Positions 1 through 36,502 of a stretch of 36,502 bases of DNA are shown here, piece by piece. Both the position numbers and the translations under genes were made by a program. This stretch comes from Bacillota bacterium (GTDB taxonomy: Bacteria > Bacillota > Negativicutes > DSM-13327), in the NCBI GenBank assembly GCA_017889585.1, contig JAGFZX010000032.1, positions 1 through 36,502 on the forward strand, read 5' to 3'. The notes under the pieces were generated by a model. It made no database searches. It saw only the letters and a list, made by a program, of their open reading frames with translations, and was not told the origin of the DNA. Position 1 is the first letter of the stretch. Every line of letters starts with the position of its first letter.

Positions 1-29
1 TAATCTGAATGGGTAAAGGAGTGAGTAGT

Positions 30-602
30 ATGTTTAGAAAACAAGTATTTTGTATAGTTCTATTTATTTGTCTATTTTCAATGGCTTACCCTATATGTTC
101 CGCATACCATATGCAGAGGGTTGCAGTATTACCTGTATTTTATAGAAATAATATCTCTATTAATAAGGATGTAGAGAAAATCATCACAAAAGCTCTAGTC
201 GATAAATTCCACATGCCATTATCCAATATAGTAACCTTTTTTGAGATTATCCCTGAGACAGAAGTATTCACTGCGCTACCTGTTCACCTAAAGGACAAAA
301 AAAAGAGCAAGCTCGAAAACAATCTGCTTGCAGAGGTTGCGGATAAGTTGAATGCCGATATAGTAATCGCCGCAGAACTAACATCTTGTAGGTCGAATTC
401 GAGAACAAATTTGGAAGGGGATTGGATACAAGAAACTGATCTAGCTATCAGAATAATAAGTTATCATCGTCCGTCGGGAAAGTATACGATACGGCAGGAC
501 CATCAGTTTTATTTGAACGATGATATACAATTGGGGCAACTGGAGTATATGGCCGACCATATGATATATGGCTTACTAAATAAGATACCAGATTATCGAT
601 GA
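30..602 (+). CDS. Small exported protein of unknown function
   Basis: A 190-residue protein with a clear signal peptide: basic start (MFRK), a hydrophobic stretch at about residues 5-22, and an Ala-rich cleavage region near CSA. No lipobox cysteine is placed convincingly. I chose the ATG at 30 because AAAGGAG lies 8 bases upstream; an in-frame ATG at 9 has no such site. The mature part begins with RVAVLPV and contains a later DIVIAAEL strand. This resembles the alternating strand pattern of TolB/CsgG-like periplasmic domains, but I cannot assign a family. Its stop overlaps the beta-helix-like remnant that follows. Function unknown; export is the only firm prediction. Confidence 0.75.
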   Translation: MFRKQVFCIVLFICLFSMAYPICSAYHMQRVAVLPVFYRNNISINKDVEKIITKALVDKFHMPLSNIVTFFEIIPETEVFTALPVHLKDKKKSKLENNLLAEVADKLNADIVIAAELTSCRSNSRTNLEGDWIQETDLAIRIISYHRPSGKYTIRQDHQFYLNDDIQLGQLEYMADHMIYGLLNKIPDYR

Positions 603-731
603 CCGCAACTCCACACTAAATGTTACCTCACTATGAGCGGCTCTACTTTAAACCTTGGCGGCAATCTTACTATTAATCAAACTCTAACAATGAACGGTGT
701 TAACACGCTTTATCTCTATGAGCATGGCTAG
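598..731 (+). pseudogene. Possible remnant of a beta-helix surface protein
   Basis: Two short reading frames separated by a stop and a shift read like adhesin repeats. Frame 598 gives DDRNSTLNVTSL then a stop. Frame 633 gives an ATG followed by residues containing STLNLGGNLTINQTL and ends at TAG 729. The repeated S-T-L-N pattern is typical of haemagglutinin or autotransporter beta-helix rungs. There is no Shine-Dalgarno sequence. This is a short, low-complexity resemblance and could be chance. The remaining stretch up to the promoter at 833 shows nothing I can name. Confidence 0.22.
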
Positions 732-832
732 ACAACCCTGTGTGTACGAAAAAATGGTTAATGAAATAGCATAAGCAATGGAAGTTTTTTAGATGCGATT
801 AACCTTAATTATCACAGCTGGAAAAAACACAC

Positions 833-861
833 TTGACAAAATAACATCTATTTCATAAGAT
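833..861 (+). promoter_or_regulatory. Sigma-A promoter for small ORF and MATE gene
   Basis: A perfect TTGACA at 833-838 and TAAGAT at 856-861 are separated by exactly 17 bases. The expected start is near 868, about 30 bases before the small ORF. No other promoter is visible between here and the MATE gene at 1132. Confidence 0.75.
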
Positions 862-897
862 GTAAAATGAATCCATAGTGAAAGGAGGCTAAGAGTG

Positions 898-1044
898 ATG
901 AAAACTGTTTTCGGTTGTATGCTGTCTTGTGACGTAAAATCACCTGTTCGCGCAAGCAAATTGGGTATTAATTGGATAGGTATGTCCTTTTTTAAGCAAA
1001 CAACATATCGAAAACAGCTACCGGAATCTCTTGGCTGCAAATAG
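898..1044 (+). CDS. 48-residue small ORF, possible leader peptide of the MATE gene
   Basis: An ORF with a very strong site (AAAGGAGG, 881-888) 9 bases before ATG 898; an in-frame GTG at 895 is an alternative. The peptide starts MKTVFGCMLSCD and ends LPESLGCK. It has three cysteines, is basic, and has no clear membrane segment. It sits behind a consensus promoter. An 8-bp hairpin (1042-1049 with 1058-1065) overlaps its stop codon, and an intrinsic terminator follows 36 bases later. This promoter, sORF, terminator, exporter order is the layout of translation-dependent attenuators of resistance genes. It could equally be an independent small protein. I do not recognise the peptide. Confidence 0.55.
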   Translation: MKTVFGCMLSCDVKSPVRASKLGINWIGMSFFKQTTYRKQLPESLGCK

Positions 1045-1079
1045 AAAAGTGCTTACTCTTTTCTAAAATAAATTACTGC

Positions 1080-1109
1080 AAAAAGACGCCGGTTATTCGG
1101 CGTCTTTTT
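1080..1109 (+). terminator. Intrinsic terminator between small ORF and MATE gene
   Basis: AAAAAGACGCCG (1080-1091) pairs perfectly with CGGCGTCTTTTT (1098-1109) around a 6-base loop, and the 3' arm supplies the U-tract. The MATE ribosome-binding site begins about 10 bases later, so MATE expression from the upstream promoter needs read-through. Confidence 0.85.
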
Positions 1110-1131
1110 GACTTTCACAGGAGGAAATACT

Positions 1132-2469
1132 ATGAAATATATCATCAGTTACAAACAAATTGGTAAACTAGCTTTCCCTATTATCATTGCCCAATCAGTT
1201 GTATTAATAAATGGCATGATTGACCTTGCGTTTATCGGCCCCTATGGTACAGAGGCCATTGCTGCCGTATCAATAGCAAACGCCTTATGCGCTACACTAT
1301 TTAATTTTCTGGAAGGCTTCAGACTCGGCACAACCGTTTTAATTTCCAAGGCTTCAGCTAAAAATGATGTGCCAAAAGTAACAGCCGTAGTAAATAGCGG
1401 GTTATTTCTGGCTACCATTATCGGTATCATATTCATTGCTGTCGCCCCGTATATTAGCGATAACGTTTACGCAATTGCCGGCAATGAGCAAATGAAGTAT
1501 CACGGTATAGATTACCTGAAGGTATGGCTGTGGACATTACCGATTATATTATTTTCCTATGTACTTGTTGGATTATTTAGAGGGCTGGGTGATACAACAA
1601 CACCGCTATATAGTACGGTTGTTATTTGCCTGTTGAATATTTTTTTCGATTATCTATTTGTCTGTGGTGGATTTGGCTTTCCTAGCATTGGAGTAAAAGG
1701 AGCAGCTTGGGGAACTCTGTTTGCCAATCTTGCAGGTTTACTGATTACAGCCTATCTGGTATTTGAAAAACCATTTACAAACAAATATATTCACTTGAAA
1801 CAACCATTTTTCAAACACGTCCCAGAATATATTTCTCTTGCTGTAGATGTAGGACTCAACACAGGTTTCACACTCCTGGCCCTGTTACTTTTTGTTTGCT
1901 TAATGAAACCGTTGGGAGCTACTGCTTTAGCGGTACATCAAATTACCTTGCAAGCTTTTAATTTTGCCTATCTTCCTGCTATCGGCTTTCTAATTACAGC
2001 ATCAATTATTGTTCCGCGGTTATTGGAGGATCACCAAGAATGCCTCTTGCTACCTACGGTGAATCGGATATGCAAAATGAGCTTTAGTGTAATGCTTGTT
2101 ACAAGCATCCTGCTTTTTAGCTTTTCACCAACTGTCAGCAATTTCTTTAGTCCTGCTGACAAGCTAGTAGCAGAACAAGCGGCTCAAACACTAAAACTTA
2201 TTTGTTTAAGCCAATTATTTTCTTCTATTTATTTGGTGCTACGTGGTGCGTTAACTGGCTGCAAAGATACCCGTTTTATCGTTTATGAAGGGTTGATGTC
2301 AAGTTATCTGATATTTCTTCCACTAGCTTATCTTTTTGCTGTAAAATCAGGCTACGGCGTATATGGTGGTTATGTGGCCTTCTTATTGTGGTGCATTACT
2401 GATTGCGTAGCACTTGTCTTTAGGTTTTACCTCCAAAAACGCTGGCAAAAAAATTCTCATATAGTCTAA
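1132..2469 (+). CDS. MATE family multidrug efflux transporter
   Basis: A 445-residue inner-membrane protein with about 12 hydrophobic segments arranged as two six-helix halves, the normal size of a NorM/DinF-type MATE exporter. MATE proteins expel cationic drugs or metabolites in exchange for Na+ or H+. Family hallmarks are the early FPIIIAQSVVLINGMIDLAFIG region, the LFRGLGDTTTPLYSTV motif after helix 4, and the matching RGALTGCKDTRF motif in the second half. Start ATG 1132 follows AGGAGG; a longer TTG-initiated reading would start inside the terminator. The gene has no promoter of its own between the terminator and its start, so it is probably under attenuation control. The substrate cannot be read from the sequence. 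Confidence 0.93.
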   Translation: MKYIISYKQIGKLAFPIIIAQSVVLINGMIDLAFIGPYGTEAIAAVSIANALCATLFNFLEGFRLGTTVLISKASAKNDVPKVTAVVNSGLFLATIIGIIFIAVAPYISDNVYAIAGNEQMKYHGIDYLKVWLWTLPIILFSYVLVGLFRGLGDTTTPLYSTVVICLLNIFFDYLFVCGGFGFPSIGVKGAAWGTLFANLAGLLITAYLVFEKPFTNKYIHLKQPFFKHVPEYISLAVDVGLNTGFTLLALLLFVCLMKPLGATALAVHQITLQAFNFAYLPAIGFLITASIIVPRLLEDHQECLLLPTVNRICKMSFSVMLVTSILLFSFSPTVSNFFSPADKLVAEQAAQTLKLICLSQLFSSIYLVLRGALTGCKDTRFIVYEGLMSSYLIFLPLAYLFAVKSGYGVYGGYVAFLLWCITDCVALVFRFYLQKRWQKNSHIV

Positions 2470-2552
2470 TGCAACGTGCTAGTATTCTTTTATGATTATC
2501 TGCCCTGAAGGGGGTGAAATGCACTAGATGCGAACAGCAACAAAGCACCATC

Positions 2553-3047
2553 TTACAAAGACGGCAATTGATTTTTCCAGTATTGTAAATCTACGGTGCT
2601 TAACGGCAGTTCAATGGCCGAATCACTGTTGACGTATTTAAAGGAAACTTTTATAGTTTCGGCATGGGATATTTCTTCTAGGACTTGCAGGGGGAAGGTG
2701 ACAAATAAAGTATTGGCATGTTTAAAGCCTTTTCCTGTGGGAAAATCTTTAGGCGAATAAGTCGGCGGCTGGGCAGATATCTCAATACTATCGATTTTGT
2801 ATGTTTTACCATCAATATCAATGATCAATAACTTTTCCAATGGCCTAGAATCATATCGCAAATCGACTACAGATAAGGTTGCACCAGTAACATTATTTGT
2901 TTGAGGATCGGTTACGCCACGAAAATCAATATTACAGTAGGCAGATAAGTTGTTGGCAGTACGATTGTCGTAAGAAAAAACCGTATACTTGCAATAAGCG
3001 ACAATAGCGACTATAACGAAAACTAGAATGGCTGTCTTTTTACGCAT
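2553..3047 (-). CDS. Membrane-anchored or exported protein of unknown function
   Basis: A 164-residue protein with a short basic N terminus (MRKK) and one strong hydrophobic segment at about residues 5-22, without a clear signal peptidase site, so an N-terminal anchor with an extracytoplasmic domain is likely. The rest is beta-rich: GATLSVVDLRY, LLIIDIDGKTYKIDSIEI and a later TIKVSFKY strand. AAGGAG lies 5 bases before the ATG. It is convergent with the MATE gene and about 180 bases downstream of the two large paralogues on the same strand. I do not recognise the family. Confidence 0.7.
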   Translation of the reverse strand: MRKKTAILVFVIVAIVAYCKYTVFSYDNRTANNLSAYCNIDFRGVTDPQTNNVTGATLSVVDLRYDSRPLEKLLIIDIDGKTYKIDSIEISAQPPTYSPKDFPTGKGFKHANTLFVTFPLQVLEEISHAETIKVSFKYVNSDSAIELPLSTVDLQYWKNQLPSL

Positions 3048-3227
3048 AATAACTCCTTGAAAAGTTTGTTGTACTTATGGCTTAATGTTACAAGAGATTA
3101 GAATTTTTGTCTATATAAGTCGAATTAAGTTATAATAAATATTAGATATTAATTACTTACAACCCTTGTGGATTTTACTTGAATGGCAAGGGTAATCAAG
3201 ATATTTGTTCATAGAATAGATACCCTC

Positions 3228-5123
3228 TTAAAATGATGAGAAACTTTTATCCTCTGAAAAATTGCCTGGGCCAATTAAACCATTATTAAATTTTGCCAGA
3301 GTTTTAACTAGAGCTAGCAGGCGTTCTTGTTCCTCTAGGTTTAACTCTTCCCAGTCTGAAGAATCATGGTCGGCTAGAATTTCTTCAACATGAAAGATTG
3401 CAGAGGCTACTGCGGTATTATCGGCTCCGCTATTGATGTTTAATTTAGCTGACAACAGATGGGCATATATGTGGTTTATTCCATTAGATAAATCTCTAAT
3501 GCCATTAGATCCTTTAAATTGTAATAAAGCAAGAACTTGCTGGTGGCCGTTTACTGGTATCGCTATGCTTTTTGGTCCATGAATTTCACCTAACGTAATA
3601 GGTAGAAGTGGCGTTACTAGATCAATTTGTGGCCCAAAACCGCAATGGGCTTGCCAATAATTCGTTGTATGTGTATAACCAGTACAAGATCTCACCTTGA
3701 TGAGCAATTTAGTACTATCTGTTGTGCTAGTATCATGTGTTTCAAAAGTTGAGACACTTTCAATTGTCGGCTCCATACATGTATAAAAAGGGCCAATTTG
3801 ACGTATATAACAGAAATCATGGGCATTTTTATGAACTGTGCCAAGCAGGCCTTGCGAACTATTTCTTACTGTGATGTATTCATCCTGGTTGTATATTTCT
3901 GTGGTTGTATTGAATTCTACCGGGTTAGCAGTTGATAGAAAATAATGAGCAGCAGATTTTGAGTCATGATGTGGGATAACAGCAATTCTACTGATTCGCT
4001 CTAATTGATCAGGTAGGTTAACGCTAAATGGAAAAGACACTTGTGAATTAGCAGGCAACAAGGCAGGGAAAGAAACAATAGGCACAATCCAATCATCTGG
4101 TAAAAAATAGTTTGCGATTGTGATATAAGTAGGTTTAGGTGATGGATTGGTAATTGTGATGAGACTGGAGCATGTAAAGTTGTTGTCTACGTAAGATGGA
4201 ATTACGTGGATTTTACAGTAAATGCTAAATGGTTGATTAACCGATAAGAGCAAAGAATCAATGGGTGTATATCGATCAAACATATCTACTGCTTCTTCTG
4301 TTATGGTCCACTTATAAGTTCTAGTAAAGGAAGTTTTTGGTATGGTTTGAATTACGGATAGGGTTAAGCCTTTAATCGTTACAGTAGCACAAGCTGTTTG
4401 GTTTGTCTCCCTGACTGTCGCAGTATTGACAAGCAGCTGTTTGCCTTCTTTATGGCAACTAATGTTTTTGGTGTAGGATTGGGAACCACTTTCGTAAAAT
4501 GTATAGGAAAAGTCATCTGAGGTATCTATATTTATGGAATTACAAATTAACATTTCTGTAGTTGGTAAGATGATTTCTTTGCTAGAACTGGGGCCATATG
4601 GTTTCCCTGTATGTTCTGTAAAATTGGTTATAGTAGCAGAAACTGTAACTTTGTATTGAGCATTTGGGCTAACATAATGTATTGGAATATCCAAATGAAA
4701 CTGATAGCAATATAAATCACCTTCTTTCATTATTGGATTTTCACTGATGTCGATAGATTGGTGAGTAATGAGTGTGCCATCTGGTTTAGTCAAATCAATG
4801 GTAATTTTAAGATTGTTAGTAGCTGATTTGCCTAAGTTAGCTATAGACACTTGACCTTCTATGAATCCTGCGATTGAACCATTATCTTTATTAGCATCGA
4901 TGGTGTAGACGACGGTATCAGTGTCACCAAGCAATAGGTCTAGAGTATTGGGGACTGCAGTGGCGGCTATTGTCCAATGGAAAGTACGAAACAAGTGTCC
5001 TTTAGCAGTTACAGATGTTTTAATGATGGTATCTTTTTTCTTATGATGTTTATGTTTTCGATGGGAAGAGATGTTTTCCGTGGAATCATTCTGGGAGAGT
5101 TGATAATGGGTATTCCTTCCCAT
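3228..5123 (-). CDS. Large repeat-containing protein, paralogue 1 (divergent copy)
   Basis: A 631-residue protein, clearly homologous along its length to the next gene upstream (5240-7087). It begins with a Ser/His/Lys-rich tail (HRKHKHHKKK) and has no signal peptide. Two copies of an Ig-like beta domain open with RTFHWTIAATAV (about residue 47) and RTYKWTITEEAV. These are followed by a C-terminal region with NYWQAHCGFGP, then DLVTPLLPI and a helical tail ending near GLIGPGNFSEDKSF. Compared with its neighbour it has lost several cysteines and the conserved GFWKTH signature has become NYWQAH, so it is evolving freely. AGGAGG precedes the ATG. A structural surface or spore-layer role is possible but is inference. 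Confidence 0.75.
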   Translation of the reverse strand: MGRNTHYQLSQNDSTENISSHRKHKHHKKKDTIIKTSVTAKGHLFRTFHWTIAATAVPNTLDLLLGDTDTVVYTIDANKDNGSIAGFIEGQVSIANLGKSATNNLKITIDLTKPDGTLITHQSIDISENPIMKEGDLYCYQFHLDIPIHYVSPNAQYKVTVSATITNFTEHTGKPYGPSSSKEIILPTTEMLICNSINIDTSDDFSYTFYESGSQSYTKNISCHKEGKQLLVNTATVRETNQTACATVTIKGLTLSVIQTIPKTSFTRTYKWTITEEAVDMFDRYTPIDSLLLSVNQPFSIYCKIHVIPSYVDNNFTCSSLITITNPSPKPTYITIANYFLPDDWIVPIVSFPALLPANSQVSFPFSVNLPDQLERISRIAVIPHHDSKSAAHYFLSTANPVEFNTTTEIYNQDEYITVRNSSQGLLGTVHKNAHDFCYIRQIGPFYTCMEPTIESVSTFETHDTSTTDSTKLLIKVRSCTGYTHTTNYWQAHCGFGPQIDLVTPLLPITLGEIHGPKSIAIPVNGHQQVLALLQFKGSNGIRDLSNGINHIYAHLLSAKLNINSGADNTAVASAIFHVEEILADHDSSDWEELNLEEQERLLALVKTLAKFNNGLIGPGNFSEDKSFSSF

Positions 5124-5178
5124 TTATATTCCTCCTATTTTATAGTTCCATCATAAATACTAGAAATATGTATGCAAG

Positions 5179-5203
5179 TAACGGTAGCACTTTGCTACCG
5201 TTA
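5179..5203 (-). terminator. Hairpin between the two large paralogues
   Basis: A perfect 11-bp inverted repeat, TAACGGTAGCA (5179-5189) with TGCTACCGTTA (5193-5203), and a 3-base loop. It lies just after the stop of the upstream minus-strand paralogue and before the start of the downstream one. The following bases are not T-rich, so it may attenuate or stabilise rather than fully terminate. Confidence 0.5.
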
Positions 5204-5239
5204 TTTACATCTATAGGAGCCAAAAGCTTTAAGTCAATT

Positions 5240-7087
5240 CTATTCTGAACAATGTCCTGGGCCAATAAGACCAGTATTGTAATTTTCTAGAATTTTTGCC
5301 CATGACAGCACTTGTTGTTTTTGAGCCTTAGTGAGTCCAGCCCAGCTGGTGGAATCATTTATGCTTAGGAAATTGTTTACATCAACTAAAGTGCTTGCAA
5401 TTGCTGAACCGTTTGCACCATCATTAATATTTAGCTGTGCGGCTAATAATTGGGCATATAATTTGTTAATACCATTTGCAGCATCAAATATTCCATTTGA
5501 GCCTTCAAAGCCAAGAATACTTACAGCTTGTGCTGCTGTAGAGACTGTAATACTTTGGGGACCGTCTTCATTACCAAGGATAATAGGCAGTAATGGTGTA
5601 ACTAAATCGTTTTGTGGCCCAAAGCCTGCATGGGTTTTCCAAAAACCAATCGTATGGGTGCAGCCGCCGAAGCAAGGTACGCTGACATTAATATTCCAAC
5701 TAGCCTTGCCAGTTGCGCAGGTTTCAGGAGGTGTAGGAATATCAGTAGTCGTGAAACTGGCTGTATTCGCAATTACCCTGTCGCCGCAAGTGTCAAATGG
5801 ACCAATTCTCCGAGTATAGCTAAATTGTTGGCCAACCTCACATAACGTACCTAAAGTACCACCAAAACTATCCTCAACGTTAACACATTGGTTTGTAAAA
5901 TTTGTAGGCTGATTAAACTCAAAAGGAACAAGATTGGAAAAGAAATTAGTAGTGCCGCTAGGGGTGTTTTGTAAAGTAACCCTTGCCTGATTCGTGCGGC
6001 TAGTGCCGTCAGGAAGGGGAATACTAAAACTAAAGCTTTGTTGTGATGATGGGTCAAGAGTAATGTTTGTAGCAATTGGTACGGCTATATTACCTGGAGT
6101 AATTAAATCTGTAATGGAAACAAGGGCTGAAATTGGCGCTGGGTTATTCACAATGATTGTGCCAGAAGCTACCCAATTACTATCTGTTGCCGATGAAGTT
6201 ACATTTACTTTGTATAAAACATCAAAAGACTGACCAAGAGAGAGGATGAGATTCGTAATTTGTAAGGTTTGATTAGAAGGATGTACAGCCTGTTTATCAA
6301 TGGTCCAACAGAAATTCCGTGTAAATGTGGTGATTACATCTTTGCTAACAGTGAGGGCAAAACAATTAACAGTGACAGATGCTGTAGCAAATTGCCCAGT
6401 TTCTTCAATAGTAGCTGTATTATTGTAGGTTTGTGTTGAAGAGCTTTGACAGGGTGTAGACGCTATAGAAGGCTGACTGCAGCAAAAAGACTTAGTATAA
6501 GTTTTAGATCCGCCTGCACTAAAAGTAAAAGAAGAGCCATTCGTATCATTGACATTGATGGTATCGTTGATTAATGTTGGGGTTTCTGGTAATGCACCAG
6601 TTGTGCTAGGGCTAGGTCCAAATGGAGTTCCAAGGTGGCCAGAATGATTGGTGATTGTTACATCAGCTGTTACTTTATAGGTGGCTCCAGGGGTTATGCT
6701 CCCAGCAGGTACATCGACCCTATAATCATAACAGAAGGTTTCACCAGGGGCGAGAACTGGGCGTTGACTTACGTCTACTACAGCAGTAGCAATTACATCG
6801 TTACTTGGCGGCTTAGTAAGATTAACATTAATTGCGAGGTTTTGGGTAGCAACGGCACCGCCGTTAGTGACGCAAACTTGGCCTTCAAAATAAGCTATAT
6901 CAGTTCCTGAATCCTTTGTTACGCTGATGGTATAGGTGGCATCTTGGCTATCTCCGACAAACATATTAATTGTTTTAGGAGCAACCGTCTTATCAATGGT
7001 CCAATGGAAGGTGCGCTCCAGGTGGCCTAAGGTAGTCACTGAAGCTGTTAAATCTTCGTCAAATCGATAGAGCGACTGAGATATCAT
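5240..7087 (-). CDS. Large repeat-containing protein, paralogue 2 (cysteine-rich copy)
   Basis: A 615-residue protein with two Ig-like/DUF11-like units that start ERTFHWTIDKTV (about residue 24) and RNFCWTIDKQAV. Each is followed by strands with recurring N-x-A-x-I motifs. A cysteine-containing segment (IGPFDTCGD) comes next, then the signature CTHTIGFWKTHAGFGPQ, and a helical C terminus with GSNGIFDAANGINKLYAQLL that ends GLIGPGHCSE. GFWKTH-type tails occur in secreted bacterial and archaeal proteins of unknown function. No signal peptide or anchor is visible, and no Shine-Dalgarno sequence precedes ATG 7087. The reading frame is closed only a few codons upstream, so the 5' end may be damaged or the start unusual. 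Function not known. Confidence 0.75.
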   Translation of the reverse strand: MISQSLYRFDEDLTASVTTLGHLERTFHWTIDKTVAPKTINMFVGDSQDATYTISVTKDSGTDIAYFEGQVCVTNGGAVATQNLAINVNLTKPPSNDVIATAVVDVSQRPVLAPGETFCYDYRVDVPAGSITPGATYKVTADVTITNHSGHLGTPFGPSPSTTGALPETPTLINDTINVNDTNGSSFTFSAGGSKTYTKSFCCSQPSIASTPCQSSSTQTYNNTATIEETGQFATASVTVNCFALTVSKDVITTFTRNFCWTIDKQAVHPSNQTLQITNLILSLGQSFDVLYKVNVTSSATDSNWVASGTIIVNNPAPISALVSITDLITPGNIAVPIATNITLDPSSQQSFSFSIPLPDGTSRTNQARVTLQNTPSGTTNFFSNLVPFEFNQPTNFTNQCVNVEDSFGGTLGTLCEVGQQFSYTRRIGPFDTCGDRVIANTASFTTTDIPTPPETCATGKASWNINVSVPCFGGCTHTIGFWKTHAGFGPQNDLVTPLLPIILGNEDGPQSITVSTAAQAVSILGFEGSNGIFDAANGINKLYAQLLAAQLNINDGANGSAIASTLVDVNNFLSINDSTSWAGLTKAQKQQVLSWAKILENYNTGLIGPGHCSE

Positions 7088-7369
7088 GAGGAATAGTATC
7101 CAAGGATTAATTTAAACGTGACGATTTAGTACCGTTCCCGTGACACCGTTCTATCGCCTAACACTGTAGGCTATGTGGACAAATTGATGTAACAATGATA
7201 AAATTGCATCGAAATCAATAAAATATTGGGCAAAAATTTTGAGAGAAAAGGATACAAAGCTATGGGTCTGAAGATAATAAACCGTTAGTTTTCTTTATCT
7301 TGATGTTGCTTTCACATAGAGTTTAGATGAATTACAATATTCAGCAGATTTAATTACAAAGAGGTTACT

Positions 7370-8539
7370 ATGGCTAATTTATTTAGTGTTTTTAGAAACA
7401 AACAATTCCAGAACATTGCAATTTCTCACTTTAATACAACTCTTGGTATGTGCTTACTTGTTCCCATATTACCAGTTTATTTACAGAATAGTGGCTTTGG
7501 CGAGACGCAAATTGGCATTATTATGGGCGCCGCGGCAATGAGTGCCCTTCTTATACGACCATGGATAGGTTTTCAGGTGGATAGTAAAGGGAGTTGGCCA
7601 GTCATTCTGATTGGGCAAATTTTGCTTATTTTATCAACCATTGGATACTGGTGGGCTACTAGCTTTCTTACTTTTTTTACTTTGCGTTTCCTATACGGCA
7701 TTGGGCAGGCCTTTTATGGTACAGGAGCTGTTACCTTTGCTAGTAGTATTGGATCAGGTGAAAGCAATTCCAATGCCATTGCCATGTATACGTTAACAAC
7801 CATGTTTGGTCTCGGACTTAGCATGAGTATAGCCCAGGCAGCTTTTGATAGTTTTGGTTTTAAGGTACTAGTTGGTATTAATGTTATTCTGATAGGTATC
7901 GCCTTTAGTGTCATGAAGTGGCGTTCCCATCCAATTAAACTGGCGCCGAGTAACGCTCAGCGGGTTCCATTTATGGATGTGCTTAAATCCAATGTTGTTT
8001 TTGCATCAACGCTTTGTCAGTTTGCTGCAAGTTTTTCTTTTAGTGCAGTACTTACCTTTATACCACTTGCCGCTATTGATAAAGGTATTAGTTTTTATTC
8101 TATGTTCTTTATTGCCTTTGCTATTTCTGTAATTAGTTCTCGTGTTTTTGTACAGAGAATCAATCATAGTTTTGGCCTGGTAAATTCAACTGTATATGCT
8201 AGCATCACTATGTTGGTCAGCATATTACTGCTGCTTGTTACTATTTCACCCATGATCCTTATTTCATCAGGCATTTTGTTTGGTTTAGGATTTGGTATTG
8301 TTTATCCTACCTTAGTTATACTTTTGGTGGAACGTATTAATCAAAAAAATCGAGGTACGGCTCTTGGCATCATGATTGCCGCTGGAGATATTGGTAACGC
8401 CCTTTCTAGCGCGATATTAGGTGCTGTAGCTGAACATCTAGGATATGCTGTCTTGTTTGCAACGACATCGTTATTACTAGCAGTATGTATATATTACTTT
8501 TATAACATATTAGTTAAAAACGGTGAGGAAATGGAGTAA
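7370..8539 (+). CDS. Major facilitator superfamily transporter
   Basis: A 389-residue inner-membrane protein with 12 predicted helices, the normal MFS drug/sugar-efflux size. The loop between helices 2 and 3 carries the family signature in a variant form (RPWIGFQVDSKGSWPVILIG, matching G-x-x-x-D-R-x-G-R). Helix 4 contains RFLYGIGQAFYGTG and the second half has GIVYPTLVILLVERI, as in YfcJ/arabinose-efflux-like exporters. AAAGAGG precedes the ATG. Transcribed alone, divergently from the large paralogue. The substrate is not predictable. The upstream 280-base gap holds no clear consensus promoter. Confidence 0.9.
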   Translation: MANLFSVFRNKQFQNIAISHFNTTLGMCLLVPILPVYLQNSGFGETQIGIIMGAAAMSALLIRPWIGFQVDSKGSWPVILIGQILLILSTIGYWWATSFLTFFTLRFLYGIGQAFYGTGAVTFASSIGSGESNSNAIAMYTLTTMFGLGLSMSIAQAAFDSFGFKVLVGINVILIGIAFSVMKWRSHPIKLAPSNAQRVPFMDVLKSNVVFASTLCQFAASFSFSAVLTFIPLAAIDKGISFYSMFFIAFAISVISSRVFVQRINHSFGLVNSTVYASITMLVSILLLLVTISPMILISSGILFGLGFGIVYPTLVILLVERINQKNRGTALGIMIAAGDIGNALSSAILGAVAEHLGYAVLFATTSLLLAVCIYYFYNILVKNGEEME

Positions 8540-8596
8540 TATTTTATGATTGATGTTAGTGGTACTTACATTTAAGGACGGTTAGTTGCGAACAAC

Positions 8597-8728
8597 ATGG
8601 TAGTGAAGGGGTATGTTGTAAAAAAAATTAAACCCGCAAATGTTACGGATCTTTTGTTTTGTGTGGAAATACAAGAGGACGATGGAATCTTCTTATCAAA
8701 TTATGTTTTGATTTTAGACACGATATAG
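8597..8728 (+). CDS. Questionable 43-residue ORF
   Basis: The ORF starts MVVKGYVVKKIKPANVTDLL and ends just before the T-box promoter. Its composition looks protein-like (alternating charged and hydrophobic residues, few rare amino acids), but there is no Shine-Dalgarno sequence. The frame is open for eight codons upstream of the ATG, so it may be the remnant of a larger gene. Listed for completeness. Confidence 0.2.
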   Translation: MVVKGYVVKKIKPANVTDLLFCVEIQEDDGIFLSNYVLILDTI

Positions 8729-8731
8729 TTA

Positions 8732-8760
8732 TTGACAAAAAAAGGGACTGGTGATATATT
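8732..8760 (+). promoter_or_regulatory. Promoter of the T-box/CstA transcript
   Basis: TTGACA at 8732-8737 and TATATT at 8755-8760 with a 17-base spacer. This predicts a start near 8767, just before stem I of the T-box leader. Confidence 0.8.
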
Positions 8761-8767
8761 ATACACT

Positions 8768-9052
8768 AATAGAATATTTGAAATGCAATGAGCAGAATAA
8801 AAATGTGGGGATTTTTCCTGCAGAGAGCCGTCGGGTGGTGAAAGACGGTGGAAAAACTTTATATTTCTCCTCTGTGAGCAGCATGCTGAACCAAAAGTAA
8901 GCAGTGCCCGGTTTTCCACCGTTAACAGGAAATGTATTCGGAAATTTTCTGATATAGTAGAGATGGTTGAGCAATCAGCAAATGAAGTGGTAACGCGGAG
9001 GAATAGTCTTCGTCTTCAACACGGTAACACGTGAAGAAGGCGGAGTTTTTTT
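8768..9052 (+). promoter_or_regulatory. T-box leader (tRNA-sensing riboswitch) for the CstA gene
   Basis: Stem I: the distal part has the AG-bulge motif and hairpin CAGAGAGCCGTC (8821-8832), a GGGTGGTGAAA loop, and GACGGT. TTTTTCC pairs with GGAAAAA below it, and paired TGAGC motifs near the base look like the K-turn. The T-box core is AAGTGGTAACGCGG (8985-8998). The antiterminator can form from GAAG (8984-8987) with CTTC (9014-9017) and CGGAG (8996-9000) with CTTCG, leaving the tRNA-binding TGG bulge open. The competing terminator pairs CGTCTTC (9011-9017) with GAAGGCG (9036-9042), then a T7 run (9046-9052). Uncharged tRNA should switch CstA on. Aligning to the glyQS leader puts the specifier near CTC (8867-8869, Leu), but this reading is weak. 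Confidence 0.88.
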
Positions 9053-9155
9053 ATTGTATTTTTGCCCCCAAATTGCCCGCCTGCAGTCGTTATGATCGCG
9101 ACATGGGATTGCAGAGCGTAGCATAAACAAACCAAGAAAGGGAGTTTTGAAAATT

Positions 9156-10847
9156 ATGACAGGATTAACTTTATTGTGTATTGCGCTGCTTGTCTGTGCA
9201 AGCGGTTATTTCATCTACGGCCGCTGGCTGACCAAGATATGGGGTATTGATCCTCAGGCTAAAACGCCGGCTTATCGTTTTGAAGATGGCAATGATTACG
9301 TTCCTTCTTCTAAATTCTCGGTATTTGCTCATCAATTTTCTTCTATTACAGGTGCTGGACCCGTTACAGGGCCCATTATCGCCGCGATGTTTGGTTGGGT
9401 ACCAGTAATGCTGTGGCTGATGATTGGCGGTATTTTTTTCGGTGCTGTTCAGGATTTTACAGCCCTGTATGCTTCTGTCAAAAATGATGGCAAATCAATA
9501 GGTATGCTGATTGAAAAATATATTGGTAAAACTGGAAAGCAATTGTTTCTGCTCTTTTCCTGGCTTTTTACTCTATTGGTAATAGCTGCTTTTGCTGATA
9601 TTGTTGCTAGTACCTTCAACGGCTTTGGAGCCAATGGTTCACTGGCTACACCTAATGCTGCCGCTGCTTCTATTTCTATGCTGTATATTGTTGTTGCTAT
9701 CTTCTTAGGACTTTTTCTGAAAAAATATCCACTGTCAGAAAAACCAAAACTGGCAATCGGTATTCTTTTGATTCTGGGCATGTTAGCGGCAGGTATTGCA
9801 TATCCTCTTTATTTTGACAAGACAGCATGGATTTACGTAGTTTTTGCTTACATGTTTATGGCTGCTGTTCTGCCAATGTGGCTGTTGATGGAGCCACGAG
9901 ACTATTTGAGTTCGTTTCTGCTTCTGGGTATGATTGCCAGCGGCGTCATTGGTGTTGTTTTTACCAATCCAACGATTGAACTTCCGGCCTTTGTTGGGTT
10001 TGAAGTAAATGGCAAGCCTATGTTTCCCATCTTGTTTATTACCATTGCCTGTGGTGCTGTTTCCGGTTTTCATAGCTTGGTTTCTTCTGGCACATCTTCC
10101 AAAACAATTTCCAATGAAAAAGATATGCTATTTGTCGGTTACGGTTCTATGATGATTGAGACTGTATTAGCTGTTGTTTCTTTGATCGTCGTTGGGGCTG
10201 CCGCTACCGGTGGTGTGATGCCCAAAGGTACGCCGTTTCAGATATTCTCTGGCTCTGTCGGTGGTTTTCTGTCTATGTTCGGTCTATCACGCCATGTAGC
10301 CACCTGTATCATCACTATGTGCGTATCAGCACTGGCGCTGACTACATTGGATTCTGTTGGCCGTATCGGACGAATGTGCTTCCAAGAACTATTTACGGGG
10401 GATGTGACTGATCCAGCGAAGATGTCACTAGTGCAGCGTGTGTTGACGAATAAATATTTTGCAACCCTCATTACCTTGTTCTTTGGTTATCTGCTTTGCC
10501 TAGGCGGATATATGAATATTTGGCCTCTATTTGGCGCAGCCAATCAACTATGTTCTGCATTGGTCCTGATTGCGTTGACGGTTTTCCTGAAAGTTACCGG
10601 ACGTCAGGGCAAGATGCTTTACATTCCAATGTGTTTTATGCTTGTGGTTACGTTGCTTGCTTTGCTTATGTCAATCTACGGCATCGTCAATAAAATCATC
10701 TATACCGGCACCTTTTCTTTTTTGACTGACGGTCTACAGTTAATCGTGGCTATTGCGCTGATTACCTTGGCAATGCTGATCGTATCTAACAGTGTTAGAA
10801 AATTATTTGATTCTTCGGCTAGCGCTCCTGTTCAAGCCAATAAATAA
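9156..10847 (+). CDS. cstA: CstA-family transporter (carbon starvation/peptide or pyruvate type)
   Basis: A 563-residue polytopic membrane protein of the short Gram-positive CstA form; E. coli CstA is about 700 residues. Diagnostic stretches are YGRWLTKIWGID near the N terminus, the DYVPSSKFSVFAHQFSSI motif followed by GAGPVTGPIIAAMFGWVP, and AVQDFTALYASVKNDGKS. CstA/BtsT proteins import peptides or pyruvate when carbon is scarce. The ATG at 9156 lies 11 bases after AAAGGGAG; a TTG at 9147 is too close to that site. Control by a T-box suggests the transporter supplies an amino acid or peptides containing it. The gene appears monocistronic, with a hairpin terminator at 10997. Confidence 0.93.
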   Translation: MTGLTLLCIALLVCASGYFIYGRWLTKIWGIDPQAKTPAYRFEDGNDYVPSSKFSVFAHQFSSITGAGPVTGPIIAAMFGWVPVMLWLMIGGIFFGAVQDFTALYASVKNDGKSIGMLIEKYIGKTGKQLFLLFSWLFTLLVIAAFADIVASTFNGFGANGSLATPNAAAASISMLYIVVAIFLGLFLKKYPLSEKPKLAIGILLILGMLAAGIAYPLYFDKTAWIYVVFAYMFMAAVLPMWLLMEPRDYLSSFLLLGMIASGVIGVVFTNPTIELPAFVGFEVNGKPMFPILFITIACGAVSGFHSLVSSGTSSKTISNEKDMLFVGYGSMMIETVLAVVSLIVVGAAATGGVMPKGTPFQIFSGSVGGFLSMFGLSRHVATCIITMCVSALALTTLDSVGRIGRMCFQELFTGDVTDPAKMSLVQRVLTNKYFATLITLFFGYLLCLGGYMNIWPLFGAANQLCSALVLIALTVFLKVTGRQGKMLYIPMCFMLVVTLLALLMSIYGIVNKIIYTGTFSFLTDGLQLIVAIALITLAMLIVSNSVRKLFDSSASAPVQANK

Positions 10848-10990
10848 AAATTCAATTGTATGGTTATGTGAGGAAGAGTCAAGGCAATGATTCCTCTGAG
10901 TTGACGACAAGAAGGAAATTTTACGATTATGTTTGATAGCAAGGTGGATTTGCATGCTCGCGACTCGCCGCTGCAAAAAAACTGGAAATG

Positions 10991-11021
10991 CTTATGAAGC
11001 CACGAATATCGTGGCTTTTTT
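10991..11021 (+). terminator. Terminator with conserved CTTATGAA box, downstream of cstA
   Basis: AAGCCACGA (10997-11005) pairs with TCGTGGCTT (11009-11017) around ATA, followed by a T run to 11021. The bases before it, CTTATGAA, and the 5' arm recur at 19540 and 20922, so this is a member of a dispersed family. The rest of the 10848-11345 gap has no gene that I can support. Confidence 0.8.
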
Positions 11022-11047
11022 GCTTTGTATGGGTTTAAAAGGCTTGT

Positions 11048-11076
11048 CCTAAAGTTCAAAACTAATGAACTTTAGG
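11048..11076. repeat. 11-bp inverted repeat upstream of the GGDEF gene
   Basis: CCTAAAGTTCA (11048-11058) and TGAACTTTAGG (11066-11076) are perfect inverted copies with a 7-base gap. There is no U-tract. It may be an operator or RNA hairpin and lies about 270 bases before the next start codon. Confidence 0.4.
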
Positions 11077-11345
11077 GTAGTTGCCGTAATAGGTTTTTAT
11101 AGGTCGGGATGGAATATGAAAAAAGTATGCTAAAATTACCTATTTATAACTATTATTGTAAGAGAATGAAGGAATTAACGAAGCAGCTATAGAAACGATG
11201 TTTTAGTATGATAAACATCGAATGATATTGCTTAATTGAAAAAACCAACTAGATCTGTATCGCTGGATTTAATTGTTATATAATGCTTGATTTAAAGCAA
11301 AAAACAGTATATAGATAATGTAATATTACATAGTATGAGGTAAAT

Positions 11346-12512
11346 ATGATAACGTTAAAAACAATGGATTCAAGTATCTTGTCATTTATCATTTTAATTT
11401 TTATTTACATTAATGGATACAATCGTTTGGAAAAAGTATTTATTCAATATAAGCTATTTATTGCATTAGTCCAGGTCAATATGGTTTTAATAATAATTGA
11501 TATTTTGGGTTGGGCTTTCAATGGACTACCGGGTTCTCTAAATATGATATCTAATACGGGATTTAATCTATTGCTTTATATAATTGAACCGATTGGACCC
11601 ATGTTATGGATTCTTTATACAAATTTCCAAGTTCTTCATGATGAGAACCGAATAAGAAAATTGAAAAATGTTTTAATTTTCCTTTTTGCCATAAATGGTC
11701 TAGTATCGATAATTAGTCTCCATACAGGTTGGTTTTTTAGTGTTGATGCTAACAATATTTATCATAGAGGGGATTTTTTCTGGGTTCACACAGCATTTTG
11801 TTGTGCTTTACTTATTTATTCATTTTTTTTCATCATCATGAATCGAAGAATGTTAGAAAAAAGGTATTATTATTCATTGATATTATTTTTTCTTCCTCAG
11901 GCAGTGGGGACTTCAACTCAAATATTCTTTTATGGAGTTTCTTTTAATTGGTCGGGGATGATGCTTTCGCTTTTAATAATATATTTTAATATTCAGGATC
12001 GAGGATTAAATACGGATTATCTCACAGGAGCATATAATCGGAGACAGCTAGACAGCTATATCAAGGTTAAAATTCGGAACAGTACAGCAAAAAAAACTTT
12101 TTCAGCTATATTAATTGATCTAAATGAATTCAAGCAAATAAATGATAAATTTGGACACGATGTTGGTGATAAAGCACTACAGGATGTAGTCAAAATAATA
12201 AGGCAGTGTTTGAGTAATAATGAATTCATAGCAAGGTTTGGAGGAGATGAATTTTTTATAATTCTGGGAATTGATAATCATCAATTGCTTGAACAGACAG
12301 TTAAAAGAATACTGGAAAGTGTTGAAAAATTTAATAAAGATAGCCAAAAAGCTTATAAGATAAGCTTAAGTATGGGATATGATGTATATGATTATAATTT
12401 GAAGCTGAAGCCAGATGACTTTTTCAAAAATATTGATGTTCTTATGTATAATAATAAAAAATCTAATCGTACATCCAGGGACACCAGATCAGATGAAAAA
12501 CTATATTATTAA
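11346..12512 (+). CDS. Membrane-bound diguanylate cyclase (GGDEF)
   Basis: A 388-residue protein: seven or so hydrophobic segments in residues 8-215, then a GGDEF domain (about 222-380) with DYLTGAYNRR, the metal-binding LIDLNEFKQIND, FGHDVGD, and the intact active loop RFGGDEF (GGDEF at 299-303). It should make c-di-GMP from two GTP at the inner membrane. The usual inhibitory RxxD site five residues before the loop reads SNNE, so product inhibition through that site is absent. The membrane part looks like the histidine-kinase N-terminal 7TM sensor type, ligand unknown. A GAGG site precedes the ATG. A second GGDEF gene lies 6 kb away. A/T-rich codon use is strong here. Confidence 0.92.
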   Translation: MITLKTMDSSILSFIILIFIYINGYNRLEKVFIQYKLFIALVQVNMVLIIIDILGWAFNGLPGSLNMISNTGFNLLLYIIEPIGPMLWILYTNFQVLHDENRIRKLKNVLIFLFAINGLVSIISLHTGWFFSVDANNIYHRGDFFWVHTAFCCALLIYSFFFIIMNRRMLEKRYYYSLILFFLPQAVGTSTQIFFYGVSFNWSGMMLSLLIIYFNIQDRGLNTDYLTGAYNRRQLDSYIKVKIRNSTAKKTFSAILIDLNEFKQINDKFGHDVGDKALQDVVKIIRQCLSNNEFIARFGGDEFFIILGIDNHQLLEQTVKRILESVEKFNKDSQKAYKISLSMGYDVYDYNLKLKPDDFFKNIDVLMYNNKKSNRTSRDTRSDEKLYY

Positions 12513-12554
12513 AAAGAAAACGTCGCTCAATTTTCAGTGATATTTTCTTTTTTT
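12511..12554 (+). terminator. Terminator of the GGDEF gene
   Basis: AAAAAGAAAA (12511-12520) pairs with TTTTCTTTTT (12543-12552), with a partly paired interior and further T bases after it. It overlaps the stop codon. Confidence 0.6.
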
Positions 12555-12565
12555 ATGATTTTTTC

Positions 12566-12788
12566 TTATTGAGATCTAATGTGAATCAAGATTCGAGAAT
12601 ATTGTTGGCTATTACAATTTTTGAGCTCCCTAGCATGCGACTGTAGCTCTAAAGCATTTTTATAAATATAGCCGCCATATTTGATTTGTGTTAATGTGGT
12701 TAGCGAATTACATGAATATTCCCAAGAAATAGGCTGAATTGTTGATGATAGTTCCGTTATAGGTGGCAAAAAAATCTGTACTTTTCAT
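12566..12788 (-). pseudogene. Small gene with a probable one-base frameshift in an A7/T7 run
   Basis: An ATG (12786-12788) preceded by GAGGTGG at 7 bases starts MKSTDFFATYNGT and soon ends. After removing one T from the T7 run (A7 on the plus strand, 12768-12774), the frame joins an open frame to 12566. The joined product is about 73 residues, MKSTDFLPPITELSSTIQ and then a section with QIKYGGYIYKNALELQ. The strong start site followed by a long open frame in another phase argues for a gene with an indel rather than chance. The family is not recognised. Confidence 0.4.
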
Positions 12789-12877
12789 TTCCAAGCCACC
12801 TCATCATTTGTATTTCTAGTGTGCCTTTTTGAAGATCTTTGTACGCTTTGCTTGTTATTAACAATCGCCTCCACCAT
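12785..12877 (-). CDS. 30-residue ORF overlapping the next small gene (ATGA overlap)
   Basis: ATG 12875-12877 reads MVEAIVNNKQSVQRSSKRHT and ends in TGA, which overlaps the ATG of the following small ORF as ATGA, typical of translational coupling. The frame stays open 8 codons upstream (to the hairpin at 12905), and no ribosome-binding site is seen, so its 5' end may be lost. Its neighbour is frameshifted, so both may be relics. Confidence 0.25.
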   Translation of the reverse strand: MVEAIVNNKQSVQRSSKRHTRNTNDEVAWK

Positions 12878-12904
12878 GTTTAAGTAATTTTCTTCATAGA
12901 TAGT

Positions 12905-12941
12905 AAAAAGCTATTTGTCGCAATTGGACAAATAGCTTTTT
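12905..12941. terminator. Bidirectional terminator with perfect 15-bp stem
   Basis: AAAAAGCTATTTGTC (12905-12919) and GACAAATAGCTTTTT (12927-12941) form a perfect stem with a 7-base loop and T/A runs on both strands. It probably ends the histidine kinase transcript on the minus strand. A close relative stands at 20811. Confidence 0.8.
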
Positions 12942-13009
12942 TAGTATTGGGGTATAATCTCCGGTTATGGTGCTTCAGCTTAATATTATGGTGAACGATA
13001 GGTTTGATT

Positions 13010-14473
13010 TTATGAGATTTTTGTATCAGAGCCTAGCACTCTAGTCAGGTCATGTTTTATTGGTAATTTCACCGTAAATTTTGCACCATTACCTTGAGAA
13101 CTTTCCACTAAAATCTCACCATTATGACGGTTAGCAATAATATCATAGGAGATACTTAACCCCATCCCTGTTCCTTGTCCGACAGTTTTAGTGGTAAAGA
13201 ACGGATTGAAAATACTGTTCAAATTTGCAGGTATAATCCCAGAACCATTATCTTCAATCGCACAATAGACAAACTCCTTTTCATGCCATATTGATATTTT
13301 AATTACTCCCATTTTTGCAAGAGCTTTCTCTTTTATAGCATGTGCGGCATTTATAATGAGATTCAGTAATACTTGGTTAATTTCCTCTCCAACTGCCTCA
13401 ATTGTCGGGATATTCTGCAACTGTTCTTCAATTGTAGCATAAGGTTTGATTTTATTTTGTGCCATCAACAACATACTATGTAATCCTTTAATTAGATCAT
13501 ATTGTTCGAAGGTACGTTGCTGGTCTATATGAGCGTAAATCTGTATGCCTTTAACAATCTTGTTTATTCGGTTCAGGCCTTCTAACGTATCTCGGAATAA
13601 TTCAGGCAGATCATCGAGAATAAATGTTAACTCCCGTTCTCGTTCTTTCTTAATTCCTTGATCAATATTTTCTTTGTATAGTGGTTCAATAGTGGTAAAA
13701 TCAGCCTGTAGTTTAAGTACGCTACTAAAAACAGCAAAATATTCTTCTAACATTTCAACATTACCTGTAACAAATCCTAATGGGGTATTGATTTCATGAG
13801 CAATTCCGGCAGCTAACTGGCCAATTCCAGCCAGTTTTTCCTGCTGGATCAGCTTATCTTGCGTATGTTTGACTGCTTCTAAAGCACAGACTAACTCCTT
13901 ATTTTTTATCGTCAATTCTTCTTCTGACTGTTTTAAGATACTTTCGATTTTTTTTCTAGTTGCTATTTCATTTTTATTTTTCTGATTCGTTTGATGAAGC
14001 TTTAGAACAATAAAGGTAGTTATTGAGAACAAACATATTAAAATGACTGTAGTATGAATTATGTGTGCCAAACTGGCATAAATGATCACTGAACCATATA
14101 ATTGATTATTGTATCGAATTTGAGCAGTTTGGCGAATGGATAGCATTGATGGTTCTAACAATGCTTCGCGATGTATTAATTGTAATGCATTGTCATAGAC
14201 TTCTATGGCCTCTATTCCATCACCGCTCTCAATATCGGCAAAAATTTCGATAAATTTTTCAATGTTTAACTGCCAATATTCTGGATTTTCTTGTATCGCC
14301 TGTTTAAATTTCATTGCGTATTTTTTTGAATAGAAGGCAGCCCTTTTATTGCCATCCTGATACTCAAGAAAAAAATAAGTAAAAGGCGTTGCAATGGATA
14401 GTATCAGTATACTGGTAACTGCTAAAAAACTCATAAGTCGAGTAAACTTCTGCGAAAAAAATATCAAATTCAT
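13010..14473 (-). CDS. Membrane sensor histidine kinase
   Basis: A 487-residue kinase: membrane segments at about 14-34 and 137-157 flank a roughly 100-residue extracytoplasmic sensor, then a coiled-coil linker (160-215), a phosphoacceptor helix with AAGIAHEINTPLGF (His226), and an HATPase domain with N box NLIINAAHAI (371-380), DNGSGI (408), NPFFTTK and GQGTGMGLS (432). All catalytic motifs are intact. It starts 4 bases after the PstS-like lipoprotein gene, so the two are one operon and the lipoprotein is a candidate partner for the sensor domain. No response regulator gene is adjacent, so its target must lie elsewhere. The Shine-Dalgarno (GAGGG) is unusually close to the ATG. Confidence 0.93.
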   Translation of the reverse strand: MNLIFFSQKFTRLMSFLAVTSILILSIATPFTYFFLEYQDGNKRAAFYSKKYAMKFKQAIQENPEYWQLNIEKFIEIFADIESGDGIEAIEVYDNALQLIHREALLEPSMLSIRQTAQIRYNNQLYGSVIIYASLAHIIHTTVILICLFSITTFIVLKLHQTNQKNKNEIATRKKIESILKQSEEELTIKNKELVCALEAVKHTQDKLIQQEKLAGIGQLAAGIAHEINTPLGFVTGNVEMLEEYFAVFSSVLKLQADFTTIEPLYKENIDQGIKKERERELTFILDDLPELFRDTLEGLNRINKIVKGIQIYAHIDQQRTFEQYDLIKGLHSMLLMAQNKIKPYATIEEQLQNIPTIEAVGEEINQVLLNLIINAAHAIKEKALAKMGVIKISIWHEKEFVYCAIEDNGSGIIPANLNSIFNPFFTTKTVGQGTGMGLSISYDIIANRHNGEILVESSQGNGAKFTVKLPIKHDLTRVLGSDTKIS

Positions 14474-14477
14474 ACCC

Positions 14478-15326
14478 TCATTTACTTAAAGGAATACATT
14501 CATTACTTAGCAAGATGTCTCTGCCACGCTGAGATAAAGTAAAATTGATAAAGGCGCCCATTTTGGGGTCAATTGGCTCTTGATACACATAATTCAACGT
14601 TTTGTAGAGCTTATAGCTATTATTCTCTATATTTTCACGCGATGGCATTATACCATTAACTTTAAGTACCTTTATACCTTCTAATGTAGCCGACATATTT
14701 ATAAAACCAATGGAATTAGGTGTTTTCGCAAGCGCTTGTTCCTGAGATTGTTGGTTATAGAATACCTGCCAACGGTTATTACGCAGAGAATCTAGTAATG
14801 CCTCTTTAAAACCTGGTATTTCTCGCATTAACACTTCATTGGTGCTGTCTTTTTCATACATTACAAAGACAATGATTGGTACGCCATTGGACCATGTAGT
14901 TTTATCTCCTTGATAAATCCTAACCAAATCCTCATAACTGATATTATTATCTGGAACAGCAGAGCCTACTGCTACAATAAGGCCCGAGCGAGCGTAGGGG
15001 ATTTCTTTTAACCCGTTTGTCTTCTCGGAATCTGCAAGCGGTCTTGAGGTAATCCCTAAATCAATATTACCATTTGCTACACCGCTTATACCTCCGCCGG
15101 AGCCAATACTAGCGGGAATTACAGCATTGATTTTTTGCTCTTCGTTGAAAGCTGCTAGCAACTTTTTTGTCACAGCAATATTGCTACCCGATCCGGCAAT
15201 AATAAGTTTATCGCGCTTTTGTTCTGAAGTTGTTACATCGAAGTGCTGAGGCTGTGATGAGCATCCTCCGATAATTCCAGACAAGGCCATTAATAGTAGA
15301 AAAACTCCAGAAAACAACTTTTTCAT
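14478..15326 (-). CDS. PstS-like substrate-binding lipoprotein
   Basis: A 282-residue protein with a lipoprotein signal peptide (lipobox GIIGGC, Cys22) and a PBP-like domain. The PstS-type anion-binding loops are recognisable as GSGSNIAVTKKLL, SIGSGGGISGVANG and DLGITSRPL. A later stretch, KTPNSIGFINMS, matches the usual PstS G-x-I-G-y segment. AAGGAGT lies 7 bases before the ATG. There are no pstCAB transporter genes beside it; instead a histidine kinase follows after 4 bases. I infer a sensing role, for phosphate or another oxyanion, rather than uptake. It is also possible that it is an orphan PstS paralogue. Confidence 0.88.
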   Translation of the reverse strand: MKKLFSGVFLLLMALSGIIGGCSSQPQHFDVTTSEQKRDKLIIAGSGSNIAVTKKLLAAFNEEQKINAVIPASIGSGGGISGVANGNIDLGITSRPLADSEKTNGLKEIPYARSGLIVAVGSAVPDNNISYEDLVRIYQGDKTTWSNGVPIIVFVMYEKDSTNEVLMREIPGFKEALLDSLRNNRWQVFYNQQSQEQALAKTPNSIGFINMSATLEGIKVLKVNGIMPSRENIENNSYKLYKTLNYVYQEPIDPKMGAFINFTLSQRGRDILLSNECIPLSK

Positions 15327-15587
15327 ACTAGGTACTCCTTAACACGATTTATACATTATATACTACCTATGTTAAAAACACGTTTCTCTAAGTTTGGTTT
15401 TATTAAGAGACGGGATTAGTAAGCAGTGGAGCTGAAAAAAGCATCTTATGAGGTCATTTTATGATACCATATAAATTATTGCAAGCTAATAAATAACCAT
15501 TTTTGGGAAGAGTAACTTGTTAATTAACGATTCATTACATCCCACAAAAGGTGTGAGTAAAATTGGTGAACGTTCTAAACAAAGGGG

Positions 15588-15639
15588 CTCAATTTATGAT
15601 AGGATTTCAGGTATTTGGCTTATCCTATCATAAATTGAG
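15588..15639. repeat. Perfect 18-bp inverted repeat in a 560-base intergenic region
   Basis: CTCAATTTATGATAGGAT (15588-15605) and ATCCTATCATAAATTGAG (15622-15639) are exact inverted copies separated by 16 bases. Neither flank has a T-tract, so it is not an ordinary terminator. It could be a MITE-like element, an operator, or a protein-RNA hairpin. The rest of 15327-15883 holds a near-repeat TACTACTTTTTT at about 15692-15716 and the permease promoter, but no gene. Confidence 0.6.
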
Positions 15640-15733
15640 TACCATTAATAAAAACATTTGTTCTTTATGAATGTAATTTTACGAAAAGATACTACTTTTT
15701 TACTACTTTTTTCAGATTAATGCGCACATCTAT

Positions 15734-15762
15734 TTGAAATTATTTTGTATATGTGTTATATT
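15734..15762 (+). promoter_or_regulatory. Promoter of the APC permease gene
   Basis: TTGAAA at 15734-15739 and TATATT at 15757-15762 with a 17-base spacer. The predicted 5' leader is about 115 bases with two weak hairpins and no known riboswitch signature. Confidence 0.6.
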
Positions 15763-15883
15763 GATACCCGTGTGTGTGCGGTCTGTCATGTAAATGGAAT
15801 ATATCATCCAGTGATGAAAATCCCTTTTTCGGATATCGCCGTCAATTTTTCTTATATTATTACTACCGAAAGAAGGGAATCTA

Positions 15884-17290
15884 ATGAATCTGTTTAGAAT
15901 TAAAAGCCTTTCCTCCTTCACAGAAGGCACTAATAGGCAAAATCTGAAAAAAAATATGGGAGCCTTGGATATGCTTCTCCTGGGGGTCGGGTGTATCATG
16001 GGTACTGGGATCTTCGTATTCACAGGTGTTGTCGCCGCAAAATATGCTGGACCCGGCATTGTTGTTTCCCTGTTGCTATCCGCAATTGCTTGTGTATTTT
16101 GCGCATTATGTTATTCTGAGATGGCTTCTACCGTACCCTTTGCAGGAAGTGCCTATACCTATTCTTATGCAACACTAGGTGAGTTTATGGCCTGGATCGT
16201 TGGTTGGAGCCTGGTACTAGAATACTCCCTTGCCGCTAGTTTGGTAGCTGCTGGTTGGTCGGCCTATGTGACTGGACTCTTCAAGTCTGCAGGTGTCGAA
16301 CTTCCCAAGGCGTTTACCGCCGTTGCCGCTGATGGCGGAATCATTAACATACCGGCGATGCTAATATTATTGTTTCTTAGTATTTTGCTTGTGCGCGGTA
16401 CGAAAGAAAGCGCGACTATGAACAAAATCCTGGTCGCTGTCAAGCTTTTAGCAGTATTTATCTTCTTATTCCTGGCTGGACCCAAAGTAAATACTGCTAA
16501 CTGGTCTCCATTTATGCCCTTTGGTTTTTCCGGGGTAATGACTGGGGCCGCTACCATGTTTTTAGCCTACATTGGCTTCGACTGCGTTGCAACAGCTGCT
16601 GAAGAGTGCAAAAATCCCAATCGTGATCTGCCCATTGGCATCATCGGCTCTCTGATGATCTGTGCGATTCTATATATATCAGTTGCTGCCGTACTCACTG
16701 GAGTGATACCTTATCAAGAATTGAACAATGCTGAACCGGTGGCGTTTGCACTACGGGAAATTGGATATAATATGGGTTCTGCCTTGGTTGGAACCGGTGC
16801 TATTGCTGGTCTCACCACTGTATTACTGGCAGTCATGTATGGACAGTCTCGTATTTTCTTTGCCATGTCCCGGGATGGATTGATTCCTGCCAGCATCTGT
16901 AAAATACATCCTAAATACGGAACCCCACATCTCATTACCATTATTTCCGGAATCATCGTTGCAGTGATTGCTGGTCTGACTCCGGTTGATATCTTAGCTG
17001 AACTTGTTAACATTGGCACTCTTTTCGCTTTTCTTACAACCGCTATAGGTGTACTCGTGCTGCGCAAGACAGCACCGAATACACACCGCCCATTCCGTTG
17101 CCCGGCTGTTAAGTTTGTTGCTCCAGCAGCAATTATCTGTTGTAGTTATCTCATGTATAGCCTGCCAATTCAGACATGGATTCGTTATTCTGTCTGGATC
17201 GCTGTTGGTTTGGTAATCTATTTTGTATACGGTTATCGCAATAGCATTTTAGAAAAATCCGACAAAGTGGTACTGAAAAAAGTCGTGTAA
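15884..17290 (+). CDS. APC-superfamily amino acid permease (CAT-like)
   Basis: A 468-residue inner-membrane transporter with about 12 helices. The substrate-binding turn of helix 1 reads GVGCIMGTGIFVFTG, and helix 3 and 6 motifs (YSEMASTVPFAGSAYTYSY; MFLAYIGFDCVATAAEECKN) match the cationic amino acid transporter branch, as in YfnA or GkApcT. A long cytoplasmic motif YGQSRIFFAMSRDGLIP is conserved for the family. It should import amino acids by proton symport; the specific amino acid is unknown. AAGGGA precedes the ATG. The gene has its own promoter and appears monocistronic. Confidence 0.94.
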   Translation: MNLFRIKSLSSFTEGTNRQNLKKNMGALDMLLLGVGCIMGTGIFVFTGVVAAKYAGPGIVVSLLLSAIACVFCALCYSEMASTVPFAGSAYTYSYATLGEFMAWIVGWSLVLEYSLAASLVAAGWSAYVTGLFKSAGVELPKAFTAVAADGGIINIPAMLILLFLSILLVRGTKESATMNKILVAVKLLAVFIFLFLAGPKVNTANWSPFMPFGFSGVMTGAATMFLAYIGFDCVATAAEECKNPNRDLPIGIIGSLMICAILYISVAAVLTGVIPYQELNNAEPVAFALREIGYNMGSALVGTGAIAGLTTVLLAVMYGQSRIFFAMSRDGLIPASICKIHPKYGTPHLITIISGIIVAVIAGLTPVDILAELVNIGTLFAFLTTAIGVLVLRKTAPNTHRPFRCPAVKFVAPAAIICCSYLMYSLPIQTWIRYSVWIAVGLVIYFVYGYRNSILEKSDKVVLKKVV

Positions 17291-17417
17291 TGTCAACGGA
17301 CGATGGATTCGCCATATAGAATTAAATTAGTATAATTATCTTTAAATATTTAATAAGACAAAATCACCATTCCGATATCTTTGCTAAAGATTTTTATCGC
17401 AATGAGGGAGTGTTTGT

Positions 17418-18023
17418 ATGTCTAAAAAAATATGGCTAATTCGTCACGGTGAAAGTACTGCCAACGCAGGATCTGCTACCGACAATCACGAAACTATCCC
17501 CTTGAGCCCAAAAGGATGGAAGCAAGCTGAGCAAATCAGCTTGCTTTTTAAAGGGGCTCCAAGTCTAATCATTACCTCACCTTTTACTCGTACTAGGCAG
17601 ACCGCCGAGCCGACCTTAAGACGTTTTCCAAATGTAAGGCATGAGGTTTGGGATGTACAGGAATTTACCTACTTAGCTCCTCATACCTGTACCAATACTA
17701 CTGCTGCCGAACGCAAAGCAAGAGTGAATGAATATTGGAATCGAGTTGATCCCAACGATATTGATGGTGAAGGTGCCGAAAGCTTTAGTATGCTACTATC
17801 CCGCGCAAAGATCGCTATCGATCATCTAAAACGACTCGAAGATGGATTTATAGTAATGTTCACTCACGCTCAATTTATGAGGGCTATGCATATTCTAAAA
17901 GCCAATAATACAGAAGATGCAAAGGCACTGATGAAACAGTTTAGAGAATTGCCACGATTTGAGAATTGCCAAGTTGTTGAATGGGATAATGATAAGACTG
18001 CTGACCAAGAATCAAATATATAA
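17418..18023 (+). CDS. Histidine phosphatase family protein (phosphoglycerate-mutase-like)
   Basis: A 201-residue cytoplasmic protein of the histidine phosphatase superfamily. The phosphohistidine motif is IRHGES (Arg9, His10), followed by the substrate arginine region TSPFTRTRQTA (around 53-63), the acid residue near Glu82 and the second catalytic histidine in FTHAQF (His150). It should hydrolyse a phosphoester through a phosphohistidine intermediate; the substrate is not predictable. GAGGGAG lies before the ATG. Both flanking regions end in hairpins, so it is a single-gene unit. Confidence 0.9.
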   Translation: MSKKIWLIRHGESTANAGSATDNHETIPLSPKGWKQAEQISLLFKGAPSLIITSPFTRTRQTAEPTLRRFPNVRHEVWDVQEFTYLAPHTCTNTTAAERKARVNEYWNRVDPNDIDGEGAESFSMLLSRAKIAIDHLKRLEDGFIVMFTHAQFMRAMHILKANNTEDAKALMKQFRELPRFENCQVVEWDNDKTADQESNI

Positions 18024-18029
18024 TGGCAA

Positions 18030-18072
18030 CTCCTGCAAGTAGTATATTCTTCTTGTAGGAGCTTATTTTTTA
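18030..18072 (+). terminator. Terminator of the histidine phosphatase gene
   Basis: CTCCTGCAAG (18030-18039) pairs with CTTGTAGGAG (18052-18061; one G-U) and is followed by a T-rich run to about 18072. Confidence 0.7.
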
Positions 18073-18123
18073 ATAACAAATAGACTAAAAATACAGCTTT
18101 GCTAATTTTGTAAGAGATAGTTT

Positions 18124-18164
18124 AAAGGCTCAACCAGCAGTAGCCTTCTGCTTGTTGAGCCTTT
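18124..18164. terminator. Second, bidirectional hairpin between convergent genes
   Basis: AAAGGCTCAACCAGCAG (18124-18140) pairs with CTGCTTGTTGAGCCTTT (18148-18164), one mismatch, with A/T runs on either side. It separates the phosphatase gene from the convergent GGDEF gene. Confidence 0.65.
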
Positions 18165-18208
18165 TGTCGTAGAAAATTCTGATTGAATCTTGTAGGAACC
18201 GTACTGGA

Positions 18209-19329
18209 TTATAAATCTTTAAGCTTAAACTGTACTTGGTTACGCCCGTTTCCTTTTGCTTGATATAAGGCTTCATCCGCCCTTTTCAAAACATCTTGAA
18301 ATGTTCGATCCTTTTCCCACACTTTGGTTATCCCAATACTTACAGTGGTGTGTAACAGCTGGTTATTAAAATATACTTTTCTTTCGTCGCATAATCGCCG
18401 CAATCTCTCAGCCATCTCTAATGCAGAGTTAAGATTGGTTTCAGGTAAAATTAAAGCAAATTCTTCGCCGCCTAATCTGCCTAAAACATCATTGTTTCGT
18501 TTGTTTTCAATAATGATATTTGTAAATGTTTTCAGATAATGATCGCCAGCATCATGTCCAAACTCATCATTTAGATGTTTAAATAAATCCAAATCTAATA
18601 TAATGGCTGAAAAAGATGTTTTATATCTGATAAATTTATCAAATTCTAAAGAGCCTAGCTGGAAGAATTTACGCCTATTTAACGCGCCTGTCAAATAATC
18701 AACAAATGCGATTTTTTCCAAATCCTCGCAAAGGTTTTGTTTCTGAAAAAAAGCATGGTATTGTTTTTGGCGAAACTGCTGTAGTCTATTAGCAATAAAT
18801 AATCCTAATACATTAGCTACAATATAGGATAGTGCAATAGTCTTGAATGATAAATCACTAATTGGATTTTTAAAGAATAAAATAACTACTAAATCTCCAA
18901 TGGTCAAAATACTCGCAAGAATACCCTTAATAGAGAGATTATTAGGAAAAACCAAAAATAATGCTAGGACTATTAGTGTGTCAATATACGTAAAATTAAT
19001 GTTAGTTAACGACCGAGATGTATTTATATATATTGATAGTAATATGTAAATAGTCGACCAAAGAAAAACTAGATAGTCGAATTGCTTTACGGTTCTTACA
19101 TGTTTTAATACAATAAGAATTATTGCTGAAAATACCAAAAAAACAACGCGGGCCAAAATTAACTCATAAAACTCATGACTCAATCCAAAATTTAAATAAT
19201 CTCCATAGCCCAAAAAACAAACAAAAAAAAAGTTATCAATATTACAATTTTTGTTTGTAATAAGTCATCTTTTAAGTAAAATTGTTCGGCTAATTTATCT
19301 GGATTAGAAGGTAGTAGATTTGATTGCAC
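18209..19329 (-). CDS. Membrane diguanylate cyclase, split by a T9 homopolymer frameshift
   Basis: The long frame (18209-19213, TTG start, no ribosome-binding site) covers several membrane helices and a GGDEF domain with DYLTGALNRR, LDLDLFKHLND, the active loop RLGGEEF, and an intact inhibitory site RNND five residues before it. Upstream, AGAGGTG precedes GTG 19327-19329, which reads VQSNLLPSNPDKLAEQF and enters a hydrophobic TKIVILITFF. This frame meets the long frame exactly in a T9 run (A9 on plus, 19223-19231). Adding one T joins them into a complete first membrane helix, FFFVCFLGYGDY. So the gene is either mutated, phase-variable, rescued by slippage, or affected by a sequencing error. 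If translated through, it makes c-di-GMP. Confidence 0.8.
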
Positions 19330-19500
19330 TCATTTACACCTCTTATTTAAAGCCTAAATTAATTATAAGCAAAACATATTTATGCTTAGATAGTAATAAT
19401 TAATCAACAAATATTGTATATATTTGAATATTATAACAATAAAAACCATTTTTCGTCAATAATAAGTAGGAAAAGCTCATTTTTAATAGAAAATAGCATG

Positions 19501-19556
19501 GAATTGCAAGGCCAAGGCTGGCCTTGCAATTCCTGAATACTTATGAAGTCACGAAT
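19501..19556. repeat. 14-bp perfect hairpin with a CTTATGAA box
   Basis: GAATTGCAAGGCCA (19501-19514) and TGGCCTTGCAATTC (19519-19532) form a perfect stem with a 4-base loop but no T-run. The box CTTATGAAGTCACGAAT follows at 19540-19556 and is shared with elements at 10991 and 20922; here its 3' pairing arm is lost. The rest of 19330-19664 is A/T-rich and has no gene. Confidence 0.55.
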
Positions 19557-19625
19557 CCACTGCTTTTCCCAGAGGAAGAATTTTCCTTAGGGAATTTGCT
19601 CTCTTTGAAATTTTACCATATAATA

Positions 19626-19649
19626 GTAGATGAGTAGATGAGTAGATGA
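19626..19649 (+). repeat. Three tandem copies of an octamer before the AIM24 gene
   Basis: GTAGATGA occurs three times without interruption (19626-19649), immediately before the AGGGGG ribosome-binding region. It may vary in copy number and could change the leader's spacing. Confidence 0.6.
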
Positions 19650-19664
19650 AAAGGGGGAATAAAA

Positions 19665-20708
19665 ATGGAGTGGTACTTAGATTATGACGGTAAGCAATTT
19701 GGCCCGCTGACTGTGACTCAAGCAAAAAGTTATGTTAGAGCTAATTCTAATGGTCTGGCATGGCGGGAAGGGTTTCCTGAGTGGGTTCCGATAAAAGCAA
19801 TAAACGAATTAGCGGAAACATCATCTATTGTATCTGGTCCGCCAACACGTAGTGTGCTTCCTCCAAGTTTACGTACTCGTACTTCTGATGAAGTGGACTA
19901 CCAAATATTTGGTACTGAAATGCAGTTTGTTGAAGTAGAACTTGATCCAGGTGAAAGCGTGGTTGCTGAAGCTGGAGCCATGATGTACAAAGATAGCACT
20001 GTGGAAATGGATACAATTTTTGGTGATGGATCGGCTAAAAGCAACCAAGGAGGCTTCTTTGATAAGTTAGTTGGTGCTGGTAAAAGGCTGCTGACAGGCG
20101 AAAGTTTGTTTATGACTGTTTTTAGTCACCGTGGTTATGGTAAAGCAAAAGTCGCTTTCGGCGCTCCCTATCCCGGCAATATCATACCGATGCCGTTATC
20201 TCAATTTGGTGGTACTATAATCTGCCAGAAAGACAGCTTTTTGTGTGCGGCAAAAGGTGTTTCAGTGGGGATTTATTTTCAGCGCAAAATCCTGACAGGA
20301 TTGTTTGGTGGTGAAGGATTTATCATGCAGAAACTTGATGGTGATGGTCTTGCATTTATGCATGCTGGTGGCACTATTGTTGAACGTCAACTCCAGTCGG
20401 GTGAAGTATTGCACGTTGATACTGGTTGTATTGTAGCTTTTGAGCCTAGTGTTCAGTTCGATATTCAGCAAGTGGGAAACATCAAGAGTGCTTTATTTGG
20501 TGGTGAAGGATTGTTTCTTGCGGTTTTAAAAGGTCCAGGGAAAATATGGCTGCAATCACTCCCCTTTTCACGATTAGCGGGACGTATGCTGGCAGCAGCA
20601 CCACAGAAAGGTGGAAATAGAGAGGAAGGCAGTGTGCTTGGCAAGGCTGTTCTAGGAGGCACTATACTTGGTGGTTTGGGCAGCTTCCTTGGCGGTGACG
20701 ATGAGTAA
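19665..20708 (+). CDS. AIM24/TIGR00266-family protein with N-terminal GYF_2-like domain
   Basis: A 347-residue protein. Residues 1-45 (WYLDYDGKQFGPLT, then GLAWREGFPEWVPI) match the GYF_2/DUF4339 pattern. Residues from about 77 to 300 match the AIM24 (DUF124, TIGR00266) beta-rich fold, with LDPGESVVAEAGAMMY, GKRLLTGESLFMTVF and GLFGGEGFIMQKLDGDG followed by FMHAGGTIVE. The C terminus is Gly-rich (GGTILGGLGSFLGG), like a membrane-interacting tail. The AIM24 family has no settled bacterial function; GYF_2 domains often sit on membrane-trafficking-like or interaction proteins. A strong AGGGGGA site precedes the ATG. It is a single gene with terminators downstream. Confidence 0.88.
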   Translation: MEWYLDYDGKQFGPLTVTQAKSYVRANSNGLAWREGFPEWVPIKAINELAETSSIVSGPPTRSVLPPSLRTRTSDEVDYQIFGTEMQFVEVELDPGESVVAEAGAMMYKDSTVEMDTIFGDGSAKSNQGGFFDKLVGAGKRLLTGESLFMTVFSHRGYGKAKVAFGAPYPGNIIPMPLSQFGGTIICQKDSFLCAAKGVSVGIYFQRKILTGLFGGEGFIMQKLDGDGLAFMHAGGTIVERQLQSGEVLHVDTGCIVAFEPSVQFDIQQVGNIKSALFGGEGLFLAVLKGPGKIWLQSLPFSRLAGRMLAAAPQKGGNREEGSVLGKAVLGGTILGGLGSFLGGDDE

Positions 20709-20748
20709 GTAGCTAAAATAAGGTAATGAATATATCAAATAATAGGAT

Positions 20749-20851
20749 GGATTTGTAAGGTCACAGATCACCCCTACTAATCAAATCCGGATTTTTTATC
20801 TATACATAGTAAAAGCTATTTGTCTAAATTATGGCAAATAGCTTTTTTTTT
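20749..20851 (+). terminator. Two consecutive terminators after the AIM24 gene
   Basis: First: GGATTTG (20749-20755) with CAAATCC (20782-20788), then a T6 run. Second: AAAAGCTATTTG (20811-20822) with CAAATAGCTTTT (20835-20846) and nine T bases. The second resembles the hairpin at 12905. Confidence 0.75.
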
Positions 20852-20921
20852 GTGTGCCCAGCATATATATTTACTCGTCGGTATAAGTTCGGATTGTCGT
20901 GCAAAAATTAAAGCCAGATTA

Positions 20922-20952
20922 CTTATGAAACCACGAATTTCGTGGTTTTTTT
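20922..20952 (+). terminator. Terminator with CTTATGAA box (copy B)
   Basis: CTTATGAA leads into AAACCACGA (20928-20936) pairing with TCGTGGTTT (20940-20948), ATT loop, then T7. It is near-identical in layout to 10991-11021, with compensating changes in the stem. No other gene is visible in 20709-21250. Confidence 0.75.
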
Positions 20953-21170
20953 ACCTTGAGTGATTTTAAAAGGTCTCAGAATTTGCTCCTATGGTGAAAC
21001 AAAAGAGTTGATTTTGTTAAGAAAGCATTAGCTGGCAATGAAACAGGGCAGTAAAGACGTGGAGCAAGGAATTGAGTTCATAAGTCATGCCAGGAAGGAT
21101 TTACATTCCAGCATTGGCACAATCGGCAAATTGCATTTTTAAATAGTTATAAAATTTAAAATAATTAGTA

Positions 21171-21231
21171 TTTACATTTAAAATATGATATGTAATAATA
21201 AACGTAGGATGTAGTATGTAATACATACTAC
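21171..21231 (+). promoter_or_regulatory. Promoter and palindromic operator of the acid-catabolism operon
   Basis: TTTACA (21171-21176) and TAATAA (21193-21198), 16-base spacer, form a plausible promoter with start near 21205. Directly downstream lies the perfect palindrome GTAGTATGTA-A-TACATACTAC (21211-21231). FadR-type GntR proteins bind such short inverted GT...AC repeats, and a FadR-type gene is in this operon. Binding here would block the elongating or initiating polymerase. Confidence 0.65.
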
Positions 21232-21250
21232 AAAAAAGGAGGGCTTTTTT

Positions 21251-21925
21251 ATGAAAGTAGCTTTGGTTTATACGGGTACTACACCAGAATTGATTGAGTT
21301 GGTAGAAAAAGAGGTTCGGCAATTGCTTCCGAAAGATACTGAGATAATCAGTAATCAGGATCCGTCGATTATTGCAGAAGTTAGAGAGGCCGGATATGTT
21401 ACAGCACCACCGGCGGCTAGACTTGTTAGCATGTTTATGAAGGCGGTATGTGATGGTGCAGATGCGATTCTCAATATTTGCTCATCAGTAGGAGAGGTAG
21501 CTGACGCAGCACAAGATATTGGCAAATATACTGGTATTCCAATCGTACGTATTGACGAGGAAATGTGCCGGGAAGCGGTAAAAGAGGGAGCATGTATCGG
21601 TGTTATGGCTACGTTGCCAACGACTCTAGCTCCAACAAAAAATACTATCATGCGGGTAGCACGGGAAATGAACAAGCATGTAGAATTAGTTGATGTATTG
21701 GTTGACGGCGGTTTTGGCCTTGATCAAGAACAATTCAAAGAACTGATGACCAAATATGCAGGAGAAATTTCTGATAAAGTCGATGTTATTTTGTTTGCAC
21801 AAGGTTCTATGGCTTACTGTGAAGAATATATTCATCACAAATATGGTAAACCGGTTTTGTCCAGTCCGAGATTCGGTGCATTAGCACTTAAAGAAGCTTT
21901 GGTGAAACAAGGTTTAATAAAATAA
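21251..21925 (+). CDS. Asp/Glu/hydantoin racemase superfamily protein, one catalytic cysteine only
   Basis: A 224-residue cytoplasmic protein of the Asp/Glu racemase fold. The N-terminal strand MKVALVYTGT and the first active-site loop NICSSVGEVAD (Cys77) are conserved. The second loop, which in racemases carries the partner cysteine (pattern L-G-C-x-G-M), reads LFAQGSMAYC, so the cysteine is replaced by Gln184; Cys190 is six residues off. True racemases and maleate isomerases use two cysteines, while arylmalonate decarboxylase uses one. I therefore expect an isomerase, decarboxylase or lyase activity other than simple racemisation. First gene of the operon; AAAGGAGGG precedes its ATG. Confidence 0.85.
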   Translation: MKVALVYTGTTPELIELVEKEVRQLLPKDTEIISNQDPSIIAEVREAGYVTAPPAARLVSMFMKAVCDGADAILNICSSVGEVADAAQDIGKYTGIPIVRIDEEMCREAVKEGACIGVMATLPTTLAPTKNTIMRVAREMNKHVELVDVLVDGGFGLDQEQFKELMTKYAGEISDKVDVILFAQGSMAYCEEYIHHKYGKPVLSSPRFGALALKEALVKQGLIK

Positions 21926-21957
21926 AGCTTGTATAAAATCGAAAAGGAGCGAAACAA

Positions 21958-22932
21958 ATGATAGAGAGATTAGGGAAAATCGTAAAATTTATTACAAGGT
22001 TTTTCTCTTTGTGGATTATTCTGGGTGTTATTGCCGCCTATATGACTCCTGAAACGTTTAAGCCATTATCCCAATATGTTGGCTATTGTATTATGGCGGT
22101 TATGCTGAGTATGGGGCTTACTGTATCAGTGAACGATTTTAAGCTGATTTTTTCCCGGCCTAAAGACGTATTCTGGGGTATTGTTTTACGCTATATGATC
22201 ATGCCGTTTATTGCATTTGGATTAACAAAGGTGCTTGACTTGCCGCCAGCTTTGGCTGCGGGGCTTATCCTTGTAGGATGCTGCCCGAGTGGAGTAGCCA
22301 GCAATGTTATGACATTTTTGGCTAAAGGGGATACTGCACTCTCGATAACGGTTTCTACCATCAATACAATTATAGCGCCTTTTATTACGCCGTTTATGTT
22401 TGTTTTTTTGGTTGGTACCATAGTCCCAGTTGATGCTAATAAGATTCTGGTAGATATATTAAAGATTGTTCTGATACCAGTAATTTTAGGAGCTGGTATT
22501 CGGGCGGTTGCGTCTGATTTTGTTGATAAGATTATGCCGATTATTCCAATTGTATCTGTTATTGCCATTTTTGTTACGACTAGTTCAGGGTTTGCCCTCA
22601 GTGCCGGTTCACTGGCGAATGTTGCTTTGATTGCTATTGTAGCCGTAGTTTTGCACAATATACTTGGTCTTACAACAGGATATTGGGCTGCACGTGGTGT
22701 AGGAATGCCTCATTTCAAAGCCAAGGCTATTTCTTTTGAAATAGGCATGGAAAATGGTGGTTTGGCGATGGCGTTGGCAATAGCGCATCTTGCCCCATTA
22801 GCCTTTATACCAGCTGCCATATTTAATTTGGTACACAATCTTACTGGCCCAACCTTGGCAAGTTACTGGCGAGAAAAAGAAGAAAAAAAAGCAGCTGTTG
22901 CAGAAAATGGGGAAAGTATTGTACAATCCTAA
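21958..22932 (+). CDS. BASS-family organic acid/sodium symporter
   Basis: A 324-residue inner-membrane protein with about 10 helices of the bile acid:sodium symporter family. The family core is visible: the crossover motif GCCPSGVASNVMTFLAKGD, then LSITVSTINT, and in the second half EIGMENGGLAMALAIAHL. These proteins import organic anions such as bile acids, pantothenate or 2-oxo acids with Na+. It follows the racemase-like gene by 32 bases with an AAGGAG site and so probably imports the operon's carboxylate substrate. Specificity unknown. Confidence 0.92.
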   Translation: MIERLGKIVKFITRFFSLWIILGVIAAYMTPETFKPLSQYVGYCIMAVMLSMGLTVSVNDFKLIFSRPKDVFWGIVLRYMIMPFIAFGLTKVLDLPPALAAGLILVGCCPSGVASNVMTFLAKGDTALSITVSTINTIIAPFITPFMFVFLVGTIVPVDANKILVDILKIVLIPVILGAGIRAVASDFVDKIMPIIPIVSVIAIFVTTSSGFALSAGSLANVALIAIVAVVLHNILGLTTGYWAARGVGMPHFKAKAISFEIGMENGGLAMALAIAHLAPLAFIPAAIFNLVHNLTGPTLASYWREKEEKKAAVAENGESIVQS

Positions 22933-22996
22933 AATTCGCTTAATGGTAAAAGGGCCTCTATAGAGAAATAACTAAAATAAAAAGGGGTTGATAATA

Positions 22997-23404
22997 GTGG
23001 AGAATATTACACTTGCATTGGCGAAAAAAATAGGAAATTATGCTGAAGAGATCGTTGTGAAAGAATATGGGGCAAAACCATTTAGTGTAGCGATTTGCGA
23101 TAAAGACGGATTTTTAGTTTTGTTCAGTAAGCAGGATGGTGCCAAATTACTGACGATCAATCTTACGCCAAATAAAGCTTATACGGCTGCAAGAATGGGA
23201 GTAAGTACGGCTGATTTTCTGCTGCGGTTGCAGCGAGACAATCTCAATATATCTTATTTTGCTGACGATAAATTTGTGGGGATGCCAGGTGGTGTACCGA
23301 TATATAATGATCAACAACAGATCATCGGTGCAGTCGGCATTGGCGGGCTGAAAGAAGATGGAGAAGTTGCTGCCAAAGTCGCTGCTATGGCCGCTAATTT
23401 ATAA
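22997..23404 (+). CDS. GlcG/HbpS-like protein (DUF336)
   Basis: A 135-residue protein of the GlcG/HbpS (DUF336) family. Recognisable features are the N-terminal helix ITLALAKKIGNYAEE, SVAICDKDGFLVLFSKQDGA, the KAYTAARMGVSTADF helix, and the conserved GMPGGVPIYNDQQQIIGAVG loop. I use GTG 22997, 9 bases after AAAGGGG; the TTG at 22988 touches that site. GlcG-type proteins are commonly encoded with acid or diol degradation genes and some bind haem, but the catalytic role is not established. It is the third gene of the operon. Confidence 0.88.
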   Translation: MENITLALAKKIGNYAEEIVVKEYGAKPFSVAICDKDGFLVLFSKQDGAKLLTINLTPNKAYTAARMGVSTADFLLRLQRDNLNISYFADDKFVGMPGGVPIYNDQQQIIGAVGIGGLKEDGEVAAKVAAMAANL

Positions 23405-23468
23405 TGAATTACTTAATTGTAGTTAATTGTTTTTAAGAAAGTATTTATCAATAGAATAGGTCATTTTA

Positions 23469-23497
23469 TTGTCTTGGACCGACGTATGATGTATACT
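23469..23497 (+). promoter_or_regulatory. Promoter of the GntR gene with overlapping operator
   Basis: TTGTCT (23469-23474) and TATACT (23492-23497), 17-base spacer. The imperfect palindrome GTATGATGTATAC (23484-23496) covers the -10 region and resembles the arms of the operator at 21211, which fits autoregulation. Confidence 0.6.
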
Positions 23498-23527
23498 TAA
23501 AAGCAAAATATCATTAGGGGGTCCAGG

Positions 23528-24244
23528 ATGACAAAAGAAACTTTTTTAAAAGAAATAGGCGGCAAATCTGTTGTAGAGCAGATTGTTGATAATATTACAA
23601 ATGCTATCATCAATGGAGAGTTAAAACCAGGCGATAAGATCCCTACAGAGAACGAACTTTGTGCATCCATGGGAGTTGGCAGAAATTCTGTTCGCGAGGC
23701 AATTAAGATATTAGGAGCATATGGCGTTATTAATATCAAACGTGCGGAAGGGACTTTTGTAACACAAAATTATGATAGCAAAATGCTATATCCTGTATTA
23801 TATGGGATTATTTTACAAAAAGATTCTGCTAATAAAATTGTGGAACTGCGCAAAATAATTGATGTGGGGATACTCCAATTGGCGATAGATAAGCTGGATA
23901 TGGAATCCTTACATAAAGCTGAACAAGCTATGAAGGATATTGAAAAAACGATTACAGCTTCCAGTGTAGAAGCAAAGGATATATTTGAAGCAGATATTGC
24001 GTTTCACATGGTATTGGTTGATATTACCGAAAATCCATTGCTAAAAGGAATTGGTTTCTATGTAGATCAGATTACTCGAAAATCCAGGATAAAAGCGATA
24101 GAAAAGTTTTTGAAGGACAATGCAACAGAGCAGTTTCTGCTAATGCATAAGGAAATGCTGCGTGTATTAAAAGAAAAAGATCGGAATCAGATTAATAAAG
24201 TAGTAGAAAATCATTATCAATATTGGGAAAAAGTAAACTATTAA
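23528..24244 (+). CDS. GntR-family (FadR/FCD type) transcriptional regulator
   Basis: A 238-residue regulator. The winged helix-turn-helix occupies residues 15-85, with IINGELKPGDKIPTENELC, MGVGRNSVREAIKIL and the wing KRAEGTFV. The C-terminal all-helical FCD effector domain spans about 95-230 and holds the metal-binding-type aspartate and histidine in DIAFHMVLVD. FCD regulators bind carboxylic acids and are usually repressors of their own operons. Its gene sits between glcG-like and BKACE genes, behind a promoter containing an operator-like site; the operon's palindrome at 21211 is the other predicted target. Ligand unknown, presumably the substrate or an intermediate. Confidence 0.93.
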   Translation: MTKETFLKEIGGKSVVEQIVDNITNAIINGELKPGDKIPTENELCASMGVGRNSVREAIKILGAYGVINIKRAEGTFVTQNYDSKMLYPVLYGIILQKDSANKIVELRKIIDVGILQLAIDKLDMESLHKAEQAMKDIEKTITASSVEAKDIFEADIAFHMVLVDITENPLLKGIGFYVDQITRKSRIKAIEKFLKDNATEQFLLMHKEMLRVLKEKDRNQINKVVENHYQYWEKVNY

Positions 24245-24284
24245 TCAGCCATTGATGTGTAAGCTTTGTTATAGGAGGAGAAAA

Positions 24285-25088
24285 ATGGATAAAGTAATGA
24301 TTTCAGTTGCTCCCGTAGCTAGTACAGATAAAAAAATAGTTCCGGATAAAATTGCTGAAGATGTTCTAAATTGCTGGAAGGCAGGAGCTTCTATGGTGCA
24401 TTTGCATGTGCGCGATGCTCTGGGGAATCTGACTACAGATATGAGTCTCTTGGAAGAAACGTTGCGGATGATTCGAAGGGATTCCGATATCATAATCGAA
24501 GTATCAACTGGCGGTGTTTCCAATCTTTCAATCAAGGAACGTTGTGTGCCATTGTATTCGGATCTTGTTGAAGCCTGTTCTTTAAATGTTGGTTCCACGA
24601 ATTTGGGTAAGGCCGTATATTGCAATCCAATTGATGATGTGGAATATTGTATCCGCGAATTATTAAAAATGAAAAAAACTCCAGAAGTGGAGGTATTTGA
24701 AATTGGCCACACCTTTGCGATGAAAGAACTTATGGCAAAATATGATTTTTGCAATCCGGTGCTTTTCAGCATTGTTTTGGGGCATAAGGGAGAAGCTCCA
24801 GCCACACCGCAAGCATTGGCCGCTATGATTCAGATGATTCCGTCGGAGGCTCTCTGGGGCATCACCCAAGCAAACAGAAGGGATTTTTCCATTATTGCGG
24901 CGGCTATTGGAATGGGGGCCAGTACCGTTAGAATTGGTTTTGAAGACAGTAATTATTTGGACGCTAATACAGTAGTCGATACCAATGCTCCCTTGGTAGA
25001 AAAGACCGTACGATTGCTTAGAGCTATGGACAAAGAACCGATGAGTCCTGCTGAGGCAAGACAACAATTTAATATATTCGGTAAATAA
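24285..25088 (+). CDS. BKACE family enzyme (DUF849, beta-keto acid cleavage)
   Basis: A 267-residue TIM-barrel enzyme of the BKACE family. These Zn enzymes convert a beta-keto acid plus acetyl-CoA into acetoacetate plus a new acyl-CoA (Kce does this in lysine fermentation). The zinc ligands are visible: His39 and His41 in MVHLHVRD and Glu220 in VRIGFEDS. Further conserved active-site positions are STGG (74-77), Arg216 and Asp221. I chose ATG 24285 because AGGAGG lies just upstream; the longer frame from 24252 adds a basic, unconserved stretch. It follows the regulator by 40 bases and precedes the kinase by 16. The substrate is not known. Confidence 0.92.
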   Translation: MDKVMISVAPVASTDKKIVPDKIAEDVLNCWKAGASMVHLHVRDALGNLTTDMSLLEETLRMIRRDSDIIIEVSTGGVSNLSIKERCVPLYSDLVEACSLNVGSTNLGKAVYCNPIDDVEYCIRELLKMKKTPEVEVFEIGHTFAMKELMAKYDFCNPVLFSIVLGHKGEAPATPQALAAMIQMIPSEALWGITQANRRDFSIIAAAIGMGASTVRIGFEDSNYLDANTVVDTNAPLVEKTVRLLRAMDKEPMSPAEARQQFNIFGK

Positions 25089-25104
25089 ATAGGATGTTGA
25101 AAAC

Positions 25105-26541
25105 ATGAAATCATTATCAAAGCTTAGTACTGATATTTTTAGATCATATCCGATGGTAGATGAAAAATATGTACAGACGCTTTTAGAACAGGCTGCCCAG
25201 AATGATCGACATAAAATAATTGTGCTAGATGACGACCCGACGGGTGTTCAGACTGTTCATAATATTTCGGTATATACGGATTGGTCTTACGAAAGCATTA
25301 GCCGCGGATTTAAGGAAAAAAATAAAGTTTTTTATATTTTGACGAATTCACGCGGTTTTACCGAAGAAAAAACAATAAAAGCCCATCGGGAAATCGGTAA
25401 AATGATTGCTCAGGTCGCTAAGGAGCAGCAACAGGAGTATATGATTGTTAGTCGTGGTGATTCGACTCTCAGGGGCCATTATCCTTTAGAAACGATGATT
25501 TTGAAGGAACAATTGGAGCGTTGTTCTGGTCAAAGGGTTGACGGTGAAATTATTTGTCCGTATTTTAGGGAAGGCGGTCGCTTTACCATCGACAATATTC
25601 ATTATGTGCAGTATGGAGATTTGCTTGTCCCAGCTGGTGAAACTGAATTTGCCCAAGACAAAACATTTGGATATCAGTCATCGGATTTGACTGAATATAT
25701 TGAAGAAAAATCAAAAGGCTTGTATAAGAAAGAACAAGTTTTAACGATTTCACTGGAAGATTTGCGAGCACTCAAAATTGATGAGATTGCTAAGAGACTC
25801 ATTAATGTAACGAATTTTGGGAAAGTAGTAGTCAATGCTATTGATGCTTATGACGTAAAAGTATTCTGTGTAGCACTTTATCGCGCAATTTCCCAGGGGA
25901 AATATTTTCTGTTTCGCACCGCTGCTGGATTTGTAAAAGAATTAAGCGCTATTGCCGATAAGTCACTTTTGACAAGACAAGAGATGATAACAAGCAGTAT
26001 AGGCACTGGTGGGATCGTTATTGTTGGCTCTCATACGCAGAAAACGACTAGCCAGGTTGAGCAATTAAAAACTCTCGAAGGAATACGATTTATCGAGTTT
26101 AATTCGGATTTGGTTCTTGAGGAAAATCTTTTCCGAGAAGAAATCGCCTCGGTTGTAAAGCTGGAAGAAGATCTGTTAAGCCACGGTATTACGGTCGTTA
26201 TTTACACTAAAAGGAAACTGTTGACCTTGGAAAATGATTCGAAGGAAGATGCGTTGGAGCGTTCCATTAAAATATCAGATGCAGTACAATCCCTAGTTGG
26301 CAGGCTCAATGTAACTCCAGCCTTTGTCATTGCAAAGGGCGGTATCACTTCTAGCGATATTGGGACTAGAGCGTTAAAGGTAAAAAGAGCAAACGTATTA
26401 GGTCAGATAAGGCCCGGCATACCTGTATGGCAAACAGGAGAAGAAAGTAAATTTCCCCATATACCCTATGTTATTTTCCCTGGTAATGTCGGTGAGCAAA
26501 ATACGCTTAAAGAAGTTGTTGAAATATTATTAGCAAAATAA
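25105..26541 (+). CDS. DUF1537 family four-carbon acid sugar kinase
   Basis: A 478-residue kinase of the OtnK/DtnK (DUF1537) family. The N-terminal substrate domain carries the signature LDDDPTGVQT (42-50) and the SRGDSTLRGHYPLE motif; the C-terminal nucleotide-binding domain carries KGGITSSDIGTRAL, GQIRPGIPVW and FPGNVG. Known members phosphorylate D-threonate, D-erythronate or 3-oxo-tetronate. No PdxA2 dehydrogenase, OtnC decarboxylase or LtnD dehydrogenase is adjacent, so the classical tetronate routes are incomplete here, and a BKACE gene takes their place. It is the last gene of the operon, followed by a hairpin. Length matches the family (about 420-480). Confidence 0.92.
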   Translation: MKSLSKLSTDIFRSYPMVDEKYVQTLLEQAAQNDRHKIIVLDDDPTGVQTVHNISVYTDWSYESISRGFKEKNKVFYILTNSRGFTEEKTIKAHREIGKMIAQVAKEQQQEYMIVSRGDSTLRGHYPLETMILKEQLERCSGQRVDGEIICPYFREGGRFTIDNIHYVQYGDLLVPAGETEFAQDKTFGYQSSDLTEYIEEKSKGLYKKEQVLTISLEDLRALKIDEIAKRLINVTNFGKVVVNAIDAYDVKVFCVALYRAISQGKYFLFRTAAGFVKELSAIADKSLLTRQEMITSSIGTGGIVIVGSHTQKTTSQVEQLKTLEGIRFIEFNSDLVLEENLFREEIASVVKLEEDLLSHGITVVIYTKRKLLTLENDSKEDALERSIKISDAVQSLVGRLNVTPAFVIAKGGITSSDIGTRALKVKRANVLGQIRPGIPVWQTGEESKFPHIPYVIFPGNVGEQNTLKEVVEILLAK

Positions 26542-26577
26542 TAAAAGTTAGGAAAACAATATAAGGTAGTGTTGTAA

Positions 26578-26621
26578 ACCTCCAATATTAGGTGAAATAA
26601 AACTAATATTGGAGGTATTTT
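26578..26621 (+). terminator. Terminator of the acid-catabolism operon
   Basis: ACCTCCAATATTAG (26578-26591) pairs perfectly with CTAATATTGGAGGT (26603-26616), followed by ATTTT. A second hairpin (ACTTAGC 26733-26739 with GCTAAGT 26753-26759) lies before the araC-type gene. No gene is seen in 26542-26836. Confidence 0.7.
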
Positions 26622-26836
26622 ATGTTTTACGTGAGTCTGATGTGAAGTATTTATTTCTACCAATAAAATCCCAAGATATCATTTTTAGGTAGATTTTTAC
26701 AAGGGATTAGTTCACATGATAGAGAATTTCATACTTAGCTTACTAAATAAAGGCTAAGTAGTTTATTTTTGATTAAATAATATTGAATAGCTGTTTGGCT
26801 ACAAAAAATTGATTGTTTTTCTGGAAGGAGATTCTT

Positions 26837-27694
26837 ATGTGTGACATTAAATTAGAAGAAAAGGTAAAATTTTGGATGATGCCTCATTTGAATAACCTTG
26901 AGCTACTTAGTGCAACATATATTACTCAATGTTTTGCAAAACACACTCATGAAGGATTCGGAATTGGTGTTATTGAGCGTGGCGCCCTTGAATTTTCTTA
27001 TCGAGGTGAAAAACTGGTTGCTCCTTCTGGATATATTAATTTAGTTATTCCTGGCGAAGCTCACGATGGTCATGCTGCATCAAATATAGGTTGGTCCTAC
27101 CGAATGTTTTATCTGGAAACAAAATTACTGGAACAAGCTGCTTCTGAAATTTCTAATAAAGCAAAAGGCATTCCCTTCTTCAGTGATGGCATTATAAAAG
27201 ATACTTACTTGGCCGCCCTTATACGAAATCTTCATCTGTTACTGGAAGAACCGAGTATACCAATAATTGAGCAAGAATCATATCTTTTAACAATGCTTAC
27301 TATGTGTATTTTGCGTCATGCTAATGAACGTTTAGTAATGGGGAAAATAGGTAAACAAAAAAAAGAGGTGAATCGGGCACGGGAATACATTGAAGACAAT
27401 TATAAAGAGAATATTTCGATTGAGACATTATCTACTATTTGCGGTCTCAGTCCTTTTCATTTAATACGTGTTTTTGGGCAGAGTATTGGAGTTCCCCCAC
27501 ATATATATCTTAAACAAGTCAGAATTAAAAGAGCTAAGGAACTTTTAGCTAAGGGATTTCCGGCTCTTTTTGTTGCTCATGAAATGGGATTTGTCGATCA
27601 AAGCCATTTTTCTAAACAATTCAAGCAAATTACCGGAATTACGCCTCGTAAGTATAGCAATTTTATACAAGGATTCTCTCCGCATAAGGTATAA
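26837..27694 (+). CDS. AraC-family transcriptional regulator
   Basis: A 285-residue regulator: N-terminal cupin-like ligand-binding half (HTHEGFGIGVIERGALEF, PGEAHDGHAA), then two helix-turn-helix units with ISIETLSTICGLSPFHLIRV and the hallmark HEMGFVDQSHFSKQFKQITG, ending GITPRKYSNF. Start ATG 26837 sits 6 bases after GGAAGGAG; an upstream ATG at 26813 has none. The likely role is control of the following B3/4-domain gene about 75 bases downstream, since AraC/B3_4 pairs are common; that pairing is inference. Confidence 0.92.
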   Translation: MCDIKLEEKVKFWMMPHLNNLELLSATYITQCFAKHTHEGFGIGVIERGALEFSYRGEKLVAPSGYINLVIPGEAHDGHAASNIGWSYRMFYLETKLLEQAASEISNKAKGIPFFSDGIIKDTYLAALIRNLHLLLEEPSIPIIEQESYLLTMLTMCILRHANERLVMGKIGKQKKEVNRAREYIEDNYKENISIETLSTICGLSPFHLIRVFGQSIGVPPHIYLKQVRIKRAKELLAKGFPALFVAHEMGFVDQSHFSKQFKQITGITPRKYSNFIQGFSPHKV

Positions 27695-27767
27695 AATGAA
27701 ATAAGGAAATGCAATCTGATTGGAAATCTAGGAGTAGTTCTGCTTTTTCAAATTGATAAAAAAGGAG

Positions 27768-28442
27768 ATGGCTAATAAATTGTATGTGACAGAATTATGG
27801 AAGAAAACATACCCCGGAGCGAGTGTGGGATTAATGGTTATCAGTAATGTGTGTAATATGGAGCATTGTGAAGAGTTGGAGAACTGCAAGCGTGAATTAG
27901 AAATCAAGCTTCGAGCAAGATTTCTAAATGAGGGGGATTTATCTAGTTATAATCCAATTAAAGTCTATACCGAATATTACAAGAGATACTCTAAGACTTA
28001 CCATGTGCTGCAACAACTGAAATCTCTTGTCTTTAAAGGAAAGTGTATTCCGCGTGGTGCAGGACTGGTTGAAGCCATGTTTATGGCAGAAATTGAAAAT
28101 TGTCTATTAACCGCGGGGCATAATTATGAGGCACTCAAATTTCCTTTAAAACTTGATGTAGCCATGGGGAATGAAAAATATGTCCTGATGAATGGCAAAG
28201 ACCAAATTGTGAAACCAAGTGATATGATGATTGCTGATACAGAAGGGGTTATCTCAAGTATTATACACGGGCCTGACTCACGTTCTCGAATTATGCCTGG
28301 TACTCATAAAGTTGTTTTTGTAGTCTATGCGCCTTCAGGTATTTCGAAAAACCTAGTAGTTGATCATTTGTCCGACATATATGCCTATGTCAAATTAGTA
28401 TCTCCTGATGCCCATATAGAACGACAAGAAGTATATAGCTAA
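27768..28442 (+). CDS. B3/4 domain-containing protein
   Basis: About 220-225 residues carrying the B3/B4 domain otherwise found in the beta subunit of phenylalanyl-tRNA synthetase. Typical features are the NPIKVYTEYYKRYSKTYHVL segment, IPRGAGLVEAMFMAE, a LPLKLDVAMG-like strand (FPLKLDVAMG), and the later ADTEGVISSIIHGPDSRSR. Stand-alone B3/4 proteins may edit or bind aminoacyl-tRNA, but this is not proven. The start is uncertain: AAAGGAG (27761-27767) touches ATG 27768, is 12 bases from TTG 27780, and lies after TTG 27753. The transposase relic begins right after its stop codon. Confidence 0.85.
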   Translation: MANKLYVTELWKKTYPGASVGLMVISNVCNMEHCEELENCKRELEIKLRARFLNEGDLSSYNPIKVYTEYYKRYSKTYHVLQQLKSLVFKGKCIPRGAGLVEAMFMAEIENCLLTAGHNYEALKFPLKLDVAMGNEKYVLMNGKDQIVKPSDMMIADTEGVISSIIHGPDSRSRIMPGTHKVVFVVYAPSGISKNLVVDHLSDIYAYVKLVSPDAHIERQEVYS

Positions 28443-28554
28443 AACGATGTTTAGACACAAAAAAGTCTATAGTCTTTCCTTCAGAATCTACTGCCCTATA
28501 AAAATATCCATTTTTGCACCAGCCCCACCATGACGTGTGTCTATCTCGGCGAAC
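28443..28554 (-). pseudogene. IS6-family transposase relic
   Basis: On the minus strand one frame reads KNGYFYRAVDSEGKTIDF followed by FVSKHR, matching the central DDE region of IS6/IS26/IS240-type transposases (pattern YLYRAVDxxGxTIDFxLS). Both ends are missing and the flanking frame is degraded; no inverted repeats were recognised. It marks a past insertion between the B3/4 gene and the nitroreductase gene. Confidence 0.65.
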
Positions 28555-28674
28555 TGAAAGCAAGATAGTTTTTACACTGCCAAGGCAGGAATGTTATGAT
28601 GCATGGGGAATTATTCCATATGGATAGAACTAAAGTCGCGGAACCAAATAATTAGTAGACGAGGAGGAAAGCAA

Positions 28675-29325
28675 GTGTTAAAGGAAATAGCTGATTGGAG
28701 AAGTATTCGAAAGTTTGACCCAACAAAGCCGGTTACGAATGAACAGTTGATTAGCGTGTTGAATGCAGGCAGGCGGGCTCCTTCATGGAAAAATCTTCAG
28801 CCCTGGAAATTCATTGCTATTAGGAAAGAAACTGACAAGTTAAAGCTGTCCGAAGCTTTTTCGATGGGTGTACTTATCAGGAAAGCTCCTGCCGTCATCC
28901 TTTGCGTCGGCCTACTAGAGGCTTGGGTAAAAACCCATCAGCGGGATCGCTTAAAGGAACTGTTGCATCATAGAGGGTTTAATATGTCCGAAGAAGAAAT
29001 CGATAAAATGTATCTTGATCACGAGTTAGCCCAGGCCCTTGCTATAAAGCCTTCCGCGCTTATGGCTCGCACGTTTGAGAATATGGGTATTGCCTATGGT
29101 TTCATGCTTCTGGAGGCCATGAACCAGGGGTTGGGAGCTTGCGTCGTAGGTGAAACCGCCAATGAGCTGATTGTGGAAAACAACAGTAAATATAATGAAA
29201 TAAAACAGTATTTTGGATTAAATGAATCCCAATTCATCACGGCCGCAATTGTTTTAGGGGTACCGCAAAAAAACGAAGCCCTTAATCCTCGAAAACCAGT
29301 TGAGGAAACTTATGTTCTCTTTTAA
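28675..29325 (+). CDS. Nitroreductase family protein
   Basis: A 216-residue FMN-dependent oxidoreductase. The N terminus has the flavin phosphate-binding DWRSIRKFD, followed by NAGRRAPSWKNLQPWKFIAI, and later the GLGACVVGE segment that closes the FMN site. I use GTG 28675, 7 bases after GAGGAGG; the longer frame from 28603 lacks a ribosome-binding site. The insertion with HHRGFNMSEEEIDKMYLDH is a family variant. It likely reduces nitro or quinone-like compounds, or is an iodotyrosine-deiodinase-like member; the true substrate is open. Confidence 0.9.
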   Translation: MLKEIADWRSIRKFDPTKPVTNEQLISVLNAGRRAPSWKNLQPWKFIAIRKETDKLKLSEAFSMGVLIRKAPAVILCVGLLEAWVKTHQRDRLKELLHHRGFNMSEEEIDKMYLDHELAQALAIKPSALMARTFENMGIAYGFMLLEAMNQGLGACVVGETANELIVENNSKYNEIKQYFGLNESQFITAAIVLGVPQKNEALNPRKPVEETYVLF

Positions 29326-29333
29326 ATAAAACT

Positions 29334-29386
29334 AAAACAATAAAGGAAAGGTCAGTATTTTGTGCTGGCCTTTCCTTTATTGTTTT
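29334..29386. terminator. Bidirectional terminator, 22-bp stem
   Basis: AAAACAATAAAGGAAAGGTC plus AG (29334-29355) pairs with the arm at 29365-29386 with a single G-U pair and a 9-base loop. A/T runs on both sides serve the convergent nitroreductase and thiM transcripts. Confidence 0.88.
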
Positions 29387-29437
29387 TAATTATTCCCAAT
29401 ATAAATTGGTATTTCAAATTTCCTGATATTATTATAT

Positions 29438-30268
29438 TCATTTTAATGTATATCTTATTTTTTCCTTAAGTTTGTTGTCTGATATGCTAAATATAGAGTC
29501 TAAAAGTGTTGTCCTAAATGTTGCAGGCCCTTTCGTATTTTGGGAGAGTTCACCGCATATTCCCATCAAAGCGATTGCTAATATGGTTCCGCCCATGATG
29601 TTTTTACTGGAGAGAAAGGCTGCTGCTAAGACATTTAGCATGCAACCTGTTCCTGTTATCATTGAAAGCATTTCACAGCCATTTTTGATAAGGTATGTAT
29701 CAGTCCCGTCGGTTATAATATCGACAGCTCCTGTTGCAGCCACAACAGAACCAGTCTTTGCAGAAAGGGATTTTAGCATAGCGATGTTTGGAGCAATATT
29801 ATCATTCGTAACAGCATCCTTTTCGTCGACATCAATTCCTTTTGCACTACTTTCCATACCACAGAGAGCTTTAAGTTCCGACAGATTGCCTTTGATAACA
29901 CTTGGATGACACTCAGAAATAAAGTTCTTTGTAAAATCAAGACGAAGGGGACTGCAGGCGACCCCAACAATATCAATAATCGAGGGAATACTTTTTTTGA
30001 AGGCGGTTTTGCCAGAAATCAGCATTGATTGCATGCGAGTGTCATTGATGTTTCCGAGATTTACGGCTAGTGCTTTGGAAGAGGCTGTTATTCCAGAAAC
30101 TTCAGCAGGATGTTCTGCCATAATCGGTTTTGCGCCGACAGCAAGTACAACATTTGCACAGTCATTGATTGAAATATGATTTGTTATGCAGTGAATAAGC
30201 GGTTTTTCCGCCTTGACCTTGTGACGTATTTCCAATAGATCAGCTATGTTAAATGCTTGGTTTGTCAT
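29438..30268 (-). CDS. thiM: Hydroxyethylthiazole kinase
   Basis: A 276-residue ribokinase-like enzyme that phosphorylates 4-methyl-5-hydroxyethylthiazole to feed thiamine synthesis. Motifs: PLIHCITNHISINDCANVVLA near the N terminus, KGNLSELKAL, GSVVAATGAVDII, and the catalytic anion hole MITGTGCMLN. The length matches ThiM (about 265-275). I start at ATG 30268, after a GGGGG-containing site; a longer ORF begins 12 residues upstream inside thiW. It overlaps the end of thiW by 20 bases, so the two are translationally coupled in a thiazole salvage operon. Confidence 0.95.
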   Translation of the reverse strand: MTNQAFNIADLLEIRHKVKAEKPLIHCITNHISINDCANVVLAVGAKPIMAEHPAEVSGITASSKALAVNLGNINDTRMQSMLISGKTAFKKSIPSIIDIVGVACSPLRLDFTKNFISECHPSVIKGNLSELKALCGMESSAKGIDVDEKDAVTNDNIAPNIAMLKSLSAKTGSVVAATGAVDIITDGTDTYLIKNGCEMLSMITGTGCMLNVLAAAFLSSKNIMGGTILAIALMGICGELSQNTKGPATFRTTLLDSIFSISDNKLKEKIRYTLK

Positions 30269-30782
30269 AAATTTTCGCCCCCAAGCTTCTTTGGAAATTT
30301 GCAAGCATACCTGATTTTCTTAATGTGGTAAGGAAAAAATATGCAATGGTTCCGCCAATAAGGGTTCCGCAAACAAATAGCGGAACATAAAACAACCATG
30401 TAAGCCCTGTTTTTCCGTAGATGAAGGCCATAACTGGGTAAGAAACAATAGCTCCAATGATGCCTGTTCCAATAACCTCTCCTACAACAGCATAAATTAG
30501 TTTTCCCTTAGACATTCTGTAAAAAATTCCTGATAACATTGCCCCAAAAACTGCACCAGTTAGAGCCAAAGGGGGAATACCCATCAGCATCATTCTGATT
30601 ACACCGATCAATGTTGCACAGAGCAATGCATACCAGGGACCAAGCAAGACAGCGCATACGATGTTGATAAAATGAGCCATAGGACACATGCCTTCAATAC
30701 GCAGAATTGGTGAAATTACTACGCCAAGTGCAATCAACATTGACAGCATGACCAGTTTTAACAGATTAGATTTCTTCTTCAT
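30249..30782 (-). CDS. thiW: ThiW, predicted thiazole transporter (ECF S component)
   Basis: A 177-residue membrane protein with about five hydrophobic segments, the ThiW size. Conserved stretches are LVMLSMLIALGVVISPILRIEGMCPMAHFIN and LGPWYALLCATLIGVIRM near the N terminus, and GKTGLTWLFYVPLF before the last helix. ThiW is the predicted S component that brings the thiazole moiety of thiamine into the cell with a shared ECF energising module. GGGAGG lies 8 bases before ATG 30782; the longer frame adds an unconserved extension. A TPP riboswitch lies about 380 bases upstream on the same strand, with other structured elements between. Confidence 0.93.
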   Translation of the reverse strand: MKKKSNLLKLVMLSMLIALGVVISPILRIEGMCPMAHFINIVCAVLLGPWYALLCATLIGVIRMMLMGIPPLALTGAVFGAMLSGIFYRMSKGKLIYAVVGEVIGTGIIGAIVSYPVMAFIYGKTGLTWLFYVPLFVCGTLIGGTIAYFFLTTLRKSGMLANFQRSLGAKIYDKPSI

Positions 30783-30790
30783 AAAAAATA

Positions 30791-30881
30791 CCTCCCAAAC
30801 AATATTTATCTTTAAGCACAAAAGTGCTTAAATGCCTGTTGATTTACGGAATATGTCATACAGGCGGACAAATATTGTTCG
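30791..30881 (-). promoter_or_regulatory. Three-way RNA structure leading into the thiW ribosome-binding site
   Basis: On the minus strand 30881-30870 pairs with 30807-30796 (12 bp, one G-U). This encloses two hairpins: GCCTGT/ACAGGC (30865-30860 with 30839-30834) and TTTAAGCAC/GTGCTTAAA (30832-30824 with 30819-30811). The outer helix touches the thiW Shine-Dalgarno GGGAGG (30796-30791). Such a layout could gate translation. Confidence 0.5.
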
Positions 30882-30900
30882 TGAGGTATATTTTTATATC

Positions 30901-30998
30901 ACTAAATAGCGTCCCCTGTAAGTCATAAACCATCTCAGGTCGGTCGAAGCTGAAAAGCTTCCTCTCATCTCGAAACACGAGCTCCCTCGCTATTTAGT
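30901..30998 (-). ncRNA. Unrecognised structured RNA element upstream of thiW
   Basis: An 11-bp perfect closing helix (ACTAAATAGCG 30901-30911 with CGCTATTTAGT 30988-30998) encloses about 76 bases. On the minus strand these include CTCG-TGTTT-CGAG and GAAGC-TTTTCA-GCTTC hairpins and a CCTG...CAGG pairing around GAGATGGTTTATGACTTA. A TATAAT (minus strand, 31013-31008) would start transcription right at this helix, though its -35 is poor. It does not match TPP, SAM, cobalamin or other motifs I know. On the plus strand it is followed by a terminator-like hairpin and T5 (31015-31043), so a plus-strand small RNA is an alternative. Orientation is unresolved; its place in the thiW leader favours minus. 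Confidence 0.5.
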
Positions 30999-31089
30999 TG
31001 TCTTTTTATTATACGGTGCAGGACGCTCCTCCTCCACCTTTTTGAAAACAATTATTTTTCAAAGCATAGTTAGGATTTTATTTTTTAAA

Positions 31090-31130
31090 ATAAAAAATAA
31101 ATGAGGGATATACCAATAACGGCATATCCC
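31090..31130 (-). terminator. Expression-platform terminator of the TPP riboswitch
   Basis: On the minus strand GGGATATGCC and GGTATATCCC (31130-31121 with 31114-31105) pair, one G-U, with a T-rich run after it (31104-31090). It follows the TPP aptamer by about 30 bases. Confidence 0.75.
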
Positions 31131-31162
31131 ATTGTATTTGTAACACTATAACGTCAAAAACT

Positions 31163-31252
31163 GCATTTCCTACGTTGGCATTATCCAAATCAGGTATATG
31201 GGTCAAAGTTTGGTTACTTTTTCTCAGCCTGCTATACAAGCTCCCCAGAGTA
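31163..31252 (-). promoter_or_regulatory. TPP riboswitch (thi box)
   Basis: Read on the minus strand: CTGGGGAGCTTG (P1/P2 5' side), GGCTGAGA (the pyrimidine-sensing CUGAGA box), ACCC, then ACCTGATTTGGATAATGCCA and ACGTAGGAAA. All the conserved thi-box blocks are in order. TPP should favour the downstream terminator and shut off thiWM. It is expected to act about 380 bases upstream of thiW. Confidence 0.93.
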
Positions 31253-31266
31253 TTTAATTTTTATCT

Positions 31267-31295
31267 ATTGTATCATAAATATTTATTTTAATCAA
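31267..31295 (-). promoter_or_regulatory. Promoter of the TPP riboswitch transcript
   Basis: On the minus strand TTGATT (31295-31290) and TACAAT (31272-31267) with a 17-base spacer, placing the start just before the aptamer. Confidence 0.6.
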
Positions 31296-31412
31296 ACAAG
31301 TATAATTTGGCTTTTAGGTAATAGTACAATTGGTGAGGGTTTTTTATGTTGTATAAGTGTATTAGCTTCTGATGAATTAACAACTGGAAGCATGAGTCAA
31401 GAGGTGATTTTA

Positions 31413-31677
31413 TTGACGAAAATTTCCTACTGCCATACAATACAACTAAAAAGGAAAACCTGAGCATCCACCAGTTATTTCACAAAATTTGCATCAAGAG
31501 CTTGATACCTATTTTCACGCTTTTCCTATGGGGGCGACCAAAGAACAGGGCTTAGTTATGGTAAGCTGGCAGTTTGAGGCGGCGCAGCGTTCACCTAGTA
31601 TTTTCAGGCCAATATCAATGCTCATCGATAAAATAATTTTGGATGGGGCGTTACCAAAGCAGAATATCGGCGTTTAA
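31413..31677 (+). pseudogene. Frameshifted ORF relic of unknown family
   Basis: GAGGTG (31401-31406) precedes TTG 31413, which reads LTKISYCHTIQLKRKT and stops. One base later in phase an open frame continues as PEHPPVISQNLHQELDTYFH and on to a stop at 31675. Joined, this gives about 87 residues. The start site plus matching shift suggests a broken gene, not chance, but I do not know the family. The remaining gap to the serpin gene has nothing else. Confidence 0.3.
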
Positions 31678-31721
31678 GTATGTAGATATATATGGAAAAG
31701 TAAAACAGGGAGGAAGATAAT

Positions 31722-32939
31722 ATGTTTAAGCATAAACTTAAGGGAATAGTTATCCACTGCAGTCTGGCAGTGGGTTTGTTAGCCGTCAGCCTTTTGCCGG
31801 GAATTGTTCAGGCGCAGGGGGTAGAAAAAGTAGTTGAGGGCAATAATCGGTTTGCAATTGATCTGTTCCAGAGAGTCAGCACGGCTCAAGGTGGTGACAA
31901 TATCTTTTTTTCGCCGCTTAGTTTGTCAACAGCACTAAGTATGACTTACGCGGGCAGTCGGGGCAATACTGCAAAACAGATGGCGGATACCATACATTTT
32001 GGTTATGGACAGGAACAATTCCACCAGGATTATTCCAGGCTGTTGACAGCATTCAGTTCGGATGGCAAGCCGTATACACTGAGTATGGCTAATGCTTTAT
32101 GGGGACAGGACAATTACCGTTTTGAGCAGAAGTTTATTTCTTTAATTGATAATTATTACGGTGGTGGGTTCAATAAAGTCAATTTTGTCACCCAACGGGA
32201 AGAAAGCCGGCAACAGATCAATCAATGGGTAGCGGAAAAGACCAGTGATAAAATCAAGGAATTATTGCGGGCTGATGATCTATCTGCTGATACTAGACTG
32301 GTACTAACAAATGCCATCTATTTTAAGGGAAAATGGACTCTTCCCTTTAATTCGGCAGAGACTTTGCTGCAGCCGTTTTATATCAGACCGGACGAAAAAG
32401 TAGAGGTGGGTATGATGCGGCAAACGGAAAAATTCCGTTATGTCGATACTGATGAGGTGCAGCTTATCGAACTTCCTTATGCTGGAGATGAGCTATCCAT
32501 GGTAGTATTACTGCCTAAGGGTTCGCAAGGAGAATTCTCAAATTCATTGTCAACTGATAAACTGCAGCAGTGGTTGGCACAGTCAAAAGAGGAACGGGTA
32601 GCAGTATTTCTGCCCAAATTCAAACTGGCTGCCCGTTATTATCTGGAAGAAGAAAAGTTCTTGCCTGCGATGGGCATGATTGATGCTTTTAGCAAACAGG
32701 ACGCCGATTTTTCCGACATAACAGGAGCTAAAGACCTCTACATCGCTCATGTTATCCATCAGGCAGCCATTGAAGTGAATGAGGCAGGCAGTGAAGCTTC
32801 GGCAGCGACTGCTGTGGTTATGGACGGTAAAAGCTTTATGCCGATATTCCGCGCCGATAAGCCTTTTTTGTTTATGATTATGCATAAACCCACCGGTGCC
32901 ATCTTGTTTATGGGTAAGGTGAACAATCCTGAAGCATGA
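31722..32939 (+). CDS. Exported serpin with inhibitory-type hinge
   Basis: A 405-residue serpin with a signal peptide (residues 1-31, cleavage after QA) and no lipobox, so probably periplasmic or secreted. Family motifs: NIFFSPLSLSTALSMTYAGS, LVLTNAIYFKGKW, ELPYAGDELSMVVLLPK and the C-terminal KPFLFMIMHKPTGAILFMGK. The reactive loop begins NEAGSEASAATAVVM, with small residues at P12-P9 and Thr at P8, the pattern of inhibitory serpins. Counting as in alpha-1-antitrypsin (10 residues from P1' to the KPF lysine) gives P1 Lys and P1' Ser, i.e. a trypsin-like target protease. GGGAGG precedes the ATG. Serpins are patchy in bacteria. Confidence 0.95.
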   Translation: MFKHKLKGIVIHCSLAVGLLAVSLLPGIVQAQGVEKVVEGNNRFAIDLFQRVSTAQGGDNIFFSPLSLSTALSMTYAGSRGNTAKQMADTIHFGYGQEQFHQDYSRLLTAFSSDGKPYTLSMANALWGQDNYRFEQKFISLIDNYYGGGFNKVNFVTQREESRQQINQWVAEKTSDKIKELLRADDLSADTRLVLTNAIYFKGKWTLPFNSAETLLQPFYIRPDEKVEVGMMRQTEKFRYVDTDEVQLIELPYAGDELSMVVLLPKGSQGEFSNSLSTDKLQQWLAQSKEERVAVFLPKFKLAARYYLEEEKFLPAMGMIDAFSKQDADFSDITGAKDLYIAHVIHQAAIEVNEAGSEASAATAVVMDGKSFMPIFRADKPFLFMIMHKPTGAILFMGKVNNPEA

Positions 32940-33007
32940 TAAGCAGGGGGCGAGGATGATGCGGTGGCTGCTGCATTGAGTATAGTTATTGTATTGGAGA
33001 GTTTAAA

Positions 33008-33868
33008 ATGGCAAAAAGAGTAGTTTTATTTATGCTTAGTGTTTTATTTATACTTTCAAATAACGCTTTTGCGGCTAACTGGGTCTATTTGCAAAGGCAG
33101 GAAGGGACACGCTACGGTCCATGTACCGAATATTTTGATACTGATTCAGTAGTAAAAGTGAAGGACAAAAGTCTATTTTGGCTGCTTTGGGTATTGGATG
33201 AAACAGGACCGTCTAACGATATAAAAAAACTTTTGTTTAAACAGGAAGTAATCCTTGACCAACCTATGAAGAAAAGAACATTGACCATGTATTCATATGA
33301 TTCTGGGAATAATGAAATGAGCCGGTATCCAAATCTAAGTTCTTCATGATTTTATACTGTACGAACTGACTCTGTAGCACAAGAGTCCATAGAAAGGGTA
33401 TTGCTGTATGCCAAAGAAGGCAGGGAAGTTGATGCGATCAAGCCGGATCAGATGATTGTGCCAGGTCCTGAATGGTACAAAGCAGCAGATTTTCTTGATT
33501 GCGAACTCTATTTTGATGTTAATTCTCTGGTCGTGTGGCCCCAGGATAGTCTTAATAAGCTTAATGTTATTGTCAAACTGGTATGGAATGAACAGGGACT
33601 GGAAGAACGCAAGGCGGAATTAGCTATGTTCAGTAAAAGATTCTATCCTCTTGCTTACGAAGATGTGAGTTATACACTACTAAGCTATCAGTTTTTAGTT
33701 GGTCAGAGCAAGGGAAGGATATTAGAGGTGACCGACTATAATGGGGCCGGACATAGAATCACTTTGCTTGACGGAAATGAATGGCGGGATATTGTGGAAG
33801 GCTCAAGAGATGACGTGGTGCTACAATTTATTTTAAACCGGTTGCCAGCCAGTGATAGTGAGCCATAA
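33008..33868 (+). pseudogene. Secreted two-repeat protein interrupted by an in-frame TGA
   Basis: Residues 1-113 (signal peptide MAKRVVLFMLSVLFILSNNA, then YGPCTEYFDTDSVVKVKDKS) and a downstream frame from 33350 to 33868 are in the same phase, separated only by TGA 33347-33349. The second half repeats the pattern (DCELYFDVNSLVVWPQDSLN), so the full 286-codon gene has two copies of a domain like the surface-adhesin E family (YFD-x-x-S-V/I). TGA probably replaced TGG (Trp). A 6-bp hairpin (33368-33373 with 33382-33387) follows 18 bases later, so selenocysteine was considered but is less likely. GGAGAG precedes the ATG. Confidence 0.7.
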
Positions 33869-34014
33869 AAGATAATAAAAAGCCGTAATAGTAAAAACAA
33901 ATTTAAGATCATCTGAGTCTGCTATTGTTGTTTGCTATGCTTATTTTGGGGATGAATGTCTGTGGTGCGGTCAACGAAGCTATACAGATGGGCTTTAGAG
34001 GTGACGGGCAGTTA
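33869..34014 (+). other. Non-coding stretch with a signal-peptide-like fragment
   Basis: One frame (about 33918-34025) reads LLLLFAMLILGMNVCGAV, like the core of a signal peptide, then NEAIQMGFRGDGQLL and a stop. It lacks a start codon and ribosome-binding site. It is probably the leftover 5' end of an exported-protein gene. Confidence 0.25.
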
Positions 34015-34044
34015 TTGACAAGATAATGGAGTTAAGGTTATACT
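34015..34044 (+). promoter_or_regulatory. Promoter of the leader/chemoreceptor transcript
   Basis: TTGACA (34015-34020) and TATACT (34039-34044) with an 18-base spacer; start near 34051, 210 bases before the chemoreceptor gene. Confidence 0.7.
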
Positions 34045-34146
34045 ATTCGTAAGAATGTAACTAAATTGTAAAAATATAGTACATTGTATATTTGAAAAAA
34101 ATCCATTTAATTAAAGGTTTTCGTATTGTTAAATGGTTGGCAATGA

Positions 34147-34201
34147 CGCCACAAAATATTGAAATGGGAGATCATTTCAATGTTTTGTGGCGTGTTTTTT
34201 T
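34147..34201 (+). terminator. Strong terminator inside the chemoreceptor leader
   Basis: A 20-bp stem (34147-34166 with 34173-34192, one G-U) with a 6-base loop is followed by a T7 run to 34201. Upstream, CCATTTAA and TTAAATGG form another hairpin at about 34110-34138. With the promoter at 34015 this defines a roughly 150-base RNA, or an attenuator for the downstream gene. Confidence 0.75.
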
Positions 34202-34263
34202 ATTAGATACTATGTTTTTAGGCGATTTATACTCATTTTGATGAATATAAAGGGGAGAGAATG

Positions 34264-35754
34264 ATGCCATTTTGGATAGTAACAGGAAAATCATATCGCA
34301 AATTAATCAATGCTGTACGAGAAATTTCAACGGGAAAGCTAGCGAGTGCATTTAATGTCAAGGAATATCCGAAGGAACTGCAGCCATTAGTCATACATAT
34401 TGATAAATTAGTTGAAATGTTACGCAAATTTACGCGAGATACCCAGATGAGTTCTAGCAAAGTATTGGCAGCTGTGACTCAGGTAACTGGTGCTATTACT
34501 AATGCGACACAATTGGCACAGGAAATTGAGCATGAAGCCAATGAAGCAAGAAAATTGGCCTTATCCTTACATGAATCGTCACAATGCGCTAACCAAAAAG
34601 TTAATCAGGTCATGGAATCCTCAAGAACGATAACGATGCTTGCTGAGGGGATTCATCGTGATGGTATTGAGAGTAAAAAGGCGGCTGAGCAAGGCTGTTA
34701 TTTTGTTTCGCAAGTGGCTCAGTCTATGCAGGATATTCGTAATTCTTCTGCTGATATCGAAGGGAGAATTGGTGCCCTTACACAAGTAGCAAAAGAAATC
34801 GACAACTTTCTCTCTACGATTAGCGGCATTTCAGCACAAACCAATCTGCTTGCGCTGAATGCGAGTATTGAAGCAGCTCGAGCTGGGGAGCATGGAAGAG
34901 GTTTTTCCGTAGTCGCTCAAGAAATTCAAAAATTATCTGATGCCAGTCAGCTTGCGGCTAATTCGGCTTTTGGCCTTCTTGCCCAAATTGACAGTGGGAT
35001 CACAGCAGCAGCACAGGCAGTGGCCGATGGAACGAGACTAGTCCAACAAGGATCACAAGCTACAGCAAAAGCCAATGACACTTTGAAGACAATTCTAGAC
35101 GCTAGTATACATGTGGAAACTCAGTTGTCTGAAGTGAGTGCTGCTCGGCAAGTTCAGCTTGAGGCGACAGAACATGCTGTAGATTTTTTGGAAGAAATGT
35201 CAATTATGTGTGGAAAAACCCTACAACATACAGACGATGTTGCAAATTTACTAGCTGAACAGAATATATATTTGAAAGAAACTACAAGTATGGGGCAAGT
35301 ATTGACTGGGGTTGCCGATTATTTAGTGGAAACCACACAATCTCTGACCATTTTTGCTGTAGACGGCATAAAAAAACAGCAATTAGATTGTATTATTGCT
35401 GAATTAAAGGTGGATTTAATCAAATTAGCCAAGGAGACTCATATCAGAAACCTGTCTGTTACAGACCATAATAAAGTATTAGCAGATTTTCTGCGTCGTT
35501 ATTCTAAGCTGGAAGCGGTATGGACCAATCAGCTTGATGGAAGATTTATTGTATCATTGCCACCAGCGGGCATTGCAAATGCGGGCTCCCGTGAGTGGTT
35601 TCAGCAAGCCCTTAAGGGGCAAGTTTACGTATCTTATATATATGTTTCCGCTATTTCGGGTCAACCATGTCTTACTGTTTCTGTGCCAATCAAGGATAGT
35701 GAGGGCAGAATCATTGGCGTCTTAGGTGTGGACTTAAAATTAGCAGCAGAATAA
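34264..35754 (+). CDS. Soluble methyl-accepting chemotaxis protein with C-terminal Cache-like domain
   Basis: About 496 residues without any convincing membrane helix. A long coiled-coil signalling region holds the CheA/CheW-binding hairpin tip [20 protein letters not shown] then [18 protein letters not shown] (about 190-230). After it, residues 395-497 form a Cache/PAS-like sensor: [57 protein letters not shown]. In most receptors Cache is N-terminal and extracellular; here it is C-terminal and cytoplasmic. It therefore should sense an intracellular ligand. ATG 34264 is better spaced from AGGGGAG than ATG 34261; both are possible. Confidence 0.9.
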
Positions 35755-35789
35755 CTAAGCTAGATTATCAATATATTAACTTCTAAAGT

Positions 35790-35842
35790 AGGCATCAGTT
35801 GTTAACTCGGGAGAGTCCCCTTGTTGCAACTGATGCCTTTTT
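35790..35842 (+). terminator. Terminator of the chemoreceptor gene
   Basis: AGGCATCAGTTG (35790-35801) pairs with CAACTGATGCCT (35827-35838) with a partly paired interior (GGGA/CCCC) and a T5 tail. Confidence 0.85.
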
Positions 35843-36082
35843 CCATGCCAAAAGCATTAAGGAGGTGAAGGGGGCGGGAGGTTTGAGAATTCAATATAAC
35901 TCGTATTCTCTGAAGACTGGAAATGAATATATAATACTCCTGGCTTTCACTAAGATAATCTCTTTCAATCTAATCAATGATATTGATCGTAATGATTACT
36001 ATAATTCGTTTTTATTATAGGTATATAAATGATATACTGCAATCAAAGATAAGTTTAAAATAAAAAATATGAGGTAAATTTT
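35843..36082 (+). other. Intergenic region with a doubtful small ORF
   Basis: A purine-rich AAGGAGGTGAAGGGGGCGGG block (from about 35860) precedes possible TTG/GTG starts of a frame ending at 36020 with LRIQYNSYSLKTGNEYI and later NDIDRNDYYNSFLL. The composition is A/T-driven and not convincing. GAGAAT and ATTCTC can form a hairpin at about 35885-35910. Confidence 0.2.
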
Positions 36083-36502
36083 ATGGATATTATAGTAAGC
36101 AACACATTTTTCATTATCTTATTTTCATCATTGATACAGTCAATTACCGGATTTGGTTTTGCAGTTGTGGGCACGCCGCTATTGCTGTTTTTTATGGAAC
36201 CGAGGCAGGTTGTTAGTCTGATGACATTTGGGGCTTTAATACTAAATCTTATGGTTATCTATAAGACAAGAGGAATGTCAGATCCTAAAGTGATATGGCC
36301 ATTGTTTATTGCCAGTTTACTGGGGATTATACCTGGGGTATATATATTAAAGGTAATAGATCCTTTAGTTCTTAAACTCTGCATTGGGATTTTGATCCTA
36401 TTAGTATCATTTTTAATGGCCTCCAATTATGTTGTGACCATTAAACGTGAAAAATTAGCGACAGTTTTAGTTGGCATAGTGAGCGGCTTTATGGGAGGAT
36501 CG
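36083..36502 (+). CDS. TauE/SafE-family permease, truncated by the window end
   Basis: 140 codons of an inner-membrane protein are present. It starts at ATG 36083, 7 bases after GAGGT, and reads MDIIVSNTFFIILFSSLIQS then ITGFGFAVVGTPLLL. This Q-S-I-T-G-F-G segment and the PLLLFFMEPRQVV helix are typical of TauE/SafE (DUF81) sulfite/organosulfonate exporters. Later helices include WPLFIASLLGIIPGVYIL. It stays open to the last base, just after SGFMGGS, the start of the second conserved half. Substrate unknown. Confidence 0.88.
   Translation, partial: MDIIVSNTFFIILFSSLIQSITGFGFAVVGTPLLLFFMEPRQVVSLMTFGALILNLMVIYKTRGMSDPKVIWPLFIASLLGIIPGVYILKVIDPLVLKLCIGILILLVSFLMASNYVVTIKREKLATVLVGIVSGFMGGS

Follow-up and report, generated by a model that had tools for sequence, protein, structure and literature searches.

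A run of six genes in the genome of a Bacillota bacterium of the class Negativicutes joins a racemase-fold protein (RAC), a BASS-family transporter, an HbpS/GlcG-like protein, a GntR regulator, an enzyme of the BKACE family, and a DUF1537 kinase (KIN). The core of this set, RAC plus BKACE, recurs in several bacterial phyla, where its downstream modules are exchanged and where it co-occurs with a 5MQO-type GH127. We put at about even the chances that the six genes import aceric acid and break it down, by way of RAC, BKACE, and KIN, on a route that would lead to dihydroxyacetone phosphate (DHAP) and acetaldehyde. The window referred to below is the whole stretch that was analyzed, i.e., positions 1 to 36,502 of contig JAGFZX010000032.1 (assembly GCA_017889585.1).

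Aceric acid, 3-C-carboxy-5-deoxy-L-xylose, is a sugar acid of the pectin domain rhamnogalacturonan II, and its keto form has the head group HOCH2-CO-C(OH)-COO-, which known DUF1537 substrates also carry. We infer this substrate together with a set of intermediates and a division of steps between RAC and BKACE: RAC would convert the aldose to the keto form, a beta-keto acid, which BKACE would split, without acetyl-CoA, into acetaldehyde and a four-carbon oxo-tetronate. KIN would then phosphorylate the oxo-tetronate, and a decarboxylase of an aldolase family would turn the product into DHAP and CO2. Candidates for this last enzyme would be F_bP_aldolase in Pelosinus and Sporomusa, OtnC in Proteobacteria, and perhaps, where there is a microcompartment, a class II aldolase, while the acetaldehyde would go to an acetaldehyde dehydrogenase, in some relatives within a microcompartment. 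The four-carbon acid would likely enter sugar metabolism. With somewhat less than even confidence, we extend this to an aceric acid route in which BKACE is a CoA-free lyase and the one-cysteine RAC its isomerase, with one version for glycan degraders, one for scavengers of the free acid, such as the window's organism, and one with a microcompartment that holds the acetaldehyde.

Organization of the Gene Set

The six genes occupy positions 21251-26541 of the window, all on the + strand, with tight intergenic gaps of 32, 64, 123, 40, and 16 bp in gene order; Pfam bears out every family that an earlier, sequence-only reading had named. The wider interval 21171-26621 takes in three flanking elements. 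The first is a promoter-like match (21171..21199, + strand; TTTACA-17-AATAAT, with TG ahead of the second hexamer), a weak one, since the consensus scan found 23 such matches against 20.7 expected by chance. The second, at 21210..21232 (no strand), is a perfect 23-bp palindrome, TGTAGTATGTAATACATACTACA, likely the operator for the operon's own GntR regulator. A near-identical 21-bp palindrome lies 5' of RAC in Pelosinus (L009); none was seen 5' of RAC in L006, L007, L008, and L017, and a genome search for the 21-base core, with up to three mismatches allowed, gave no further match. The third is a hairpin at 26578..26616 (no strand), with a 14-bp inverted repeat, an 11-nt loop, and a T-rich stretch after it, which was seen by direct reading, is missing from the terminator scan output, and is a probable terminator.

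The transporter gene (21958..22932, + strand; SBF/BASS PF01758, 145.9 bits) codes for a predicted acid importer, which at 279 bits falls under the cut-off of 400 for the pantoate transporter PanS. It is not the constant feature that it was first taken for: in a comparison sample of 80 BKACE loci fetched from other genomes, only five have a BASS gene and 39 match a TRAP probe. The HbpS/GlcG-like protein (22997..23404, + strand; PF03928, 90.7 bits; GTG start picked by eye), found in 10 of the 80, appears to be accessory. The GntR-FCD regulator is encoded at 23528..24244 (+ strand; PF00392, 69.7 bits; PF07729, 49.4 bits).

The Three Enzymes

RAC (21251..21925, + strand) belongs to the Asp/Glu/hydantoin racemase fold (Pfam PF01177 Asp_Glu_race, 47.6 bits, cut-off 31), and its AF2 model (pLDDT 94.4) has allantoin racemase as its top Foldseek match, with arylmalonate decarboxylase also among the fold hits. 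In the residue register of the 5lfd alignment, C77 is kept in 60 of 60 sequences, and Q184, likewise in 60 of 60, occupies what we take to be the place of the second catalytic Cys in racemases. With one Cys only, RAC was rejected as a two-cysteine racemase of this family; judged by its residues, it is likely an isomerase or lyase. Arylmalonate decarboxylase likewise works with one Cys, and its presence among the fold hits favors another chemistry, which we consider unlikely: RAC, as a one-cysteine decarboxylase of this kind, and BKACE would isomerize and decarboxylate aceric acid, whether phosphorylated already or only later, to a 5-deoxy-pentulose, from which an aldolase would then free DHAP and acetaldehyde, with substrate and end products unchanged.

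KIN (25105..26541, + strand) passes both DUF1537 Pfam cut-offs (PF07005 SBD_N, 162.8 bits against 25; PF17042 NBD_C, 118.6 against 28.3) and is thus a member of this family of four-carbon-acid kinases. Its NCBIfam scores lie far below the characterized equivalogs (D-threonate kinase, 61.7 vs 450; OtnK, 29.6 vs 350), and it does not match the OiaK model (NF042436); it is a predicted oxo-tetronate kinase.

The BKACE-family zinc-type enzyme (24285..25088, + strand; PF05853, 205.6 bits) most likely starts at the ATG at 24285, behind AGGAGG, and not at the mechanical TTG at 24252. It has the hallmarks of its superfamily, namely PF05853 and the zinc ligands His-x-His and Glu (H39, H41, E220), and its AF2 model (pLDDT 92.5) matches BKACE/Kce in Foldseek. 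It scores below all named equivalogs in NCBIfam (Kce, 192.8 vs 382; others, 132.7 vs 430 and 121.7 vs 350), so the comparison with characterized members that the sequence-only reading had proposed places both the kinase and the BKACE outside them. The active-site comparison, also proposed there, shows that every row keeps the residues that line up with the Kce zinc ligands and catalytic residues: His39 and His41 in 79 of 79, and Glu220, Ser74, Glu136, Arg216, and Asp221 in 81 of 81, with the zinc-ligand and the catalytic Ser/Glu/Arg/Asp roles presumably as in Kce.

This conservation speaks for the acetyl-CoA-dependent reaction typical of the family, in which a beta-keto acid, perhaps with a phosphate added by KIN, would be cleaved to acetoacetate (or an analogue) and an acyl-CoA, and we know of no CoA-independent lyase in the BKACE family. 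We nevertheless hold this cleavage to be improbable: the window genes and a sample of Pfam-scanned neighbors include no CoA-transferase, thioesterase, or thiolase, the OtnK-type modules described below require a free C4 oxo-acid, and the BKACE fold also includes a hydrolase, cis-epoxysuccinate hydrolase. The proposed route has no need of the acetyl-CoA reaction, and the window's enzyme is predicted to be a C-C lyase (or isomerase) acting on the keto form of aceric acid. The acetyl-CoA cleavage has a precedent in deoxyribonate catabolism, for which a BKACE has been proposed to act in this manner (PMC6365646).

Recurrence in Other Genomes

RAC, which had been seen as merely one more gene of the operon, is the commonest partner of BKACE, being present in 59 of the 80 loci. 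A DUF1537 kinase is found in 51 (43 of the window's type and eight OtnK-like), and RAC together with either kinase in 46; among the 50 loci that extend at least 6.5 kb on each side, 45 have RAC and 33 KIN. The co-occurrence of BKACE and DUF1537 genes, whose absence elsewhere would have spoken against the sequence-only reading, is therefore conserved, and the frequencies of RAC (59/80) and KIN (43/80) argue that the gene order is not due to chance. Sixteen of the 80 loci lack RAC, KIN, and OtnK in the stretch covered, and seven of these are the deepest branches of the tree, in which the window's BKACE falls in a clade of 24 rows with support 89.

It is very improbable that two unrelated pathways share the operon by chance or for co-regulation. 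The variable order and partners of RAC, BKACE, and kinase between genomes would fit such an arrangement, as would the Bacteroidales family of L082, in which three of seven BKACE-KIN loci have RAC in the roughly 11-18 kb that were fetched and the other four do not have it nearby. Against it stand the conservation of the gene set over the BKACE tree, on which modules have been exchanged repeatedly, and the 348 genomes of the Butyrivibrio family, where all 21 fetched loci of the BKACE subfamily have a partner within 1.5 kb and none of nine fetched lower-scoring BKACE loci does.

Link to Rhamnogalacturonan II

Aceric acid is proposed as the substrate because of a link between the gene set and rhamnogalacturonan II. 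GH127 genes occur in 16 of the 80 loci, and Butyrivibrio and its kin often place them inside the gene run, in the order RAC-GH127-KIN-BKACE in L072, L073, L077, and L079. Three that were tested match 5MQO, which we take to be BT1003, far better than the next match (503 vs 336, 484 vs 286, and 910 vs 380 bits). In rhamnogalacturonan II breakdown, BT1003 acts as the aceric-acid hydrolase (PMC10850190; PMC5698469).

In two families, the BKACE subfamily tracks this BT1003-type GH127: in the Butyrivibrio family (that of L040's genome), all 17 genomes with GH127 have it, as do only 4 of the remaining 331, and in the L082 family (Bacteroidales, titled Rikenellaceae; 150 genomes), it is present in 7 of 9 with GH127, two of the nine lacking it, vs 0 of 141 without, the Fisher tests on these counts treating related genomes as independent. 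Six of 18 GH127 loci have no adjacent gene of the RAC-BKACE-kinase triad, and all six genomes have BKACE elsewhere. Within the window's own BKACE clade, the GH127 was found in three of 21 tested genomes (L020, L022, with a 343-residue match, and L031) and not in the other 18, to which aceric acid as substrate is extrapolated from relatives. Other genes that we take to be specific for rhamnogalacturonan II lie close by: a BPa0997-like gene (640 bits), presumably a GH138, stands beside KIN-RAC-BKACE in L178, and an apiosidase adjoins the gene set in G159 and in G281.

The same pectin offers other acids, and GH127 might only mark its users, the substrate being 3-oxo-isoapionate from apiose, Dha, or Kdo; we regard this as rather improbable. 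In its favor are the apiosidases of G159 and G281 and the strong apiosidase matches (PF13204, 200 bits or more) in 14 of the 17 GH127 genomes, so that co-occurrence by itself does not identify aceric acid as the substrate; OiaK, too, is a DUF1537 kinase (NCBIfam NF042436). Conversely, only one of 16 strong-apiosidase genomes without GH127 has the BKACE subfamily, three genomes with GH127 and BKACE have no strong apiosidase match, and GH127 lies within the gene run in many loci, whereas the apiosidase adjoins it in two genomes. Apionate routes also include dehydrogenase steps, which are absent from the window gene set.

Downstream Modules and Microcompartments

Relatives in Pelosinus and Sporomusa add an F_bP_aldolase gene, located between GntR and BKACE in L006, L008, L009, and L017 (in L007, the ORF there is shorter) and 5' of RAC in L011; the Pfam check covered L009. 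A DUF1537 kinase with an F_bP_aldolase is the 2-OtnK/2-OtnC pairing of the three-step threonate route, as described in passages of PMC12540250. The window has no such pair: tblastn with OtnK, OtnC, OtnI, F_bP_aldolase, and GarR/LtnD-family probes gave no match there, so the absence of OtnI, OtnC, and LtnD reported by the sequence-only reading holds for the window. The aldolase/decarboxylase gene is likewise absent from it; a 55%-identical paralogue lies elsewhere in the genome, in which the best OtnC score is 119.9, below the cut-off of 250.

Proteobacterial versions use OtnK/OtnC/OtnI-like genes, which directly adjoin RAC in L019 and BKACE in L067. In L019/L069, the scores are 572/559 bits for OtnK (cut-off 350), 271/316 for OtnC (250), and 305/357 for OtnI (325); no GarR/LtnD-family gene was found there by probe, and the next genes scanned encode DeoR regulators or a mandelate-racemase-family protein. 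With OtnK/OtnC/OtnI in the two relatives tested and F_bP_aldolase beside the kinase in others, the gene set is not separate from the known tetronate routes; the earlier observation is confirmed, and its interpretation is partly supported.

Some Clostridia versions add a microcompartment that handles aldehydes. The aldehyde dehydrogenase of one such locus matches model PRK15398, which we take to be EutE (633 vs 403 bits), and an enzyme of this type is what acetaldehyde would need. The microcompartment loci have an acylating-type aldehyde dehydrogenase, and also a phosphotransacylase. In four of four microcompartment loci inspected, the class II aldolase has an encapsulation-peptide-like C-terminal helix, and none of three BKACEs inspected has one, a pattern that suggests the aldolase as the source of the aldehyde, as it would be in the route through 5-deoxy-pentulose. 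All DUF1537 kinases known to us act on acids, which counts against that route, and the equivalog or near-equivalog OtnK, OtnC, and OtnI of Proteobacteria point instead to oxo-tetronate. In favor of the 5-deoxy-pentulose route, PF00596 aldolases occur in the PVM and GRM5 microcompartments, which process fuculose and rhamnulose phosphate, according to passages of PMC8217296.

Comparison with Known Systems

If aceric acid is indeed the substrate, the missing genes for the catabolism of a sugar from the cell walls of plants, and hence of diet and soil, would be named, the hydrolase that frees it being already known. Both the BKACE family and the Asp/Glu racemase fold would gain new functions, a kind of microcompartment locus that is apparently unassigned would gain a substrate, and pectin degraders (GH127 carriers) would be predicted to cross-feed with acid scavengers (TRAP/BASS carriers).

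In the apionate pathway, with OiaK, the 3-oxo-isoapionate kinase, the substrate of the DUF1537 kinase is likewise a branched beta-keto sugar acid, derived from a component of the same pectin; unlike OiaK, the window's kinase does not match the OiaK model, and the apionate enzymes are absent from the window gene set. The 3-keto-5-aminohexanoate cleavage enzyme and other BKACEs share fold, metal, and catalytic positions with the enzyme described here, which differs in scoring under every named equivalog cut-off and in its unrelated gene context.

The four-step L-threonate/D-erythronate route reportedly comes from Zhang (2016). It consists of LtnD, OtnI, OtnK, and OtnC, as outlined in passages of PMC12540250, and shares the last three, at equivalog or near-equivalog score, with L019 and L069, whereas these loci have no LtnD/GarR-family gene by probe and the window's kinase is not OtnK. 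The three-step L-threonate route (LtnD, 2-OtnK, and 2-OtnC; Guo 2024, as cited in passages of PMC12540250) resembles the Pelosinus and Sporomusa versions in using a DUF1537 kinase and an F_bP_aldolase-family decarboxylase to reach DHAP; here, however, no dehydrogenase is seen, RAC and BKACE stand in front, and the window has no aldolase.

Passages of PMC8217296 describe the SPU microcompartment, which handles acetaldehyde, and the PVM and GRM5 types with their PF00596 aldolase. As in the microcompartment relatives here, a sugar-derived aldehyde is handled by a shell aldehyde dehydrogenase, but the present loci come with RAC, BKACE, and a DUF1537 kinase, and the retrieved text of that paper has no match for DUF849, PF05853, or "keto acid". 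The titles and passages among the matches listed in our literature search include no intracellular aceric acid pathway. The Bacteroides thetaiotaomicron BT1003 step has its counterpart in the partner genomes, whose GH127 is of that type; BT1003 does no more than release aceric acid, whereas the genes described here would encode the intracellular route that follows.

The Operon and Its Setting

Six genes occupy positions 21251-26541 of one strand of the window, with intergenic gaps of 16-123 bp, in the order RAC (a protein with the fold of the Asp/Glu racemases), a BASS transporter, an HbpS/GlcG-like protein, a GntR-FCD regulator, a BKACE-family enzyme, and a DUF1537 kinase (KIN); gene calls and Pfam bear out the sequence-only reading as far as these six same-strand genes and their families are concerned. 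A perfect palindrome of 23 bp, placed 18 bp 5′ of RAC, is the sole copy in the genome, and a hairpin is found 3′ of the kinase gene. A palindrome-based search of the genome for a regulon, aimed at a missing aldolase, returned the operon's own site alone. By equivalog model scores, the kinase and the BKACE are clear family members, far under all the characterised equivalogs against which they were scored. The kinase gave no match to PDB sequences at 0.001, and a search of 149 genomes from the window's phylum turned up three relatives of it outside the genome of the window itself, 43-44% identical and in different contexts.

The window also carries a serpin (31722-32939; PF00079, 408.6 bits), a member of a family of serine-protease inhibitors that is more familiar in animals, and, on the minus strand at 3228-7087, two adjoining long proteins of 631 and 615 aa, alike by eye, the first of them with no Pfam match.

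Conservation of the Gene Set

The alignment of the BKACE subfamily was scanned across one genome per species, and the best 80 of 248 confirmed loci were examined, a sample enriched for the subfamily because it was located via two subfamily motifs. Gene calling in these loci (L-numbers; G-numbers denote surveyed genomes) relied on a basic ORF picker, and phmmer searches with proteins of the window or its relatives supplied the assignments. Among these best 80 of 248, RAC was present in 59, KIN in 43, and either KIN or an OtnK-like kinase in 51, while the 50 loci flanked by 6.5 kb or more on each side had RAC in 45 and KIN in 33. RAC, KIN, and OtnK were all absent from the stretch examined in 16 of the 80 loci: nine are short, cut by a contig end, or contain other members of the set (L023, L026, L028, L030, L032, L049, L054, L055, and L074), and the other seven form the deepest branches, at 37-42% identity (L076, L078, L080, L081, L083, L084, and L085). 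In the Butyrivibrio family, named here after L040 and comprising 348 genomes, RAC, KIN, a class II aldolase, or a GH127 lies within 1.5 kb of the BKACE in 21/21 fetched subfamily loci (the second BKACE copy of G260 being outside the count) and in 0/9 of the lower-scoring BKACE loci fetched as a sample.

Several neighboring proteins had no Pfam match (L032:4808-7378, L064:7270-9327, L064:2749-3774, L082:1796-2770, L050:6302-6997, L178:6620-7243, and L067:1571-2101), and some of them are probably antisense ORFs of the crude gene calling. L064, L066, and L068, of Gammaproteobacteria/Accumulibacter/Propionivibrio type, hold TRAP parts, BKACE, and RAC, with no kinase seen nearby, and L068 a LacI regulator as well. 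A 117-aa cupin (PF07883) sits between GntR and BKACE at L016:8502-8855, with its cluster at the same place in L010, L012, L013, L015, L018, and L025; it is perhaps an extra isomerase.

Exchangeable Modules

What surrounds the core varies. In the BKACE tree (84 rows, those under 240 or over 330 aa excluded; quick search, SH-aLRT support only), the window clusters with Pelosinus/Sporomusa-type loci (support 93, drawn open). In L006, L008, L009, and L017, GntR and BKACE flank an F_bP_aldolase-like gene (Pfam on L009); L007 has a shorter ORF at that place, and L011 an F_bP_aldolase-like gene upstream of RAC. Because the GntR-BKACE interval of the window measures just 40 bp, this gene seems to have been lost there; the nearest paralogue elsewhere in the genome, at 55% identity, lies among other genes. 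The window's copy of the set looks like a version for scavenging the free acid, with its aldolase gene missing.

OtnK- and OtnC-like genes occur in the Proteobacteria loci L019, L021, L024, L052, L065, L067, L069, and L071, seven of which have OtnI too. In the two loci scored, L019 and L069, OtnK and OtnC score above their NCBIfam equivalog thresholds, and OtnI, with a cut-off of 325, reaches 357 in L069 and 305, just under, in L019. Pfam scans of the next genes in L019, L067, and L069 revealed DeoR regulators and, at L019:566-1741, adjoining the Otn-RAC-TRAP-BKACE run, a mandelate racemase/enolase-family protein, which might serve the same regulon as a sugar-acid dehydratase. Of the 80 loci, just two, L007 and L025, matched a GarR/LtnD-family probe, and directly behind the BKACE of L025 (9815-10699) is a 2-hydroxy-3-oxopropionate reductase-like protein of this family (405.9 against a cut-off of 397).

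A shell-protein probe matched 12 of the 80 loci, and the microcompartment loci scanned encode a class II aldolase, an aldehyde dehydrogenase (of acylating type where inspected), a PduL-type phosphotransacylase, a pyridine-nucleotide oxidoreductase, and an Fe-alcohol dehydrogenase. Microcompartment and subfamily BKACE go together in L028, L029, L030, L032, L036, L043, L044, L045, L048, L051, L055, and L074, and also in L175 (genome G159), where an apiosidase is immediately upstream. In the BKACE tree, when only well-supported branches are counted, at least three changes of the Otn label and at least three of GH127 are required, and three changes can equal one gain plus two losses; modules were thus swapped around the core. 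The transporter varies as well: BASS is in 5 of the 80 loci, with other transporters elsewhere, on which ground pantoate catabolism, an idea drawn from the PanS-like transporter, was rejected.

A Probable GH127 Link to Aceric Acid

GH127 is encoded in 16 of the 80 loci, several of which also have GH78, GH42, GH106, or a GH63-like protein together with an ABC importer. Three GH127s tested scored 503, 484, and 910 bits against the PDB structure 5MQO, compared with 336, 286, and 380 bits against the next solved GH127. We take 5MQO to be BT1003. PMC10850190 and PMC5698469 both identify BT1003 as the hydrolase for aceric acid in rhamnogalacturonan II.

In the Butyrivibrio family, 17 of the 348 genomes have a GH127 of the 5MQO type (18 loci, E 1e-100 or better), and the BKACE subfamily (at least 240 bits, plus one 184-bit fragment in G088) occurs in 17/17 of them versus 4/331 others, or 5/331 had G309, with a 200-bit BKACE, not been excluded (Fisher p 2e-25, kinship uncorrected). 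RAC, KIN, or BKACE stands in the stretch around 12 of the 18 GH127 loci, and the other six are in genomes with BKACE elsewhere. The 150 genomes of the L082 family (Bacteroidales, Rikenellaceae by name) have BKACE (at least 228 bits) in 7/9 with GH127 versus 0/141 others (Fisher p 1e-10, kinship uncorrected), with a kinase alongside in 7/7 BKACE loci and RAC within the wider stretch in 3/7. Among 21 genomes tested from the window's own BKACE clade, GH127 is present in those of L020, L022 (partial), and L031 and absent in 18. GH127 was called at E 1e-100, at 719 bits or more (the next being 345), or, for the window-clade genomes, at 440 bits or more; the bit thresholds for both proteins were placed at visible gaps after the tables had been inspected.

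Two further neighbors, the BPa0997-like protein of L178 and the apiosidase that adjoins the gene set in G159 and G281, are presumably specific to rhamnogalacturonan II. The former (L178:2324-5080) scores 640 bits to 6hzf, has no Pfam match, and adjoins KIN-RAC-BKACE, with an altronate/galactarate dehydratase upstream. A strong apiosidase is found in 14/17 GH127 genomes of the Butyrivibrio family versus 16/331 others, and BKACE in one of the 16 that have the apiosidase and lack GH127.

Plain use of L-arabinose, with GH127 as a beta-L-arabinofuranosidase, was rejected: it would leave the acid enzymes superfluous, and three more distant GH127 loci had none of RAC, BKACE, and KIN nearby (0/3). Ascorbate/diketogulonate and tartrate/epoxysuccinate routes were rejected since they leave the GH127 link unexplained.

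RAC and BKACE

The predicted structure of RAC (pLDDT 94.4) most closely resembles racemases of allantoin, glutamate, and hydantoin, and arylmalonate decarboxylase comes lower in the list; a profile search of the PDB gave no match, and a single-sequence search gave allantoin racemase alone (2e-4). Cys77 is conserved in 60/60 aligned sequences, and Gln184 stands where, in the register of the allantoin racemase alignment, racemases have their second cysteine, which on sequence grounds makes a two-base racemase unlikely and a single-base isomerase or lyase the likelier assignment.

The BKACE model (pLDDT 92.5) has matches among structures of BKACE, Kce, and cis-epoxysuccinate hydrolase, and the positions aligned to what we take to be the metal and catalytic residues of Kce are conserved in all rows compared. 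For a characterised BKACE, excerpts of PMC11961710 describe a glutamate as the catalytic base and one channel through which keto acid and acetyl-CoA enter. L017 has a second, distinct BKACE (PF05853, 296 bits) and a class III aminotransferase just upstream of its RAC-BASS run (2634-4808).

Proposed Pathway and Known Systems

The genes most likely form a conserved set for the catabolism of an acid sugar, namely aceric acid. Open-chain aceric acid is OHC-CHOH-C(OH)(COO-)-CHOH-CH3, and its keto form, HOCH2-CO-C(OH)(COO-)-CHOH-CH3, is a beta-keto acid. RAC would isomerise the former to the latter, BKACE would cleave the keto form by retro-aldol reaction, yielding acetaldehyde together with either 3-oxo-tetronate or the tautomeric 2-oxo acid, and the kinase followed by a decarboxylating aldolase would then give DHAP and CO2. 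Cleavage is assigned to BKACE, and isomerisation to RAC, because BKACE binds beta-keto acids; the reverse assignment is possible. Such a scheme would explain the absence of a dehydrogenase, both kinase-aldolase modules, the aldehyde-handling microcompartment, and the match of four enzymes to four steps. Alternatively, the class II aldolase would make the aldehyde while RAC and BKACE isomerise and decarboxylate, with unchanged net products; in the four microcompartment loci inspected, it is this aldolase, and not BKACE, that bears encapsulation-peptide-like tails (4/4), as if it were the aldehyde source.

Two other routes were rejected. A deoxyribonate-type route via glyceryl-CoA, as outlined in PMC6365646, calls for a dehydrogenase or CoA-transfer gene that the window's set lacks, and retro-aldol cleavage of the aldose to glycolaldehyde and 3-hydroxy-2-oxobutyrate leaves no substrate for the kinase.

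A literature search with coverage of few subscription papers found no description of the gene set, no paper naming DUF1537 with BKACE or microcompartment with DUF849, and none that brings aceric acid together with DUF1537, BKACE, four-carbon acid sugar kinase, or 3-oxo-tetronate. Microcompartment and DUF1537 co-occur in two papers, with a single mention of each, and in passages of the review PMC10971088 DUF1537 kinases and DUF849 beta-keto acid cleavage enzymes are separate, unconnected examples. The conversion of oxo-tetronate to DHAP and CO2 is known from OtnI/OtnK/OtnC and 2-OtnK/2-OtnC, as PMC12540250 reports, and, as part of the aceric acid pathway proposed here, the gene set most likely joins this known DUF1537 chemistry to a new front end.
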